From positions 1 to 58,169 of IMG/VR virus record IMGVR_UViG_3300037258_000189: a DNA stretch of 58,169 bases; one strand, 5' to 3'. The notes under the pieces are model-generated. The model was not told the origin of the DNA. It saw only the letters and a program-made list of their open reading frames with translations, and made no database searches. This stretch comes from a virus. A program made the position numbers and the translations under genes. This document shows, piece after piece, positions 1-58,169 of this stretch; position 1 is the stretch's first letter; each line of letters begins with the position of its first letter.

Positions 1-471
1 AGTCGGCGCAACTGTCGCGGGCGCGCTCTCGCCCAGCACGGGCACCATTTCGCGCGCGGGCGACGCGACGCGCCCGAACGTCCAGAGAGCCTCGAGTTGG
101 CGAGGAGAAGCGTTCTCGCCGTACGTCCACGGCTCGTTGCCGGCGAGGCGCATGCCGGCGCTTGCGGCGCCACGGATAAAGCCAGGCACCGCCCAGTGGT
201 AGTTGCCGCCCTGATCGACCGACACCGGGAGCATTTCGCTGGGCGTCTGGCCGGGCTCGTTCTCGCCGATCTGCCAAGCCGACACCGGGCGCCCAGCCGC
301 CTGCGACGCGGCTTGCAGGTGCTGTGCCAGTTCCAGCGACGGCTGGGCTTGGCCGACGGGCTGTCCCCAGTCGTCAGGCAAGCCGTCTGCGGCGATAGAT
401 TGCTGCTGCGACGCCTGCCCCTGCGGAGGCCCCCAGTCGTCCGGCAGCCCGTCAGGCGCCATTCCGTCCAT
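1..471 (-). CDS. Internal virion/ejection protein, N-terminal part (runs off left edge)
   Basis: The reading frame is open from an ATG at 471 to base 1 (157 codons) with no stop, so the gene is cut by the window edge. The ATG lies 3 bases after the stop of the upstream transglycosylase-like gene; a second in-frame ATG is at 462. The N-terminus has two copies of a GLPDDWG element (residues 8-14 and about 30-36) in a Gln/Pro-rich low-complexity stretch. The last codon ends exactly at base 1, and the gene entering at 58169 is in the matching frame, so both pieces are probably one protein of about 1218 residues. A role in DNA ejection is inferred from its place after the other internal virion genes; no catalytic motif is visible. 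Confidence 0.7.
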   Translation of the reverse strand, partial: MDGMAPDGLPDDWGPPQGQASQQQSIAADGLPDDWGQPVGQAQPSLELAQHLQAASQAAGRPVSAWQIGENEPGQTPSEMLPVSVDQGGNYHWAVPGFIRGAASAGMRLAGNEPWTYGENASPRQLEALWTFGRVASPAREMVPVLGESAPATVAPT

Positions 472-474
472 GCG

Positions 475-2412
475 TCAGGCTCCGGGAACTTGTGGCGCGA
501 CCGCACCACTCGCGCGCCCGAGCAGATGGCCGCCCTGATCGTAGATGTTGCCCTGCGGGTCGCGGTATTGGTGTCGGGCTGGACTGTACTGGCTGCCAGG
601 GGGGACGCCGGGCGGAAGTGCTCCAGCCGGAATGCCTCCGGGCGACGCCGGGTTCGCCGCTCCTGGGCCGGCTGGAGGGGGCGCTGCCGGTGCCGGCTGC
701 ACGGCCTGCCCTGGCGCGGCCTGTGACGGCGCCCCTGGCTGACCGGCGACGCCCTGGCGCCAGCCCGGCATCGTGGCGTCCATCTGCCGCTCGGTCGCCT
801 GTCGCGCGAGGTCGGGCGTGGCACTCGGGTCGCGCATGTTGGCCGAGTAGAGGCTCTCGAAGGCCCGCGCGTAGTCGGCCGCCTTCAGCGGCTGCGGGTG
901 CGCCGCGTTCCACTGCGCGGTCTGCACGCCGGGTGCTGGCTTGAGATTGCCCGTTACAGGCTGAAAGCCCCCCCCTCCGGTCGCCGGCATCTGCAGCGGC
1001 ACCACGGTCCCGGTGTCGGGGCCGCCGGTCGTCACGCCATAGAGCCGCAGCGTCTGGGTCGCAGCGTCGTAGAGCTGCTCAACCGTCATGTGCGCGTTGT
1101 TGGCCGGCGGCCCGGCAACCTGCGCCGCCTGTCGGAGGTCACCGCTCTGCAGGTAAGCCTGGACGAAGCGGTTCGCGCCGGCCTTGTCCTGACCGTAGAT
1201 GCGTTCGGCCGCGAGCGACGCCTGCCCGAAGCGCTGCATCGCGCCGGCGTTCTGCAGGAGTTGTGGCGGCATGTTCAGCCCGGCGAGCGGGGCGAACTGC
1301 TGGAGCATGGTCATGTCGCCCTTCGCGGCCGCGGTCATTGCGAGGCGCGCGTAGACGTCCTGGCGCTTGAGCATCCCCATGTCGTAGCGCGACTGCTGGC
1401 CCATGATCTGCAGCGCCGTCGCGCCGCCACCGGGCGTGTTGGCGAGGTTCTGCAGGATCGGATCGTAGCGCGCGTTGAAGCTGGGGTTCGGGGTGAACAT
1501 CCCGCCGCTGCTGGCCGGCGTCTGGTCCGGGTAGATGCTGGGCGCCGCTGGCGTGCCGCCGGCGATCGAGGCGCCGGGCGTGCTGCTGCCGCGCGCGAGC
1601 CGCTCGGCGTATTCCGGGATCGAAACGCCGTTGCCGTCGCGGAAGCCGAACGCGCCGTCCGTCGTCAGCCATCGCTGGAAATTGCCCGGCCCCGCGAAAT
1701 GGGTCAGCTCGACCATGTTGTCGGGAGTGAGCTGCACGCCGCCGACGTTCTGCCCGACGTGCGCGTCGAGGCCGGTGCTTCGCAGCCAGTTGCTGATCCA
1801 TTCCCGGCGCATGTTCATCGCCGTGTCCTGCGCCTGATCGTTGGCGAAGAACTGCTGCGGCGTCATCGGCGCCTGACCGGGAAGGGTGATCGTGCCGTTC
1901 CAGGAGTTGGCGCGCGCGGGGCCGCCCGCGTCCTGGCTTGGCTGGTAGACGCCGATGTCCTGCAGCGCCGCGGTGCCGAACTGGTATTTGCCGCCGTAAC
2001 CGTATTGGTTGAGCGCGGGCGCGCCGGGAGGGGGCGCCTCGACCGAGGAAATCGCCGCGTTGTTCCCCGGCGCCTGCGCGTTCTCGCCCATCGTCGGGTA
2101 GGACGCCTTGACGACCGGGACGGCCGGCCCGTTGCCGGGTGACGGCGTGCCGACGTTCGCGGGCGACAGCGGCGGCTGGTAGTCGCCGGCCTGGGGGGCT
2201 TGGTAGTAGGCCGAGCCCCCGTTCTTCATCATCGTGCCGACGCCCTGGCGGATTGCCGTGTCGACGCCGTAGCCCTGCTGGACTTTGTTCTGCTGCTCGA
2301 TGAAGTCCATGTTCTGCCGGATGGCAGGATCGGTGGTATCGCCCTGCAGGTAGCCGGTGCCTTCGCCGTATCCGAAGCCCCCGCCGCCGTAGCCCATCCC
2401 ATAGCCGGACAT
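475..2412 (-). CDS. Internal virion protein with transglycosylase/lysozyme-like domain
   Basis: 645 residues. After a Gly/Tyr-rich N-terminus, residues about 135-150 read YGYGGKYQFGTAAL, the pattern of phage peptidoglycan-cleaving domains of the lytic transglycosylase type (a Gly-Lys-Tyr-Gln-Phe-Gly core before an Ala-Leu helix). The part around residues 180-270 (QQFFANDQAQD, WLTTDGAFGFRDGNGVSIPEYA) continues this fold. The C-terminal 200 residues are Pro/Ala/Gly-rich. It starts with ATG overlapping the upstream stop (TGATG). Its position among ejection proteins suggests a particle-borne murein hydrolase that opens the cell wall during DNA entry. The domain call rests on motif recognition only. 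Confidence 0.7.
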   Translation of the reverse strand: MSGYGMGYGGGGFGYGEGTGYLQGDTTDPAIRQNMDFIEQQNKVQQGYGVDTAIRQGVGTMMKNGGSAYYQAPQAGDYQPPLSPANVGTPSPGNGPAVPVVKASYPTMGENAQAPGNNAAISSVEAPPPGAPALNQYGYGGKYQFGTAALQDIGVYQPSQDAGGPARANSWNGTITLPGQAPMTPQQFFANDQAQDTAMNMRREWISNWLRSTGLDAHVGQNVGGVQLTPDNMVELTHFAGPGNFQRWLTTDGAFGFRDGNGVSIPEYAERLARGSSTPGASIAGGTPAAPSIYPDQTPASSGGMFTPNPSFNARYDPILQNLANTPGGGATALQIMGQQSRYDMGMLKRQDVYARLAMTAAAKGDMTMLQQFAPLAGLNMPPQLLQNAGAMQRFGQASLAAERIYGQDKAGANRFVQAYLQSGDLRQAAQVAGPPANNAHMTVEQLYDAATQTLRLYGVTTGGPDTGTVVPLQMPATGGGGFQPVTGNLKPAPGVQTAQWNAAHPQPLKAADYARAFESLYSANMRDPSATPDLARQATERQMDATMPGWRQGVAGQPGAPSQAAPGQAVQPAPAAPPPAGPGAANPASPGGIPAGALPPGVPPGSQYSPARHQYRDPQGNIYDQGGHLLGRASGAVAPQVPGA

Positions 2413-3266
2413 CAGACAGGCCCTCCCGCGCCGGAGTTGTTCTGCCCGAGGCTGTTCATCCCGAGACTGCCCGCGTCGACCCCGTAGGCGCCGCTGTTCG
2501 GGTCGCCGCCGATCGCCGCCAGCGGGACGCCGGCGTTGACCGCGTTCGGGTTGCCGCCGGTGCCGGAGGCCGTCACGCTCGGCGAGGCGTTCAGGTTGGC
2601 CGCGGCGCTGTTCGGGTTGGCGCCAGCGGTCGCGATGGTGCCGATCGTCGGCGTCAGGTTGCCAGCGGCCGCGGTCAGCCCGGAGCCCTGCGCCACGCCC
2701 TGCGCGTTCTGCGCGTTGGCGATCTGGCTACCCACGCCGATCGCGGTGTTCGCCTTCGCGGTGCCCGCCGCCGCCTGGACGTTCGCGAGCCCGGTGCGCG
2801 CCTGGTTCTGCACCTGCTGGGCCTGCTGCATGGCCGCGAGATTGGTTGCGTCGTTGCCGGCGCGCGCGGCCGCCTCGTACTGCTGGTTGCTGTTCTCGAG
2901 CGAGGAGATGCCAGACCAGCCGGCGCCGCGCAGCCCGGACGCCGCAAGCGCCGCCTGGTTCTGCCGCTGCAGGTTCGTCTCGCCGAGCTGCTGCTGGGTG
3001 GTGAGGTCGCGATACTGCGGCAGTTCGATCGGCTGCTGGTTCATCAGCGGGGCGATGGTCTGCCCGTACTGATTGACGCCCGTGTCGATGAAGCCTTCGC
3101 CCTGCGCCTCGTTGCCCTGCAGCGTGTTGATGGCGTTCTGCGTGGCGTTCGACTTGATCAGCGCGGAGCCGATGTTCGCCCCCGCGCTGAGCAGGCCGCC
3201 GGTCAGGCTGGCCGCTCCCTGGGGCGTCGAGATGCCCGTCAGGAGATCGCCGAAGAAGTCGCTCAC
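2412..3266 (-). CDS. DNA ejection protein, P22 gp7-like
   Basis: 284 residues, GTG start with a GGAGGG ribosome site 8 bases upstream. The sequence is Ala/Gln/Asn-rich with a short N-terminal segment (MSDFFGDLLTGISTP), a Gly/Ala-rich helix and long coiled-coil-like Ala/Gln stretches at residues about 95-200. The element AALAASGLRGAGWSG near residues 105-120 resembles short podovirus DNA-transfer proteins (P22 gp7 type), which leave the capsid before the genome. The C-terminus is Asn/Gly/Ala low complexity. Neighbours are the transglycosylase-like virion protein downstream and a Gly-rich virion protein upstream. Family assignment is inferred from composition, length and synteny. Confidence 0.55.
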   Translation of the reverse strand: MSDFFGDLLTGISTPQGAASLTGGLLSAGANIGSALIKSNATQNAINTLQGNEAQGEGFIDTGVNQYGQTIAPLMNQQPIELPQYRDLTTQQQLGETNLQRQNQAALAASGLRGAGWSGISSLENSNQQYEAAARAGNDATNLAAMQQAQQVQNQARTGLANVQAAAGTAKANTAIGVGSQIANAQNAQGVAQGSGLTAAAGNLTPTIGTIATAGANPNSAAANLNASPSVTASGTGGNPNAVNAGVPLAAIGGDPNSGAYGVDAGSLGMNSLGQNNSGAGGPV

Positions 3267-3301
3267 GTGGCGCGCCCTCCGTTCAGGTCAGAGGCTCGCG
3301 G

Positions 3302-5551
3302 TCAGCCGACGCCCGAGCCGGTGCGCGGCGCCATCGGCACCTCGTAGTGGCCGCCGTGCGCCAGGTGGGTATTGCCGCCTGCGGCGCCGACCGGCTTTGG
3401 TACGGCCATTCCCGTGCCACGCAGGCCCGTGCGCGGCATCTGCTGGGGGACGCCGGGAGGTGCGGCCTGGTGCTGCGGCGGGGGCGAGTAGCGCACGTCC
3501 TGTCCGCCGCCTGCAGGGGCTGCGCCGGGGCCGCCGGTCGCCTGCTGGTGCGGTTGTGCCTGCACCGGGCCACCAGCGGCGTGCGGGCCGTAGTAGGACG
3601 TCGGCGCCGTCGGCATGCCCTCTGGGCCGCCCTGATAGCTCATCGGTCTTGCTCCTGCTGCGGAAGGGGGGGGCGCCACGATCACGACGTGGACCGGGCC
3701 GCCCGTGGCGTGCGGCATCAGGCCGGGAGGACCGGGAGGCGGAGGGCCGCCGCCTGCGTTCGCCGGCCCCGGCATTGGACCGGCCGGCCCCGGCGAGATG
3801 CCCCCGCCCGGCGCACCCGAGGAGGCGGAGGGGATGTTCGCCGGGTCCATCGTCTGCTGGCCGCCGGCCACCGGACCACCGGGAGGCGGCGCCGCGCCGG
3901 CCGCGCCTGCACCCGGAGGGGTGAACGCCTGTGCTGCCTGGATGAACTGGGCGAACGGCGGCCCGAAGACGCTCAGGAGGGCGCCCTGGATGGTCGGGTC
4001 GGCGACGCACTGGGCGAGCGCCGCGCGCTGGTCCATCGGCAGCGTGGTGAGCCGCTGCATGGCCGCGTCCGGGGTGAGCGCCATCGAACTCGGGAACGGC
4101 ATCAGCGGCGACGTATTCGCCGGGTCCTGCGGGCCGGCGAGCATCCCGGCCTGATCGTAATTGCCGGAGATCGCGCCGGCGCCGTAGCCGCTCGCGCTGC
4201 CGCCCTGGCTGTCGTCCGGATCGGCGTAGCCCGGGTTCGCCTGCGGGCTCGTGCCGAAGGGTGCCCCACCGTTGGCGCTCATGCTGCTGCCGTCTCCTGT
4301 GCTGACGCCCGGAGGATTGGCCGGGTCGTAGGTGCCCTTGTTGATCGCGTCGAGGATCGGCCCGTATTTCGCGGTCGCCGCCTGGTTGATGACATATTCG
4401 CCGGGGCGCGCGCTGATGTAGCCGACGTCTGGGGGCGGACTGCGGCCGTGAAGGTCCTGCGGGTCGATGAAGCCGCCGCTGGCGTAGCCGCCGCCTGCGC
4501 CACCGGCACCCCCGTCGCCACCGTCTCCGCCGCCAGCCGCGCCGCCGCCCACACCACCTCCGACGCTGCCGCCGGACGCGCCCCCGCCGGTCCCGGCATC
4601 GCCTGGGCCGCCCCCTGCCGCGGAGGAGCCGCCGGCGTCGCCGCCGCTCTGGCCGCTGTCGCCCGTGCCGCCGCCCTGCCCGGCTCCGGCCGAGGTCGCG
4701 CCAGCCTCGCCGCCGCCGGCGCCCCCGCTCATGCCGCTCGGGCCTGATGCCGCGCTGGCAGCCGGTCCTGCGCCCGATCCCGTCGTGGTGCCGTCCGACG
4801 TCGTCGCCTGTCCGCTAGTCTGCCCGCTGTCGGTCGCGTTCGGATTGCTCTGCGCGGTCGGAGCGGTCGAGGCGTCCGGGGCGGGCGTGCTGTTGTTCTG
4901 GTCGGCTATCGCCTGATTGACCGCCGCCTGCGCTGCGATCTGGGCCGGCGTCGGCGCCGGATTGATCAGGCTGTTGATCGTCGTCAGCGCGCCGAGGGCC
5001 GGCCCGACGCCGGGGACCATTCCGAGCAGCCCCTTGCCGATCGCCATGCCGATGCTCGCGGCCGGGTTCGTCGCCCCGGTCGGCGCGTTGCTGGGAGAGC
5101 CCTGGGGATTATCACCGCTCACGTCCATGCCACTCCCCATCGTGGCGGCCGCGCTGTTGGGGTCACCTGGGGTCGGGCCCCCGCCCGTTGGCGTCGAGCC
5201 CGTGCTGCCCTGCGGGTTGTTGCCGGCGCCTGGGGAGTGCGGGCTGCCGCCGAAGTAGATCGGCGAGGTGGACGGCCCGACCGGCGAGGCCGCGGTCGGT
5301 GTGGTCGAGGGCGTTGCTGCCGCGCCGGGGGCCGGAGTGAACGGCGCGCCCAGGCCAGCGGCCTCGCCGAACGTCGGATAGGCGACGCCGCCGCCCACCG
5401 TGCTCGCGAGCGTCGGGAACTGGTAGCTCGGGATCTGGCTCGGAGTATTGGAAACGCCGCCCAGGCCGACGCCCGCAAGCCCTGTGGTCGGCGCGGCGAT
5501 CGGCGTGGCGGGGCTGCCAGATGACGGGTCGTATGGATTGCCGATGGCCAT
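3302..5551 (-). CDS. Large low-complexity Gly/Pro/Ala-rich virion protein
   Basis: 749 residues with a clear AGGAG site 7 bases before the ATG. Residues about 1-160 are Pro/Thr/Ser-rich; about 165-200 form a hydrophobic Gly/Leu/Val stretch (GMAIGKGLLGMVPGVGPALG) that could insert in membrane; about 265-350 are nearly pure Gly/Ala/Ser. An ordered-looking segment follows (ISARPGEYVINQAATAKYG and onward), then a long Pro/Gly-rich C-terminus. GEYVINQAA elements of this type are known from phage tail and internal virion proteins. Position between a tail-fibre gene and a gp7-like protein supports a virion role, perhaps in ejection. Function is not known. Confidence 0.55.
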   Translation of the reverse strand: MAIGNPYDPSSGSPATPIAAPTTGLAGVGLGGVSNTPSQIPSYQFPTLASTVGGGVAYPTFGEAAGLGAPFTPAPGAAATPSTTPTAASPVGPSTSPIYFGGSPHSPGAGNNPQGSTGSTPTGGGPTPGDPNSAAATMGSGMDVSGDNPQGSPSNAPTGATNPAASIGMAIGKGLLGMVPGVGPALGALTTINSLINPAPTPAQIAAQAAVNQAIADQNNSTPAPDASTAPTAQSNPNATDSGQTSGQATTSDGTTTGSGAGPAASAASGPSGMSGGAGGGEAGATSAGAGQGGGTGDSGQSGGDAGGSSAAGGGPGDAGTGGGASGGSVGGGVGGGAAGGGDGGDGGAGGAGGGYASGGFIDPQDLHGRSPPPDVGYISARPGEYVINQAATAKYGPILDAINKGTYDPANPPGVSTGDGSSMSANGGAPFGTSPQANPGYADPDDSQGGSASGYGAGAISGNYDQAGMLAGPQDPANTSPLMPFPSSMALTPDAAMQRLTTLPMDQRAALAQCVADPTIQGALLSVFGPPFAQFIQAAQAFTPPGAGAAGAAPPPGGPVAGGQQTMDPANIPSASSGAPGGGISPGPAGPMPGPANAGGGPPPPGPPGLMPHATGGPVHVVIVAPPPSAAGARPMSYQGGPEGMPTAPTSYYGPHAAGGPVQAQPHQQATGGPGAAPAGGGQDVRYSPPPQHQAAPPGVPQQMPRTGLRGTGMAVPKPVGAAGGNTHLAHGGHYEVPMAPRTGSGVG

Positions 5552-5560
5552 CTCTGTCTC

Positions 5561-6748
5561 CTACCCGACCACGCGGGAAAGGCCGTTCACGTCGTAGCAG
5601 CGGAGCGAGAGGGCGCAGGGAGTGTTTGAACCACCCTGGCTGATGCCGAAAAAGATGTTGCTATATCCTGAACTTCCGAGATAGCCGGCCGACTTTGCGA
5701 CGGAATACAGCGGGAAGTAATTTGCGCCGTCCCAGGATATTTCCCAATAAACGTTGGTCCCATCGTCATGCAGCCCAAACCAAATTGGGGCATGGAGGTC
5801 GCTCGGAAGCGCCTGGATGTTTGAGTTTGTGTTCGGCCCAGTGAAAGCGGCCTGCTTCTGATAATACACGCCGACCGTCGAGTAGACGGCCAACACCTCC
5901 AGCTTCGTCCCATCCGTCCAACCCGCCTGGATGTTGGCATAGTTTATGCTCCTGAGTGACGGCTGCAGGCATACCGCGACGCGATAGGGCGTGCTGCCTG
6001 GCACCGCGATATAAAGCCCGCGCGGATCGGAAGTGCCCGCGCCACTGTCGAGCAGCGCAATCGACTTCGTGCCGTTGGTGACGACAGATCCGGCGCCGCT
6101 GATATTTACCTGGGTGAACGATCCCAGCGCCGGGAAGCCGGCAGACCAGTCGTAGAGATCGGTCCCGCTGCCGCCCCCAGTCGCACTCGCCACCCCGGTG
6201 CTCGCATTCACCGTGATCGAGGTGCCGTCCGGCTTGATGCCGCCGAGGACGCTCCCGGTCGCGATCGGCAAGGTATAGGCCGCCGCGGTATAGACGCCCG
6301 CCGCGACGGTGATCGTCACCCCGTCCGGCTTGGAGATGCCGAGCACCGATCCCGTAGCCGTCGGCGGGGTGTAGACCGCGGTCACGTCGCCCGTCGTCAG
6401 CAGCACGGGGCCGGTGCGCGTGTTGAAGCTCGACACGCTGGCTGCGGCGTTCGCCGGCGTGAAGCCGAGCGCGCTGACCACGTCCCCGCTCGTCAGCACC
6501 ACCGCGCCCAGCCGCATGTTGAAGCTGGTGACGCCGCTGCCCTCGGCCGCTTCCAGGTTGGTGATCCGCGCGTCGTGGTTGAGCAGCGAGCCCTGGATCT
6601 GCCCAGTCGTCGTCCAGATGTCCCAGAAGGTCGACAGCCAGCGCATCAGCGTCAGGGCATCGCCTTGCGCGTTGCCGGTGATCCGCGGCGGCTTGGTGAG
6701 GGTGTTCTGCCCGGCGACGGTAGGGACCGGAACCGTTGTGCCGGTCAC
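5561..6748 (-). CDS. Tail fibre protein with repeated SFN-R-G-x-V elements
   Basis: 395 residues, GTG start overlapping the end of the gp10-like gene (GTGA). Residues about 75-95 (TSFNMRLGAVVLTSGDVV) and 108-125 (SSFNTRTGPVLLTTGDV) are two copies of a tail-fibre repeat; two more repeats of the form YTxPxATGSVLGGIKPDG follow at about 130-180. The C-terminal half (WSAGFPALGSF through WFGLHDDG) looks like a jelly-roll receptor-binding domain with a short hydrophobic end. Repeated beta elements of this kind form trimeric stalks in phage fibres. It probably contributes to adsorption; ligand unknown. Confidence 0.65.
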   Translation of the reverse strand: MTGTTVPVPTVAGQNTLTKPPRITGNAQGDALTLMRWLSTFWDIWTTTGQIQGSLLNHDARITNLEAAEGSGVTSFNMRLGAVVLTSGDVVSALGFTPANAAASVSSFNTRTGPVLLTTGDVTAVYTPPTATGSVLGISKPDGVTITVAAGVYTAAAYTLPIATGSVLGGIKPDGTSITVNASTGVASATGGGSGTDLYDWSAGFPALGSFTQVNISGAGSVVTNGTKSIALLDSGAGTSDPRGLYIAVPGSTPYRVAVCLQPSLRSINYANIQAGWTDGTKLEVLAVYSTVGVYYQKQAAFTGPNTNSNIQALPSDLHAPIWFGLHDDGTNVYWEISWDGANYFPLYSVAKSAGYLGSSGYSNIFFGISQGGSNTPCALSLRCYDVNGLSRVVG

Positions 6749-8217
6749 CAGCGCAGCCTCTCAATTTCGACTTGAAGCGAAACAATCTCGACCGGCACGT
6801 CGTCTGTCACCACGATCTCGCACTGCCACGTGTTGGCGCAGCCCTGACCGCCCCACCGGATGGTCATCTCGCGCTCGCCCGGCGTGCCGAGGTCCTCGAA
6901 CTCGAACTGATCGAACCCGATATTATCCAGGTTCCAGCGCATCCCGATCCTGGCGCGCGCGGCGCCACGGCCGTTCGCCTGCGAGCCGCGCTTGAGCCGC
7001 AGCCGCACCTCGTCGATCCGGCTCGGCCCCCACTTGCCGACGTGCGCGCTCCTGATCAGGAACGGATAGGGGTTGCCCAGCACGGTGAAGGTGCTGTTGT
7101 CGAAGCGGGCGACGCCGCCGGGAACGCCGGCGAACATCTGGCCCCAGCAGCGCGCCACCGACCAGATCGGAAAGCCGACCTTGCGGAAGCGCACGGGGTC
7201 CCACGCGAACAGGAACGACCATTTGCGGTTGAGGTAGTCCAGCAGCAGGGTGACGCCCTGGGTGCCATAGATGTTGATCGCGTTCGGCGCGCACAGGATG
7301 ATGTGCTTCTGGCCTTTGACCGAGCACTCGGCGGTCCACGCCTCGTCCCAACTCGAGATCACCGCCGAGAGCGGGATCGTGCTACCCGGCGTCGGCGCGA
7401 CCGGCAACTGCCCGATGCCCTGCAGGGTCAGATTTACGTCGCCGGATTGATCTTGCGAAATCTGGCCGTAGAAGCGGACGAACTCGAGCCGGTCGTTCAC
7501 CCCGTAGGTGCCCGTCCAGTCGGTCAGCAGGGTGTAGGGGTATTTGACCCCCTGCCCCGTGGTCCACCGGCGCGTGAAGGGCTGGTTGCCGTTCGCCAGC
7601 AGCTCGAACTGCTCGACGTGGCTCGGGCCGGCCACCATGATCTCGTCGTAGGGTGTCACCAGGAGCGCCACGACGGGCTCCGGCTTGGCGTCGGCGGTGA
7701 AGACGTTCAGCGGGTTCCAGATCGTGTAGGCGCCGGGGTTGCTGTAGAGCCACTGGCCGGTGCCGGGGACGTTCGCCGCGAGGTAGCCCTGGATGTACTG
7801 GACAAACGTCGTTTCCGGCGCGCCGTCGCTCAACAGCGAGGTGGTGTCGCCCAGCAATTGCACGATCGGGCCGCCCGCCGCCATGACCACGCGGCCGTCG
7901 TCGGTGGCATCGAAGATCACCCGGTTGCCGCCGCTGACCGGGACGCCGGTGACGTTCTGCACCGCGCCCGTCTGGCCCAGCAGGTAGACCTGCCCCTGGT
8001 CGGTGACAGCGATCAGGTTGTCGCGGTTCTGAGAGAGATAGGTCTTGCTGCCCCCGAGCGGCGAAAGGTTGAACGGCACCAGCCCCGGGTAGCGCGAGTG
8101 GCCGCCTGCGGCGTTGGCGTAGCCGTTCTCAACCGCAGCCAGGGCCTTCGTGAGCACCGTCTCGTCCGCGTCGGTGAACATCCGCTGATCCCAGGGGAAG
8201 TCAGCCCACTCGGCCAT
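6745..8217 (-). CDS. P22 gp10-like packaged-DNA stabilisation/tail hub protein
   Basis: 490 residues from an ATG 1 base after the tailspike stop. The pattern matches gp10-type podovirus tail accessory proteins: repeated beta blades (NLIAVTDQGQVYLLGQ, DDGRVVMAAGG, DEIMVAGPSHVEQFEL, KHIILCAPNAINIYG) and a C-terminal domain with WGPSRIDEVRLRLKRG, the segment in which gp10 homologues show a Lys/Arg-rich strand. In P22 gp10 plugs the portal channel below gp4 and holds packaged DNA. The length is close to P22 gp10 (about 470). Neighbours (tailspike upstream, fibre downstream, gp4-like adaptor nearby) agree. Confidence 0.7.
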   Translation of the reverse strand: MAEWADFPWDQRMFTDADETVLTKALAAVENGYANAAGGHSRYPGLVPFNLSPLGGSKTYLSQNRDNLIAVTDQGQVYLLGQTGAVQNVTGVPVSGGNRVIFDATDDGRVVMAAGGPIVQLLGDTTSLLSDGAPETTFVQYIQGYLAANVPGTGQWLYSNPGAYTIWNPLNVFTADAKPEPVVALLVTPYDEIMVAGPSHVEQFELLANGNQPFTRRWTTGQGVKYPYTLLTDWTGTYGVNDRLEFVRFYGQISQDQSGDVNLTLQGIGQLPVAPTPGSTIPLSAVISSWDEAWTAECSVKGQKHIILCAPNAINIYGTQGVTLLLDYLNRKWSFLFAWDPVRFRKVGFPIWSVARCWGQMFAGVPGGVARFDNSTFTVLGNPYPFLIRSAHVGKWGPSRIDEVRLRLKRGSQANGRGAARARIGMRWNLDNIGFDQFEFEDLGTPGEREMTIRWGGQGCANTWQCEIVVTDDVPVEIVSLQVEIERLRW

Positions 8218-8218
8218 T

Positions 8219-10384
8219 TCAGTTGACCACCACGTGGACCTTGAGTTGCCACGCGACCGTCGCGCCGGACGCGCCCTGCACCTGCACCAGCAGCATAGGG
8301 CCCGAGGCAACGATCGCCAGCGCGTAGCCGGCGCTTCCGGTCACCACCGGCGTGCGCACGCTGGTCTGGGCCACGCTGTCGAGCTGCGTTGCTGAGGGCG
8401 TGATCGGCGCGGCGCACAGGGCCGAGCCGCCGAGGCTGTCGGTGATCAGCTCGCCAGCCTGGAACGTCCCGGTGATGTCGATCAGGCCGAGCGTGCCGGC
8501 TGCTGTGGTGCCGCTCTTGGCCTGGATCAGCGCGACCGCGCCGCTGCTCTGGCCGGTCAGCACGGCCGGCACCGAGAACGCGCTGGTGCCCGAGGAATAT
8601 GGCAGCGCGGCGCTCGCCTGCGCGGCGCCGGCCATCTCCCAGAAGATCGCGTAGTCGGTGTTGTTCTCGCTCTTGGCGACCGCCTGCACGTGCACCAGGG
8701 CGTTCTGGCCCGGCTGAAGCTGCAACTGCCACGCGGTCGTGGCGCTCGCGTCGACCGTCACGCCGTCGACGATCGCCGTGTCGTTGGTGCGCAGCGTGGC
8801 GAAGACCGCCAGCGTGCCGGTGACGGTGGTCAGCGGGTCGAGGTAGCAATCCTGGAAAGTGACCTGGTTCTGCGGTGCCAGCAGGTTGATCGAGCAGCCG
8901 CGGATCGAGCTGTCCTTCACCCGCACGTTCTGGCAAGTGCCCCCGAAGATGCACTGGGCGCCGTTCACCTGATCGCCAAAGACCTGGCCGCCCTCGATCA
9001 CCACGTTCCGAATGGTGTTGATGCCGAAATACGCCGTGTTGGTCCCGTCCTGGATGCGCCAGTTGATCAGGCAGCTATCCCAGGCGCAGTTCTTCAGCAG
9101 CACGTCGCGCGCGCCGGTCAGGATCAGCGCCGCGCATTGGTTCGACTGGAACTGGACGCCCTGCATCAGGAGGTTTTCGCAGTAGAGGTCGAACACCTCG
9201 AACGTGACGCCGGTGGTCACGCACAGCGAAATCGAGCCGCCGAGCCACTGGATGTTCTGGCACGCCGTTCCGGCCGTGGTGAGCGAAGCGTCGCTGTCAC
9301 CCCGGAAGTCGGCGGCGTTGTTGCAGTTGGAGATGCTAAAGTCGGTCCAGATGCAGTCCTGCACGCCCTTGGCGCGAACGCCGCTGGCGAACCGCTGCAC
9401 CAGCACGTGCTCGAAGACGACGTTGGCGACGCCGGTCATGTCGACGCCGATGCTGCCCTGCGCCAGCACGACGCCGTCGAGCACCAGGTTGCGCAGGCCC
9501 GCGCCGTCGCCTCCGAAGGTGCAGACACTGGCGCCCACCTGGCACTGCAGCGACGTGGCGCTAAGGCCCTGGCCGCGCAGGATGACGCCCTGCGGCAGCG
9601 TGAAGGCGAGCACCGGGAAGGTGCCGGCGGGGATCGTCACCTCGCCGCCGCCCTGCGCGGCCGCAGCCCCGATCGCGGCCGCGAGCGTGGCGCCGTTCGT
9701 CGCCGCTCCCGCGGTCGCCGACCAGACGCCGAAGTTGGCCACGTGGACCGCGCGGTCGAGCCACGCGCGGAGCTGCACCGGCTGGGCGCCGCGGGGGGCG
9801 GACGCCATCGCGTAGGAGGCGTCGACGCCGTCGATCGTCGTCAGCGGCGGGTTGACGATGCCGGTCGTGTCGGTTTCGTTGATCAGCAGGTAGTAGGGCA
9901 CGTAGGTGTAGATCGGCCGCAGCCAGGAGCCGTAGGTGACGCCGTTGGCGTCGACCTGCGATTGCAGGATCTGCGGGTTCAGCGCCGGCTGCGTGAGCAG
10001 CACGTCGTAGAAGACGGGCGCGGGCTGGCTGGTGCCCGCCATCATGATCTGGACCTTGGCGCCGGAGTAGCCGGGGCGCCAGATGTCGAAGTCCGGGATC
10101 GCGAAGCCGAACGGCGGCAGACCGCCCGCAGGCTTCGCCAGGATGGTCGGCGGCTTGGTGCGCGGGATGCCGAAGGGCGACAGGGACGTGGAGGGTGTTG
10201 GCACCGGCGTCGCCTCAAAATAGATCGTTGAGCACAGGACTTCGAGGTATGTGCGCCCGAGCGCGCAGTGCGCGGGGAAGGTGCAGGCGACCGCCTCGGC
10301 ATACGCGCGGGCGAAGGCGACCGGCGTCGTGCTGGGCGTCGCGAGCGCCTCGAGCCATGCGCGGGTGATGAGGCCGGCGGTCAC
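8219..10384 (-). CDS. Tailspike with parallel beta-helix (pectate-lyase-like) domain
   Basis: 721 residues, GTG start shortly after the previous stop. Residues about 215-520 have beta-helix hallmarks: GGGEVTIPAGTF, GVILRGQG, GLRNLVLDGVV, then repeated Asn/Val/Asp turns (NVVFEHVLV, NIQWLGGSISL, DVLLKNCAWDS, NVVIEGGQVFG, NVRVKDSSIRGC). The N-terminal 200 residues are Pro-rich and probably attach to the virion. The C-terminal 150 residues (SGAVALIQAKSGTTAAG onward) look like a small beta trimerisation domain. Such spikes bind and often cleave surface polysaccharide; no specific catalytic residues can be assigned. It sits directly before the gp10-like gene. Confidence 0.75.
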   Translation of the reverse strand: MTAGLITRAWLEALATPSTTPVAFARAYAEAVACTFPAHCALGRTYLEVLCSTIYFEATPVPTPSTSLSPFGIPRTKPPTILAKPAGGLPPFGFAIPDFDIWRPGYSGAKVQIMMAGTSQPAPVFYDVLLTQPALNPQILQSQVDANGVTYGSWLRPIYTYVPYYLLINETDTTGIVNPPLTTIDGVDASYAMASAPRGAQPVQLRAWLDRAVHVANFGVWSATAGAATNGATLAAAIGAAAAQGGGEVTIPAGTFPVLAFTLPQGVILRGQGLSATSLQCQVGASVCTFGGDGAGLRNLVLDGVVLAQGSIGVDMTGVANVVFEHVLVQRFASGVRAKGVQDCIWTDFSISNCNNAADFRGDSDASLTTAGTACQNIQWLGGSISLCVTTGVTFEVFDLYCENLLMQGVQFQSNQCAALILTGARDVLLKNCAWDSCLINWRIQDGTNTAYFGINTIRNVVIEGGQVFGDQVNGAQCIFGGTCQNVRVKDSSIRGCSINLLAPQNQVTFQDCYLDPLTTVTGTLAVFATLRTNDTAIVDGVTVDASATTAWQLQLQPGQNALVHVQAVAKSENNTDYAIFWEMAGAAQASAALPYSSGTSAFSVPAVLTGQSSGAVALIQAKSGTTAAGTLGLIDITGTFQAGELITDSLGGSALCAAPITPSATQLDSVAQTSVRTPVVTGSAGYALAIVASGPMLLVQVQGASGATVAWQLKVHVVVN

Positions 10385-10388
10385 CTGA

Positions 10389-11480
10389 TCAGACCGTCAG
10401 CTTCGCGCCGACTTTGATCTTGCCGCCGACCATGTTCGAGGCGAGCCATGCGGAGCTGGTCGCGGGATCGAGCGCGCTGACGCTGCGCGTGGCGATCGGC
10501 GAGGTCGAGATGGCGATGTTCGAGTTGACCTGGACGGTGCTGCTCGACTTGAGCACGGTCGCCATCGAGCGGCCGCCGCTGTCCGTCTTGAACATCGAGG
10601 CGACCACCGTCACGCCGTAGACGATGCCGAGATTGCTCGGCAGGTCCTGCACGACGTAGGTGTCCTGCGCGTTCAGCGTCGAGCTTGAGTTGTAGTCGCT
10701 GGCGGGGACGGGAGGCACCAGCGCGGCGTTCTGCCAGTTCGCGCTCTCGCCAACCGGGGTGAAGGCGACGCTGTCGTTGCTGACCGGCTCGAGCGCGACC
10801 ACGCGCACGTCGCCGAGGAAGGTGTTGTTCGGGGACGATCCGGTCGCGTCGCACAGATATTCGTGCATCGTCCGCATAAAGACGCCGGTCGCGCCGCCGG
10901 TCGACAGCCACGCGATGGCGGAGACGAGCGTGCTCGGGGTGGCGTCCCATGCGTTCTGGCCCGTGTAAGTCATCACGGTTGCCGACTGGTTGCCTGGCCC
11001 CGCGCCGACCTTGATGGTGATCGTGCCGCTGGTGGCGCTCATGACGACGCCGATCTCGAGATAGAACCACGCCGCGAAAGGGAACGCATTGATCCCGGAT
11101 GTCGCCAGGAGAGCGGACGGGGCATAGATGCCGGTGTATCCGCCCTTGTATATCTTGAATACCCTTGTGGTCGTGGTGAACGATATCACGAACTGATTGA
11201 TGCCGTTCGGAGAAACGAACACCAGATACACGGCCTCGTCGGCGCCGTTGTTGTAGACGAAGAACCTCTGCCCCCAAAAGAACGTGCCCACTGAGGATGG
11301 CAGCGGGCGCAGGGCAAAATCCGACCCGTTCGTGTTCGTCACCTGAAGATAGTTGTCTCCGAGCGGGCCTCCTGTCTGGATCGACATCGTGACGGTGTCG
11401 GCGGTCGTCAGCTCGCCGTTGGCAATCATGTCGGCAATCGCCGTCGAGAATGCCCAGGATTGGGTCAGCAGGAGCGCCAT
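10389..11480 (-). CDS. Tail protein with lectin/jelly-roll-like fold
   Basis: 363 residues, ATG with GGAGG upstream. The sequence is beta-rich. Segments such as RFFVYNNGADEAVYLVF, FPFAAWFYLEIGVVMS and GTITIKVGAGPG follow the strand order of concanavalin/LamG-type phage adhesin domains, and FLGDVRVVALEPVSND near residue 225 is typical of phage proteins that describe a surface layer. A C-terminal repeat region (TYVVQDLPSN, VVASMFKTDSGGRS) resembles a small tail-accessory domain. It lies between a tail protein and the tailspike. Likely an adsorption or tail-tip component; ligand not predictable. Confidence 0.5.
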   Translation of the reverse strand: MALLLTQSWAFSTAIADMIANGELTTADTVTMSIQTGGPLGDNYLQVTNTNGSDFALRPLPSSVGTFFWGQRFFVYNNGADEAVYLVFVSPNGINQFVISFTTTTRVFKIYKGGYTGIYAPSALLATSGINAFPFAAWFYLEIGVVMSATSGTITIKVGAGPGNQSATVMTYTGQNAWDATPSTLVSAIAWLSTGGATGVFMRTMHEYLCDATGSSPNNTFLGDVRVVALEPVSNDSVAFTPVGESANWQNAALVPPVPASDYNSSSTLNAQDTYVVQDLPSNLGIVYGVTVVASMFKTDSGGRSMATVLKSSSTVQVNSNIAISTSPIATRSVSALDPATSSAWLASNMVGGKIKVGAKLTV

Positions 11481-11517
11481 GCGGCCGGTCCTCCGTGTAT
11501 CGGGGTTCTGCCGCGGC

Positions 11518-12138
11518 TCAGACGATGACCGCGGTATCGCCCGCGCTCGGCGCGCCGGTCAGCGTGGTGACCGTGAGCTGGAATGTCGAGCCGTTGTAGC
11601 CGGTGATGGTGGCGCCCTGGCCGGCGAGCGCGCCGGTGATGAAGATCACCGTGCGGCCGTTGTAGTTGGCGCTTGTGGTCGACGACAGGTTGGTGTTGAT
11701 GACCGTGCTGCTCGATCCGGACTGCGCGGTGAACGGCACCGTGGCGAGCGCCCCCTGGCCCAGATTGGTGGCCGCCTGGGTCGCGCCGGCGATCGCCGCG
11801 GCGTTGACGCCCATCAGGCCGCTGCCGACCAGGCCGGCCCAGAAGTTGGCGGCAACTGCCATGAAGTCCTTGGCGATCGGCACTGCGGTGCTGAAGACGC
11901 CTTCGAGGGTGAAGTTGCCCGCCGCCGACACGTCGCTCGACAGCAGCGCCACGCTGTAGACGCCGCCCGCGACATGGGCGAACGTGCGCGCGCTGATATC
12001 CCCATAGGTCGAGCCTGCGAACAGCAGCAGGTTGCCGCTCGACGAGGTCAGCCCGGTCAGCGGCGTCTTGAAGTCGCTGTTCGACAGGAACGGCCCCATG
12101 AACACGGTGTTGCCCACGCCGGCCGGAATGATCTGCAT
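11518..12138 (-). CDS. Tail/virion structural protein, unknown function
   Basis: 206 residues from an ATG at 12138 with AGGAGAG six bases upstream; this start is preferred over longer in-frame extensions that overlap the upstream gene. N-terminal strands (GPFLSNSDFKTPLTGL, GVYSVALLSSDVSAAGN) and a C-terminal strand-rich part (NYNGRTVIFITGALAGQGAT, TGAPSAGDTAVIV) suggest a beta-sandwich with an Ala-rich helical middle (about residues 85-125). Proteins with this C-terminal RTVIFITG-GATITGYN pattern occur in phage tail modules next to baseplate or spike genes. Its place between gp4/tail genes and the jelly-roll tail protein supports a virion role. Confidence 0.5.
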   Translation of the reverse strand: MQIIPAGVGNTVFMGPFLSNSDFKTPLTGLTSSSGNLLLFAGSTYGDISARTFAHVAGGVYSVALLSSDVSAAGNFTLEGVFSTAVPIAKDFMAVAANFWAGLVGSGLMGVNAAAIAGATQAATNLGQGALATVPFTAQSGSSSTVINTNLSSTTSANYNGRTVIFITGALAGQGATITGYNGSTFQLTVTTLTGAPSAGDTAVIV

Positions 12139-12155
12139 CGAAAGCTCTCCTGGGA

Positions 12156-12488
12156 TCAGCCTGGGCTTGCGCCCCAGCCGGTTGTGGGTGGCGGATTGTT
12201 CGCGAGGTAGGTTTGCAGCACGCCGGCGCCCTGCTCGTGCCTGGCCGGCTGGCAGACCAGATAGACCGGCGCGTCGACGTAGACCGGCTGCGGCCAGCGA
12301 CCGCGCGCGGTCAGCTTGACCGGGTTGCCGAGCTGCGTGTCGCTCCATGCGTCCGAATAGAGCATCGCGAGCACCTGGGTCGGTGGCATCTCGCCGAGCG
12401 CCGTGTTCGCGAGCCACACGCTGATCCGGGCCATGCCGTAGATCGGGTTGTCGATCTCGAAATGGTTCAGCAGCATCCGGCGGGGCAT
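12156..12488 (-). CDS. Small tail-associated protein
   Basis: 110 residues. The segment VLAMLYSDAWSDTQLGNPVKL and the following RGRWPQPVYVDAPVYLVC match a short beta-unit common at the N-terminus of tailspikes and fibres, where a default value (LYSD...LANP) is followed by RGRWP-VYVDA. Here the unit is a stand-alone protein with a Pro-rich tail. It starts 7 bases after the adaptor gene. It may act as an attachment module for one of the spikes; inferred. Confidence 0.5.
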   Translation of the reverse strand: MPRRMLLNHFEIDNPIYGMARISVWLANTALGEMPPTQVLAMLYSDAWSDTQLGNPVKLTARGRWPQPVYVDAPVYLVCQPARHEQGAGVLQTYLANNPPPTTGWGASPG

Positions 12489-12494
12489 CGCGCC

Positions 12495-13565
12495 TCAGAC
12501 CCCGTTGTTGTAGCTGACGCGCCCGAGGCCGGCCTGCTCGTCTGCGTCGTAGGCCTCAAGCTCGGTGAGCAGCTCGTTGCCCTCGACCTTCATGTCGCGC
12601 ACCTCGTCCGCCGGCAGTTTGCGGACCGGCCCGTTGCCGACCTGGTGCGCGGTCAGGGTGACGATGCAGAGGTTCCACGTCTCGCGCAGCAACCCCATCC
12701 GCGTGCCGCCCTGCGCCGATACGAAATCCGGGCTGTAGGTCTGGAACAGCACCCGCAGCGTGTAGGTGTTGTTCCAGTCCGGGCACGGCGACACCTGCAG
12801 CGTCGGCCTGTCGCCCCGATCGATGTAGACGAAGCGCGGGCAACCGAACTGGGTGCCCGTGCCGCTCGGCAGGATCGGCGCCGGCGTGGGCGGCCAGTAG
12901 TAGGCCGGGTTCCAGAAGCTCGGCGCCATCGCCGGCAGCATCGGCGCGGGCGGGCTCGGAGTGAACGGCCAGGGCGACGGGGGCCAGCTTACGGGCGGCC
13001 ACGCCGCGAGCGGGTTCCACCAGGGCGGCGCGCTCGAGGGGGCGCTGGCGGGCGGAGAGGGCAGCCACAGCCAGTCCGGCGTCATGTCCGACGGCAGGCC
13101 GCTGCCGGAGCCGGACACCGGCAGGTCGACCACCTGGATGCTTTCCCACTCCTGCCGCCGCACGTGGCCGAGCCGGATCATCCCGTTTGGCTCGACCTGC
13201 GGGCCGACCTGGGTGTCGTCGGTCGCAGGAAGCCAGCCTGGCACGTTCGGGTAGGCGTCCGGGCCGCCAGCCCCGCTGGCGCCCATCCAGACATCCACGA
13301 CGGCCTGGATGCCGTCCTTGGCCTGCTGCGGGCCCAGAAGCTGGTTCAGGTCGTAGGACCACACCCCGGGCGTCAGGGTGACCATCGCCGTCTGCGGCAC
13401 CAGCCACCACGAACGCTGGCGCGCCGCGATCCGGCCCACCACCATGTCCAGCCAGTATTTCGTCTCTGTCACCTCGGCGTCGCGCGAGCCTGCCGACCGG
13501 ATCGCGGTCGCGCCGATCTTGCGAAGGGCGCGCTCGCAGATTTCGTTGACCGTCAGGACGCGCAA
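12495..13565 (-). CDS. P22 gp4-like head-tail adaptor with Pro/Trp-rich insertion
   Basis: 356 residues, TTG start with AGGAGGG 9 bases upstream. The N-terminus (VNEICERALRKIGATAI, then TKYWLDMVVGRIAARQRSWW) is the alpha-helical pattern of P22 gp4-type adaptors, which form a dodecameric ring under the portal; the C-terminal part (LRVLFQTYSPDFVSAQGG to the end) fits the rest of the fold. Residues about 158-238 are an inserted region very rich in Pro and Trp (for example APPWWNPLAAWPPVSWPPSP), absent from the classical family, whose members are about 170-200 residues. Upstream is a 173-residue capsid-linked protein, downstream small tail proteins. Confidence 0.65.
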   Translation of the reverse strand: MRVLTVNEICERALRKIGATAIRSAGSRDAEVTETKYWLDMVVGRIAARQRSWWLVPQTAMVTLTPGVWSYDLNQLLGPQQAKDGIQAVVDVWMGASGAGGPDAYPNVPGWLPATDDTQVGPQVEPNGMIRLGHVRRQEWESIQVVDLPVSGSGSGLPSDMTPDWLWLPSPPASAPSSAPPWWNPLAAWPPVSWPPSPWPFTPSPPAPMLPAMAPSFWNPAYYWPPTPAPILPSGTGTQFGCPRFVYIDRGDRPTLQVSPCPDWNNTYTLRVLFQTYSPDFVSAQGGTRMGLLRETWNLCIVTLTAHQVGNGPVRKLPADEVRDMKVEGNELLTELEAYDADEQAGLGRVSYNNGV

Positions 13566-13587
13566 CGGGGCGACCCTCCTTCTTCGC

Positions 13588-14109
13588 TCAGGCCGCCCGC
13601 ATCAGCATCCGCGCGGCGTCGGCGTCGTCGAGGTCGTCCATCTCGTGGTCAGCCAGGCTCTCGCCGGGCTTCAGCACGGCGTCCTTGGCAGTCTGCCGCT
13701 CGATCAGGAACTTGATCAGCTTCTCGCGGTGTGTGGTCGAGTTGAAGTACTGGCCGCCGCGCATCTGCGCCGACCGGGTCAGCAGAGCGTCCGTGGTCAG
13801 CTCGGCGAGGCTCGCGACCACCAGGTTTGGCGCCAGCACGGCCGGCAGGTTGCGGCTCTGCTGGCTGACCGTCAGCGGGGGCACTTCCTCGCCCTCGTCG
13901 TTCACCACCTTGAACGCCGGGTCCTTGAGGAAGACGCGCGCCTCCACCTCCGGCATGTGGCACGGCTCGTTGCAGCGCAGCGGCCACGAGACGCCCAGCC
14001 GGCTGTCGTGGTGGCGCGGCAGCACGCGCGAGTGGTCGTTCGGGTCGACGCTGCGGGCGTTCAGGTCGAACACCGCCCACTCGCCGGGCTCCTGCTTGTC
14101 CTTGGGCAT
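13588..14109 (-). CDS. Capsid-region protein, unknown function
   Basis: 173 residues, ATG start, between a terminator-like hairpin and the adaptor gene. Charged protein without low-complexity regions; visible features are two His/Cys clusters (RVLPRHHDSRLG, LRCNEPCHMPEVEARVF) and a helical C-terminus (THREKLIKFLIERQTAKDA, DHEMDDLDDADAARMLM). No signal peptide or membrane segment. Its position directly downstream of the MCP and its neighbour suggests a head-completion or connector protein, but no family was recognised. Confidence 0.5.
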   Translation of the reverse strand: MPKDKQEPGEWAVFDLNARSVDPNDHSRVLPRHHDSRLGVSWPLRCNEPCHMPEVEARVFLKDPAFKVVNDEGEEVPPLTVSQQSRNLPAVLAPNLVVASLAELTTDALLTRSAQMRGGQYFNSTTHREKLIKFLIERQTAKDAVLKPGESLADHEMDDLDDADAARMLMRAA

Positions 14110-14140
14110 CGGTCAGTCTCCAGGGGGTTGGAACGCAGAA

Positions 14141-14167
14141 AACCCCCTCCTTTGCGGGGAGGGGGTT
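14141..14167 (-). terminator. Rho-independent terminator between capsid-region genes
   Basis: Perfect 10-bp inverted repeat, arms 14141-14150 (AACCCCCTCC) and 14158-14167, loop 7 bases. On the minus strand the 3' arm ends GGGGGTT and is followed by TTCTGC, giving a short T run directly after a very GC-rich stem. It lies in the 66-base gap between the 253-residue structural gene and the 173-residue gene. Probably a partial terminator that lowers transcription past the capsid genes. Confidence 0.6.
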
Positions 14168-14175
14168 GCGGGAGA

Positions 14176-14937
14176 TCAGTTCACCGGCCGGCGGAAGTCG
14201 AACATCAGGAAGCCGCTGCCGCTCGCGGTCGAGGCCGCCAGCTTGTAGCTGACGTCGATCGCGGCCGAGACCACGTAGCCCTCGGGGATCGGCAGGGTCG
14301 AGCCGGTGCCGGCGACGGTCTTCAGCAGCGAGCCCATCGTCACGCTGCCGTAGGTGAGGCTCGCCTTGATGGTGCCAGCGGTCGCCGTCGAGATGCCGGT
14401 CGCAAAGCCGGTCGAAGTGCCCAGCACGCCGAACGCGATCGTCTCGCTGGCGCTGTCCACCACCACCACGTCGACCGCGGGGTCTGCCTCCACGTAGGCG
14501 TTCGCCGGCAACTGCCAGCCGGTGTCGAACTCGACGTTCGCGCCGGCCTGGGCGAAGCTGTAGGGGATCATCGCCGTCTGGTCGCGCTCGTTGCCGTCAA
14601 GGAAGAAGTTCGGCACGTCGCCCGGCGTGCAGCCTGGGCGGTAGAAGCACAGACCCTTGGTGGTGATGCCGGTGATGTCCACGCTGGGCGGCGCCGGCTG
14701 GCCGCCGCCGCTCTGCAGCACGGCGAAGCGCATCTTGCCTTCGACGATCGCCTTGGGCTGGGTGACCGCGGCGAAGTTGTTGTCCGGGTCGTAGATGGTG
14801 GCAAGCACGGCGGCGGTCGCGGCGGTGGTGCCGTTCAGGTTCAGCACGTTGAACACGCCGGCGTCGGTGATCGACTTCCCGGTGAACGACGACTGCAACT
14901 GGATGTCGAAGATGATGTAGCTGTTGGGCTGGGCCAT
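14176..14937 (-). CDS. Capsid-associated/decoration protein
   Basis: 253 residues, ATG with AGGAGG about 10 bases upstream. Beta-rich sequence with many small residues; segments such as YIIFDIQLQSSFTGKS, MRFAVLQSGG, GYVVSAAIDVSYKL and a C-terminal GSGFLMFDFRRPVN. No signal peptide. It follows the major capsid gene after a strong hairpin and is followed by a terminator, an arrangement often seen for abundant head proteins such as decoration or cement proteins. Family not recognised; role inferred from position. Confidence 0.5.
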   Translation of the reverse strand: MAQPNSYIIFDIQLQSSFTGKSITDAGVFNVLNLNGTTAATAAVLATIYDPDNNFAAVTQPKAIVEGKMRFAVLQSGGGQPAPPSVDITGITTKGLCFYRPGCTPGDVPNFFLDGNERDQTAMIPYSFAQAGANVEFDTGWQLPANAYVEADPAVDVVVVDSASETIAFGVLGTSTGFATGISTATAGTIKASLTYGSVTMGSLLKTVAGTGSTLPIPEGYVVSAAIDVSYKLAASTASGSGFLMFDFRRPVN

Positions 14938-14982
14938 TTCTGTGCGCCTCCTGGCGCGCGATGCGAGGGCGAACCGTCCACG

Positions 14983-15018
14983 CGGCGCCCCGCGGCGAAG
15001 TCAAGCCGCGAGGCGCCG
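14983..15018 (-). terminator. Strong hairpin after the major capsid gene
   Basis: 14-bp stem: arms 14983-14996 and 15005-15018 with an 8-base loop; one position is a U.G wobble on the minus-strand RNA and all others are Watson-Crick pairs. It sits 20 bases downstream of the capsid stop codon. There is no clear U run, so it may be a 3' mRNA-stabilising hairpin or attenuator rather than a full terminator. Confidence 0.5.
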
Positions 15019-15038
15019 TCTCCGGATGGGAACCGGGG

Positions 15039-15833
15039 TCAGATGGTCGCGGCGCTCGCCGTGTAGAGATTGACGATCCCGAAGTCCTGCTTGGTATTGC
15101 TGTCCGGGATCGAGGTGAACTGCGGCTTCAGCATGCCGATGATCCGGCCGACGGCGATACCAGGGCGGTTCTTGTAGTCGTTCTGGTCCGCCTCCTCGTA
15201 TTCGATGTCGTTGATCGTGGCGAAGCCCATCGCCTGCGCGCCCATGAACAGCGCCTGCGCGCCGTCGACGGTGCCCGCCGCGCCCCACTTGCTGCCGCTG
15301 GCGAGGCCCAGGGTGGTCTGGACCTTGTTGTGTTCGTACAGCACCACGCCGTCGATCACGGCCAGGGCGTTGCGGAACAGCGGGTTGTCGTTGCCCCGCG
15401 GCGCCGCCCGGCTGGTCAGGGTCTGGTAGGTGGCATCGTTCTTCAGATCGCGGCACTGCTCGGTCGACAGCACCATCCCGTACCATTCGCGGCCGCCCGA
15501 ACGGATCGGCTTCATCCGCTTGCGCTTGGCGTAGGCCTGCGCGGCCACGATCATGTGCCACGCCATGGTGTCGGTCGCCTGCAGGGTCGCCGTGCTGGTT
15601 GCCACGTTGGCGAACCGCTGCCGCCCGCTCGAGGGCGCCACCACGTCGGCGGCGAACGAAAGCTGGGTGAGCTGGCTCGTGGAGGAGCGCGTCGAGCCGT
15701 CGTTGTTGTAGGTGAACGCGACACCGCTCGCCATCAGGAAGATCATCTGGTCGATCTTGTCGGCCAGCCAGAAGGCCAGCTTCTCGCGGGCAGTAGAACG
15801 AAATCTGATCACTGTCCGCTGCTCGGCCATTTG
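15039..15833 (-). CDS. Major capsid protein, exon 2 (N4 gp56 family)
   Basis: C-terminal 264 residues of the N4 gp56-family coat protein. After splicing the exon begins with CAA (15833-15831) and reads QMAEQRTVIRFRSTAREKLA, then LADKIDQMIF, which is exactly how N4 gp56 proteins continue after the QLRH-x-V motif of exon 1. An ATG at 15830 is internal to the protein; an in-frame TGA lies five codons further upstream within the intron, so this exon cannot make the whole coat protein without splicing. Further family features are AWHMIVAAQAYAKRKRMKP and GREWYGMVLSTEQCRDLK. Together with exon 1 the spliced product is about 370 residues, close to the usual 390-400. It forms the capsid shell with the scaffold encoded upstream. 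Confidence 0.85.
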   Translation of the reverse strand, partial: QMAEQRTVIRFRSTAREKLAFWLADKIDQMIFLMASGVAFTYNNDGSTRSSTSQLTQLSFAADVVAPSSGRQRFANVATSTATLQATDTMAWHMIVAAQAYAKRKRMKPIRSGGREWYGMVLSTEQCRDLKNDATYQTLTSRAAPRGNDNPLFRNALAVIDGVVLYEHNKVQTTLGLASGSKWGAAGTVDGAQALFMGAQAMGFATINDIEYEEADQNDYKNRPGIAVGRIIGMLKPQFTSIPDSNTKQDFGIVNLYTASAATI

Positions 15834-16642
15834 CGTGTGTGTTCATGCGGGGACGCTAGTCCCGCACCGTCAGTCCCCAGCGGCGGGGCTGACTGCTGCA
15901 TGTTGCCATGCAGACCAGACTATATCTTCGGCCCGATTGCAGGTCGGGTCGCTCGGCACTTCGCGCCGCTTGGCGCTACGGGCATCACACCCTAGTCGTT
16001 GAACCTTCTCTGAGCAGGTGGGCACAAACCCCGCCGTTGCGGAATTTCGAGATGTTGCAGTTGTAGCAAAGGACCTGGAAGTTGGTCGGGAAGCCGTTCT
16101 TGACGATCCAAGCATACATGTGCTTGGCCCATCTGAGCGCCGGCTCATTGCGCCTATGCTCGTTCCCGTCGTTGTCGACGTGATCGAGGGTCAGCATCGA
16201 CCGCTCCGTCTCTCCGCAACACACGCACCGATAACCGCCGTAGTGCTCAAACACCTGATCCCGAAGCGCATACGTCCATACGCGGCGACGTCTGTTCTTC
16301 TCGACCTTGTGCTTGTGGTAGCTCTTGTTGACGATCTTTCGGGCTCTCTCGGGGTTTTCGTCCCGTCGCCTTTGTTCCTTCGCCGCATTCTTCGCGCGAT
16401 GGCAGGTCAGGCAGACATGCTGCCGATACTGCTTTCCGCGAAGCCTTTGGCAATAGACCTTGGCGAAATCTTCAAGCGGCTTCTCCGCGCCGCATGTCCT
16501 GCAAGTTCGAACTGTCTCAGAGCTTGGCTGCTGATTGTCTGCGTGATCTGACATGGGGCGACTGTGCCACATGCCCAACAGAGTTTCCAGCAATTAACCG
16601 AGTTATCACCTGCGCGTTGCCGCGCCGGGGGGCTTCTTACAA
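15834..16642 (-). mobile_element. Group I intron (809 nt) in the major capsid gene
   Basis: Splice sites are predicted after T16643 (exon ends ...AAG GGT) and after G15834 (intron ends ACACACG), meeting the group I rules of a U before the 5' site and a terminal G. Joining gives GGT CAA ATG, Gly-Gln-Met, as expected for the capsid family. P1 can form between exon GGGU and intron GCCC (near 16629-16632). Core elements: AATTGCTGGAAACTC (16581-16595), a typical P4-P6 start; GACTA (15993-15997) pairing with TAGTC (15918-15922) as P7, in the familiar AAGATATAGTC context; a P9 hairpin 15896-15913 with a GCAA tetraloop; and two more 3' hairpins. An HNH ORF fills the interior. Unspliced RNA would give a truncated 107-residue product ending VRSKGL. 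Confidence 0.88.
15985..16554 (-). CDS. HNH homing endonuclease encoded in the capsid-gene intron
   Basis: 189 residues from ATG 16554 (a TTG at 16593 would lengthen it into the intron core and is less likely). N-terminal zinc-ribbon: CRTCGAEKPLEDFAK and HVCLTCHRAKN give two CxxC pairs. A basic linker (NRRRRVWTYALRD) precedes the HNH core: YRCVCCGETERSMLTLDHVDNDG, with His of the LDHVD motif, then a second CxxC (LCYNCN). This is the pattern of HNH enzymes associated with phage group I introns. It would cut intronless capsid alleles and drive intron spread. Its 3' end overlaps the 5' strand of intron P7, so coding and ribozyme sequence share bases. Confidence 0.85.
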   Translation of the reverse strand: MSDHADNQQPSSETVRTCRTCGAEKPLEDFAKVYCQRLRGKQYRQHVCLTCHRAKNAAKEQRRRDENPERARKIVNKSYHKHKVEKNRRRRVWTYALRDQVFEHYGGYRCVCCGETERSMLTLDHVDNDGNEHRRNEPALRWAKHMYAWIVKNGFPTNFQVLCYNCNISKFRNGGVCAHLLREGSTTRV

Positions 16643-16960
16643 ACCCTTGCTGCGTACGCCGTGCCGAAGCTGGTCGATGTGGACGAGCACGCTGTCGTTG
16701 AACAGCGGCTCCTCGTTGCCCGACAGGATGTTGTCGCCGGCGATGCCGTCCTGCTGCAGGTCGGCCACCAACTGCATGATGCATTGGTCGCCGCGCTCGG
16801 TGCGGGTCAGCTCGGTGATGCGCTGGATGACGTTGTTCATCCCCGCGCCCACGAAGCCGTTGCTCATCCAGAAATTGGCGTCGCGGCCGGCGATCCAGAT
16901 TTCGGTCGCCCAGACCATCTTGCGTGCGGTGCTCAGGGCACCGAAGTCCGTCGTAGCCAT
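16643..16960 (-). CDS. Major capsid protein, exon 1 (N4 gp56 family)
   Basis: N-terminal 106 residues of the coat protein. ATG at 16960 has GAGGAG 7 bases upstream. Family signature: LSTARKMVWATEIWIAGRD at residues 9-27, then MNNVIQRITELTRTERGDQ, a GIAGDNILSGNEEPL loop and the strongly conserved VHIDQLRHGVRSKG at the end. The frame then runs into TTG TAA in the intron. The break falls inside the conserved motif where other N4 gp56 proteins continue with QM-EQR. Scaffold gene lies 14 bases upstream. Confidence 0.85.
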
Positions 16961-16973
16961 CTGAGGCTCCTCG

Positions 16974-18071
16974 TTACATGTAGCGAGCCCGGACGGCTGC
17001 CGGCAGCGCTTCGATCTCGTCGGTCGTCATCGTGGCGATGCGGCCTTCGTTGATCTCGTTGTCGCTGCCAGCCGTTCCGGCTGCTGCAAGGTTGGGGGGG
17101 TGGTTCGCGAACCGCTGAAGCGGTGCCGCGGCAGGCTGTTGGCCGGGCAGCGCAGCCGGCTGCTGCACTCCGGGTTGGGGTTGCTGACGCTGGGCGAAGC
17201 GCTGCGCCTCGACCTGGGCGATGCGGCTCGGGTAGAGCCACGGTCCCAGGACGTCGGTCATCTGCGCCATGAACGCCCGCAGGCGGAGGGCGTCCGCCGT
17301 GTTGCCGGTGGTGATCGGCGCCCCCGTCTTGGCGAAGAAGTCGATCCCCCAGTTCTCGAGCCAGTTCCACTCCAGGGGCTTGAGCTGCGCGCACCAGGGA
17401 TGCCGCTGCTCGAGGTTGAAGGTGGCCGTGTCGAGGATCTGGGCGTCGGCGATGCCGGGCTGGATCGTCGGCACCTGGGTCTGCACCCAGCGCGCGAGGT
17501 TGCCCTCGCGCAGCGCGGCGATCGCGTTCTGTGCGGCGATCTGGATGCGCGTCAGGTCGGTCGCCAAGATCTCGCCGCGGTCGAACTTGCCCGCGGCTTC
17601 GATCATCGCGTTCTGCTGCGCAAGGATCTGCTGCTCGATCGTCGCCTGTACCGGCTGGGGGGCCGGCGGCTGGGTGCCAGGCTGCGGTGCCGCGGCCGGC
17701 TGTGCGCGCGCAGTGGCGAGCGCGCCCTCCATGTAGAGCGCCCGATTGCGCCATTCCTCGGCCGACGCCCCGTTGGTCCTGGCTGCCGCGAGGGCTTCGT
17801 CCAGACGTTCCTTCGGGATCATGATCGGCTGCGCGCCCGGCTGCGGCGCCGGCTGTGTGCCGGTGGGCTGCTGGACGGGTGCGGGCTGCTGGGCTGGCCG
17901 CTGGCCGTCCTCGAGGTCCGCCGCGCGCCGGGCTGCTGTCAGCGCGGCGTCGTCGAAGTCGGGTGTCGGTGCGGCGGCTGTCTCCGGCGCAAGCGGCACC
18001 GGCTGTTGCGCAGCAGGAAGCGGCGCGCCGCCCGGAAGGCCCGGGAGCGGCGTCGAGAGGCTCGTTGACAT
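16974..18071 (-). CDS. Capsid scaffolding protein
   Basis: 365 residues, ATG start. Very rich in Ala, Pro and Gln, with a disordered N-terminus (about residues 1-85) and helical, charged middle (KERLDEALAAARTNGASAEEW, IEQQILAQQNAMIEAAGKF, TDLTRIQIAAQNAIAALREG). The segment EWNWLENWGIDFFAKTG is the only Trp-rich element. Scaffolds of phages with N4 gp56-type coats are Gln/Ala-rich helical proteins encoded just before the coat gene, as here (14-base gap). It should direct prohead assembly and leave before or during packaging. Confidence 0.6.
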   Translation of the reverse strand: MSTSLSTPLPGLPGGAPLPAAQQPVPLAPETAAAPTPDFDDAALTAARRAADLEDGQRPAQQPAPVQQPTGTQPAPQPGAQPIMIPKERLDEALAAARTNGASAEEWRNRALYMEGALATARAQPAAAPQPGTQPPAPQPVQATIEQQILAQQNAMIEAAGKFDRGEILATDLTRIQIAAQNAIAALREGNLARWVQTQVPTIQPGIADAQILDTATFNLEQRHPWCAQLKPLEWNWLENWGIDFFAKTGAPITTGNTADALRLRAFMAQMTDVLGPWLYPSRIAQVEAQRFAQRQQPQPGVQQPAALPGQQPAAAPLQRFANHPPNLAAAGTAGSDNEINEGRIATMTTDEIEALPAAVRARYM

Positions 18072-18167
18072 GGAAATGTCCCACTATGTCGCGGTTGGGG
18101 TGCGGATACGCCCGCGTCTCGGCCCGGCGGCGGCCCCGACGATTTCGCTCGTCGGCAGCGAACTGTT

Positions 18168-18668
18168 TCAGGACTGGCGGTAGCGGACGATGCCTTCCTG
18201 GTAGCCGCCCTCGCAGCGGTCGGCCATTTCGTCGAGCGTCCACAGGCGGGCGCGCGCCCACGTCTCCGCAAGGTCCGTCACCAGCAGGATCACCGACCGC
18301 TTGTCCTCCTCGGCGTGCTCCTGCCAGCCGCGCCAGACGCTGCTGATGAACCCGTTCACCCAGAGGATGACCCAGTGGCCGTAGTGGTGGCTCTCGCCGT
18401 TCAACTTGACGGCGAGGTCGATCATCCGCGCCAGCACGTCGCCGGGCGGCATGCGCGAGGTCGGCACCACGCCGTTGCAGGCGCCCCGGCCGCTCGCCAG
18501 CATGATGCAGGCATACCAGGCGCCCTCGTCGCCGACGGCGCGCTCGATGTCCTCGGCAAGCTCCTGGAACAGCCGTTCGTCCGGGACGCGATGCAGCGGC
18601 CGGCCGCAATCGACCAGCCGCCGCGTCGTTCCGAGGACCGGCAGGAGTTGCCAGCCGTCGAGGGGCAT
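18168..18668 (-). CDS. Late-region protein of unknown function
   Basis: 166 residues, ATG 5 bases after the preceding stop. Soluble-looking, Trp- and Cys-containing protein; helical segments (FQELAEDIERAVGDEG, DVLARMIDLAVKLNGES) and an aromatic region (HWVILWVNGFISSVWRGW) that could be a membrane-surface helix. Ends with a charged tail (EGIVRYRQS). It lies between a lipoprotein-like gene and the scaffold. No known family seen. The 96 bases downstream, up to the scaffold start at 18071, contain no obvious gene. Confidence 0.55.
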   Translation of the reverse strand: MPLDGWQLLPVLGTTRRLVDCGRPLHRVPDERLFQELAEDIERAVGDEGAWYACIMLASGRGACNGVVPTSRMPPGDVLARMIDLAVKLNGESHHYGHWVILWVNGFISSVWRGWQEHAEEDKRSVILLVTDLAETWARARLWTLDEMADRCEGGYQEGIVRYRQS

Positions 18669-18672
18669 CGGG

Positions 18673-19071
18673 TCAGCCCACGGGCAGCGCCGACGCCGGG
18701 ATCGTCGTCACCGACGGCGCCACGCTGGCCGGCGGCGGGCTCTGCGGCACGCCGGAGACGGCGCCTGTCGCCTTGGCTGCGGCGGTGCAGGCGGACTGCA
18801 CGAAGGCGGCGCTCTCGTTGGTGGCGAGCACCGCGACGATACCGCCGAGCGGCCCGAGCGCCGAGGCTGCGGTGTCGATGGTGGCATTGACCGCCGTGAC
18901 GATCTGGCCGCCGTTCGCGGTCGCCAGCGTGCAGAACAACTGGCCGGGCAGCGTCGCGGCCGCGCTGGTGGCGAGGCTGGTGAGCTGCGAGCAGGCGACG
19001 CCGCCGGCGAGGGCCGCGACGGCGACGCTGGCGAAAAGGAAACGCTTCATGGCTGGAAAGTTCCACTTCAT
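18673..19071 (-). CDS. Exported Ala-rich protein, possible lipoprotein
   Basis: 132 residues from ATG 19071 (AGGAG 10 bases upstream); an in-frame ATG at 19050 gives a cleaner signal peptide (MKRFLFASVAVAALAGGVACSQ). The hydrophobic core of about 15 residues ends in GGVAC, close to but not a canonical lipobox. The mature part is small, Ala/Thr-rich with two other cysteines. Neighbours are a holin-like membrane protein and other exported proteins in the same operon, so it may act in lysis or host-envelope modification. Function unknown. Confidence 0.6.
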   Translation of the reverse strand: MKWNFPAMKRFLFASVAVAALAGGVACSQLTSLATSAAATLPGQLFCTLATANGGQIVTAVNATIDTAASALGPLGGIVAVLATNESAAFVQSACTAAAKATGAVSGVPQSPPPASVAPSVTTIPASALPVG

Positions 19072-19074
19072 GGC

Positions 19075-19605
19075 TCAGGCTCCTGGCTTGGCCGCGGTCG
19101 CGCCGCCAGCGGCCGTCTGTTGCGCGGGTGGTGAGATGCTGACGTTGGGATCGGTCGCCAGTAGACCGCCGAAGGCGTTGAGCACCATCTGCTCGACGTC
19201 GAAGCCGCTCTTGCCGAACAGCTTGATGGCTGCGGGGAAATTGCGGCCCACGTTGTTGACCGCCTGCGCCAGCTCGGGGCTGTGCATGTCGACGGTCGTG
19301 AAGGACTTGCTGGCTGCGGCCAGGGCGCCATACATCCCTTGCGCCTCGTGCTGGACGCCGTCGAGCAATGCCTGTCGCAGGTTTTCGTTCTTGACGTGCT
19401 TGGCCAGAAACGCAGCCACGATCGCCAGCAGCACGGGACCGAGGGCTCCGAGCGCATTCAGCCCAAGCTGCCACCAGGGCGTCAGGTTGACGGCCGCCTG
19501 GCTCACCGCGCCGTCGGCGAAAGCCACGGAGGCGAACAGCACGACGAACGCGACCGCGCACACCACCGCGAACGCGCGGTGGCGCAGCATCATCAGGGCG
19601 AACAT
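19075..19605 (-). CDS. Membrane protein, holin-like
   Basis: 176 residues, ATG with CGGAG 7 bases upstream. An N-terminal hydrophobic segment (residues 10-30, AVVCAVAFVVLFASVAFA) and a second at 43-66 (LGLNALGALGPVLLAIVAAFLA) are followed by a charged helix (KHVKNENLRQALLDGVQHEAQG). This topology, two membrane helices with an amphipathic cytoplasmic helix, is that of LL-H-type phage holins. No endolysin is adjacent; the lysozyme gene is 7 kb upstream in the same operon. The holin assignment is an inference. Confidence 0.5.
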   Translation of the reverse strand: MFALMMLRHRAFAVVCAVAFVVLFASVAFADGAVSQAAVNLTPWWQLGLNALGALGPVLLAIVAAFLAKHVKNENLRQALLDGVQHEAQGMYGALAAASKSFTTVDMHSPELAQAVNNVGRNFPAAIKLFGKSGFDVEQMVLNAFGGLLATDPNVSISPPAQQTAAGGATAAKPGA

Positions 19606-19658
19606 TTGCAGTCTCCGAGGGATTGTGGCGCGCGCGCCGCGCGCCGGTTTCAGTGCCG

Positions 19659-19985
19659 TCAGTGGCGACGGTTCTCGCGGTCATCCAGCATTTCGCGGAT
19701 CTGGTTGAGCGTCGGCTTCTCGGCGAGGATCGTCGCCTGCTTCTCGCGCCAGTCCGCCGACGCCTCGCTCATCTTTCGCAGTTCAGCCCACAGCGCCGCC
19801 ATGCTGTCGCGCCTGATCCTTTCGGCTTCGGTACGGTCGCCGTCGGCCTTCGCGTCCATCGCGTTCAGCCGCATGTGCAGGTGGCCGATGGCCACGCCGA
19901 CGGCGCTGAACAGCAGGCCGCCCAGCGCGATGACGATCTGCCAGAGCCGGTCGGCGCTGGGTTGGCCACCAACGTCCATCGGCAT
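19659..19985 (-). CDS. Membrane-anchored coiled-coil protein (i-spanin or holin partner candidate)
   Basis: 108 residues, ATG with GGGAGG 5 bases upstream. One transmembrane helix at residues 15-34 (WQIVIALGGLLFSAVGVAIG) followed by a long charged helix with heptad pattern to the C-terminus (NAMDAKADGDRTEAERIRRD, WAELRKMSEASADWREKQ). A single N-terminal TM with a periplasmic coiled coil matches i-spanin architecture, and the next genes encode small exported proteins. No overlapping o-spanin is clear, so the assignment stays tentative. Confidence 0.55.
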   Translation of the reverse strand: MPMDVGGQPSADRLWQIVIALGGLLFSAVGVAIGHLHMRLNAMDAKADGDRTEAERIRRDSMAALWAELRKMSEASADWREKQATILAEKPTLNQIREMLDDRENRRH

Positions 19986-20006
19986 TCAGACCCTCCCATG
20001 AAGCGG

Positions 20007-20231
20007 TCAGGACGCGGGCGCGCCGACGGGCAGGCAGTCGCAGCGGATCACCTCGCCGCGGTGCGGGCCGCCGATGACGCGGTGGCAATCAGCCGGCAGC
20101 GATGGCGGCATGCCGATCTGCGCCGGCCTGGGAGGCGGCCAGCGTGTGGCAGGAGGAGGCACCGGAGCGCCGAACAACGCCGGCCAAGCGTTCCAGCCGC
20201 AGATGAGGGCGAGCAGCGCGAGGCGGGTCAC
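20007..20231 (-). CDS. Small exported Pro/Cys protein
   Basis: 74 residues, GTG start overlapping the upstream 23-codon ORF (GTGA). N-terminal hydrophobic stretch LALLALICGW followed by a Pro-rich linker (APVPPPATRWPPPRP) and a C-terminal domain with three cysteines (DCHRVIGGPHRG, IRCDCLP). The compact secreted style fits a short envelope protein, possibly the outer-membrane partner of the neighbouring coiled-coil membrane protein; the expected lipobox is not canonical. Confidence 0.45.
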   Translation of the reverse strand: MTRLALLALICGWNAWPALFGAPVPPPATRWPPPRPAQIGMPPSLPADCHRVIGGPHRGEVIRCDCLPVGAPAS

Positions 20232-20299
20232 TGGCCGCCGCCGAACTGGGCCGGGTTGCTCGACGGGTAGCGCGCCGTCCCAGGATTGCACCCGAACAT
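20228..20299 (-). CDS. Very short ORF (23 aa), possible leader or micro-protein
   Basis: ATG at 20299 preceded by GAAGAG, 23 codons, stop overlapping the next start (GTGA). Reads MFGCNPGTARYPSSNPAQFG and three more residues. It starts 18 bases after the tail-fibre stop. It may be translated only to couple the downstream exported protein, or be a tiny Cys-containing protein. Weakly supported. Confidence 0.35.
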   Translation of the reverse strand: MFGCNPGTARYPSSNPAQFGGGQ

Positions 20300-20316
20300 C
20301 GGCTCTTCTCGGTTGC

Positions 20317-22137
20317 TCAATACCATATGGCTATCGCCCCGGGTGCCCCCGCCCCTCCGGCAAATGCCGACGCGCCCGTGCTGGCGGCGCCGCTTCCCGA
20401 TCCCCCGTAGCCGCTTGCGGGCGCATTGCCTGCGGAGTTCGTCACCGCCACGCCACCGATCCCCCACGGCGACGGCAACCCGCCACCGCCGGCCGCGCCG
20501 CCGCCGTTCGCCTGCGGGTAAGTGGCGCTTTCAACCGTCATAGCCGCAGTGGGGATGATCGGTGTCGCCGTCGCCTGGATGTAAATGGAAATAGCTGCCT
20601 GAGCCGCCGCATTGCCCGTGGTCGAGCCGGTTCCACCCAGACCGCCCTTGGCGATGAGCGTCGTCGCGCCGTAGGTGAATTGCGTTCCACCCCCAGTGCC
20701 GCCGGGGTTGTTGCCGGTTGCCCCCGGCACGCCGCCGGCAGCAATCGCGTATGTCATCGAGGCGCCTGGGGTCAGCGCCGTCAAGAGCGCGCAGACGAGG
20801 TTCCCCGGAACGCCGCCGGCCGCAACCGCCACGCCCGCCGCAACGCTGCCCCCGGCGCCGCCACCGCCTTGCAGACACACCTTAGCAGCCTGCACACCAG
20901 CCGGCACGGTCCAACTCGTCCCGCTCGTCAGGAGCACGTAGTTGCCGTATGTGTTGCCCTGCGGCGTCACTGCCGTCCATGCGACGGCGTTCCACTCCAT
21001 CAACGTGTGCAGCGTCGTGTCGTAGACGACCAGCCCCTCCACCGGGCTGCCGATAGCGGCCCGCTGCGTGCTCGTCATCCGCGGCGGGGCAAGTCCCTTC
21101 GTCGTACCGCGCATATCCACCACAGCAGACGCGTCGGGCACGGTAGTGCCCCCGAACGTCATGCCCGCTGCGGTCCAGCTTTGCGCGCCGGCATCCTCGT
21201 TGGTGAGGAAATACCTGTTGGTGACGTTCGGCAACGATGACATATCTGGCATATCGTAGGCATAGACGTTCGTGATTGTTCCGTTGTTTACCGGATTAAA
21301 TCCGATATGGTTCATGTAAAGGTTGGTCAAGGCGACGCCGGCGCCGGTGTTCCCCTCGAAATATGCGTCATTGGCATAAGCGCCTACCAGAGCGCCGCTG
21401 CCGGTCATCTCGACAGCGCCTTCGCTACCGATGATGTGATCGAGCGATCCTGACCCGGAATAGTTCGCCTCACCCTTGCAGCCGACGATGTGAGCAGCGA
21501 CGCCGCCCGCGCCGCTTCCGGTAGCTACGTTGTAGCAGTTAACTCCAACAACGGCCCCGGTCGTATTCGCTACCGCAGTCGATGTATTGAACCCGTTTAC
21601 TTCGGTGACAGTGCCGCTCGCCGCGAAGGTAACGGCGTTGGTCGTGAAGATATCGCCGTTTAGCTGGATGTTGCCGAAAGCCGTGTTCGCGTAAACGACG
21701 CTCGCGCCGTTGGCTACAACCGTCGTGGCACCGGCACCGGAAAACTGGGGAACGGTGACGCCGGTGCCCGATGCCGTCTTGACCGTGATGGTGAAGGCGC
21801 CGGTTGACTGGTTTAGCAAATTCCAAACGCCGTTGTTCGGGACGACGAAGGTGACGTTCCCGGTCAACGTTCCAGTAAAAATCAGCGTCGGGTTGCTGTA
21901 TTCTGCTTGCAGTAGCGTGTAGCTCCCAGTCGTTTCCGAAAGGGTGGTGATGCCGAGCGCCGAATTGATGTCCGAGGCCAGCAGCACGATGGCGCCAGCG
22001 CGCTCGTTGAAAGAAGCAACTCCGGCAACTCCAGCAACCGGGCTCTGGTTGACCGCATCTCCGGCGACGTCGCTGTTGGCGGCCGGCGCCCATAGCGCGA
22101 ACGTCAGGCAGCCTAGGATGATGTCGAGGCGCCTCAT
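20317..22137 (-). CDS. Tail fibre/adhesin with signal-like N-terminus and Gly-rich tip
   Basis: 606 residues. The N-terminus is hydrophobic and resembles a signal peptide (residues 1-22, ending WAPAANS). Residues 43-63 carry the fibre repeat SFNERAGAIVLLASDINSAL, the same element as in the 395-residue fibre at 5561-6748. A beta-rich stalk follows with repeated GxG/N turns, then a trimerisation-like segment TTKGLAPPRMTSTQRAAIG and GLVVYDTTLHTLMEWN, typical of phage fibre C-terminal modules. The last 190 residues are dominated by Gly-rich loops (QGGGGAGGSVAAG, GGGAAGGGGLPSPWG), like the receptor-binding tips of T-even-type adhesins. Likely a receptor-binding fibre. Confidence 0.65.
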   Translation of the reverse strand: MRRLDIILGCLTFALWAPAANSDVAGDAVNQSPVAGVAGVASFNERAGAIVLLASDINSALGITTLSETTGSYTLLQAEYSNPTLIFTGTLTGNVTFVVPNNGVWNLLNQSTGAFTITVKTASGTGVTVPQFSGAGATTVVANGASVVYANTAFGNIQLNGDIFTTNAVTFAASGTVTEVNGFNTSTAVANTTGAVVGVNCYNVATGSGAGGVAAHIVGCKGEANYSGSGSLDHIIGSEGAVEMTGSGALVGAYANDAYFEGNTGAGVALTNLYMNHIGFNPVNNGTITNVYAYDMPDMSSLPNVTNRYFLTNEDAGAQSWTAAGMTFGGTTVPDASAVVDMRGTTKGLAPPRMTSTQRAAIGSPVEGLVVYDTTLHTLMEWNAVAWTAVTPQGNTYGNYVLLTSGTSWTVPAGVQAAKVCLQGGGGAGGSVAAGVAVAAGGVPGNLVCALLTALTPGASMTYAIAAGGVPGATGNNPGGTGGGTQFTYGATTLIAKGGLGGTGSTTGNAAAQAAISIYIQATATPIIPTAAMTVESATYPQANGGGAAGGGGLPSPWGIGGVAVTNSAGNAPASGYGGSGSGAASTGASAFAGGAGAPGAIAIWY

Positions 22138-22141
22138 CGGA

Positions 22142-22624
22142 TCAGCTCGCCTTCACGGTGATGGTCGCCGACCCGCCGGCAATGCACTTGATCACGCCCG
22201 CCGGCACGAGCCCTAGCGCCGCGTAGTTGATCGACGAACCTTGGCCAATGATGGTGATCGCCGGCGCCGTCCACAGCACTGGGACGGTGCCATCGTCGGT
22301 GCAGGCCATCGTGGCGCTCGCGGTGTTCAGCTCGATCATCAGAACGGTGCGGCGTCCCGTCGGGTTGGTGTTCAGGATGGTCGCCGCGGTGCCGGTCAGG
22401 CTGGTGGTGAGCGGCGTCTCCATGAAGTTGCCGGAGGCGGCGAGGCTGATGTGCCCCGGGATCTTCGTGGTGCCGTCCTTGTCGATCCAGAAGCCGCCAT
22501 AGGTGGCCATGCCTCCCATCGTGCCGACGACGATCTGGGCCGCGCCGCGCAGCGTCGGCACCAGCACGCAGGCGAAGGTCAGGGCGGCCAGGACCACGAG
22601 CGTCCGGGCGGTGAGACGGTTCAT
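22142..22624 (-). CDS. Exported virion/tail-associated protein
   Basis: 160 residues, ATG with AGGAG 7 bases upstream. Clear N-terminal signal-like segment (LVVLAALTFACVLVPTL) then a beta-rich domain (GGFWIDKDGTTKIPGHISL, TGRRTVLMIELNTAS, IIGQGSSINYAALGLVPAG) ending SATITVKAS. It lies 4 bases upstream of the tail fibre, which also starts with a hydrophobic leader. Possibly a small fibre-associated or chaperone-like protein. No family recognised. Confidence 0.5.
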   Translation of the reverse strand: MNRLTARTLVVLAALTFACVLVPTLRGAAQIVVGTMGGMATYGGFWIDKDGTTKIPGHISLAASGNFMETPLTTSLTGTAATILNTNPTGRRTVLMIELNTASATMACTDDGTVPVLWTAPAITIIGQGSSINYAALGLVPAGVIKCIAGGSATITVKAS

Positions 22625-22637
22625 CGGGCTCTCCTGG

Positions 22638-24662
22638 TCAGGTGGCCTGCGGCTGGCCTGGCTGGGGCGGGTGCGGTCCCATCGGGCCGGCTGGCGACGG
22701 TGGCGCGCCGTGCGGATGCGGGGAGTGCGCGCCCTGGTGCGGCTGCTGCGCCGGGTGCGGTGCGCCCCCTGGCGCCCCTCCTGGCCGCTGTGCGCCGCCG
22801 CCGGGCGGAACGCCCTGTTGCGCCTGCGCCTGCTCGGCCTGCTGCACGGCCAGCTTCAGCTCGTCTTTGCGGCCCAGCGAGCTTGCGTCGATGATGAAGC
22901 TCGACGGGATCGGAATGCCGACCTGCTGCATGTTCAGCAGCTCGTTGAACTGGCCGGCGAGGAAGCTGTCCGAAAGGCTCGTCTCGTCGATCATCACGTC
23001 GTAGCGGCCGAGCGTGACGTTGTTGATGATGCCCGCCGCGCTGCGCTGGTTGAGGATATGTTCGACGGGCGTCGAGCCGGGCCCGGTGATCCGCACGATC
23101 CGCTGCTCGGTGTAGTGCTGCTGGACCACCTCGAGCTGCTTGCGGCCGAACAGCTCCTTGCTCCGGTGGTAGTTCGAGATGAACAGCTCGAGGCCGATCA
23201 CGGTCTGCTGCTGGCGCGCCTGGATGGCGCGGCCGGAGACGGTGGCCTGATCGACCTGGCCCAGCGCGCTGTCGTTGATGCCGGCGACCTCTTTCATGTC
23301 GCCCTCCGCCTCTTTCTCGAGCTGCTCGATGCTGACCGGCGCCTGGACTGGGCTGATCTGCTGCGGCTCGGACAGGGCTGCATCAGCACCTTTCGTCCAC
23401 TCCAGCATGAGGCCCGGCATGCCGCCTTCCTTCTCGAGGCGGCGTTTCATCTCTGGCGTCAGGCTGCCCTTCTCGTATTTCCAGCCGCTGTTGGAGGTGC
23501 GGCCGATGATGTTGAGCCTGGCCGTGCGCCGGACGTTCACCTCGTCCTGGATCGACAACAGGTCATGCACCATGCCGCGCGTCTTGCCGCGGCGGAAATA
23601 CGGGAAGTAGGGGATCAGCGTCATCGTGTCGTAGGGCGACCACTCGTCGAACACGACGATGTCGCCGATCATGTGGGTCCAGCGCAGCCGCCGGATGCGC
23701 TTGCGCACGACCGCTATGTGCTCGCCGGTCTGTTCGGCCCAGGCCAGAACCTTCTGGACGCGATCGGGACCCCAGTCGTCCGGGATGCGGCGCTGATCTC
23801 CCGTGTCGTAGTCCACGAAAAACCATGCCCAGGTCCGCACGTAGTGCTGGATGTCGAGCATGCGGATGGTTTTTCGGTAGGTGTCGACCCAGTTGTAGAA
23901 CTGGTCGGTGTAGAGCCGCCACGAATTTGGGTTGTCGACGTCGCCGCCGAACTTGCGCCACGGCGTGATTTCTTCGTGGCCCTCGTAGATCGTGCTCGGG
24001 AACTGGTTGAAGGTCATCCCGTTGGTCAGCGGGCGGATCAGGTTCGCCGCCGGGACGCCGTAGAAGTACTCCACCTCGTCGACGCTGATCCAGCGCGAGC
24101 AGGTCACGTGGCTGCCGCTGTTCAGGTCGTACTCGTCGGCGTCCGGGTCGACGTAGACCGTGAACGGGTCGACCGCCTTCCACTGCACGTCGCCGAACAT
24201 GTTGACGTTGAAGTCGAGGCGGCAGTCGTAGTAGCCGCGCCCGGTCAGGATGCCGTCTAGGAACACCTCGCTGTCGACGTAGGCCAGCATGTTCTGCTTG
24301 GCGATCTGCTTGGAAACCGCCGAGAGGACGCTCGCGACCTCGGCCGTGCCGGTGCCGTCATTGCCGGGCAGGTAGGCGCTGTCGGTCTGGTTATTGAGGT
24401 GATACCCCATCACCAGGTTCACCAGAGGCCGGATCTTGTTGATGGTCAGCACCGGGCGGCGCTCGTCGACGAGCTTGCGCAGGTCGCGCTCGGACCACTG
24501 CTTGCCCTCGAAATACTCGACGCACTGCTTGGCCTGCTCCGACCACGTGGACAGCGCGTCGGCCGCCCGCCGGAACCGCTCGGCGTGCTTGATGATCATG
24601 TCCCAGTCCTGGCGCGGCAGCTTTCGCGTCAGCGGGTCGATCAGGACGGTCGAGCCGGACAT
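22638..24662 (-). CDS. Portal protein, P22 gp1-like
   Basis: 674 residues, ATG start. Characteristic start of P22-type portals: a helical N-terminus, then ALSTWSEQAKQCVEYFEGKQW, RPVLTINKIRPLVNLVMGYH and LNNQTDSAYLPGNDGTGTAE. Central clip/stem elements follow (RGYYDCRLDFNVNMFGDVQW, VYVDPDADEYDLNSGSHVTC, DIVVFDEWSPYDTMTLIPYF). An SGRAIQARQQQTVIGLELF helix occurs near residue 480. The C-terminus is Gln/Pro/His low complexity, as in portals with a barrel tail. It forms the dodecameric ring for DNA entry and exit. TerL lies upstream with one small gene between. Confidence 0.85.
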   Translation of the reverse strand: MSGSTVLIDPLTRKLPRQDWDMIIKHAERFRRAADALSTWSEQAKQCVEYFEGKQWSERDLRKLVDERRPVLTINKIRPLVNLVMGYHLNNQTDSAYLPGNDGTGTAEVASVLSAVSKQIAKQNMLAYVDSEVFLDGILTGRGYYDCRLDFNVNMFGDVQWKAVDPFTVYVDPDADEYDLNSGSHVTCSRWISVDEVEYFYGVPAANLIRPLTNGMTFNQFPSTIYEGHEEITPWRKFGGDVDNPNSWRLYTDQFYNWVDTYRKTIRMLDIQHYVRTWAWFFVDYDTGDQRRIPDDWGPDRVQKVLAWAEQTGEHIAVVRKRIRRLRWTHMIGDIVVFDEWSPYDTMTLIPYFPYFRRGKTRGMVHDLLSIQDEVNVRRTARLNIIGRTSNSGWKYEKGSLTPEMKRRLEKEGGMPGLMLEWTKGADAALSEPQQISPVQAPVSIEQLEKEAEGDMKEVAGINDSALGQVDQATVSGRAIQARQQQTVIGLELFISNYHRSKELFGRKQLEVVQQHYTEQRIVRITGPGSTPVEHILNQRSAAGIINNVTLGRYDVMIDETSLSDSFLAGQFNELLNMQQVGIPIPSSFIIDASSLGRKDELKLAVQQAEQAQAQQGVPPGGGAQRPGGAPGGAPHPAQQPHQGAHSPHPHGAPPSPAGPMGPHPPQPGQPQAT

Positions 24663-24704
24663 GCGAGCCCTTTCGGCGTCGGCGGTCTGCGCGCGCGGCG
24701 GCTG

Positions 24705-25151
24705 CTAGCTGATCTTCGCGCCGGCCATCGAGATCCAGGCGCCGGCGGTCAGGCAGATGAAGATCGCCCGCTTGTCGGCCGCCATCGCATTGCCGGTCGC
24801 AGTGGCGACGCCGTCGATGGTGTCGCCGGCGTTGGTCGCCGGGTTCAACGCCATGCCGAACACGGTGGTGCTGTCGGCGCCGTCGTTGACCAGATAGACG
24901 AACGTTCCCGGGATTGCCTGCGGCAGCACGCAGGCGTCGGTGTTGTTGGCGACCGTCGCCAGCCGGTTCATCCCAGGGTTGAGCTGCGTCGCCGCGGTCT
25001 GGCTGCCGCTGGTGTGCGCCGTCAGGCCGTTCTGGGTGTCCTGCGGCAGGCCGCCCTTCAGCGCGTTGGCAACCGCAGTCTGGTTGACGATGAACGATCC
25101 CGCTGACGCCAGGAGGGCCTGGGCGGCGGTCGATGTGGTGGTCACGGCCAT
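24705..25151 (-). CDS. Small structural protein between terminase and portal
   Basis: 148 residues, ATG with GGGAGAG 8 bases upstream. Ala/Thr-rich N-terminal helix (STAAQALLASAGSFIVNQTAVA) and a beta-rich C-terminal half (CVLPQAIPGTFVYLVNDGADS, AIFICLTAGAWISM). No membrane segment or catalytic motif. Proteins of this size and position in short-tailed phages are often virion or head-decoration proteins. Role inferred only from position. Confidence 0.5.
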   Translation of the reverse strand: MAVTTTSTAAQALLASAGSFIVNQTAVANALKGGLPQDTQNGLTAHTSGSQTAATQLNPGMNRLATVANNTDACVLPQAIPGTFVYLVNDGADSTTVFGMALNPATNAGDTIDGVATATGNAMAADKRAIFICLTAGAWISMAGAKIS

Positions 25152-25166
25152 CTGTTGGCTCTCCCG

Positions 25167-26753
25167 TTAAAAAGCGCGGCTCATCCAAGTGGAGCCGCCG
25201 TCGCGATCGGCGAAGTTGGCGATCTTGTCGGCCGTCTTCTGGCCCTGCGTCTCGCGCTCGACGGGACCGAACGGCATGTAGAACGAATAGGCCAGGGTAT
25301 CGCCGGTGTCCGGAGACGGCAGCCCGCGCGAGGCCATGTCCTCTTTCGTCTCGATCTGAACCTTGTCGCCGCGCTCGGCGAAGCCGTATTCCGGCCCGAT
25401 CAGGTCCTCGAGCAGTTCCTGATCGTCGTCCGGGATCATGCCGCCGTCGGCGAGCCAGTCCCGGGTTGCCCACCACATCTCGGAGCGGCGGTTGAAGAAC
25501 TTCTTCTCCTTGATCGCCTTCGTGCCGCCGAGCACGCCGACAACCTCGTGCCCCATCTCGCGCAGCAGATCGACGACGCCCCCGCCGGAGCCCGCCGCGT
25601 CGCAGAGGATGTGGTCAGGCTCCACGAGTTGTATCCACTCGTCGGCCCGGTAGGCGACCTGCGGTATGGTCATCTCGCGGCTTTTGAACAGCGGCACGAA
25701 ACAGCGCGCCTGGCGCAGCGAGAAGACGATCTGATCGCCGCCCATCCGGGCCACGTCGATGACGAATAGCTTCGGCGCCCACAGGTTCTCGTCGAAGACG
25801 TAGGACTTCAGCCCCTCGCCGCCCTCGTTGATCAGCTTCCTGATCTGGCCGCCGTGGCGCAGCTTGAACCGCCGCCGCGCCTCGTCCACCAGATCCTGCG
25901 AAATGAGCTGGCTTGATCCCGACCTGGGAAACTCGCCCTTGACGCGCACCCGGACGAAATCGCTGTCCTCGCCGTAGTCCTCGATCCAGCCCTGGATCTG
26001 CGCCTGGTTGGCCTTCTTGCAGGTGCGCGTGTCGACCTGCCGGGTGATCCAGCGGTGGCGGAACTGGCGCCATGCCTCGCGGAAGCGCCCGGTGTTGCGC
26101 GTCGGATTGCCGAAGGCGAGGAAGATCGCGCCGTCAGTGGTCATCGCGCCGTCGGCCGCGGTCCAGATGCTGTCGTCGATCGCCGAGGCTTCATCAAATA
26201 TCATCAGCACGTCTGTCTCGTGCGTGCCGGCGAACGCCTCCGAGCGCTCCTTGGTCCAGGGGACCGCCATCGCCTTGTGCGTCTCGGGCCGCGCCTTGAA
26301 GTAGTAGGTGGTCGCCGTCCAGGTGAACCAGTCGGCGTTGAGCGCAAGCCTGTGCCACTTCGCAAGCTCGCGCCACGTCTTGCCGGTGAGCTGGCCCTGG
26401 GTGTTGGCCGTGACGATCACCTGCGGATCGGTGCGGGTGCTCATGAACCAGTGGATGATCCACGCCACCAGCGCCGTCTTGCCGGAGCCGTGGCCTGAGG
26501 ACGTCGCCATCTGGATGGCGCCCAGCGCTGCCCGCTGGATGCCGCGCTTGATGCACTCGCGAGCCAGATCGTCCAGCGTCTCGGCCTGCCACTGGTCCGG
26601 CCCGGTTTCGTCCGCGAGCTTGGTGCCCTCCTCGCCCCACGGGAATACGAACAGCACGAAGCCCAGCGGGTCGTACTTGAACTCGGCGATCTGGTCGGTC
26701 AGCTCCTCCGCGACCGCAGCGGCCGACGGCTCGACGATCTCCCGGCGCGCCAC
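25167..26753 (-). CDS. terL: Terminase large subunit (TerL)
   Basis: 528 residues, GTG start 7 bases after the lysozyme stop. ATPase: Walker A SSGHGSGKTA with the P-loop at residues 87-93, Walker B DVLMIFDEAS at 181-190, coupling segment AFGNPTRNTGRF. Nuclease domain: FVIDVARMGGDQ with two candidate metal-binding Asp (333, 340), and DHILCDAAGSGGGVVDLLR near residue 395, where the RNase H-like fold gives another acid. The C-terminus (DGGSTWMSRAF) is typical. It powers packaging and cuts concatemers. No clear small-subunit gene was recognised nearby; the 258-residue gene at 29774-30550 is one candidate. Confidence 0.9.
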   Translation of the reverse strand: MARREIVEPSAAAVAEELTDQIAEFKYDPLGFVLFVFPWGEEGTKLADETGPDQWQAETLDDLARECIKRGIQRAALGAIQMATSSGHGSGKTALVAWIIHWFMSTRTDPQVIVTANTQGQLTGKTWRELAKWHRLALNADWFTWTATTYYFKARPETHKAMAVPWTKERSEAFAGTHETDVLMIFDEASAIDDSIWTAADGAMTTDGAIFLAFGNPTRNTGRFREAWRQFRHRWITRQVDTRTCKKANQAQIQGWIEDYGEDSDFVRVRVKGEFPRSGSSQLISQDLVDEARRRFKLRHGGQIRKLINEGGEGLKSYVFDENLWAPKLFVIDVARMGGDQIVFSLRQARCFVPLFKSREMTIPQVAYRADEWIQLVEPDHILCDAAGSGGGVVDLLREMGHEVVGVLGGTKAIKEKKFFNRRSEMWWATRDWLADGGMIPDDDQELLEDLIGPEYGFAERGDKVQIETKEDMASRGLPSPDTGDTLAYSFYMPFGPVERETQGQKTADKIANFADRDGGSTWMSRAF

Positions 26754-26760
26754 GAAACGG

Positions 26761-27225
26761 TCAGCCGGCGCCCTGGAACAGCTTCGTCTCGGCCTGCCGC
26801 CGGCGCAGCAGCCCCGCCATCACGTGGCCGCCCGCGCAAATCCACAGGTCGAGCTGGGCCGCGGCGCCTCGGTAGTCGCCGGCGTTCAGCTTGCGCAGCA
26901 GCGCCGACGAGACGAAATTTCCGATGCCCAGATTGTAGATGAAGTCCTCGAGTGCTGCCTGCTCGCCGTCGGTGAGCGGCACCTTGACCATCTGCGACAG
27001 GGTGCGCACCGACTGCTGCAGTTCGGCCGTCAGCCACGCGCGCGCGGTCGGCTCGTCGATCGACGCCGTGTCCGGCCCGACCCGCAGCGGCCCGGTTCCG
27101 TCCAGCCACACGGAGCCGTAGCCGATGGTCCAGACGCCGCCCGCATCCTGGTAAGGCTTGGCGCGAAAGTCCTCGAACTCGGCGATCATGTTGACCGCCG
27201 CCGGCTGCGCGGCAACGTCGGTCAT
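26761..27225 (-). CDS. Endolysin, GH24 lysozyme
   Basis: 154 residues from ATG 27225; a longer in-frame extension overlaps the upstream gene. Lysozyme core: IAEFEDFRAKPYQDAGGVWT followed by IGYGSV, the T4-lysozyme/GH24 pattern with catalytic Glu at about residue 16 and the conserved Asp and Gly-Tyr-Gly. Then LTDGEQAALEDFIYNLG (family QAAL-DF-FN-G motif) and GHVMAGLLRRRQAETKLF at the end. No signal peptide, so release should depend on a holin. It sits directly upstream of TerL rather than beside the holin-like gene. Confidence 0.85.
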   Translation of the reverse strand: MTDVAAQPAAVNMIAEFEDFRAKPYQDAGGVWTIGYGSVWLDGTGPLRVGPDTASIDEPTARAWLTAELQQSVRTLSQMVKVPLTDGEQAALEDFIYNLGIGNFVSSALLRKLNAGDYRGAAAQLDLWICAGGHVMAGLLRRRQAETKLFQGAG

Positions 27226-27227
27226 CG

Positions 27228-27491
27228 TCAGATGCCGTCCTTGTCCGTCAGCACCAGGTCGACGAAGAAGAACTGCCCCGGCATGATCTTGCCGAAAGCG
27301 CCCGGGTTGCTGATGCTGAGCTTCATCTCGCCGTACGGTGTCCACTTCGACCACTGAGCGTTCGCATCGCTGCTGCCGCCATAGACACAGCGAAGCTCGA
27401 CTTCCTCCTGCACCTTCCATCCCATTTCATTGGCGACGCTCTTGACGGTCGCCACGCACATTTTGGCTCGCAGCACGGGCTGGTCGGTCAT
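27228..27491 (-). CDS. Conserved late hypothetical protein
   Basis: 87 residues, ATG overlapping the stop of the upstream 68-residue gene by 4 bases. Beta-rich, with VATVKSVANEMGWKVQEEVE, RCVYGGSSDANAQWSKWTPY and GEMKLSISNPGAFGKIMPGQ, ending FFFVDLVLTDKDGI. Single-domain protein without export signal. The small OB-like pattern recalls phage proteins of unknown function found near endolysins; no role assigned. Confidence 0.55.
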   Translation of the reverse strand: MTDQPVLRAKMCVATVKSVANEMGWKVQEEVELRCVYGGSSDANAQWSKWTPYGEMKLSISNPGAFGKIMPGQFFFVDLVLTDKDGI

Positions 27492-27694
27492 TTCGAGTTC
27501 TCTCCTATCGTCGGATACTTCGCGTGCACCGCGCCGTCGACGCGGGCCTTCTCCGCCGGCGAGCCGTGCATGCCCACGAGCCCCAAGGCCGTCCTGGCAC
27601 GCTTGCGCGTGTCGATCGGGTAGCCGCGCTTTTCCGGCTCGGCGAACTGGGACGTCGGGATCTGTGCGCGCTCGCCGGCGGTCAGACGGGACAT
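27488..27694 (-). CDS. Small phage protein, DUF6582-like
   Basis: 68 residues from ATG 27694. Reads MSRLTAGERAQIPTSQFAEP, then RGYPIDTRKRARTALGLVG, MHGSPAEKARVDGAVHAKYP. This matches a family of short basic phage proteins with the order LPxSxFA-P--R-YPI-D--HARNAL--V--HG-PAEKA-V--AV--KYP. Their role is unknown; they commonly lie among structural genes. It ends with an ATGA overlap into the next gene. A strong hairpin lies just upstream. Confidence 0.7.
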   Translation of the reverse strand: MSRLTAGERAQIPTSQFAEPEKRGYPIDTRKRARTALGLVGMHGSPAEKARVDGAVHAKYPTIGENSK

Positions 27695-27731
27695 AGAGGC
27701 AACATATGGAGGCAACCTCGCATCGGAAGGA

Positions 27732-27774
27732 AAGTCCTGCCCGGCGGCCCTGGTACGACCGCCGGGCAGGACTT
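27732..27774 (-). terminator. Perfect 16-bp hairpin between late genes
   Basis: Arms 27732-27747 (AAGTCCTGCCCGGCGG) and 27759-27774 are perfectly complementary with an 11-base loop. On the minus strand the stem is followed by TTCCTTCCG, a weak T-rich tail. It fills the 128-base gap between the 314-residue gene and the 68-residue gene; the rest of the gap shows only a purine-rich stretch before 27694. Likely a terminator or RNA processing/stability hairpin within the late operon, possibly working on both strands. Confidence 0.6.
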
Positions 27775-27822
27775 CAGACCGGAGTGAAAGGAGGGAAGCC
27801 CCCGGGAGCCGCCGCCTACCTG

Positions 27823-28767
27823 TTATTCGGCGGCGCTTGGAACGGGCTGCTCGGCGCCCGGCGACTTCGACGCCAGCAGCGCCGCGAGCTTCGCCCCGTC
27901 GACCGGGCGCACCGTCGCCAGGTAGTGCTGCCCCAGCGTCGTGCCCATCCAGGCGATCTCCGGATCGTCGGGCCGCCACGCCACCGTCAGCTTCACCTCG
28001 CCGATCGTCGCCCCGGCCTGCACCTGCTGACCCGGCGGCAGCACCGTCTTGAACGACACCTCGTGCACCACCGTGTCGTTGGCAACGCCGACCTTCGTCG
28101 CCGCGCGGTTGGCGGCAACGAGCTGCACCACCGCCCCCAGCGCCACCGGCCCGGCGCACTCCTCCGCCAGCATGTCGATCGTCAGCACGCCGTCGCCGCT
28201 CGTCCGCTGATCCGTCTTCGGCGCCAGCAGGTCGGCGAAGCGCCACTCGAGGAAGTCCGCAAGCTCGTTCGGCGCCTCGCTGCCCCCGAACCGAACCTGC
28301 TGAAGCTCCGAGACGTCGATCGGACCATGCTCGCGCTGCCACGCCGCCTGCCACCAGGCTTGATCGCTCGCGTACTCGGCCATGCAGTCGACCGACACGA
28401 ACTGCCCGCAGCCCCGCAGCGCCACGACCAGGTGCCTCAGCCGCTCCGGCCACTCCCGGAACGGCACACCAGACAGCCGCGGCCGATACGCCCCGAACGC
28501 AGCCGCCGTCGTCCACGACGTGTAACCGTCCGAATAGACCACGATCCAGTCGCCCCGCACCGGCGTCCCACGCAGGAACACCTCCGAAGGCACCGACACG
28601 TGCAGCACCGCCGGGCCGTCGTCCGTCGCGATCTCCACCGACAGCCAGACGTGCTGGCTCGGAACGTCCGCCTCCGTCTTGTCGAACCCAATCACCCGCG
28701 CCGCCCGCACCACCTTCGTGCCGACATACACCGGCCACCCAGCCGCCCAGTCCGGAACACCGGTCAA
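27823..28767 (-). CDS. Late-region protein of unknown function
   Basis: 314 residues from TTG 28767, which overlaps the upstream stop (TTGA); longer upstream extensions are Gly/Ala low complexity and overlap the 160-residue gene in another frame. Mixed alpha/beta protein: GWPVYVGTKVVRAARVIGF, AVLHVSVPSEVFLRGTPVRG, WIVVYSDGYTSWTTAAAFGA, then a Trp/Ala-rich middle and VGVANDTVVHEVSFKTVLPP and GATIGEVKLTVAWRPDDPEI. No signal peptide, no membrane segment, no known catalytic motif. It forms an overlapping pair with the upstream gene. Confidence 0.55.
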   Translation of the reverse strand: MTGVPDWAAGWPVYVGTKVVRAARVIGFDKTEADVPSQHVWLSVEIATDDGPAVLHVSVPSEVFLRGTPVRGDWIVVYSDGYTSWTTAAAFGAYRPRLSGVPFREWPERLRHLVVALRGCGQFVSVDCMAEYASDQAWWQAAWQREHGPIDVSELQQVRFGGSEAPNELADFLEWRFADLLAPKTDQRTSGDGVLTIDMLAEECAGPVALGAVVQLVAANRAATKVGVANDTVVHEVSFKTVLPPGQQVQAGATIGEVKLTVAWRPDDPEIAWMGTTLGQHYLATVRPVDGAKLAALLASKSPGAEQPVPSAAE

Positions 28768-29246
28768 GACGGCGCACCCCCGAACCCGATAAATCGCTCG
28801 AGCCGCGTCATCTGCTCGTGCAACAGGTTCAGCAGCGCGTCCGTGTCCGCCTGCGTGTGCTCGTGCAACGACAACACCGAGGCAAGCCGCTCCAGCAGCG
28901 GCGCCGAAACAGAAACCCCAGGACCAGCAATCTGGTCCCCGTTCGTAGAACCAACAGAAGCAGGCTCCGCAGGCAGCGCCACGTCCGCCGCCCGCTCCAG
29001 CCGCCGCAGCAGCAGCCCCAGCCGGTCGTTCAGCCGGCACTGCTCGCCAATCACCCGATGGTGCAACACAATCACGTCGTCCATCACACCCGTCTCGCGC
29101 TTCGGCTCCGGAACAGCCTGCGTCGACGCCCCAGGGGTCGTAAACGGACTCCCAAGCGGAATGCGCACCCCAGGCGCCGCATTCTGCGCCGGCCCCGAGT
29201 TGTTCCGCGACAGCCCCAGCCCGTGGTCACTCAAACGATCAACCAT
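28764..29246 (-). CDS. Late-region coiled-coil protein
   Basis: 160 residues from ATG 29246 with GGGAG 7 bases upstream (a GTG at 29249 is one codon earlier). Disordered Pro/Ser N-terminus (about 50 residues), then a helical segment (VIGEQCRLNDRLGLLLRRLE) and a second (LASVLSLHEHTQADTDALLN, LHEQMTRLERFIGFGG). The two helices could form a hairpin or oligomeric coiled coil. Its TTGA overlap with the 314-residue gene suggests that the two act together. Function unknown. Confidence 0.55.
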   Translation of the reverse strand: MVDRLSDHGLGLSRNNSGPAQNAAPGVRIPLGSPFTTPGASTQAVPEPKRETGVMDDVIVLHHRVIGEQCRLNDRLGLLLRRLERAADVALPAEPASVGSTNGDQIAGPGVSVSAPLLERLASVLSLHEHTQADTDALLNLLHEQMTRLERFIGFGGAPS

Positions 29247-29249
29247 CAC

Positions 29250-29453
29250 TCAACTCCCTCTCTCCGCCGAAAAAAGGATCACCATCCCAAGAAAAGCCAG
29301 GAACCACTCCCAGCCACCCCTCCTCACCCTCCAATCACCGGCCCACAGGCCGGCAACCAAACCCAGGCTTGCGCAAAATCCCCAGCCGAACCGGCACCTG
29401 CACACCCTTCGATCCCACCCGCAAACTCGCCCCGCGAGCCTGCGTCGATCCAC
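29250..29453 (-). CDS. Possible small membrane protein (uncertain)
   Basis: 67-codon frame from GTG 29453, ending 3 bases before the next start. The C-terminal part is hydrophobic (FCASLGLVAGLWAG, and WFLAFLGMVILFSAERGS) and could make two short membrane segments. No good ribosome site precedes the GTG; a shorter start at the internal GTG of a VRRGGWEWF segment follows GGAGG. Could be a real small membrane protein or a leader; weakly supported. Confidence 0.3.
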   Translation of the reverse strand: MDRRRLAGRVCGWDRRVCRCRFGWGFCASLGLVAGLWAGDWRVRRGGWEWFLAFLGMVILFSAERGS

Positions 29454-29773
29454 CGCCCTTCCGCTCCACCCGAGATCACCCCTCTATCGCAACACGAAAT
29501 TTTTTGCCGGCCCACAAACCACCCGCTTAACAGCCCTCTCAACAGTGCTCTCAAACCGCTCACGAAACGCTCTCAGAGCGGTCGCGAAACGCTTCTGCTA
29601 AAGCGCCTCGAAACCACACAAGAATTTTCGCGGGTATGTGAAATAGGAACCCCACCCCCGGTCACTTGAGGTGCCGTGGTGGAGGGGGCGGGCCAGCGCC
29701 GCGCAGCCCTTCGACGACGATGGACGATCCGAAGCCCGGCGCCTCGATGGCGGGGAGACGATCCGAGGCCCAG
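29454..29773. other. Gene-poor stretch with short imperfect repeats
   Basis: No convincing gene. On the minus strand, 29537-29598 carries related copies of GAGCGTTTCGTGAGCG/GAAGCGTTTCGCGACCGC, with an A-rich stretch at 29495-29506 (TTTTTTGCC in plus orientation context). A frame over 29490-29590 has no start codon. The repeats could be regulator-binding or leader sequence for the genes downstream on the minus strand. The part at 29660-29773 follows the 258-residue gene and shows no clear hairpin. Confidence 0.4.
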
Positions 29774-30550
29774 TCAGTCCTGATCGTCGTCGGTCGGATA
29801 GCGCGCTTGTTCCGTCGACAAGCGCGCTATCGCCTCGGAACCGCAGTCGTCGGCGGCTTCCAGCGTCAATGACTGGGTGAGTGTGGCGCGCATGCGCCCA
29901 GCGACGCGCGCCTGCGCCCGGCCGAGCCGATCCGCCAGCTGCACGAGGCTGCCGGCTGCGTCCCCTCGGCGATCGCCCACCCTCGGCGGGTCTGCCCACG
30001 ACAGCCCCAACATCCTGAACAGCCGCGTCCGATCCTTGTCGCCACCCGCGCCGGCGATCTGCGCGCCTGCCAGGACGGCACTCATCACCCGCGGCAACTG
30101 CGGTCGCGCCAGGTCGACGAGCGCTGGGTCCCCCTTGGCATTGCGGCAGAAAACGGCGATCACCGCGTCGTCGTCCAGGCCCGTCGTGCCGTCTGGCGAG
30201 TGCAGTGGGCCGACCGTGATCACCCCGCCCTGTCCGATCGCAGCACCCCGACCGACCGGGATCATCCGTCCAGTCCTCGGCTGCGGAACGATTTCGCGCT
30301 CGGGTTTGCCCTCTGCGGCTGTCTGCGCGGCTTCCTTGCCGGTTTTCGGTGTGCGCTTGGCGGCGGCTGTCTGGTTCTGCGAAGGCGCTGCCGGCTGTGA
30401 GGCTGCGTGCCTGGGTGCGCCGCTGTCTGTAGAGGACGGTGGCGTGGCGCTGCCGAGGACTTCTGCGGCCTTGGCACGTGCTGCCTTGGCGCGAGCGGCG
30501 AGGAAGCCCGAGACTTTTGGGGGTTCGTGTGTGGGAGGGTTGGCGGGCAT
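29774..30550 (-). CDS. First late gene; basic N-terminus, possible small terminase or DNA-binding protein
   Basis: 258 residues from ATG 30550. N-terminal half is disordered and rich in Ala/Lys/Pro (FLAARAKAARAKAAEVLG, AAAKRTPKTGKEAAQTAAEG). The C-terminal half looks folded: MIPVGRGAAIGQGGVITVG, TTGLDDDAVIAVFCRNAKGD, then helices (RLGRAQARVAGRMRATLTQS). It is the first gene of the minus-strand late operon, downstream of the divergent promoter region at 30.7 kb, where phages often place the small terminase. No HTH motif is clear, so the function stays open. Confidence 0.5.
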   Translation of the reverse strand: MPANPPTHEPPKVSGFLAARAKAARAKAAEVLGSATPPSSTDSGAPRHAASQPAAPSQNQTAAAKRTPKTGKEAAQTAAEGKPEREIVPQPRTGRMIPVGRGAAIGQGGVITVGPLHSPDGTTGLDDDAVIAVFCRNAKGDPALVDLARPQLPRVMSAVLAGAQIAGAGGDKDRTRLFRMLGLSWADPPRVGDRRGDAAGSLVQLADRLGRAQARVAGRMRATLTQSLTLEAADDCGSEAIARLSTEQARYPTDDDQD

Positions 30551-30724
30551 GGCTGCCTCGGAAAAGCGCCTCGCGCACGCGAGTTCGGAGTTGAAAGAGA
30601 AGTGCCCCCCCTCCCCCCGTGGTTGTTGCGAACAAGAGACGGGTCGAGGATGGCATGCTCTGTGGAGGTCGTTCGCCGAGTTTGTCGAGTTCAAAGTGCT
30701 GAAATGATGCGAGGTTCGACGATT

Positions 30725-30791
30725 GTGCGACGTGACGCGATATTCATGCTTGACAACCGATCGTGACGCGATCACCTATTGACGTGCGACG
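30725..30791 (+). promoter_or_regulatory. Promoter/operator region of the plus-strand small-gene island
   Basis: A TTGACA hexamer at 30750-30755 is followed at 17-19 bases by CACCTATT (candidate -10 CCTATT at 30775-30780). Around it are two exact copies of CGTGACGCGAT (30731-30741 and 30762-30772) and two of GTGCGACG (30725-30732, 30784-30791), placed so that one copy lies upstream of -35 and one in the spacer. This is the layout of a repressor-controlled promoter. The late minus operon starts 175 bases away on the other strand, so both may be controlled here. Confidence 0.5.
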
Positions 30792-30815
30792 AACATGACA
30801 GGTGGGAGAGATCAG

Positions 30816-31379
30816 GTGGCTCAGGTGAACAGCACGATTTCGGGTGTTGAGGGAGGTAAGGCACTGAAAGGGCGGATTATTTCTGAGGTTGGGTTGGGTG
30901 CGGAGGTGAGGGCGCTGCGTGGTCTGCTGGATGAGGCGCTTGGGTATGAGGCTGACGCGTTTGGCGGCAACGTGCCGGTTGATGGGGGCGATCTGGTTGA
31001 GTGGTTCGGGGAGTGGCGCGAGCGGGTGCGGGCGACGCTGCGTCCGGTGCCGCGTGGCTGCGAGCATGCCGGCTACGTCGTCTACACCAACGAGGCGATC
31101 TGGGGCTACGGCGGGACGACCGACGCGGCGTGGGAGTCGTTCCGCGCTGAGATGGCCACAGGGGGTGTCAAAATCCTGACGGGCGACGATAGCGACGCCG
31201 AACAGGGATCGTGGACGCGCGAGCGCGATTACTCGATCCGATCCGCTAGTGCGGCGCTGCTGCGGCGCGTCGCTGAGGGTGGTGGCGACACGTCGTGGAC
31301 GATCGTGGGTGGCGTCGCATGCACCGAGGCGGAGGCGGAGGAATTCACGCCGCGCGGCTGGGACCAGGTGGAGGGCTGA
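30816..31379 (+). CDS. First protein of small-gene island, unknown
   Basis: 187 residues from GTG 30816, which follows GGTGGGAGAG by about 8 bases; an in-frame ATG at 30795 lacks a ribosome site. Helical N-terminus (EVRALRGLLDEALGYEADAF, DLVEWFGEWRERVRATLRP) and a mixed C-terminal domain (YVVYTNEAIWGYGGTTDAAW, ESFRAEMATGGVKILTGDDS, GGDTSWTIVGGVACTEAEAE). Intracellular. First gene after the island promoter, so expressed early or independently of the late operon. No family recognised. Confidence 0.6.
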   Translation: MAQVNSTISGVEGGKALKGRIISEVGLGAEVRALRGLLDEALGYEADAFGGNVPVDGGDLVEWFGEWRERVRATLRPVPRGCEHAGYVVYTNEAIWGYGGTTDAAWESFRAEMATGGVKILTGDDSDAEQGSWTRERDYSIRSASAALLRRVAEGGGDTSWTIVGGVACTEAEAEEFTPRGWDQVEG

Positions 31380-31521
31380 GCGATGACCAGCATGCACGCA
31401 GAGCGGCGAGAACGAGCCGCCGGACTGCGCGCCACCTGACGCATCGTGGGCGAGGCGCCGATCGCGCGCCTCGCATGCCATGCGTCAGGATCGCCCGCGC
31501 AGTCGAACGGAGGACCACCCC

Positions 31522-31659
31522 ATGCCTCTCCCCGACCTGTTTCGCCTCGCCACGTCGATGCCCCCCTGGACGGGGCTGTGCTGCCTCGCGCTGGCCTGCG
31601 TGCTCGGCCCGCTGCTGGGCAACGTGCTGGCGTCCCTGCGCGGCGGACGGCGCCCGTGA
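31522..31659 (+). CDS. Small single-pass membrane protein
   Basis: 45 residues, ATG with GGAGG 8 bases upstream, stop overlapping the next ATG (TGATG). Reads MPLPDLFRLATSMPP, then one transmembrane helix (WTGLCCLALACVLGPLLGNV) and a short basic tail (LASLRGGRRP). Short inner-membrane proteins early in phage genomes often modify the host envelope or block superinfection; here only topology is seen. The 80 bases upstream hold no other convincing gene. Confidence 0.6.
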   Translation: MPLPDLFRLATSMPPWTGLCCLALACVLGPLLGNVLASLRGGRRP

Positions 31660-32045
31660 TGAACGCCGTCATCGTGTTCGACCACCCCACGCAGGGCACG
31701 CAGACGCTGGAACTGCCGCCTATTCCCTGCGCCGACGAATTGGCGCTGGCGTGGCAACAGATCGTCGAATACGCGGGCGCTATCCCCGCTCGCGTGGTGC
31801 CGGCGCGGCCAAAAAACCCCCGCCGCTTCGGCGTCAACCTCATCCAACACGTGATCCACTTCAGCGTGGCACAGATCGACGTCGAGGCAGATGACGAACG
31901 CGCGGCGGGCCTGAAAGCGCTGAAGCTGGCGCGCGAACGCTACCTGTTCCGCTATGTAGATCCCTGCGACGGCCACCCGAATGGGTGCGACATCGAAGTG
32001 CATAGCGAGGGCCGGCCGACGTGTTCCTGGCACGAGGACAACTGA
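31659..32045 (+). CDS. Small-island hypothetical protein
   Basis: 128 residues. Alpha/beta style: MNAVIVFDHPTQGTQTLELP, CADELALAWQQIVEYAGAIP, FGVNLIQHVIHFSVAQIDVE, then a charged helix (ADDERAAGLKALKLARERYL) and a Cys/His-containing end (VDPCDGHPNGCDIEVHSEG). The terminal Cys/His cluster may bind metal. Start overlaps the previous stop. Function unknown. Confidence 0.6.
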   Translation: MNAVIVFDHPTQGTQTLELPPIPCADELALAWQQIVEYAGAIPARVVPARPKNPRRFGVNLIQHVIHFSVAQIDVEADDERAAGLKALKLARERYLFRYVDPCDGHPNGCDIEVHSEGRPTCSWHEDN

Positions 32046-32046
32046 G

Positions 32047-32343
32047 ATGGCCAAGTCCCAGATCCGCTACTTCAAGGCGCAGCGCGGCGCGATGATCCTG
32101 TTCCGCGCCAGCCGCAGCATGATTTACACCTCGTACCGCGTCATGGGCGCGTGGGGCTGCTTTTCGACGCGGCCTTACGTGCCGTCCGGCTACGTCGAGC
32201 CTGTCGAGGAAATCGGCATCGACGAATACCGACGTCTCGTGCCCCTGAAAGAGGCGCGCATCAGGCGGGAGATGCCGGCCGGCTACCGGCCATGTCCGTC
32301 CGATAGCTGGGTGCGCGTCGCCGAGTGGGAGACCGGGCAATGA
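32047..32343 (+). CDS. Small-island hypothetical protein
   Basis: 98 residues from ATG 32047, the start closest after the previous stop; a longer frame overlaps the preceding gene. Basic, Arg/Tyr-rich: KSQIRYFKAQRGAMILFRAS, YTSYRVMGAWGCFSTRPYVP, EEIGIDEYRRLVPLKEARIR. Soluble. Stop overlaps the next start (ATGA). Confidence 0.55.
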   Translation: MAKSQIRYFKAQRGAMILFRASRSMIYTSYRVMGAWGCFSTRPYVPSGYVEPVEEIGIDEYRRLVPLKEARIRREMPAGYRPCPSDSWVRVAEWETGQ

Positions 32344-32582
32344 GCGTGGATCTTCACGCGGCTACTGCGGAGATGCTGTCCGCGTATGCGTACGCGGCGT
32401 TCGCGCTGGGCCGCCGGCACGCCATCGCTGGCGAGCGCGCGCTGCCCAGCAAGCGAATGATGCTCGTTCTGTTCCCGAGCGGGTGGTCGGGCAGCGACAG
32501 CTACCGTTTCAAACTGCGACAGGTCTACAAGGCCGGGTTCGATCTGGGCGTAATGCGCGCGCGCGGGGACGACTTCGCATGA
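32340..32582 (+). CDS. Small-island hypothetical protein
   Basis: 80 residues from ATG 32340. N-terminal helix (ATAEMLSAYAYAAFALGRRH) and a C-terminal helix with FPSGWSGSDSYRFKLRQVYK. Compact soluble protein; overlaps both neighbours by four bases, so translation is coupled along the island. Confidence 0.55.
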   Translation: MSVDLHAATAEMLSAYAYAAFALGRRHAIAGERALPSKRMMLVLFPSGWSGSDSYRFKLRQVYKAGFDLGVMRARGDDFA

Positions 32583-32851
32583 AAGCGCGCCTCCCGTCTG
32601 CCAATCAGAACGTCCACGCAGCCCAGGTCAGCCGGCGCGCGCTGCGGCGGGCCGAGGCGGACGAGCGTGCGGCGCAGGAGCTGCACGACCGCGCCGAGGA
32701 ACGGGCCGGCCAGGACGGCCTGACCGCAGCGGACGTGGCTTTCATCGGCGCATGCCGGCGCGGCGCCGCGCGCTACGAACGTGAGGCGCGGGAGCATCGG
32801 CGGATGGCTCTGCGCGTGCCATACACCCCAGGATTGGAACGGCAGACATGA
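32579..32851 (+). CDS. Basic helical small-island protein
   Basis: 90 residues from ATG 32579. Almost entirely helical and charged: QVSRRALRRAEADERAAQEL, HDRAEERAGQDGL, then FIGACRRGAARYEREAREHR. Probable nucleic-acid or protein-interaction helix bundle; no known domain. Confidence 0.55.
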   Translation: MKARLPSANQNVHAAQVSRRALRRAEADERAAQELHDRAEERAGQDGLTAADVAFIGACRRGAARYEREAREHRRMALRVPYTPGLERQT

Positions 32852-33090
32852 TCACGACACTCAGGATCGGCGGAATGAGCGCCGAACGAAAATCGTTCCT
32901 GGAACAACAGGCAACCGCGCTGCGCCACGAAGCGATGCTCGGCGAGCAGGAAGTGGCCAGGCTTGAGCAGGAGGTCGAACGGCTGCGGCGAACGGCCGCA
33001 GCCGTAAAGCGCAAATCGACCGAAAAACGGCTGACAGCCAACGAGATCGAGGCGCGGATCGCGCGACTGACGGGAGCGCCGGCCCGATGA
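32848..33090 (+). CDS. Coiled-coil small-island protein
   Basis: 80 residues. After MITTLRIGGMSAERKS the protein is a continuous heptad-like helix (EQQATALRHEAMLGEQEVAR, LEQEVERLRRTAAAVKRK, EIEARIARLTG). Likely an oligomerising coiled-coil protein. ATGA overlaps on both ends. Confidence 0.55.
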   Translation: MITTLRIGGMSAERKSFLEQQATALRHEAMLGEQEVARLEQEVERLRRTAAAVKRKSTEKRLTANEIEARIARLTGAPAR

Positions 33091-33383
33091 GCGGCACCTT
33101 GAGCCTGATGGAACGCGCGGCCATTTCGTCGCGCGCGGCCGAACGCTATGCGCTGATGGCGGGGCGCGTGGCGCTGACACTGCATTTCGTGGACCAGCAG
33201 CCCGTGGGCGGGGCGCCCGCCATCCAGGCCGTCCTGGTGGCGAGCCTGCGGCGATGCCTGGGCGGCTATCACCGCAAGCTGCGGGCCGCGCTGAAGGTCC
33301 ACGCGCGGCTGTGCGACCGCATCCTCTACGGCGAGACGGATCTGCCGCGCGACTTCGGGCCGGGGCGACGCCAATGTGGATGA
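33087..33383 (+). CDS. Small-island hypothetical protein
   Basis: 98 residues. Helical: LMERAAISSRAAERYALMAG, RVALTLHFVDQQPVGGAPAI, AVLVASLRRCLGGYHRKLRA, then HARLCDRILYGE. Three basic helices without a membrane segment; possibly a DNA-binding or inhibitory protein, but nothing specific was recognised. Confidence 0.55.
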   Translation: MSGTLSLMERAAISSRAAERYALMAGRVALTLHFVDQQPVGGAPAIQAVLVASLRRCLGGYHRKLRAALKVHARLCDRILYGETDLPRDFGPGRRQCG

Positions 33384-33544
33384 TCGTGATCCTGTTCGTC
33401 GCGGTGAACCACGTGCCGATCGTGCTCGACTGGCACTTTTCCGATCCGGACGCCTGCGAGGATCAGCGGCGGCGGGAAACCCCGCTGCTGCCTCCCGGCG
33501 TCACTGTCCGCTGCGCCCGCGTGGTGCAGGCGCCGAAAGACTGA
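33374..33544 (+). CDS. Short exported or membrane protein
   Basis: 56 residues from ATG 33374. N-terminal hydrophobic stretch (MWMIVILFVAVNHVPIVLDW) of signal-anchor type, then a Cys-containing charged part (FSDPDACEDQRRRETPLLPP, VTVRCARVVQ). Two cysteines could form a periplasmic disulphide. Located in the island with another small membrane protein. Confidence 0.5.
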   Translation: MWMIVILFVAVNHVPIVLDWHFSDPDACEDQRRRETPLLPPGVTVRCARVVQAPKD

Positions 33545-33570
33545 ACCACCAACCCCAAGGAGATGCCTCC

Positions 33571-33873
33571 GTGAAGATCATCGCTAAGACGACGACGGGC
33601 GACTACCTCGTCGAGATGACAGGGAACGAGATTGCACAATCTGCGGGCTTCCCATCGACAAGCCATCTGCCAAAAATCATCAGGTCCCATGACGAGTACA
33701 GTCTGAAATTGGGGACGCGGGTCGATGTCGAGAGGACGCAGTCATATCTGCAGCGGCTCCGGCAACACGAGGATGGCGTGCGCCACTCTGCCGCTGCGCT
33801 TCGTGCCCTCGCTCAGATGCTGGAGGCGGCGCTGCCGACCACGATCATCCCACCAGCCGACGCTACCGACTAA
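33571..33873 (+). CDS. Last small-island protein, unknown
   Basis: 100 residues from GTG 33571 with AAGGAG 8 bases upstream; the nearby ATG at 33563 reads into a stop after three codons. Alpha/beta: MKIIAKTTTGDYLVEMTGNE, IRSHDEYSLKLGTRVDVERT, QSYLQRLRQHEDGVRHSAAA. Its TAA overlaps the TAG of the convergent minus gene (33870-33873), so the two transcripts meet end to end. Confidence 0.55.
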   Translation: MKIIAKTTTGDYLVEMTGNEIAQSAGFPSTSHLPKIIRSHDEYSLKLGTRVDVERTQSYLQRLRQHEDGVRHSAAALRALAQMLEAALPTTIIPPADATD

Positions 33874-34640
33874 GCCGCGTTCTCCTCCGCCACCTTGGGC
33901 ACCCAGCAGGGTTTCCCGGGTGGCGCGTAGGCCCGGTAGAGCGGGCCGACCACCACGTGATATTTCGTGCAGAGCATCCTCGGCCCTTGGCGCGTACGGC
34001 TGAGGAACAGGCTGCACGTGCCGCACGGCTGCTCGTTGGGCACCGGCTTGACCGTGTCCATCACGCGCGGCATCGCGCCGGGTCCGGGCTCCAGGCCGCG
34101 CACCACGTCGTCGTCGGCGGCCGGTCGCGCCAGCACTCCGACCGATATCAAGTTGCGAGCGAGATACTCGTATGCCTGTTTCTCGATCTTCAACAGGCTA
34201 TCCCGGCTATTCCCGCCGTGGATGTGACGCCCGCTGCGGCTTAGACCGCCGGCCGGGATACCCCAGGTGTGACGCCGGTGCTTCTGGATACGGGGCCACG
34301 GCCACCCCTCGGCGCGCTTGAGCGCGATCCAGCCTGCGTCCTTGGGCAATCCCGCCGCCGCGCATGCCGCGTGCGTCGTCCAGATCGCGATCCAGCCAAG
34401 CACCTCCTCCATCCGACTTAATTCGTCGCGACTGGGGCGACCGGCCATCCTGGCAATCGCTTCCGCTTCTTCCTCGTCAATTTCGGTGTATCCGTAAGCC
34501 TCCTGCACAGAATTGGGCGCGTCGGGCCAATACGTAGTGCGTTCGCTCGGCCCGTGCGCAACCGCCGCCGACCGACGCAGGATTGCGAATGCCTCCCTTA
34601 GCCGCTCGCGCACCAGCTCGGCCGTCCAAGCGTCGCTCAT
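33870..34640 (-). CDS. DUF6362-like protein, possible sequence-specific regulator or nuclease
   Basis: 256 residues from ATG 34640 with AAGGAAGGGG upstream; longer extensions are low complexity. N-terminal helical part (TAELVRERLREAFAILRRSA) then a conserved-looking block: RPSRDELSRMEEVLGWIAIW, KDAGWIALKRAEGWPWPRIQ, KHRRHTWGIPAGGLSRSGRH. The C-terminal region has two Cys pairs (NEQPCGTCSLFLSRTRQGPR, MLCTKYHVVVG) that can bind zinc. The middle block resembles phage proteins with an HTH near the C-terminus of unknown role. Last gene of the replication block. Confidence 0.55.
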   Translation of the reverse strand: MSDAWTAELVRERLREAFAILRRSAAVAHGPSERTTYWPDAPNSVQEAYGYTEIDEEEAEAIARMAGRPSRDELSRMEEVLGWIAIWTTHAACAAAGLPKDAGWIALKRAEGWPWPRIQKHRRHTWGIPAGGLSRSGRHIHGGNSRDSLLKIEKQAYEYLARNLISVGVLARPAADDDVVRGLEPGPGAMPRVMDTVKPVPNEQPCGTCSLFLSRTRQGPRMLCTKYHVVVGPLYRAYAPPGKPCWVPKVAEENAA

Positions 34641-34804
34641 GCCCCCTTCCTTAGCGAACCGAGAGAGAACCCAGCGCCCAGCGCCGAAAGCGTCCGCACG
34701 ATCTCGGGGAAAGCGTCGCCGGCCGGCGGCATCGAGGAAACGACGAGGAGGAGGTAGAACAACGCGGTGCCGCATGCCAACAACCACCACATTTTGAGGC
34801 TCAC
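34637..34804 (-). CDS. Small single-pass membrane protein
   Basis: 55 residues from GTG 34804, which overlaps the previous stop (GTGA); an ATG four codons later is an alternative. One transmembrane helix (WWLLACGTALFYLLLVVSSM) followed by a short soluble part (GDAFPEIVRTLSALGAGFSL). Overlaps the next gene by four bases. Confidence 0.5.
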   Translation of the reverse strand: MSLKMWWLLACGTALFYLLLVVSSMPPAGDAFPEIVRTLSALGAGFSLGSLRKGA

Positions 34805-35007
34805 AGGTTCCTCGCGATCACGGCCTCGCCGTAGATTTCCTTGCACGCCTGCACCATGTCGGCGCGGTCGTCTTGATGGGCGAAGTAGAGCACGAGGGCG
34901 AACGTCCCCTTGACGATCGGATAGGTGCCCTGTCGCTTCGGGTGCCGGCTGCCAAGCTCGGCGTCCATCTGCGCGGCCAGCGGGTGCTGATCGGCGTCAG
35001 TCTCCAT
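34801..35007 (-). CDS. Replication-block hypothetical protein
   Basis: 68 residues, ATG start. Acidic N-terminus (METDADQHPLAAQMDAELGS) and a small alpha/beta C-terminal part (GTFALVLYFAHQDDRADMVQ, ACKEIYGEAVIAR). Start overlaps the preceding 58-residue gene by 11 bases. No family recognised. Confidence 0.5.
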   Translation of the reverse strand: METDADQHPLAAQMDAELGSRHPKRQGTYPIVKGTFALVLYFAHQDDRADMVQACKEIYGEAVIARNL

Positions 35008-35173
35008 CGGTCACGTCCTCCCGCGGCGCGTCGAGAGGGTCTTCCCACGCCATCGTGCCATCTCGCCGCTGGCCGGCCTTGCGGGTGTCTGGAATGCGAT
35101 CCGGCAGATCGCCGCGCTCGAGGGCTCGCCAATAGCGCTCCAGCGTGTCGCCCGTCAGAGAGTGAATTGGCAT
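34997..35173 (-). CDS. Small replication-block protein
   Basis: 58 residues from ATG 35173 with a purine-rich stretch (AAGGGG) just upstream. Reads MPIHSLTGDTLERYWRALER, GDLPDRIPDTRKAGQRRDGT and an acidic end. It starts five bases after the primase-helicase stop. Supported by spacing and coding style; function unknown. Confidence 0.45.
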   Translation of the reverse strand: MPIHSLTGDTLERYWRALERGDLPDRIPDTRKAGQRRDGTMAWEDPLDAPREDVTDGD

Positions 35174-35178
35174 CCCCT

Positions 35179-37005
35179 TCAGTCCTCGCTTCCAAACAAC
35201 GGTGTTGATTTCGCAATTTTATCCTGTTGCTCAATCGGCATATAGCGGCCGGTCTGCGGCACGAGCCTGAGTTTGGCCATGTTTCCCTTGCGCCCCCACC
35301 TGCGAAAACGGCTTTTCCGCAGAATGATCTGCGTCGGCTCGCCCGGCTCGTTGTGAACCACGATCCCTATGTCCGCCTTGTTCGCGAACGCGGCCGATCC
35401 ACTGATGTCGTAGAGCGCCGGCGCGTTATCCCCATCGGCTGAGCGAAAGCGGGCCGGAGCCGGCTTGGCGGGATGCGCCACCACCCACACGTTCAGCCCG
35501 TGCCGGAAGCCGAACGCTCGCAGGCGTTGCAGGCTGCGACTGACGTAGTCTGTTTCCGACAGCGCCCCACGTTGGTGTTCGATCTCGTTCCACGGGTCGA
35601 TGACGAGATCGGTCACTCCCATCGTGAGGGCCGCCGCCCTGGCGCGCTCCATGATCCACTCCAGCGTCGGCGGATTTTCCTCGGCGTCCGATGCCAGAAA
35701 CGCCAAGCGAGGCGCCAGCCACGCATTCGCCGCTACCACCTGCGCTTCCGTCATGGCCCGCACCCCCTCCTTTTCGTCCGGCTTTCCCACGGTAGCGTTC
35801 GCCCATACCTCGGCGCACGACAGCGCAAATTCTTCCCAGGGCTGCATTTCCGGCGAGAAGACCACAAACCTCCTTTGGTGTTCTTGCATCAGGCTAATCA
35901 TCACCCAGCGGGCAAAGCTGGATTTGCCCGCATTGGCAAATCCCGTCAGCACGATGAGCCGCCCCTCTCCGGGCCACTTCACAACCCTGTCTAGTTCGAT
36001 CATTCCGAGAGCCATCACCTGCGGCGGGGGCTTTTTCCAGTAATCGACAAGCGTGGTTTCGCTAAGTGTATGCAGCCCCTTCAGCGGATACGGCTTCGCC
36101 GCTTCGATGCACTGCTGCACCACGCCCTTCCCGTGCGCGCGCAGCACGTCGCAGGCGTCCTTGCAGCCGGCCGGCCACGTCACCAGCAGGCAGCGGTGGC
36201 GCCCGAGCCGGCGGGCCAGCTCCTCGCGCAGCACGGCGCCAGGCGCGTCCGCGTCGCCGGCGAGCACGAACGTCTCCACCTGGGCCAGCAGCTCGGCGTG
36301 CGTGTCGAGCGCGGCAAAGCGCTTGTCGTCGTCGCGCCTGGGATCGTCCTCGGCCCTGAGTTCCGCCGGCGCGCCGTCCTTGAGCGACACCACCTGGGGA
36401 TAGCCCGCTTCGTGGATCGCCATCGCGTCGGGCTCGCCCTCGACCCAGACCACACGGTCCGGCGCGGCCACCGCGTCGATGTTGAACAGCGTCGGTAGCG
36501 CGTTTTTCTCCTGCGCCTGCGGCTGCTTCTGCGGCGGACGGTATTTCCTGTTGCGAACGACGGATTGCCACACGTACGGGAACACGATGCACGGCTGCAC
36601 GCCCAGCGTCGGCACCGCGTGCTGCGCCACGTAGCAGCCGAACAGGTCGACCGTTTCGGCGCTGATGCCGCGCTTCTCGAAAAACTCGTAGAGCGCGCGG
36701 GGCTTGTTCTGCGTGATCTTCGGCGCGTGCTGGATCGGCGCCTCCACAACCCGTTCCTCGCGCTTACGCGGCCGCCGCTCGGCGTCGTGGACGCGGTGGC
36801 CTTCCTTCCACCCGCACGTTCCTCGATGGCACTGCCACGCCACCCCGTCCCCGTCCCGGTCAATCGTGACGCTCAGAGAATGCTCTTTGGTGTTTCCCCC
36901 GTGGCACCTCGGGCAAAGCGTCTTCGTCGTGGAGCCAGGCGCGAAGCTTTTCACCCGGATGCCGGCGTCCGACAGGATGCCAGGAAGGTCGGTTGGATCG
37001 CTCAT
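35179..37005 (-). CDS. Bifunctional primase-helicase, T7 gp4-like
   Basis: 608 residues from ATG 37005. N-terminal zinc-binding domain: Cys31 and Cys34 (TLCPRCHGGNTKEHS), Cys59 and Cys64 (WQCHRGTCGW). TOPRIM domain with VVWVEGEPDAMAIHEAGYP (catalytic Glu) and FVLAGDADAPGAVLREELA (acid pair). Linker, then RecA-like helicase: Walker A VLTGFANAGKSSFARWV, Walker B region DLVIDPWNEIEHQ, and LNVWVVAHPAKPAPARF (motif with His). It should unwind the fork and make primers for the O-like initiator system encoded 2.3 kb upstream. The same frame is open upstream into the overlapping LPTP-repeat ORF. Confidence 0.9.
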   Translation of the reverse strand: MSDPTDLPGILSDAGIRVKSFAPGSTTKTLCPRCHGGNTKEHSLSVTIDRDGDGVAWQCHRGTCGWKEGHRVHDAERRPRKREERVVEAPIQHAPKITQNKPRALYEFFEKRGISAETVDLFGCYVAQHAVPTLGVQPCIVFPYVWQSVVRNRKYRPPQKQPQAQEKNALPTLFNIDAVAAPDRVVWVEGEPDAMAIHEAGYPQVVSLKDGAPAELRAEDDPRRDDDKRFAALDTHAELLAQVETFVLAGDADAPGAVLREELARRLGRHRCLLVTWPAGCKDACDVLRAHGKGVVQQCIEAAKPYPLKGLHTLSETTLVDYWKKPPPQVMALGMIELDRVVKWPGEGRLIVLTGFANAGKSSFARWVMISLMQEHQRRFVVFSPEMQPWEEFALSCAEVWANATVGKPDEKEGVRAMTEAQVVAANAWLAPRLAFLASDAEENPPTLEWIMERARAAALTMGVTDLVIDPWNEIEHQRGALSETDYVSRSLQRLRAFGFRHGLNVWVVAHPAKPAPARFRSADGDNAPALYDISGSAAFANKADIGIVVHNEPGEPTQIILRKSRFRRWGRKGNMAKLRLVPQTGRYMPIEQQDKIAKSTPLFGSED

Positions 37006-37078
37006 GCCGCCTCCATGATCGCCAGGCCGATCAGTTCCGGTATCTGCGGCACTAGCGTATTCCCGAGGCGGCGGTTCG
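37002..37078 (-). other. Methyltransferase motif X tail in the -1 frame
   Basis: Directly after the methyltransferase frame loses homology, the -1 frame reads NRRLGNTLVPQIPELIGLAI then MEAA and stops at 37002-37004, where the stop overlaps the primase ATG (ATGA). RLGN-x-x-VPQ is the conserved C-terminal motif X of cytosine-C5 methyltransferases. A -1 shift at the CGA codon near 37073 would give RVDRNRRLGN, as in intact relatives. Either a frameshift is used or one base is missing here. Confidence 0.6.
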
Positions 37079-38064
37079 GTCCACCCGATCGGCACACCCA
37101 TCATCCATTCCAAGAAGCGCGGGTTCACATGGCCAGCGCGATTGCCAGACATCGCCGATAGCTGCTCGTTCAGCGGCCTCGCGTTCCTGTCGTGCGTCTC
37201 CTCGCTCGCCTTCCCGCTCCGCCAGTCCTGCGCGGTAGGCGTGGCCAGTGTTCCAGCGTGTCGCGTCTCGTATCCACGCAAAACTGTCAGGAGGTCGCCG
37301 CGTCCGCCCCTGTCGGCATCCGACGCTCGCGGTGTCGGCAGTGCCGCCCTGTTCAGCACTGTCACCAACTTCCGGCCAATCGCGCCGTCCGGCTCTATCC
37401 CACCGTCCGAAGCAGTCGGCGTCGGCAGTAACAGTCTCGCCAGCACGACCTCCAGGTTCGCGTTCTTGTCCGCCTGCCGCGCTTCCGTCACAGCGCCCGT
37501 CATCCGCGCGCGCGGAGTTGGCAGGCGGCTTAGCGCAAGGCTCAGAGGCATACCGCCCTGCGCATATCTTTTCGTCCGCCTGCTCGCATCTGTCGTTGGC
37601 GTCGGGAGAATTTTGTCCCACGCCGTCGTTGACCCGTGACTGTCTGGAAGTCCGCTCCTGTTCGCCCTCGGCGTGGGCAACGATCCAAACGCGGTCACGC
37701 TGGTGAGGGGCGCCGATGGCGCCCGCCGGAACGCAATCCCATTCAGCGTCATACCCGCTCTCGGCCAAGTCCCCGAGAACAACGTCCAGCCCATCTCCAA
37801 CGAGCGCTGCCACGTTCTCCACGATCGCGTGGCGCGGTCGAACCAGGCGAACGGCTCGCACCAGTTCCCGGTACAGTCCTGAACGCTGCCCGGCCAGTCC
37901 GGCGCGCTTGCCGGCTCGGCTGAGGTCCTGGCAGGGAAATCCTCCGCACACGACGTCGGCTGCGGGGAACTCGGGAACGGCCGTGATGTCTCCAAGGATC
38001 GGAACCTCCGGCCAATGGTGCGCCAGCACGCGCCGGCAGAATGGATCGGTCTCGCAGAACGCAA
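37006..38064 (-). other. Long overlapping reading frame with LPTP repeats, inside the methyltransferase gene
   Basis: This frame is shifted by one base from the methyltransferase and is open from 38064 into the primase start without a stop. It carries six copies of a LPTPxAxD-like element: GSLPTPRANRSG, KILPTPTTDASRR, RLPTPRARMTG, LLPTPTASDGG, ALPTPRASDADRG, LATPTAQDWRSGK, then NPRFLEWMMGVPIGWTE. Such repeats and the FLEWMMG-PIGW end are found in phage proteins linked to C5 methyltransferases. LPTPTASDG is the +1 translation of the ADADCFGR stretch of the overlapped protein, so both frames may be constrained. A start codon is not clear. Confidence 0.45.
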
Positions 38065-38161
38065 CCGTGCGCATCCCGGCCCGCTTCAGCCCGAGGCTGA
38101 ACGCGCCAATGCCGCTGAACAGGTCGAGCAGTCGGGGGCGGAGTGCCATCGGATCGCTCAT
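37052..38161 (-). CDS. DNA cytosine-C5 methyltransferase (Dcm type), C-terminus frame-disrupted
   Basis: 369 residues from ATG 38161, overlapping the PAPS-reductase-like stop (ATGA). Motif I LLDLFSGIGAFSLGL (residues 11-25), motif IV VVCGGFPCQDLS with catalytic Cys at residue 77, motif VI HAIVENVAAL (ENV at 115-117), motif VIII HQRDRVWIVAHAEG (154-165). Then a variable Asp/Gly/Arg-rich target-recognition-like region with ADADCFGR and ADTASVGC elements, ending CEPALLGMDDGCADRVDRTA and a stop. The expected motif X follows in the -1 frame. It should methylate phage DNA against host restriction if a full-length product is made. Confidence 0.75.
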   Translation of the reverse strand: MSDPMALRPRLLDLFSGIGAFSLGLKRAGMRTVAFCETDPFCRRVLAHHWPEVPILGDITAVPEFPAADVVCGGFPCQDLSRAGKRAGLAGQRSGLYRELVRAVRLVRPRHAIVENVAALVGDGLDVVLGDLAESGYDAEWDCVPAGAIGAPHQRDRVWIVAHAEGEQERTSRQSRVNDGVGQNSPDANDRCEQADEKICAGRYASEPCAKPPANSARADDGRCDGSAAGGQEREPGGRAGETVTADADCFGRWDRAGRRDWPEVGDSAEQGGTADTASVGCRQGRTRRPPDSFAWIRDATRWNTGHAYRAGLAEREGERGDARQEREAAERAAIGDVWQSRWPCEPALLGMDDGCADRVDRTAASGIR

Positions 38162-39096
38162 TCGCACAGCCCGTAACTCGACGCGCACACCTCGGACGGC
38201 AATCGGCGCAGCATGTCCTGCTGCCGGCCGCCCCGGCTGGTCGTTGCCCACAGCACTCGGTTGTCGATGCGAAGCCGGTCGAAAAGCTCCGCATTGGTCT
38301 CGCCATCCTCGGCGCTGTCGCCGAAGAACGTCGTAAATCCTCCCTTGCTGCATTCCGATACGAGAGATTCCCACTCGCGCAGCCGAGCGATGTGATGCGG
38401 CCACCGGCGCGCCGCGTTGGCGATCTCGTCCTTGCCGGCGTTGATGCACAGCATGCAGCCGACGCGCTCGCAACCCATGCTGTAGAGTGGATTGAGCGGA
38501 AAGCCTTCGGCGCGGATGAAGTCGATCACCCGCTGCGCCGTCCAGTCGACGATCGGGCGACGGATCATCCAGCCTTCTGCTGCGGGCTCCTCGGCCAAAG
38601 CGTTCTTGCGACTTTCGCTTTCGTCCCGCCGCACGCCCTGCCAGCTCTCCAGCGTCAGCCCCTCGGCCATGCGGTCCAGCATCCAGAAATCCAATGGGAA
38701 CCGCTTCAACTCAGACGTGCAGAACTGCGCTTTGCGCGACGGGAAGCGGCCCTTCATCATGCACAGATCGAGGAACGGGATGCCGGTCGGGACCAACAGT
38801 TCAAGGGCGCGTGCAATGCGCTCCGCTGGGACGCCCTTCTCGGCCCAATGCCGCGCGATGTAGCGGCGCTTGCGCTCGATGTCCTTGGTGAAATCGGCAC
38901 GCACGATCTCGATGGGCATCCCGAACGCCGCCGGCAAATCGGCGCGAACGAACCGTTCGGTAATCTCGTGCTCGTTGCCAACGTCGGCATGCACGAGCCG
39001 AACCCGGTCGCGCCCGTGCTGTTTGAGCGCCAGGATGGCGGTCGCCGTGCTGTCCTTGCCTCCGGAGATCGACACGCAGATCGTTGGCTCGGTCAA
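38158..39096 (-). CDS. PAPS-reductase/ATP-pyrophosphatase (PP-loop) family protein
   Basis: 312 residues from ATG 39096. PP-loop SISGGKDSTATAILAL (residues 9-23) with AlphaHBR-type order: VRLVHADVGNEHEITERFV, then LCMMKGRFPSRKAQFCTSEL, where Cys lies in the KAQFCTSEL motif typical of phage PAPS-reductase-like proteins. C-terminal CERVGCMLCINAGKDEI supplies more Cys. These enzymes adenylate or reduce sulphur substrates; the fold also occurs in DndC, but no dnd partner genes are present. Genes for methyltransferase and primase follow with ATGA overlaps, suggesting a role in DNA modification or replication-linked sulphur chemistry. Confidence 0.75.
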   Translation of the reverse strand: MTEPTICVSISGGKDSTATAILALKQHGRDRVRLVHADVGNEHEITERFVRADLPAAFGMPIEIVRADFTKDIERKRRYIARHWAEKGVPAERIARALELLVPTGIPFLDLCMMKGRFPSRKAQFCTSELKRFPLDFWMLDRMAEGLTLESWQGVRRDESESRKNALAEEPAAEGWMIRRPIVDWTAQRVIDFIRAEGFPLNPLYSMGCERVGCMLCINAGKDEIANAARRWPHHIARLREWESLVSECSKGGFTTFFGDSAEDGETNAELFDRLRIDNRVLWATTSRGGRQQDMLRRLPSEVCASSYGLCE

Positions 39097-39368
39097 TTCG
39101 GCCCGCTCCCGCTCGTCCTCGGGCCGCGCTCGGCTTTCTCGGCCCGCCGGCGATCGTCGTCCTTGCGGGTCTGATCGCGCCCCAGCTCGACCTGGTGCTC
39201 GTGCTCAGCCTGCCGCAGCGTGGCGTAGAGCGCCTCCGACGCCTCCTGCCCGGTCATCACGGAGTTGCCCCCGCTCAGGTTGCCTAGCCGCGCCACAGGC
39301 CGCGTGCCGACCTCGTGGGCGATGTGCCCCGCAACCATCAGCACTAGTTTGCGCATCGCTGGGGTCAT
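39093..39368 (-). CDS. Replication-block hypothetical protein
   Basis: 91 residues, ATG overlapping the O-like stop (TGATG) and its own stop overlapping the next gene. N-terminal helix (MTPAMRKLVLMVAGHIAHEV), a Gly/Asn loop (ARLGNLSGGNSVMTGQEASE) and a charged C-terminus (RKDDDRRRAEKAERG). Lies between initiator and PAPS-like gene; may be a small replication partner. No family recognised. Confidence 0.5.
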   Translation of the reverse strand: MTPAMRKLVLMVAGHIAHEVGTRPVARLGNLSGGNSVMTGQEASEALYATLRQAEHEHQVELGRDQTRKDDDRRRAEKAERGPRTSGSGPN

Positions 39369-40138
39369 CAGACTTTCCCTCGGTCGAGAACGAAACGTTG
39401 GAGGGGGGCGACCGGAGCTACTTCGTCGTCCCAGCGCCCCTCATTGAGCCACGTGGCTGGGTGCGGTCGGAAGCGAGGTTCCTTGGCGAGGTATGACGCA
39501 GCCTGTGCGGCCGCAGCCGCCACGATCGTCTGCGCCTGCACGCCGCCCTTCAGCGCCTTCTCGAATGCCCGACGAGCGGCTCCCTTGCCTTCCTTGCGCC
39601 AGTAGATCGCCCAGAAGTCGTCGAAGGCGCTGCCTGCCGCTGCGTGACCGTTGGCGTGCTTCCCGTTGACCTTCACTGCCGGCGGCGCTGGTCTTCCAAA
39701 CAAATCACTAACGTCCCCCTCTTGGGGGACTATAGGGGGTACTCTTTCTTCCTTCTTTCCCTTAAGGGTTCTAGTCCCGCTGCGGGACGGGTCCAGTCCC
39801 GCAGCGGGACGGGTCAGGGGGTCACTAGTCCCGCTGCGGGACGGGTCCGCGCTGTCAGTTTGGTCATCAAGTCCCGCAGCGGGACTGGTTGCCATCAACA
39901 GGTACTCCGTTGGCCGGCCTCTCACCTCGGTTTTTTCGATTAAGCGTTGCTTTACCAAAAGATCGAGGGCGCGGAAGGCAGTGCTCCGGCCGAGAGAACA
40001 CTCGCGAACGATGGTGGCTGACGACGGCCAGCAGCGGTTGTCGAAGTCGGCGTGAAAGGCCAGGCAAACCAGCACCGCCTTGGGTGCCGGCGCTAACTCG
40101 TCGCGGGAATACGCCCACTTGATCGCCGCCAGTGTCAC
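39368..40138 (-). CDS. Lambda O-like replication initiator carrying internal iterons
   Basis: 256 residues from GTG 40138, overlapping the upstream stop (GTGA); longer extensions run into that gene. N-terminal winged helix: LVCLAFHADFDNRCWPSSAT, IVRECSLGRSTAFRALDLLV (recognition helix) and KQRLIEKTEVRGRPTEYLL. Middle residues 85-125 (PAAGLDDQTDSADPSRSG, TSDPLTRPAAGLDPSRSG) are encoded by palindromic iterons, then a Lys/Glu stretch LKGKKEERVPP over A/T-rich DNA. C-terminal domain: FDDFWAIYWRKEGKGAARRA and RFRPHPATWLNEGRWDD, the motif of O-type proteins. It should bind its own gene to start replication and recruit the helicase. Confidence 0.75.
   Translation of the reverse strand: MTLAAIKWAYSRDELAPAPKAVLVCLAFHADFDNRCWPSSATIVRECSLGRSTAFRALDLLVKQRLIEKTEVRGRPTEYLLMATSPAAGLDDQTDSADPSRSGTSDPLTRPAAGLDPSRSGTRTLKGKKEERVPPIVPQEGDVSDLFGRPAPPAVKVNGKHANGHAAAGSAFDDFWAIYWRKEGKGAARRAFEKALKGGVQAQTIVAAAAAQAASYLAKEPRFRPHPATWLNEGRWDDEVAPVAPLQRFVLDRGKV
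39774..39885. repeat. Replication origin: four palindromic iterons inside the initiator gene
   Basis: Four copies of the palindrome GTCCCGC(T/A)GCGGGAC at 39774-39788, 39796-39810, 39828-39842 and 39871-39885. The first three share the longer consensus AGTCCCGCnGCGGGACGGGTC (here n is T or A); the fourth ends CTGGTT. The centre base alternates T, A, T, A. An A/T- and pyrimidine-rich tract lies beside them at 39738-39768. Iterons plus adjacent AT-rich DNA within the initiator gene is the arrangement of the lambda origin. Confidence 0.75.
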
Positions 40139-40521
40139 CGCACCACGCCGCCGGCCAGCCGGTAGAGCGCGACGAGCTGCTCGGCGTCCTCCGCGTCCGG
40201 TGTGACGCCCCCCTGCAAGCGCTGGCAGATCGCGATCAGCTCGCGCAGCGTCGCGTCGTCGCTGTTCGCGGGACGTGTGCGCACGAGGAAAAGCGCTGTC
40301 TCGGCCCAGGTGATCACGGGGGGCGTGAGTAGTTTTCCTCGCACACTGACCGGGCACCGGGAGGGGGGTGCCGTTTCGCCAGACGGCACCGATACGACGT
40401 TGTCCCACGTCAATGACCGGCCGGCGAGGAACTGGTTTGCTTTCCGTATCGCATTCAAAGCCTCGCCATCGTGGGATGAAGCGGTTAGGCGGAGAAGCTT
40501 GAGAAAACCCGGAAAATCCAT
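40135..40521 (-). CDS. First replication-block gene; DUF2786-like short protein
   Basis: 128 residues from ATG 40521. N-terminal FPGFLKLLRLTASSHDGEAL, NAIRKANQFLAGRSLTWDNV: this LNAIRKAN-L-G-TWDDV pattern is shared with phage and plasmid replication-region proteins. C-terminal part: PVITWAETALFLVRTRPANS, TLRELIAICQRLQGGVTPDA, EDAEQLVALYRLAGGVVR. Probably a cytoplasmic regulator or replication accessory. It is the first gene after the divergent control region and overlaps the O-like start. Confidence 0.6.
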   Translation of the reverse strand: MDFPGFLKLLRLTASSHDGEALNAIRKANQFLAGRSLTWDNVVSVPSGETAPPSRCPVSVRGKLLTPPVITWAETALFLVRTRPANSDDATLRELIAICQRLQGGVTPDAEDAEQLVALYRLAGGVVR

Positions 40522-40723
40522 TCCAGCCCCGCATGAGGACGTGAGAGGGGGCCGCGGTCCTGCATGCGACAGGAGCGATAACCCGGCGGCCAACCGGGCG
40601 TGCCCCCTCTTGGTCCCAGGGTGGAATTGTTCGCCCGCGTCGGTCAACAGGGGCGAACCGGGAACGCTCACAAATTTTTTAACTTGCGACCCGCGAAAGA
40701 TCGTGCGCAGTTTTGCGCCAGCC
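40522..40723. promoter_or_regulatory. Divergent control region between replication block and early operon
   Basis: 202 bases with no gene. It holds an 8-bp inverted repeat, GTTCGCCC (40629-40636) and GGGCGAAC (40651-40658), 14 bases apart, a likely operator for one of the adjacent regulators. A T run (CAAATTTTTTAAC, 40670-40682) lies on the early-operon side and a CCCGG...CCGGG pair lies around 40592-40608. No confident -35/-10 pair was identified on either strand. Both the minus replication block and the plus early operon start here. Confidence 0.45.
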
Positions 40724-41092
40724 ATGACGCAAGTCGATCAGCAGGAGGCCGGCGATGCGACCGCTCAATCCGCCCCCAAGGGAGGGCGGCGGGCGCGCAT
40801 CGCGCGCGGCCGACTGGACGAGCGGCCGATCCGGATGCCGCAGGAGGCGTGGCCCGACGACGTCCACTTCGCGCCGTGGTTCTGCCGCTCGATGCGACGC
40901 GCGTGGTCGATCCAGCCGGACGTGCTGGCGCGCGCCGCAGGCGTCTCGGTGAACAAGCTCCAGGAATGGGAGCGGCGGGAGTGGAAGCCGCTGTACGAGC
41001 TGGAATTTCGGCTGCGGGTGTCCGGCGCGCTCGCCACGCTGGTGCTCCCCAAGGCCCGCGCCTTCGCCTACCTGCTGGCGGCGCGCACGTGA
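40724..41092 (+). CDS. HTH regulator opening the early operon
   Basis: 122 residues from ATG 40724. Basic N-terminus (KGGRRARIARGRLDERPIRM), then a helix-turn-helix: WSIQPDVLARAAGVSVNKLQ and EWERREWKPLYELEFRLRVS, of XRE-like type (recognition helix about residues 80-100). Ends with a small hydrophobic helix (GALATLVLPKARAFAYLLAA). Its place next to the divergent control region with an 8-bp inverted repeat suggests it regulates both promoters. Stop overlaps the next start (GTGA). Confidence 0.55.
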   Translation: MTQVDQQEAGDATAQSAPKGGRRARIARGRLDERPIRMPQEAWPDDVHFAPWFCRSMRRAWSIQPDVLARAAGVSVNKLQEWERREWKPLYELEFRLRVSGALATLVLPKARAFAYLLAART

Positions 41093-41700
41093 CCCCTCCG
41101 CAAAAGCGCATCCTCGACCTGATCGCGTCCAGCGTGCGCGAGCGTGGCCGTGCGCCGCACCTCTACGAGCTGGAGCAGGGCGTCGCCTGGGAAACCGGAG
41201 GCCCTGGCTCCAACATCACGAACATCCACCGGATGGTGCTGCTGCTCGCGCGCGATGGGCACCTGCTGCGGATGAGCCGGCGCACCTCGGACATGCTGCT
41301 GGTCGATCAGGCGAGCACGCTGCGCCGTCCGATCGGCTGGGACGAAATCTACGAGGCCGCGGCGCGGTCGGAGAAGGCGGGCAGCATGCTCACGACGCTG
41401 CCGACCGAGACGGTGCTGAACTGGCACATTTACACGATCGGGCTTGAACGAAAGGTAGCGGCGATGTCAAGCGAAGGGTCGACTGATCCGGTCAGGAACC
41501 GTTGGGACGGTCCGTGCACGGGGTGCGGCAAGCTGGTGGAGCGCGGCGTCGGCGCGGTCGTCTCGATCGCCGGCAAGTGGCACGTGCGCCACCACGAATG
41601 CAGCGGGTTGACGGACGCGCAGATTGCCGCGCTGCCCGAGGTGGGACCGAAAGCCCCGACGGAGGAAGAACGCGCGGCACGGAAGGCGAGGCGGTCGTGA
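41089..41700 (+). CDS. LexA-type winged-helix regulator with C-terminal zinc-like motif
   Basis: 203 residues from GTG 41089. N-terminal winged helix of LexA style: PPQKRILDLIASSVRERGRA, PHLYELEQGVAWETGGPGSN, then ITNIHRMVLLLARDGHLLRM. No autoprotease Ser/Lys domain follows, unlike LexA or lambda CI. C-terminal part has PCTGCGKLVERGVGAVVSIA and WHVRHHECSGL, Cys/His residues that may bind zinc. Likely a DNA-binding early regulator. Ends with a GTGA overlap. Confidence 0.55.
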   Translation: MTPPQKRILDLIASSVRERGRAPHLYELEQGVAWETGGPGSNITNIHRMVLLLARDGHLLRMSRRTSDMLLVDQASTLRRPIGWDEIYEAAARSEKAGSMLTTLPTETVLNWHIYTIGLERKVAAMSSEGSTDPVRNRWDGPCTGCGKLVERGVGAVVSIAGKWHVRHHECSGLTDAQIAALPEVGPKAPTEEERAARKARRS

Positions 41701-41972
41701 GCGACCGGCCCGGCGTCCAGGCGCCAAGCGGCCTCTTCACCCGCGCGGAGATCCTCGCGCAAGCGAGAGCCGCGCTCCCGACGATGCGGCGACCGGGCGA
41801 TATGGTCGAGTTCCGCGTTCCGGCGGGTCAGCCTGGGCGGCGCATTCTGTGCCAAACGATCAACGGCGTCGCCCATCGGACATTCGGTCCCTGGAACTAC
41901 CAGATGCACACCCGCGACGGCTCTTGCCGGGTCGTGCTTCGCCCGAGCCGCCGAGGAGTGCGCGCGCCGTGA
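41697..41972 (+). CDS. Early-operon hypothetical protein
   Basis: 91 residues from GTG 41697. SGLFTRAEILAQARAALPTM, RPGDMVEFRVPAGQPGRRIL, then QMHTRDGSCRVVLRPSRRGV. A small basic beta-rich protein without metal motifs. Coupled to both neighbours by GTGA overlaps. Role unknown. Confidence 0.5.
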   Translation: MSDRPGVQAPSGLFTRAEILAQARAALPTMRRPGDMVEFRVPAGQPGRRILCQTINGVAHRTFGPWNYQMHTRDGSCRVVLRPSRRGVRAP

Positions 41973-42136
41973 GCACCCTTTTGTTGGGGTTGGGGGCAAC
42001 CTTCTGCGGGCTCGCTGCCGGAGCCGCTATGTCGATCATCGCGGGGCCAGCGCCGGCGGCGCTCCCCTGGGTGTGCGGCTTGTGCGGCTTTGTGGCCTTC
42101 GTCTCTGGCGCCAAATTGCTTTGGCGCGGCGAATGA
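41969..42136 (+). CDS. Small two-pass membrane protein
   Basis: 55 residues from GTG 41969. Two hydrophobic helices: LLLGLGATFCGLAAGAAMSI and ALPWVCGLCGFVAFVSGA, with a short basic end. Early small membrane proteins in temperate phages can act in exclusion; here only topology is seen. ATGA overlap with the nuclease gene. Confidence 0.55.
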   Translation: MSTLLLGLGATFCGLAAGAAMSIIAGPAPAALPWVCGLCGFVAFVSGAKLLWRGE

Positions 42137-42977
42137 CCGAACCCCACGTCATCCGCCCGTCCAGCCTGACCACAGCTGTGGACTGCGGCCGGCGTTGGGC
42201 CGCTGTCCACCTGTCGCACCTCGTGCGTGACGCCGGCTACACGCTGGGCGAGCGCCGGCCGCTGCACGTCGGCGCGGCGATCGGCAGCGGCGTCCACGCG
42301 GCGGCTAGCTTCACCCTCGAGGCCAAGCGCCGCACCGGCGAGCTGGGCAACGAGGCGGAGGCAGTCGACCGCGCGGAGGCCGAGTTCCTGGAGCGCGCGC
42401 AGCACGGCCTGATGTGGGACGCCACGACGGGCCAGTTGCCGGTCGCCCAGATGCAGCTTGCCCGGATGACGCGCAGCTACCGCCGCCACCTGGCGTGGCA
42501 ACTGACGCCGCTGCTGGTGGAACAGCGCTTCGAGTGCGACGTCGGCGACAACTGGGTGCTGTCGGGGCAGACCGACACCCTGGCCGGCGATCCCAACGCC
42601 GACGTGCGCGACCTAAAAACGGGGACGCACCAACGGGCGAACGGTGTGCAGTACGCCTGCTACCACATCATCCTGGACGCGCACGGCTACCGGCCGCACC
42701 GGATCATTGAGGACTTCCTGCCGCGCGCGAAGCTGAAGGTCGAGCAGCCGCCGCCGCAGAGCACCACGATCCCGCTCGCGCCGGCGATTGCGGACGCCTG
42801 GGACACGATCGACGACATCAAGCGACGCACGGCCGAGTTCCAGCGCCGCGTGGTGGAGGGAGGCCGCCCGCCGCACGCGGCGTTCCCGGCCAACCCGCAG
42901 TCGCAGCTTTGCTCGCCCCGGTTCTGCCCGGCGTTCGGCACCGACTTCTGCAAATCGCACAGAGAGGCAATAATCAC

Positions 42978-42981
<4 letters not shown>
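42133..42981 (+). CDS. PD-(D/E)XK superfamily nuclease (RecB/Cas4-like)
   Basis: 282 residues from ATG 42133. Opening motif IRPSSLTTAVDCGRRWAAVH and AAIGSGVHAAASFTLEAKRR match PDDEXK exonucleases. Catalytic region: VLSGQTDTLAGDPNADVRDL with Asp followed by KTGTHQRANGVQYACYHII (D-x-K-TG-Q-Y motif; the expected second acid is Asp of VRDLKTG). C-terminal Cys cluster (QLCSPRFCPAFGTDFCKSH) looks like the Fe-S-binding tail of Cas4/AddB types. Likely the exonuclease partner of the annealing protein encoded next, for recombination-dependent replication. Confidence 0.7.
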
Positions 42982-44194
<1,213 letters not shown>

Positions 44195-44198
<4 letters not shown>

Positions 44199-45910
44199 GC
44201 CGCGAGAACCTCACCGTCCGGGTGCGCAACGTGCTCGGCATCATCAAGGCCGACCTGGACCTGCGCGGCGTGGTCCTGGTCGCTGGCGTCAACGCCGCGG
44301 GCAAGTCGTCGCTGCTCGAAGCCGTGGGCGCCTGCGTCGCCGGCGACGCCGCGTTCCGCGGGCTGCGCACCAAGACCGATCAGGCCAAGGCCATCCACGA
44401 GGGCGCGCAGGCCGGGTCGATCGCGATCGAGTACACCAACGGCAAGCTGCGGCTGCTGCTGCCCGCTGGCGACGCCGAGCAGACGGGCCGTCCCGTGTTC
44501 CTCGGTACTGATCTTGGCATCGGGCGCGCGCGGTTCATGGCGCTGAAGCCCGACGAGCGCGCGAAGGAGTTTTTCGTGCGCTGCAAGGCCAACCCCACGA
44601 AAACGGACCTTAAGACGTGGCTCGGCGCCAACCCCGGCTCAGGGCTCGAGGACAAGGGCGCCGACCAGCAGCTCGACCAGCTCTGGCAGGACATCGAGGA
44701 CAACGGCTGGGATGCGGTTGCCGCTTCGGCGCGGGAATACGGCACCAAGAGAAAGGGCGCGTGGGAGCAAGTCACCAGCGACAAGTGGGGCTCCAAGAAG
44801 TCGGCAACCTGGGTGCCACTCGGTCTCGATCCGGCGAGCGAATACGTGCTGGCCGACGAGCAGGACAATCTCGCCAAGCTGAAGGCCCATCTGGCGCGAT
44901 TGGCGGCGGCGGAGGCGGCAGCCACCGTCAACCGCGAGCAGCTCGAGCGGGACGTGGCGGCCGCAGCCGGCGTTCCCGCCGAACTGGACCGTATCGGCAC
45001 CGAGAAGGCGGCCGTGCAGCGCCAACTCGACGACAAGGTGACTGCCAGGCGCGCGCTGGTCGTGCCGGGGGAAACCGGCCGCGGATCGCCGCCGCTGGTG
45101 TGCCCGCATTGCGGCAAGCCGGTGCGCGCGAACCGCGACGCCAACAGCGCGCTGATCCTGCAGCGGGTGGAGACGGCGACTGCGGGCGCGCCGGCGCACG
45201 ATCTGCGCAAGCGGATAGCCGATCTGGAGCACGACGTGGAGACGCTGCAAGCCGCCGCGCGCGGCTGGGCCGAAAAGGAGGTAGCGCAGCGCGTGCTTCT
45301 GAAGGCCGCGGAGCAGGCGCAGGCGAAGCTGCGGCAGGCGCAGGAGGCAGGCCCAGTCGACGAGGATCTGATCCGCACCACGCGGGAGGAAGCGCTGAAG
45401 GCCGAGCGGATGGTCGCGGCCGTCGAGAAGATGGAGCGGGCGCGCGCGATCTATCAGGACTGGGAGCGCAACCAGGTTCTGCTCGACGCCCTGCAGCCGG
45501 CCGGCGTGCGCCAGAGCGTGCTCGATCGCCACCTGAGCCGCATCAACGTGCAGATCGCCGCGATCACCCAGGCGGCCGGTCTGCGTGCGGTGACGATCAC
45601 CTCGGCGATGAGCGCCGAATACGACGGGCGGCCGTACAACCTGATCAGCGAGAGCGAGCGCTGGCGCGTCGACTTCACGCTGGCCGTGCTGTGGCACCAG
45701 ATGGAGGACGCCTGCCTGCTGCTGCTCGACCGCTTCGACGTGGTGGTGCCGCAGGATCAGGGGCCGATCATCATGGCGCTCAAAAAGCTGAAGGTGACGG
45801 CGCTGGTGGCGATGACCGCTAAGGAGCGCGCGCGGGTGCCTGACCTGGAAGGCGCGAAGGTCGGCACCGCGCTCTGGGTCGATGGCGGCGTGGTGGGGCC
45901 GTGCCGATGA
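44195..45910 (+). CDS. SbcC/Rad50-like ATPase
   Basis: 571 residues from GTG 44195 (GTGA overlap). Walker A VAGVNAAGKSSLLEAVG at residues 29-45; long coiled-coil arms; zinc hook LVCPHCGKPV with Cys303 and Cys306; Walker B VEDACLLLLDRFDVVVPQD-type segment (CLLLLDRFD) and SESERWRVDFTLAVLW as ABC signature substitute near the C-terminus. It lacks a nuclease domain, so an SbcD-like partner would be the neighbouring PD-(D/E)XK enzyme. It probably handles DNA ends or concatemers during recombination-dependent replication. Confidence 0.75.
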
Positions 45911-46125
45911 ACGCAATCGTCAAGGTGCAGCGCTGCCCCTTGTCCACGGACGGCTATCCGTGCCTGATCTACGCGGGGGCCGACCGTCTCCACCTGGTGC
46001 AGGTCGGGAAGCTGCCCCCGGCCATCAAGAAAGCGATGGGCGGCCGCCTCAAAGCCTACTTCGATGCCGAGTGGGACGGCAGCAACTGGCTCATCGGGGA
46101 AAGGGTGGCGGATCAGCCGTGGTAG
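45907..46125 (+). CDS. Early-operon hypothetical protein
   Basis: 72 residues from ATG 45907 (ATGA overlap). Beta-rich, with MNAIVKVQRCPLSTDGYPCL, HLVQVGKLPPAIKKAMGGRL, KAYFDAEWDGSNWLIGERV. The length and end suggest a short accessory protein of the recombination cassette. No family recognised. Confidence 0.5.
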   Translation: MNAIVKVQRCPLSTDGYPCLIYAGADRLHLVQVGKLPPAIKKAMGGRLKAYFDAEWDGSNWLIGERVADQPW

Positions 46126-46325
46126 ACGACCTGTTCCCCGAAGCGCTGCTCGATCTCGACGCACAGATCAGCGAGGTGCGTCGCGAGATCAAGCAGAGGA
46201 CGATGGCGTTCCCGCGCTTCGTGGCGAATGGGACGAAGACGCAGGCGCAGGCGAACCGCCAGATGGCACTCATGCACGCCGTGCTGAAGACGCTCGAAGA
46301 ACTGAAAGCGCAGAGGGCTCCATGA
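46119..46325 (+). CDS. Early-operon hypothetical protein
   Basis: 68 residues from GTG 46119. Helical: DDLFPEALLDLDAQISEVRR, EIKQRTMAFPRFVANGTKTQ, AQANRQMALMHAVLKTLEEL. A two-helix charged protein; could be a small coiled-coil partner of the adjacent ATPase. Confidence 0.5.
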   Translation: MVDDLFPEALLDLDAQISEVRREIKQRTMAFPRFVANGTKTQAQANRQMALMHAVLKTLEELKAQRAP

Positions 46326-46786
46326 CCGATAACGAAGTCCATTCGCTGGATGTCCTGTTCAACCGGCTTCGGAACAAGACGCCGGAGGCGCAGGAGCGGA
46401 TGCTCGAGTGGCTCCGCACCCGGCTGGCAGAGGAACGCCGGACGAAATCCGCGGCGCTCGCGAGTATGAATCGACCGGACATTGAACCCAGCGAATGGAG
46501 AATTCTCTGGCCGGATTGCGAACCGTCGCCCTCTGGCACGCTGCCGGAAATAGAAGAATGGTTGCGTGACGACTGGCAAAGCGAAGACATCGTAGAAGTC
46601 GTCGGCACCGCGATCGTCGTGCAGCGTTTTGCCGTACGCGTTCTGACCGACGACGGTCCCGAATACGATATGTTCAACGACCGCGCGAAGGCCGAGGCTT
46701 TTGTCGCGGCAATGAACGAGGAGGCGCGCAGGCCGGCGCCGGGCGACCCACCCAAACCCGGAGCAGACGATGCCGCGAGGAGTTAA
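46322..46786 (+). CDS. Early-operon hypothetical protein
   Basis: 154 residues. Helical N-terminus (DVLFNRLRNKTPEAQERMLE, WLRTRLAEERRTKSAALASM) and a beta-rich C-terminal domain with SEDIVEVVGTAIVVQRFAVR, VLTDDGPEYDMFNDRAKAEA, FVAAMNEEARRPA. Cytoplasmic. Overlaps the next gene by 17 bases. Confidence 0.5.
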   Translation: MTDNEVHSLDVLFNRLRNKTPEAQERMLEWLRTRLAEERRTKSAALASMNRPDIEPSEWRILWPDCEPSPSGTLPEIEEWLRDDWQSEDIVEVVGTAIVVQRFAVRVLTDDGPEYDMFNDRAKAEAFVAAMNEEARRPAPGDPPKPGADDAARS

Positions 46787-47372
46787 GGGCTCGGCCCAGC
46801 CGAAAGCCGCCAAGCCCGCAAAGGCGAAGGCCGGCCACAACCAGCCGCCCGCGTTCGACAAGGCGACGTTCCTCGAGTTCCGCCGCCAAGCCACGCACAC
46901 CCTGCGTGCGCTCGAGGAAGCCCAGTCGGCGCACCAGCACGTGCTGAAGAAGTGCAAGGCCGCCGGCGGCTCGCCCAAGGCGCTGATGAAGGCGATCAGG
47001 GCGGCGCGCGATCCCGACGCCGCCAAGCTCGAACTCGAGGCCGAAATCCGCTACCGCAACTGGATCGGCCTGCCGGTCGGCACGCAATCCAGCCTATTCG
47101 GCGAGGAAAGCCCCGACGAGGACAGCCACCTGTCCGAGGGCGACAAGCTGGAGGAGCTGATCTTCCAGGCCGGCGAGGCGGGCTACCGGCAGGGACGCCT
47201 CGCCGCCCACCGCAGCGACAGCAACACCTTCCCGCCGGGCACCGAGACGCACGTGGCGTACGACAAAGGCTGGCTGCGCGGCCAGGAGAGCATCGCCGCC
47301 GAGATGGGCCCGAACGTCAAGAAGGTGATCGCCAAGCGAGGCACGGGCGGCGCCGAGGAGATCGTCCATTGA
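46770..47372 (+). CDS. Early protein with ribosome-modulation-factor-like segment
   Basis: 200 residues from ATG 46770. N-terminal basic low-complexity (KAAKPAKAKAGHNQPPAFDK), then helices (FLEFRRQATHTLRALEEAQS). Residues about 130-180 (FQAGEAGYRQGRLAAHRSDS, NTFPPGTETHVAYDKGWLRG) resemble the Rmf/CrpP unit G-x-A-x-x-G---NP---G-E-H--W--GW, found in phage proteins that act on translation or fluoroquinolone resistance (CrpP). Whether it has either activity is unknown. Confidence 0.55.
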   Translation: MPRGVKGSAQPKAAKPAKAKAGHNQPPAFDKATFLEFRRQATHTLRALEEAQSAHQHVLKKCKAAGGSPKALMKAIRAARDPDAAKLELEAEIRYRNWIGLPVGTQSSLFGEESPDEDSHLSEGDKLEELIFQAGEAGYRQGRLAAHRSDSNTFPPGTETHVAYDKGWLRGQESIAAEMGPNVKKVIAKRGTGGAEEIVH

Positions 47373-47668
47373 GCGGCGCGCGGCAGCGTCCCGTCGTCGG
47401 GAGCCTTGTGCCGGTGCTCCTGCACGGCGAGGAAACCACGGCGCGCGTGGTCGCGCACGTGGCCAGCGATCCGCACCAGATCCACGCCCAGTTCGACGTG
47501 GCGCTGAAAGGCACGAAGGGCCACGGCTGGCGGGCGGGGGACATCGTCACGCTGGTGCCGGCGTCGCACCTGCTGACGGCTGGGATGATCTGGGTGATTG
47601 CGGAGGTCCAGAAGGTCTTCCAGCGGCCCCACGCCCCCGGCCCCTACGACGGGAGGGTGACGTCGTGA
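47369..47668 (+). CDS. Early-operon hypothetical protein
   Basis: 99 residues from TTG 47369, which overlaps the previous stop (TTGA). Beta-rich: PVVGSLVPVLLHGEETTARV, IHAQFDVALKGTKGHGWRAG, DIVTLVPASHLLTAGMIWVI. Resembles small beta-barrel phage proteins; function unknown. Confidence 0.5.
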   Translation: MSGARQRPVVGSLVPVLLHGEETTARVVAHVASDPHQIHAQFDVALKGTKGHGWRAGDIVTLVPASHLLTAGMIWVIAEVQKVFQRPHAPGPYDGRVTS

Positions 47669-48027
47669 AGGCCCTCCTGGCGGCCGCGCTGGCCCTGCTG
47701 CCGGCCATCGCGGTTGGCAACCCGCCGCCCCCCGGGAGTGAGGACGCGCAACTTCTCGGCCCGTACGGGCAGGCCATCCATGACGCGCAGCGCCCAGAGG
47801 GCGGCAGGTGCTGCGACGTGCCTGATGGCACCGCTGTCGATGCGCGCATCGCCGGCGATCACTGGGAGGTCAAGTTTCGGAACGCGAGGTTCCCTGACGC
47901 GCCGAAAGGATGGACGCCCGTTCCCGATGGCGCGGTGCTGCGGAGCTGGTCCAATCCCACCGGCGAGGCGATCGTCTGGTGGTATTTCGGCTCGATCCGC
48001 TGCTTCGCTCCGGCGTCGGGGTCCTGA
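47665..48027 (+). CDS. Secreted Cys-containing protein
   Basis: 120 residues from GTG 47665. Clear signal peptide (MKALLAAALALLPAIAVG), cleavage near residues 18-20. Mature part has a CC pair and Asp-rich turns (RPEGGRCCDVPDGTAVDARI) and HWEVKFRNARFPDAPKGWTP, ending with an aromatic and Cys region (EAIVWWYFGSIRCFAP). This matches small exported proteins of alphaproteobacteria and their phages (CCD motif). It may act on the host envelope; role unknown. Confidence 0.6.
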   Translation: MKALLAAALALLPAIAVGNPPPPGSEDAQLLGPYGQAIHDAQRPEGGRCCDVPDGTAVDARIAGDHWEVKFRNARFPDAPKGWTPVPDGAVLRSWSNPTGEAIVWWYFGSIRCFAPASGS

Positions 48028-48030
48028 CCG

Positions 48031-48351
48031 ATGCGCCGGCCTCCGCGCTCCTTCACGCCAGAGGAGGACGCCAAGATCCTCGCCCTGGACGCCGCTGGCG
48101 TCGCCTGCCGGGAAATCGCGCGGAGGCTGGATCGCGAGCGCACGTCAATGGAGCGCCGCCTCTACGTCCTGCGCTCGGGGCAGCACCCCAATCGAAACCG
48201 GGTGTGCCGCTGCGGCCAGCACGTCTTCAACGAGCCGTGGACCGACTTTCGGTTCTGCGAGGACTGCCGGCTGAGGATGCATACAAGCGCCATCCCCGCG
48301 GGGACGTTCGCCGCGGCGGCGCCTGCAAGCCGTGCCGTGCCTGACATCTGA
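48031..48351 (+). CDS. HTH/zinc protein, GcrA-like
   Basis: 106 residues from ATG 48031. N-terminal helix-turn-helix: SFTPEEDAKILALDAAGVAC, REIARRLDRERTSMERRLYV, of the Myb/SANT-like GcrA type. C-terminal zinc motif: RNRVCRCGQHVFNEPWTDFR and CEDCRL. Combined HTH and zinc ribbon suggest a transcription or translation regulator made early. It directly precedes the Flp pilin gene. Confidence 0.55.
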   Translation: MRRPPRSFTPEEDAKILALDAAGVACREIARRLDRERTSMERRLYVLRSGQHPNRNRVCRCGQHVFNEPWTDFRFCEDCRLRMHTSAIPAGTFAAAAPASRAVPDI

Positions 48352-48377
48352 AACAGAAAGCAGAAGGAGACTTGTCC

Positions 48378-48548
48378 ATGTCGCCGATCATGAACCTGAC
48401 CGTCCGGCTGATGCGCACGCGCCGCGCGGTGACCGCCTTGGAATACGGCCTGATTGCATCGCTGATCGCGGTGGCGATCGTGACGGCTGTCTCGACGCTC
48501 GGCAGCGGCATTGCCACCACGTTCGGCCTCGTCAGCGCAGCGCTCTGA
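48378..48548 (+). CDS. Flp/TAD-type type IV pilin homologue
   Basis: 56 residues from ATG 48378 with AAGGAG 8 bases upstream. Reads MSPIMNLTVRLMRTRRAVTA, then LEYGLIASLIAVAIVTAVST and LGSGIATTFGLVSAAL. The TALEYGLIA motif with Glu at +5 and Tyr at +6 of the predicted mature pilin, the 20-residue hydrophobic helix and the TTF end are the signature of Flp pilins (TAD pili). The residue before the cut is Ala (RRA), where Flp prepilins normally have Gly. It probably inserts in the membrane and may interfere with host Flp pilus assembly. No other pilus gene is present. Confidence 0.85.
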   Translation: MSPIMNLTVRLMRTRRAVTALEYGLIASLIAVAIVTAVSTLGSGIATTFGLVSAAL

Positions 48549-48549
48549 G

Positions 48550-49233
48550 GTGAGCGACGACACACAGGCGGCGGGGGAAACCCCGTCGCAGCCGGCCATC
48601 GCGCGCGAGTATGCGCACGTTGAAATCATGGGGCATCGCGAGCACCGCGGGGAGATCGCCGAGGTGCAGCGCTTCGGCGTCACGCTGCTCCAGGTCCACG
48701 ACGTGGACACCGGTTCGATCCACTACTACGGCGGCCACTCGATCTTCTCGCTGACGCTCGTTTCCAAGGCGGCGATCGACGCGCACGTCGCCGAGCGGGA
48801 GCGCATCGCCCGCGTGCGCGCCGAGCAGGAAGCGAAGTGGGCGGCCGGGCGGGCTGCGCGGGACATGGCGCGGGCGTTGGAGGCTCCTGCCCCATCCCGA
48901 TCTCGCGAGGTCTCGGCGATCCTGGTCGCCAACGGCGAGGTGCCCGCGTGCGCCGATTTCAAGAACGAGGAGGGTGCGCTCGACGTTGGCGACGTCATCA
49001 AGCTGACCGAGATTTTCTGGAAGGATCTTGACCGCGTCCACGACGTGCTCAACCTGCTGCGGTCGCCTCCGGAGGACATCATCGTCCCGTCGATCGCGGA
49101 GATGGCAAGGTGGTCCCACGAGCGACTTCGGGAAACCGCCGAGTGGGCTGTCGCCCGGGTATGGTCGCTGACTGCGTTCCCGAACGTGTACGTGCCCACG
49201 CGGCCGGACTTCATCGAGGAAATACCCTCCTGA
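48550..49233 (+). CDS. Early-operon protein, unknown
   Basis: 227 residues from GTG 48550. N-terminal beta part (YAHVEIMGHREHRGEIAEVQ, RFGVTLLQVHDVDTGSIHYY, GGHSIFSLTLVSKAAIDAHV), a charged helix (RVRAEQEAKWAAGRAARDMA) and a C-terminal alpha/beta domain (GDVIKLTEIFWKDLDRVHDV, SPPEDIIVPSIAEMARWSHE). Similar N-terminal strands occur in phage proteins that handle restriction or transport, but no name is safe. TGATG overlap with the resolvase gene. Confidence 0.5.
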   Translation: MSDDTQAAGETPSQPAIAREYAHVEIMGHREHRGEIAEVQRFGVTLLQVHDVDTGSIHYYGGHSIFSLTLVSKAAIDAHVAERERIARVRAEQEAKWAAGRAARDMARALEAPAPSRSREVSAILVANGEVPACADFKNEEGALDVGDVIKLTEIFWKDLDRVHDVLNLLRSPPEDIIVPSIAEMARWSHERLRETAEWAVARVWSLTAFPNVYVPTRPDFIEEIPS

Positions 49234-49760
49234 TGGCGAGCCAAGGCCCGCTCCTGGCCCTCGATTTGAGCACTCGCAGCGGGTGGGCCTTCCATCCCGG
49301 CGGCATCCAGCAACTCAGCGCGCGGATGCTGTTCGGGACGTGGGACCTTGACGGCAGCATGGGCGACCCGGAGCCGTGCTGGGCGTCGCTGGTCGACGTG
49401 GTGAACGACGCCTGGCGCGTCCACAAGTTCGAGCGCGTGGCCGTCGAGGCGCCGCTGCCGGCGACGAGCCAGACGCGCCAGCAGTTCGCCGTCCTGGCGA
49501 TGGGCCTCGCCTCGATGGTCCGCGTGTTCTGCTGGCGCCGCTCGATCCAGTGCGACCTGTTCAACGCCAGCACGGTGCGCAAGGCGATCCTCGGCCACGG
49601 GTTTCCGAAGAAGCCCGAGATCGTCGGCTGGTGCAGGGCGCGTGGCTACGACGTGGTCGACGACAACGCCGCCGACGCTCTCGTGCTGGCCCACTACGTC
49701 GTGGCTCCGAGCGGCCGCGCGTGGCCGCCGCAGATGAAACCGACCATGAGGGCTGCATGA
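49233..49760 (+). CDS. RuvC-like Holliday junction resolvase
   Basis: 175 residues from ATG 49233. RNase H fold: LLALDLSTRSGWAFHPGG (first Asp at residue 10), ERVAVEAPLPATSQTRQQF (Glu), DLFNASTVRKAILGHGFPKK, PEIVGWCRARGYDVVDDNAA and DALVLAHYV (final Asp pair). Matches phage RuvC-type resolvases. With the PD-(D/E)XK nuclease, annealing protein and SbcC-like ATPase it forms a recombination module; a resolvase is needed to debranch concatemers before packaging. Confidence 0.75.
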   Translation: MASQGPLLALDLSTRSGWAFHPGGIQQLSARMLFGTWDLDGSMGDPEPCWASLVDVVNDAWRVHKFERVAVEAPLPATSQTRQQFAVLAMGLASMVRVFCWRRSIQCDLFNASTVRKAILGHGFPKKPEIVGWCRARGYDVVDDNAADALVLAHYVVAPSGRAWPPQMKPTMRAA

Positions 49761-50167
49761 AAGACAAAGGCTCGATCCAACTGAATAACGGCCTCGGCCC
49801 GATGGACGCCTGGGTCGGGCACCGCATCTCGACGCGGATTGCCAACCTGGGGGTGTCCAAGCGCTACGTCGCCGAGAAGATGGGCATCGGGCAGCTTCAG
49901 TTGCGCCGCTACATCCTGGGCCTAAACCGGATGAGCCTGCAGCGTCTCTACGACGTGTCGATCGCGCTGCGCATTGCGCCGTCGTGGTTCTTCGAGGGCT
50001 CGCCAGACCTGCCGATGTACGGCGAGGTGGGCGTCGCGGACGCCGTCTCGGAACACCTGAGCCCGGAGAACGTGGGGATGCTGCAACGCTTCGGCGGCCT
50101 GTCGCGCGAGCACAAGGCGCTGGTCAACCAGATCATCGCGGCGTTGCCGCAGGAGCCAAAGAGATGA
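49757..50167 (+). CDS. XRE-family repressor or regulator
   Basis: 136 residues from ATG 49757 (ATGA overlap). HTH: HRISTRIANLGVSKRYVAEK, MGIGQLQLRRYILGLNRMSL, RLYDVSIALRIAPSWFFEGS, the usual XRE order. The C-terminal part (SEHLSPENVGMLQRFGGLSR, EHKALVNQIIAALPQ) resembles phage regulators. As it lies in the lysogeny module with the integrase, it is a candidate lysogeny regulator; a cleavable repressor was not found. Confidence 0.6.
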   Translation: MKDKGSIQLNNGLGPMDAWVGHRISTRIANLGVSKRYVAEKMGIGQLQLRRYILGLNRMSLQRLYDVSIALRIAPSWFFEGSPDLPMYGEVGVADAVSEHLSPENVGMLQRFGGLSREHKALVNQIIAALPQEPKR

Positions 50168-50742
50168 GCGCGGATCAGGGCGATCGGCTGCGGAACGCGG
50201 TGCGGGCGGAGTGCGGGCGGGCGAGTTGCACGTGGCCAAAGTGCAAATGCTATTCCCTTCCCCCGATTGTCGAACGTGCCCTCGCAGCCGACGATGCATG
50301 GCGTGGCAAGCAGCCGCCGGCGGAGGTGACGGCGGAGCTGCGGGAGAAGATGGCCCGGGCAGCACGAGTGGCGTGGGGGCCTTTGGGCACCGGGTTATCG
50401 GCATGGTTCAACGTCGTCGATGCGGTGCTGGCGCTGGTGTCGCGCGTGCCCACGCCGCCATACGCCAATCCGACGGTCGCCATGGCCGCCCCGCCGCCAG
50501 TCCCGAGCGCCGACCCGCGGCTGGCAGAAGCGAATGCCGCCCTCGCCGCCATCCACGACATCCTCGCCGACCTGCTCGCCGCCGAGGCCGCACGGCAGGC
50601 GCGGGAGGGGCGGGTGCGGGAGGCGGCGCGGGTGGCCGAACGAGAGGCCAAAGCTGCGTATCTGTTCGTGCAGAGCGGCACCGGCCAGGCATGGAGCGCC
50701 CTTGCCGGCCTCGCCGCCGCGCTGGGGGAGGACGGGCGATGA
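50164..50742 (+). CDS. Early-operon protein, unknown
   Basis: 192 residues. Cys-containing N-terminus (ECGRASCTWPKCKCYSLPPI), helical middle (TAELREKMARAARVAWGPLG) and a long Ala/Arg/Glu helix (AAIHDILADLLAAEAARQAR, EGRVREAARVAEREAKAAYL). The Cys cluster may bind metal. No known family. Confidence 0.5.
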   Translation: MSADQGDRLRNAVRAECGRASCTWPKCKCYSLPPIVERALAADDAWRGKQPPAEVTAELREKMARAARVAWGPLGTGLSAWFNVVDAVLALVSRVPTPPYANPTVAMAAPPPVPSADPRLAEANAALAAIHDILADLLAAEAARQAREGRVREAARVAEREAKAAYLFVQSGTGQAWSALAGLAAALGEDGR

Positions 50743-51014
50743 GCATGATGCGGCATTTCGGCGACCCCTGCATTCACTGCGGGATATCTCACGATGATGT
50801 TCAATCTGGACCGTGCATAGGAGACGCTAGCAAAGCGGTTCCGATTGCCTACTGCTCATTGGGTGTTCGCTGGGATGGCGTGGAGCACTTTATAATCGGA
50901 TATAGCGATGGCCGCGTAGAAGACAGATGGGAACACGTTAGTTTCGGTCTCCCATTTGGATACTTGGTCGGGGTCAAATACGACAAGTCGTTGAGAAAGG
51001 TCGTCACCCCATGA
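50739..51014 (+). CDS. Small Cys-containing early protein
   Basis: 91 residues. MRHFGDPCIHCGISHDDVQS and GPCIGDASKAVPIAYCSLGV give a Cys cluster (a zinc ribbon candidate); the rest is beta-rich (GVEHFIIGYSDGRVEDRWEH, FGLPFGYLVGVKYDKSL). G+C falls in this gene compared with its neighbours, so it may have been gained separately. Stop overlaps the integrase start (ATGA). Confidence 0.5.
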   Translation: MSMMRHFGDPCIHCGISHDDVQSGPCIGDASKAVPIAYCSLGVRWDGVEHFIIGYSDGRVEDRWEHVSFGLPFGYLVGVKYDKSLRKVVTP

Positions 51015-52315
51015 CCGCACCACAGGAACCACCCGAGGTGCAGACCGCGTTCGAGGCGTTGAAACTGTGTCCGTTCTGCGGTGACGGCAATCTGACAAAG
51101 AGAATGGCCCAGACGAAGGTTGAGAAGTTCAAAGGGGTTCGTTGTAACGGTTGCGGAGCGCGTGCACCCACCCTCGCTGCCTGGCGCCGCATCGCCGGCG
51201 AGGAGCACCTGGCGCGGCGCCCAGGCTCCCCCGAGTGGCAAATCCGGTTCACCGTCGCCGGCAAGCGGGTGCGCCAGTCCGCCGGCACGACCGACAAGCG
51301 CCTCGCCGCTGCGGCCGCACACAGGCTCCACGCCGAGACGTATCGCGCCCTGGTGCTGCACGAGCAGCCGCCCGCGCGCGAGATGACCTGGGGCGACGCC
51401 TCGGCCAGGTTCTGGTCGGAGGTCGCGCAGCACACCCGCTACGGCCAGCGGTCGCAGCGCTACATGCTCCGCGTGCTCGACCGGGCGATCGGCGTCGACA
51501 CGCTGCTGACGCGGATCACCGACGCGCGCGTGGCCGAGGCCGCCGAGCAGATGCAGGCGACGCTCTCGCCGGCGACGATCAACCGCTACGTGCAGTTGCT
51601 GGACGTGGTGTGCCGGCGGGCAGCCGCAGTCTGGGGAGCGCAGGTGAGCGGCTGGGATGCCGCGCATCACCGACTGCGCGAGCCGGCCGGGCGAGAGGTC
51701 TACCTCACCCAGGAGCAGGCGCGTCGCCTCATGGGCGAAGCGTGCGGCCATCTACGGCCGATCCTGCTGGTGGAGTTGCTGACGGGGCTGCGCATGCGCA
51801 ACGTCGTCGAGCTGCAGTGGGAGAACGTGTCTTTGGATTTAGGCCGCGCGCTGCTGATCCAGAAGGGCGGCCGGAGGCTCAGGGTCGAACTGCCGTCGCG
51901 CGCTGTCGACACCCTTGCAGCAGCGCAGCCAGATCCGTCCGAGAGGATCGGCGCGGTGTTCCGCTTCGGCAATCCGGTCGTCTCGTGTCGCTGCCCGCGC
52001 TGTGTGTCACCGCAGTATCGGAACGAGCCGATCCGCGACATCAGGAGGGCGTTCGGCGGCGCGGCCCGGCGGGCGGGCGTGCTGTGGAACGGCCAGACGA
52101 AGCTGCGCTTCCACGACCTGCGCCACACGGCCGCCAGTTGGATGCTCGAAGCCGGCGGCGACCTGATCGCGGTCAAGGAGGCGCTCGGGCACGCACAGAT
52201 CAGCACCACAGCCCGGTACAGCCACCTGATGCCAGGCCGGGCGCGCAAGGTGGCGGAGGCAGTCTCAGACAGCTTGGAACAGCGGCTCATGCCGGCGGGG
52301 AGGATGAAGGCGTAA
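51011..52315 (+). CDS. int: Tyrosine integrase with N-terminal Lar-like zinc domain
   Basis: 434 residues from ATG 51011. Residues 18-60 (LKLCPFCGDGNLTKRMAQTK, then VRCNGCGARAPTLAAWRR) match the zinc domain of Lar restriction-alleviation proteins, with Cys20, Cys23, Cys45, Cys48. A short linker leads to an arm-type domain (EWQIRFTVAGKRVRQSAGTT, DKRLAAAAAHRLHAETYRAL), a core-binding helical region and the tyrosine recombinase fold: Arg261 in LLTGLRMRNVVEL, His368 and Arg371 in HDLRHTAASWM, His394 in LGHAQISTTARY, Tyr403. A small Cys insertion lies at 326-331. Integrates the prophage; the zinc domain may help DNA binding or block restriction. Confidence 0.8.
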   Translation: MTAPQEPPEVQTAFEALKLCPFCGDGNLTKRMAQTKVEKFKGVRCNGCGARAPTLAAWRRIAGEEHLARRPGSPEWQIRFTVAGKRVRQSAGTTDKRLAAAAAHRLHAETYRALVLHEQPPAREMTWGDASARFWSEVAQHTRYGQRSQRYMLRVLDRAIGVDTLLTRITDARVAEAAEQMQATLSPATINRYVQLLDVVCRRAAAVWGAQVSGWDAAHHRLREPAGREVYLTQEQARRLMGEACGHLRPILLVELLTGLRMRNVVELQWENVSLDLGRALLIQKGGRRLRVELPSRAVDTLAAAQPDPSERIGAVFRFGNPVVSCRCPRCVSPQYRNEPIRDIRRAFGGAARRAGVLWNGQTKLRFHDLRHTAASWMLEAGGDLIAVKEALGHAQISTTARYSHLMPGRARKVAEAVSDSLEQRLMPAGRMKA

Positions 52316-52833
52316 TGGGCGAAGCAAAACGAAAGCGCGAGGCGGCAACCGACGCTTACGCCTTCGGACAAGCCGTTCCCAGGCCCAGCATCTGTCCGGC
52401 ATGCGGTGGCAAGCGCATCGCGTTCAGCACCATTAACGACTGTGAGTACGGCGTTTGCCCGGACTGCGAGGCGGTCTGGGAAGCGTTTCCGCCACTCTAC
52501 GTCGAGGACGTGGTCTGTGCGGAGCCGTGCGACAACTGCGCGTTCCGGCCCGGCAGCCCAGAGCAGGCCGATCCAGAGAAATGGAAAGCCTTGATTGCGT
52601 CGCTCAAGCCGGATCAATCCTACGGGCACTTCACCGGGCAATTCTTCTGCCACAAGAACGTGCCGATCGACATCAAGCGCGGCCGAGGCAACTTTCTGTT
52701 TCCGAGGCGGAAGTTGGTTCTCGACGGCATCGCCGAGCCGGTGGACGATTTCGACGTCACCAAAATGCGCCGGTGCGTGGGATGGCTCCGCATGGTCTGG
52801 GCACAGAACGCGAAGGGAGGGACGAAGGCGTGA
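52315..52833 (+). CDS. Multi-Cys early protein
   Basis: 172 residues from ATG 52315 (TAATG overlap). A zinc ribbon CPACGGKRIAFSTINDC followed by GVCPDCEAVW (four Cys), then CAEPCDNCAFRPGSPEQADP and TGQFFCHKNVPIDIKRGRGN, a Cys/His pattern shared with phage proteins of unknown role. Likely a metal-binding regulator or nuclease accessory of the lysogeny region. Confidence 0.5.
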   Translation: MGEAKRKREAATDAYAFGQAVPRPSICPACGGKRIAFSTINDCEYGVCPDCEAVWEAFPPLYVEDVVCAEPCDNCAFRPGSPEQADPEKWKALIASLKPDQSYGHFTGQFFCHKNVPIDIKRGRGNFLFPRRKLVLDGIAEPVDDFDVTKMRRCVGWLRMVWAQNAKGGTKA

Positions 52834-53330
52834 CGATCTACCCCTGCATCACGCTGTGGCAGCCCTGGGCGTCGCTGATCGCCTACGGGGCGAAGCCGTT
52901 CGAGTTCCGCCGCTGGTGCGCCCCCAAGCGACTGTGGGGCCAGCGCATCGCCATCCACGCCCGCAAGCGGCCCGTCGTCGCCCGCGAAGTGTGGTACCTG
53001 AAGTGGGCGATCTCGCAGTCGCCGGGTGCCCGCGCGCGCTTCCAATGGGCGACGGGACTGATCGAGGAACTCGCGCTTCCGGTGTTGGATGCAGCCGAGC
53101 GCGGCGATCTGCCCACGTCCTCGGTGTTGTGCATCTGCACGCTGGGCGAGCCGATCAGGAACGAGGCGCTGGCCAAGGCGCTCGGCTTCGAGGACGGCGC
53201 CGTTAACGACAGCACGCGCATCGAGGAGACGAATTGGGGATGGCCGTTCACCGGCGTGGTGCGGCTGAAACCGTTCCGTCCCTCTCGCGGCCGACAGGGC
53301 ATCTGGAACTGGGTGGACGATCAGTCATGA
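52830..53330 (+). CDS. ASCH-domain protein
   Basis: 166 residues from GTG 52830. PCITLWQPWASLIAYGAKPF and EFRRWCAPKRLWGQRIAIHA match the ASCH/PUA-like fold (ITLWQPWASLI-G-K--E-R start, IAIHA strand). C-terminal WGWPFTGVVRLKPFRPS fits the same fold. ASCH domains bind RNA or modified nucleotides and some have nuclease activity; here a role in RNA or nucleotide sensing is inferred. Confidence 0.65.
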   Translation: MTIYPCITLWQPWASLIAYGAKPFEFRRWCAPKRLWGQRIAIHARKRPVVAREVWYLKWAISQSPGARARFQWATGLIEELALPVLDAAERGDLPTSSVLCICTLGEPIRNEALAKALGFEDGAVNDSTRIEETNWGWPFTGVVRLKPFRPSRGRQGIWNWVDDQS

Positions 53331-53611
53331 CACGCGAGCAGACCGTCTTCCTGGCGCAGGCGATCGACCAGGGCTTTCAGCAGACCATGCGCGAGGTGGC
53401 GAACGCCAACCCCGACGTCTCCGTCGACGACGGCCTCGAGGTGCTGCTGACGGGCGTCGCGATGATGGTGTCGCGCTACGCCTTCATGAACGCCGACACG
53501 CCGCGCGACCGGCGCCTGATCGCCCAGCGGCTTGAGCCGAAGATCCTCAAGGCGCTGGCGATGCTGCAGGCCGCACCGGCAGGGAAACAGCAGGAGGCGA
53601 AGCCGTCGTGA
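53327..53611 (+). CDS. Early-operon hypothetical protein
   Basis: 94 residues from ATG 53327. Helical: TVFLAQAIDQGFQQTMREVA, DGLEVLLTGVAMMVSRYAFM, DRRLIAQRLEPKILKALAML. The second half has an amphipathic helix with no membrane segment. Stop overlaps the next start (GTGA). Confidence 0.5.
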   Translation: MTREQTVFLAQAIDQGFQQTMREVANANPDVSVDDGLEVLLTGVAMMVSRYAFMNADTPRDRRLIAQRLEPKILKALAMLQAAPAGKQQEAKPS

Positions 53612-53943
53612 GCAAGCGTCCGTTGGAACAGGAACTTCTCGACCTGGCGCACCGTCTCCATTTTGAAATCTGGACGACTACCCTCAATTTTGCGCTTAGC
53701 ATTTCGGATCGTCATCTTTCCGAGGAGGAGGGCCACGTCGTCACGATCACGGCCATCAACCTCGCAGCGGCTCACGCTCTGCTGATGATGGAGGAGGGAG
53801 AGTTGGCCGAGATCGAAGCAGACGCAGAGTTGTTCCGCAGCAATATCGTCGCGCACTGTATCGCCGTCGTTAAAAGCCCCGATGGCCGGAAACGCCTTCT
53901 GAACAGTCTCGCCTTAACCAACAAGACGAACAGGCCTGGATGA
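53608..53943 (+). CDS. Early-operon hypothetical protein
   Basis: 111 residues from GTG 53608. All-helical: EQELLDLAHRLHFEIWTTTL, NFALSISDRHLSEEEGHVVT, AAAHALLMMEEGELAEIEAD, then FRSNIVAHCIAVVKS. Related in style to the next gene at 53975 (both hold hydrophobic helix LALTNKT- or ATAN-like ends), perhaps a duplicated family. Function unknown. Confidence 0.5.
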   Translation: MSKRPLEQELLDLAHRLHFEIWTTTLNFALSISDRHLSEEEGHVVTITAINLAAAHALLMMEEGELAEIEADAELFRSNIVAHCIAVVKSPDGRKRLLNSLALTNKTNRPG

Positions 53944-53974
53944 CCCCGCCGAGACACGAGATGAGGAGGCCATC

Positions 53975-54259
53975 GTGAGCAAAAAAGAGTATGTGCTGTT
54001 CAACAGCCGCGTGGATCGGCTGCGCGCAGAGTTTCTTTCGGCCGCCGTTGCGTTCGTTGAGAAAGAGGGGCTCGCGGGCACCGGCGAAGAAATTCCCCTC
54101 GTGATGACGGCGGTCAGCTCGTTCTGCGCGCTCGTCCTAACCACGGTCAGCGCCGGGCATGGCATGCCGGCGATCGAGCGATCCGCCGAACTCGTCCGCA
54201 AGGGCATCGTCGGCGTCAGCGAAGAAATACTGAAGCATCAGAAAGCAACGGCGAATTGA
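53975..54259 (+). CDS. Early-operon hypothetical protein
   Basis: 94 residues from GTG 53975 with AGGAGG about 6 bases upstream. Helical: NSRVDRLRAEFLSAAVAFVE, GEEIPLVMTAVSSFCALVLT, AIERSAELVRKGIVGVSEEI. Together with the preceding gene it forms a pair of small helical proteins. No family recognised. Confidence 0.5.
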   Translation: MSKKEYVLFNSRVDRLRAEFLSAAVAFVEKEGLAGTGEEIPLVMTAVSSFCALVLTTVSAGHGMPAIERSAELVRKGIVGVSEEILKHQKATAN

Positions 54260-54492
54260 CCCCGCCGCGCGACCTGATGGCGGTCCAGTGGCACTGGCTG
54301 CGACGGCCGGACGGGGAGCGCGTCCCGTTCCGCTGGCTGCCACACGAGCGGCTGTGGCGCTGCGGCAACCAGCAGATCAGCGCGGAGCAGGCGGACAGGC
54401 TGGGATGGTCGTATTGGGCGCCTGGCCACGCATGCCCGTCGAAACCGTATCGGCCGAGCGGCGACCTGCCGCTGTTCAGGGAAGGAGCGTGA
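54256..54492 (+). CDS. Early-operon hypothetical protein
   Basis: 78 residues from TTG 54256 overlapping the previous stop. WLRRPDGERVPFRWLPHERL, WRCGNQQISAEQADRLGWSY and WAPGHACPSKPYRPSG: Trp-rich with two Cys, a compact soluble protein. Function unknown. Confidence 0.45.
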   Translation: MTPPRDLMAVQWHWLRRPDGERVPFRWLPHERLWRCGNQQISAEQADRLGWSYWAPGHACPSKPYRPSGDLPLFREGA

Positions 54493-54834
54493 ATGACGAC
54501 GTTTCTCAACCGTCCCTACAGCACGCCGACCAGGCGCTTTTTTGAGGGACGCACAGACCAAGGCATCGTGCGGCGTCGCCATATTCTGGAATGCCTTGCT
54601 GACGGGCGCCCGCGCTCAGTGGCCGAGATCGCCACGCTTGTCGACCTGTCGCGTGACGGCGCCCACCAGCACGTCCTGCGGCTGGTGCGGGGTGGCCATC
54701 TGGTGATCACGACGCCTGCCGCGCGGGTTGGCACCAAGGCCGGCAACACGCCCGCGTTCTATGGCTTGGCGCCGAAAGTCAGCGACGATGCAGCCCCGCT
54801 TTCGCCAGCCCCGTCTTCGGCTTCGGATGGCTGA
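54493..54834 (+). CDS. Winged-helix DNA-binding protein, last early gene
   Basis: 113 residues from ATG 54493, which follows the previous stop. HTH: IVRRRHILECLADGRPRSVA, EIATLVDLSRDGAHQHVLRL, VRGGHLVITTPAARVG: a MarR/wHTH-like domain. C-terminal tail is Ser/Pro-rich. Its 3' end overlaps the convergent minus gene at 54779-54834. Probably a regulator, perhaps of the lysogeny-late switch. Confidence 0.55.
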   Translation: MTTFLNRPYSTPTRRFFEGRTDQGIVRRRHILECLADGRPRSVAEIATLVDLSRDGAHQHVLRLVRGGHLVITTPAARVGTKAGNTPAFYGLAPKVSDDAAPLSPAPSSASDG

Positions 54835-54973
54835 CGTGCTCGGGAAGGTCGCCGATCTTGCGGCCGTGGTCCGCGGCAACGAAGTCCTGGCCGACCTTTT
54901 TGTCGACGCCGGGAACGTGGCCCTCGGCGACCGCGTGCATGAAGTGATTTTGGGCGACACTGGCGCTGGGCAT
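54779..54973 (-). CDS. DUF3008-like small late protein
   Basis: 64 residues from ATG 54973 with GGGAGAG 5 bases upstream. Reads MPSASVAQNHFMHAVAEGHV, then VGQDFVAADHGRKIGDLPEH and a basic end. This MPS-S-AQ--FM start and the DF-----LPEHV end fit the phage family of small basic proteins (DUF3008 type) found next to virion genes. It is the last gene of the late operon and overlaps the convergent early regulator by 56 bases, so late and early transcripts meet here. Confidence 0.7.
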   Translation of the reverse strand: MPSASVAQNHFMHAVAEGHVPGVDKKVGQDFVAADHGRKIGDLPEHVSHPKPKTGLAKAGLHRR

Positions 54974-54983
54974 TCGGCTCTCC

Positions 54984-57900
54984 CTACTGTGGTGCGCTCG
55001 GCTGCTGGTGCCTGACCATGTCCTGCAGCGCCACGTCCATCATGTGCGCCTGATCCTCGGTCATCGTGCGGCGCAGCGCCTGATAGTCGCGGCCACGGTT
55101 GCTGGGGTGCAGCGTGAAGCGGATCACGCCTGAGATCGCCGCCGGCCGCATCCCCAGCTTGCGCATCTCGATCACCGTCTCGCGGCGCATCTCCTGGCCC
55201 TTGACCTGATCCTCTGGATTGTTCGCGGTCATCAGCGCCTGCGACGTCTTGATCTGGTCGCGCCACCCCGGCATCGCCCGATGTTCTTCGTAGTCGTTCT
55301 GGCGGCGCGCCTGCGCCTCGAAGCCCTTCTCCGGGCCGCCTGGGTAGCCGTGGCTGAACGAGAAGCCCAGTCCCCCGCCGACGATCTGAGCCGCGTTGAA
55401 CGCCGTGTTGCCGTTGCCGTGTAGCATCTGGCCGGCTGCTTTGATCGCCGTCGCCGGCCCGCTGTTCTCGGCCATGTAGAGCGCGATGTCGCCGACCGCG
55501 CGCATCTCGTGCCCGTCGGCGTCCCAGTACGGATCGTAGACCGGGCGGCCGAAGCCGGCATCGTTGCTGAACAGCCCATAGACGGTGCGCGCCACCGGCG
55601 AGAGCGCCGACTTCACCGTGGCAATCGGTGCCTCGAGGTAGTCGGACACGTCCTCGACGAACTTGCCCCAGGCTGGGCGGATGTAGATGCCGGTGCCGTC
55701 GGCCTCGAAGCCGACGAGGATACGGTTTTCCTTGCCGGGCTCGTGCTCCGACATCGGGCCGAGGCCGCGCGGCAGCGTGAGCAGCATGTGCCCGGGGTTC
55801 AGCATCTGCCACGGGTGCGTGACCAGATACTTGCCCTCGCGCTCAAGCCGGCGCCCGTAGCCTGCCATCTCCTCCGTCAGCGGTCGATCCAGCGTCGTGA
55901 GATCGAAGACGGACTGCATCAGGTCGCCGACGCCGTTGTAGATCAGCAAGTCGATCGCGAGCGCCAGGGCCATCGTCCGGCGCAGGGAGCGCGACCATGC
56001 GCGCCGGCGACCGGCGCCGATCATCGCCTGCGTGCCCTTGGGCGGTCCCAGGATCGCGTCCTTGACGGTGCCCAGGTTGCCAAGGCGGTAGGTGCGGCTG
56101 AACAGAAACCAATTCGCGAGATCGGCCGCGAGCTTGCTCATGCTCTCTGCCGGCAACGCGCCGGCCCAGCGGTTGGCCATGTGCCCCGCGAACTTGGCCG
56201 CCTCGGCGGGGCTGTCGCCCTTGTGCAGGCGCTCGCGCTCGAAGTGCAGGTAGAGGCCGGCCTGCAGAGCCCCAACGCGCTCCCACAGCATCCGGTTGTG
56301 TGCCCAGTCGCCAGCCTTGTCGACCGCACGCTTGGCCGCCTCGCTGACGTTCGCGCCGAGCGGGCGCACCAGCAACCCGAGGATCTGCGCTGTCCAGGAG
56401 CGGCCTGGGCGCAGGTCGAACAGATCGCCGGCGTCGCCCTGCTCCCCACGAAAGGCCCATCGCTTGCCGATCGGGTCCATGCCGCCGATCTCGATCGCCC
56501 GACGCATGATGGCCTGATCATGCATCGCGACGCCGCCCTCGCGCATGAACTTGATCGGGATCGGGCTTTTCGTCACAGGCAGCGCGCGGCCGGCGATGAC
56601 CGCAAGGTGCGTGATGCCGTACATGATGCTGGTCATCATGCGGCCCTTGAGGGCCATGTATTCGCGCGTCAGCTTGTCGGTCGGACGGCGGAGCACCGCC
56701 TTCAGCGGCCCCTCGAAGTCCCCGCGCACGTAGATCGGCTGCTTGATCCATACCGGGCTGCCGTCCGCGCGGCTGGCGATCACGGTCCACTTCTTGAACG
56801 CCGCGTTCTGCTCCAGGGTGAACCACCGGCTGCCATCGTCGCCGGTCAGGTGCGGGATGACCCTCTCAAGCTCCGGCACCGTCATGTGCTCGCGGTGCAG
56901 CAGCCGCTCCGTGGTCTTGGTGACGCCGCGCCACGGGTCGATGTTCGGCGTGCCTCCGACCGACACCGTCTGCATGCCGGCGATCCGGCCCGCTGCCTCG
57001 ATGCGGTTGATCAGCATCTTGCCGATAACCGCCTCGTTGATCTGCATCGTCGACAGCACCAGCGTGCGGATGTCCTTGACCACCTTCACGTCCGGCGAGC
57101 CGATCTGCACGATGATGCGCGGCACGTAGAAGGGGATTTCCGCCTCCGGGTCGATCAGACCGGCGGCGACCGCGCGCTGAAATGCGTGCTCGCTCGCGGC
57201 CATTGCGTCACGCACGACCTGCAGTTCGCGCGCCGAGAGCGACGCAAAGCCGCCGGGGACAGGCATCGCAGGCCGCACGGCCGCAGTGATGCGCGCCGCC
57301 TGCTCGGCCACACTCTCGACGTCCGCGGCCTCCCACATTGCGGCCAGCCGGTCGGGCGTGAACTCTTTCGTCATGCCGTCGACCGCCTGCCCAGCCACCC
57401 AGCGAATGAAGCGCCGCCGGTTGGCGAAGTCGCTGGCCAGGTTGCGCGACGTCTCCGTGGCCTTGACGCTGGCCATCGGCGCGACGGCCATCTGCAGCAT
57501 GTCGGTGATATCGAAGAACTTGCCCGCGACGGTGCCCAGCGCGTTCCCCGCGATCGGCAGTTGCGCGAGATAGTCCTCGACCTTGCGGCTGACCGGCAGA
57601 TCCGGGTTCCATGGCGGCTGCGGCGGCCGCGCCATCTGGTGGAACCACGGGGCGTCAGGATTGTCCTGATCGACGTCGTCCCAGCTTTCCGGCTTGGTCC
57701 ACTCGTCGGCCGCCTCACCGCGCGCGCTGCGCAGTTCCTGCACCTCGGTTTCGTCGGGGCGCTCGAGCGACACGACCGGCTTGCCCTTGGTGACCGCCGC
57801 CAGCACGGCCGCCGCCTTGTCGCCGCCCGGGATGAAGTAGCGCGTCACGTAGGAGATGCGTTCGCTGAACACGCCGGCGTCGCGCATCTCGCGATCGTAT

Positions 57901-58169
57901 TTCCAATCGGGGCCGACCAGCTCGATGCGCTTCTGGTTGGCCACCAGCGAGCGCTTGATGCGCCAGTCGTTGGCGAGCGTGGCCGTGCCGCCGCCGCGGA
58001 TCACTGCCAGCACGTCGGCGTCGGTGAAGGTGCGCTTCGCGCGCTCGGCGCCCAGAGCCTTCAGCGTCTTGTCCACGCTCTTGGCGTCGATCACCCGGGC
58101 CAGCATCTTCTCGCCCTTGTCGGTCTGCAGCCGGAAAATCTTCGGGTTGCCGCCCAGGCGGTCCCAGAT
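54984..58169 (-). CDS. Large internal virion/ejection protein, C-terminal part (runs off right edge)
   Basis: 1061 codons are visible, open from base 58169 to the stop at 54984-54986, so the gene starts beyond the window. The frame is exactly continued by the gene that leaves the window at base 1. Alpha/beta middle (for example YFIPGGDKAAAVLAAVTKGK near the window edge), charged and helical stretches, one hydrophobic segment (SLRRTMALALAIDLLIYNGV) and PYDPYWDADGHEMRAVGDIA-type elements, with no recognised enzyme motif. Size and position after the gp7-like and transglycosylase-like proteins fit a large DNA-ejection protein. Confidence 0.65.
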   Translation of the reverse strand: MWDRLGGNPKIFRLQTDKGEKMLARVIDAKSVDKTLKALGAERAKRTFTDADVLAVIRGGGTATLANDWRIKRSLVANQKRIELVGPDWKYDREMRDAGVFSERISYVTRYFIPGGDKAAAVLAAVTKGKPVVSLERPDETEVQELRSARGEAADEWTKPESWDDVDQDNPDAPWFHQMARPPQPPWNPDLPVSRKVEDYLAQLPIAGNALGTVAGKFFDITDMLQMAVAPMASVKATETSRNLASDFANRRRFIRWVAGQAVDGMTKEFTPDRLAAMWEAADVESVAEQAARITAAVRPAMPVPGGFASLSARELQVVRDAMAASEHAFQRAVAAGLIDPEAEIPFYVPRIIVQIGSPDVKVVKDIRTLVLSTMQINEAVIGKMLINRIEAAGRIAGMQTVSVGGTPNIDPWRGVTKTTERLLHREHMTVPELERVIPHLTGDDGSRWFTLEQNAAFKKWTVIASRADGSPVWIKQPIYVRGDFEGPLKAVLRRPTDKLTREYMALKGRMMTSIMYGITHLAVIAGRALPVTKSPIPIKFMREGGVAMHDQAIMRRAIEIGGMDPIGKRWAFRGEQGDAGDLFDLRPGRSWTAQILGLLVRPLGANVSEAAKRAVDKAGDWAHNRMLWERVGALQAGLYLHFERERLHKGDSPAEAAKFAGHMANRWAGALPAESMSKLAADLANWFLFSRTYRLGNLGTVKDAILGPPKGTQAMIGAGRRRAWSRSLRRTMALALAIDLLIYNGVGDLMQSVFDLTTLDRPLTEEMAGYGRRLEREGKYLVTHPWQMLNPGHMLLTLPRGLGPMSEHEPGKENRILVGFEADGTGIYIRPAWGKFVEDVSDYLEAPIATVKSALSPVARTVYGLFSNDAGFGRPVYDPYWDADGHEMRAVGDIALYMAENSGPATAIKAAGQMLHGNGNTAFNAAQIVGGGLGFSFSHGYPGGPEKGFEAQARRQNDYEEHRAMPGWRDQIKTSQALMTANNPEDQVKGQEMRRETVIEMRKLGMRPAAISGVIRFTLHPSNRGRDYQALRRTMTEDQAHMMDVALQDMVRHQQPSAPQ

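Follow-up and report, generated by a model that had tools for sequence, protein, structure and literature searches.

A probable HNH-bearing group I intron in the major capsid gene of an uncultivated phage and the capsid-gene locations of its relatives

In the virus record IMGVR_UViG_3300037258_000189 from IMG/VR, the coat gene is broken into two reading frames, which raises the question of what the insert is and how a complete coat protein could be made from such a gene. The stretch of DNA analysed here (58,169 nt, positions 1 to 58,169 of the record) is called the window below. An earlier note, made from the letters of the sequence, had proposed that a group I intron splits the gene and that the two frames lie 809 nt apart. 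These coordinates hold, and a profile search assigned both halves to consecutive parts of phrog_334: the exon 1 ORF (16637..16960, minus strand) matched model positions 1-103 (3.5e-19), and the exon 2 ORF (15039..15830, minus strand) matched positions 105-379 (1.3e-50). PF13252 agrees on the identity of the gene, with a match spanning both exons. This places the gene in the phrog_334/PF13252 family, a minor amendment to the N4 gp56 naming of the earlier note, as TIGR04387 (N4-gp56) reached 51.5 bits on exon 2, under its curated cut-off of 60. A second intact coat gene, which the earlier note had counted against its own reading, was not detected in the 58-kb record, a linear metagenomic contig that may be incomplete. 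The features of the locus are listed in Table 1.

Table 1. Positions of the features of the interrupted capsid gene in the window
Feature	Position	Strand	Basis and remarks
Exon 1, major capsid gene	16643..16960	-	106 codons, 3′ end GGT, phase 0; phrog_334 1-103, PF13252
Exon 2, major capsid gene	15039..15833	-	begins CAA ATG GCC, stop included; phrog_334 105-379
Predicted group I (IA-type) intron, 809 nt	15834..16642	-	RF00028, R1 covariance model, covariation, boundaries
HNH/endonuclease VII-like homing endonuclease ORF, 188 aa	15985..16551	-	in P6 loop; ATG start; longest frame from TTG 16593
P1, exon GGGU / intron GCCC	16630..16646	-	U16643 opposite G16633, U.G wobble at 5′ splice site; fold and junction search
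P2 hairpin GCGCG-GCAA-CGCGC	16612..16625	-	fold
P3 5′ strand CUCGGU	16597..16602	-	partner 15957..15952 GCCGAG; 4/6 pairs double-changed, 13 introns
P7 5′ strand GACUA	15993..15997	-	partner 15922..15918 UAGUC; 3/5 pairs double-changed, 100% paired
P7 3′ strand UAGUC	15918..15922	-	covariation, R1
P8 hairpin CCCGA..UCGGG	15932..15948	-	covariation alignment
P9 hairpin CUGCAUG-GCAA-CAUGCAG	15896..15913	-	5/7 pairs double-changed
P9.1 and P9.2 hairpins, terminal G (15834)	15834..15892	-	fold z -3.1; 3′ end UGAACAyA..G recurs in relatives
Predicted spliced junction sequence			exon 1 side ...AGCAAGGGT, exon 2 side CAAATGGCC

When T16643 was joined to C15833, the reading frame continued as ...RSKG/QMAEQRTV (the slash marks the junction), and Gly106-Gln107-Met108 was restored. 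This junction received the top score among the 63 frame-keeping U/G junctions tried, and uninterrupted relatives agree with it, as the earlier note had expected for Gly-Gln-Met: L271, with 72% identity across the exon 2 region, reads RSKG/AMSEQRTV and L094 (63% identical) reads RSRG/KMSEQDTV at the site. The boundaries follow the group I rule that the note had invoked, since the 5′ exon ends in U (U16643) and the insert terminates in G (G15834, minus strand). Based on the comparison with the uninterrupted L094, both exon 1 (dN 0.30, dS 1.73) and exon 2 (dN 0.33, dS 1.15) are under purifying selection. In an unspliced mRNA, the exon 1 frame would terminate at codon 108, the second codon of the insert (TTG TAA, its first 6 nt). 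Taken with the single coat gene and the constraint on the exons, this stop leads us to infer that the coat protein of every virion needs splicing. The same stop codon bears on the proposal of an intein, or of some other protein element inserted in frame. Such an element may be imagined within a conserved protein and has an endonuclease, as seen here, but the exon 1 frame stops almost at once, an RNA core is present, and Pfam and PHROG profile searches of the reading frames gave no match to a Hint domain. The probability of an intein is therefore negligible, and it was rejected; the stop codon refutes it unless recoded. A sequencing error as the cause of the split gene was also considered and rejected.

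Based on Infernal searches with group I covariance models over 15834-16642, as the earlier note had suggested, an intron core was found. Rfam model RF00028 aligned to 16652..15896 with 40.4 bits and an E-value of 1.3e-8 when searched locally, or 7e-7 for the entire window; the score is below the gathering score of 50, because the ORF of about 560 nt in the P6 loop led cmscan to misplace P7; its alignment put the P7 region inside the ORF. A covariance model built from 12 other introns with the window left out (R1) matched 16008..15893 at 99.4 bits (E 9.9e-24), and an R1-type search of uninterrupted capsid loci gave no match. Another R1 match in the window, at 22973-23079 (12.6 bits, E 0.12), was judged to be due to chance. 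The full set of helices was found, i.e., P1, P2, P3, P4, P5, P6a, P7.1, P7.2, P8, P9, P9.1 and P9.2, plus P7, and the P3-P7 pseudoknotted core with P4, P5, P6, P8 and P9 is present. The GACTA/TAGTC pair, which the earlier note had placed as P7 in an AAGATATAGTC context, lies where it was predicted and is backed by covariation, and the GCAA-capped hairpin that follows is P9. A visual search for P10 was negative. P7.1 and P7.2, the hairpins between P7 and P3 that are the hallmark of the IA subgroup, both covary in 13 introns; within IA, the intron is presumably of the T4-type (IA2).

Covariation was assessed in an alignment of these 13 introns, all from capsid genes and with their ORFs removed. 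In it, 96.3% of the cells were paired, and both sides had changed in 34 of the 50 pairs. None of 500 shuffles matched the observed pairing, the double-change counts or the covariation score, and one matched the number of pair types, so that the window alignment exceeded all shuffles in four of the five measures. When the partners were slid by 1-3 columns, pairing fell to 33-41%, although some excess over the slid versions is to be expected as the structure was hand-written from the window row, and R1 is the stronger test. It should be considered whether the intron is only a remnant that splices slowly or not at all, in a contig that represents a defective genome, as the Rfam score below gathering could indicate. 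Since the catalytic helices are all intact, and both the exons and the endonuclease frame are stop-free and under purifying selection, a remnant seems quite improbable.

The 188-aa ORF on the minus strand (16551..15985), which was absent from the earlier note, matched the profiles phrog_2255 (7.9e-13) and phrog_1035 (2.6e-12); the match to Pfam PF01844 (HNH) was under the cut-off, and a PDB search with the protein gave a chance-level match only. The catalytic and zinc residues of HNH/endonuclease VII proteins (C123, C126, D137, H138, C176, C179 and N180, forming the DH, CxxC and CxxCN motifs) are invariant. Comparison with the relatives in L254 (dN 0.46, dS 2.61) and L174 (dN 0.53, dS 1.70) gave dN/dS below 0.35, which is purifying selection. 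The termini of the protein are encoded by sequence of the ribozyme itself, DNQQPS by the P5/P4/P6 strand and EGSTT by the P6/P7 strand, and this is common to the relatives. In L254 (575-1564), a short contig that is assigned to a Gallionella MAG but probably comes from a phage, the HNH protein has a duplicated N-terminal zinc-ribbon stretch.

The position of this ORF between the coat halves would also suit a free-standing HNH gene that has split the coat gene without splicing, the halves working as separate proteins. Split genes of such a kind exist; the nrdA gene of phage Aeh1 is reportedly split into halves that work in this way. Nevertheless, the ORF is embedded in a complete group I core that covaries, and the U/G junction yields precisely the sequence of the family. 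Apart from a conserved internal Met, exon 2 lacks a start codon, and an identical junction recurs with other introns. We regard an unspliced split gene as highly improbable and rejected it for the covarying core and the exact U/G junction.

If the insert is a homing intron, empty and occupied copies of its site should tell something of its movement. Of 156 loci surveyed, 143 were uninterrupted. The exact codon used in the window is also interrupted in four contigs (L174, L175, L292 and L311). The HNH proteins of the first three are about 50%, 45% and 56% identical to that of the window, respectively, while the capsid proteins of L174 and L175 are distant, with 30% and 32% identity. Under horizontal homing, introns at one codon are expected to have endonucleases that resemble each other more closely than the host proteins do, as seen here. 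In L311 (1590-2480), the intron at this codon is AT-rich and its endonuclease is HNH-type but unrelated, so that introns have entered this site at least twice. Because a full-length capsid ranking hides interrupted genes, queries for prevalence were placed 3′ of the site, where most introns leave the ranking unaffected. Among 75 relatives in the clade of the window, 4 were interrupted (two of them near-duplicates); in a second set of relatives, none of the 72 in which both parts were visible was interrupted, and two contigs start inside an intron. It should be noted that an IMG/VR search with exon 2 as a single protein gave no matches, and alignment queries were needed. The intron occurs only sporadically, which suits a homing element.

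Based on the above results, 16642..15834 (minus strand) is read as an IA-type group I intron. No other reading fits the sequence together with its covariation, the uninterrupted copies of the site and the independent insertions at this codon. For the whole explanation, a mobile HNH-bearing group I intron (IA-type, with a T4-like core) in the only detected major capsid gene, we estimate a probability of about 0.94. We suggest the following pathway for this element. The transcript would fold through P1-P9, and exogenous guanosine would attack after U16643. Exon 1 would then be joined to C15833, restoring the capsid frame. The HNH protein, presumably translated from the P6 loop, may cut intronless capsid genes at the conserved Arg-Ser-x-Gly/x-Met-x-Glu-Gln, and the repair of the cut gene would copy the intron in. 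Splicing, cleavage and homing are proposed here from sequence comparisons.

Why should such an element lie in a capsid gene? HNH relatives from IMG/VR often split phrog_334 capsid genes, and the same lineage was found at about 10 more phrog_334 positions, including residues near 30, 63, 67, 72, 85, 101, 112, 134-136 and 262 (window numbering; some boundaries are uncertain by a few residues). In a second major head family, phrog_283, there are one or two insertion positions, at the gene start. Introns with HNH relatives were seen there in L178, L179, L180, L187-L192, L196, L204, L207, L208 and L214. These insertions often follow N-(R/K)-Q, an exon end seen directly in the sequences of L189, L192, L196 and L207; L208 has N-R-E instead, and L178 breaks earlier. 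An R1-type core lies nearby in 45 of the 80 best HNH relatives, and 41 of these 45 loci fall within capsid genes or immediately upstream of them (27 in phrog_334 and 14 in phrog_283), a count that includes near-duplicates and comes from a query derived from capsid introns. The remaining four are outside capsid genes, one of them adjoining a tail sheath gene. Members of the lineage found here are thus mostly in phage capsid genes. In the HNH tree, the host site is strongly clustered (14 changes, as compared with 35.4 after shuffling), and L254, L174 and L175 form a group with the window (SH-aLRT 92, by a quick method that left many open forks).

Several arrangements among the relatives deserve mention. 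In L229 (2627-2738), an intron core of the R1 kind is located just upstream of most of the tail sheath gene (phrog_165). In L203, L205 and L224, an HNH relative lies directly before an uninterrupted phrog_283 capsid gene and has no intron core, apparently a free-standing form. L199 and L251 carry two insertions per capsid gene, and two neighbouring group I cores were seen in each of the contigs L190 and L221.

To compare with these HNH-based counts, an HNH-independent sample of 80 contigs was picked by the exact core pattern. Eight of the 80 were in the phrog_334 or phrog_283 capsid families. A long match to the HNH type of the window was present in four contigs, all of them phrog_334 introns (4/4), vs. 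1 of the 76 others, and for this reason the capsid preference seems to belong to the endonuclease lineage and not to the ribozyme core. Conservation at the capsid insertion sites exceeds that at random positions only modestly (0.636 as against 0.586, p=0.023), and for this reason it was not taken by itself as an argument. We lean towards the view that this HNH-intron lineage is specialised on phage major capsid genes, in two families and at about ten shifting sites, and that specialisation, not chance, explains the locations. The element appears to be a parasite favouring the most essential virion gene.

A lineage that seems tied to the most abundant virion protein, across sites and two capsid families, makes the question of gene preference testable: the activity of the HNH protein can be compared between intron-bearing and intronless capsid-gene fragments of many phages. 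There is also a practical consequence, as gene callers truncate coat proteins in intron-bearing contigs, and the capsids of MW202615 and MW202512 are annotated without their first part. In MW202615.1 (Podoviridae sp. ctwe8250, L006), capsid introns occupy two sites, about 220-1014 and 1064-1404; the second intron is about 340 nt long and has no ORF, and the GenBank capsid annotation covers the last exon only. In MW202512.1 (ctDrO704, L013), a window-like intron at about 648-1274 splits the capsid gene near residue 30, and the locus is annotated as an icea protein plus a shortened capsid.

Among known systems, the T4-type IA2 introns (td, nrdB and sunY) and their relatives share the P7-P9 core and P7.1/P7.2 with the window, and sequences in Tequatrovirus, Pectobacterium, Pseudomonas and other phages match about 40 nt of the 3′ part of the intron with 92-100% identity. 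However, their endonucleases are of a different lineage. T4-type introns are best known from genes of nucleotide metabolism. The gene preference of phage group I introns has been called mysterious, the preference noted being for genes of nucleotide and DNA metabolism (PMC12350094), and no report of a capsid-preferring intron lineage at many sites was found in the open-access literature.

The rarity that the earlier note had ascribed to a coat-gene intron was overstated, given LittleE, Tuc2009 and the several dozen relatives found here; capsid introns are already known, and the capsid preference of this lineage is the new part. In the Cluster J mycobacteriophage LittleE, splicing of a capsid intron was proved by RT-PCR and N-terminal sequencing (PMC3706429). 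Like that of the window, this intron of about 820 nt lies in a phage major capsid gene, has U before it and G at its end and contains an endonuclease ORF, but the capsid gene and the site are other ones, the ORF is LAGLIDADG-like and on the opposite strand, and the class is given as "most likely group I" (PMC3706429). Lactococcal phage Tuc2009, as far as its citation in PMC3706429 describes it, also has a group I intron in a capsid subunit gene, in this case with a Gram-positive host. Jug phages combine group I introns with HNH genes in essential phage genes, and their splicing is seen in metatranscriptomes; unlike in the window, where the coat gene is interrupted, the genes named are terL, nrdD and DNA polymerase (PMC12363816). 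Finally, mirusviruses have introns with homing endonucleases preferentially in virion genes, that of the capsid among them; in both respects these introns resemble that of the window, but they are spliceosomal introns of eukaryotic viruses and not ribozymes (PMC12768974).
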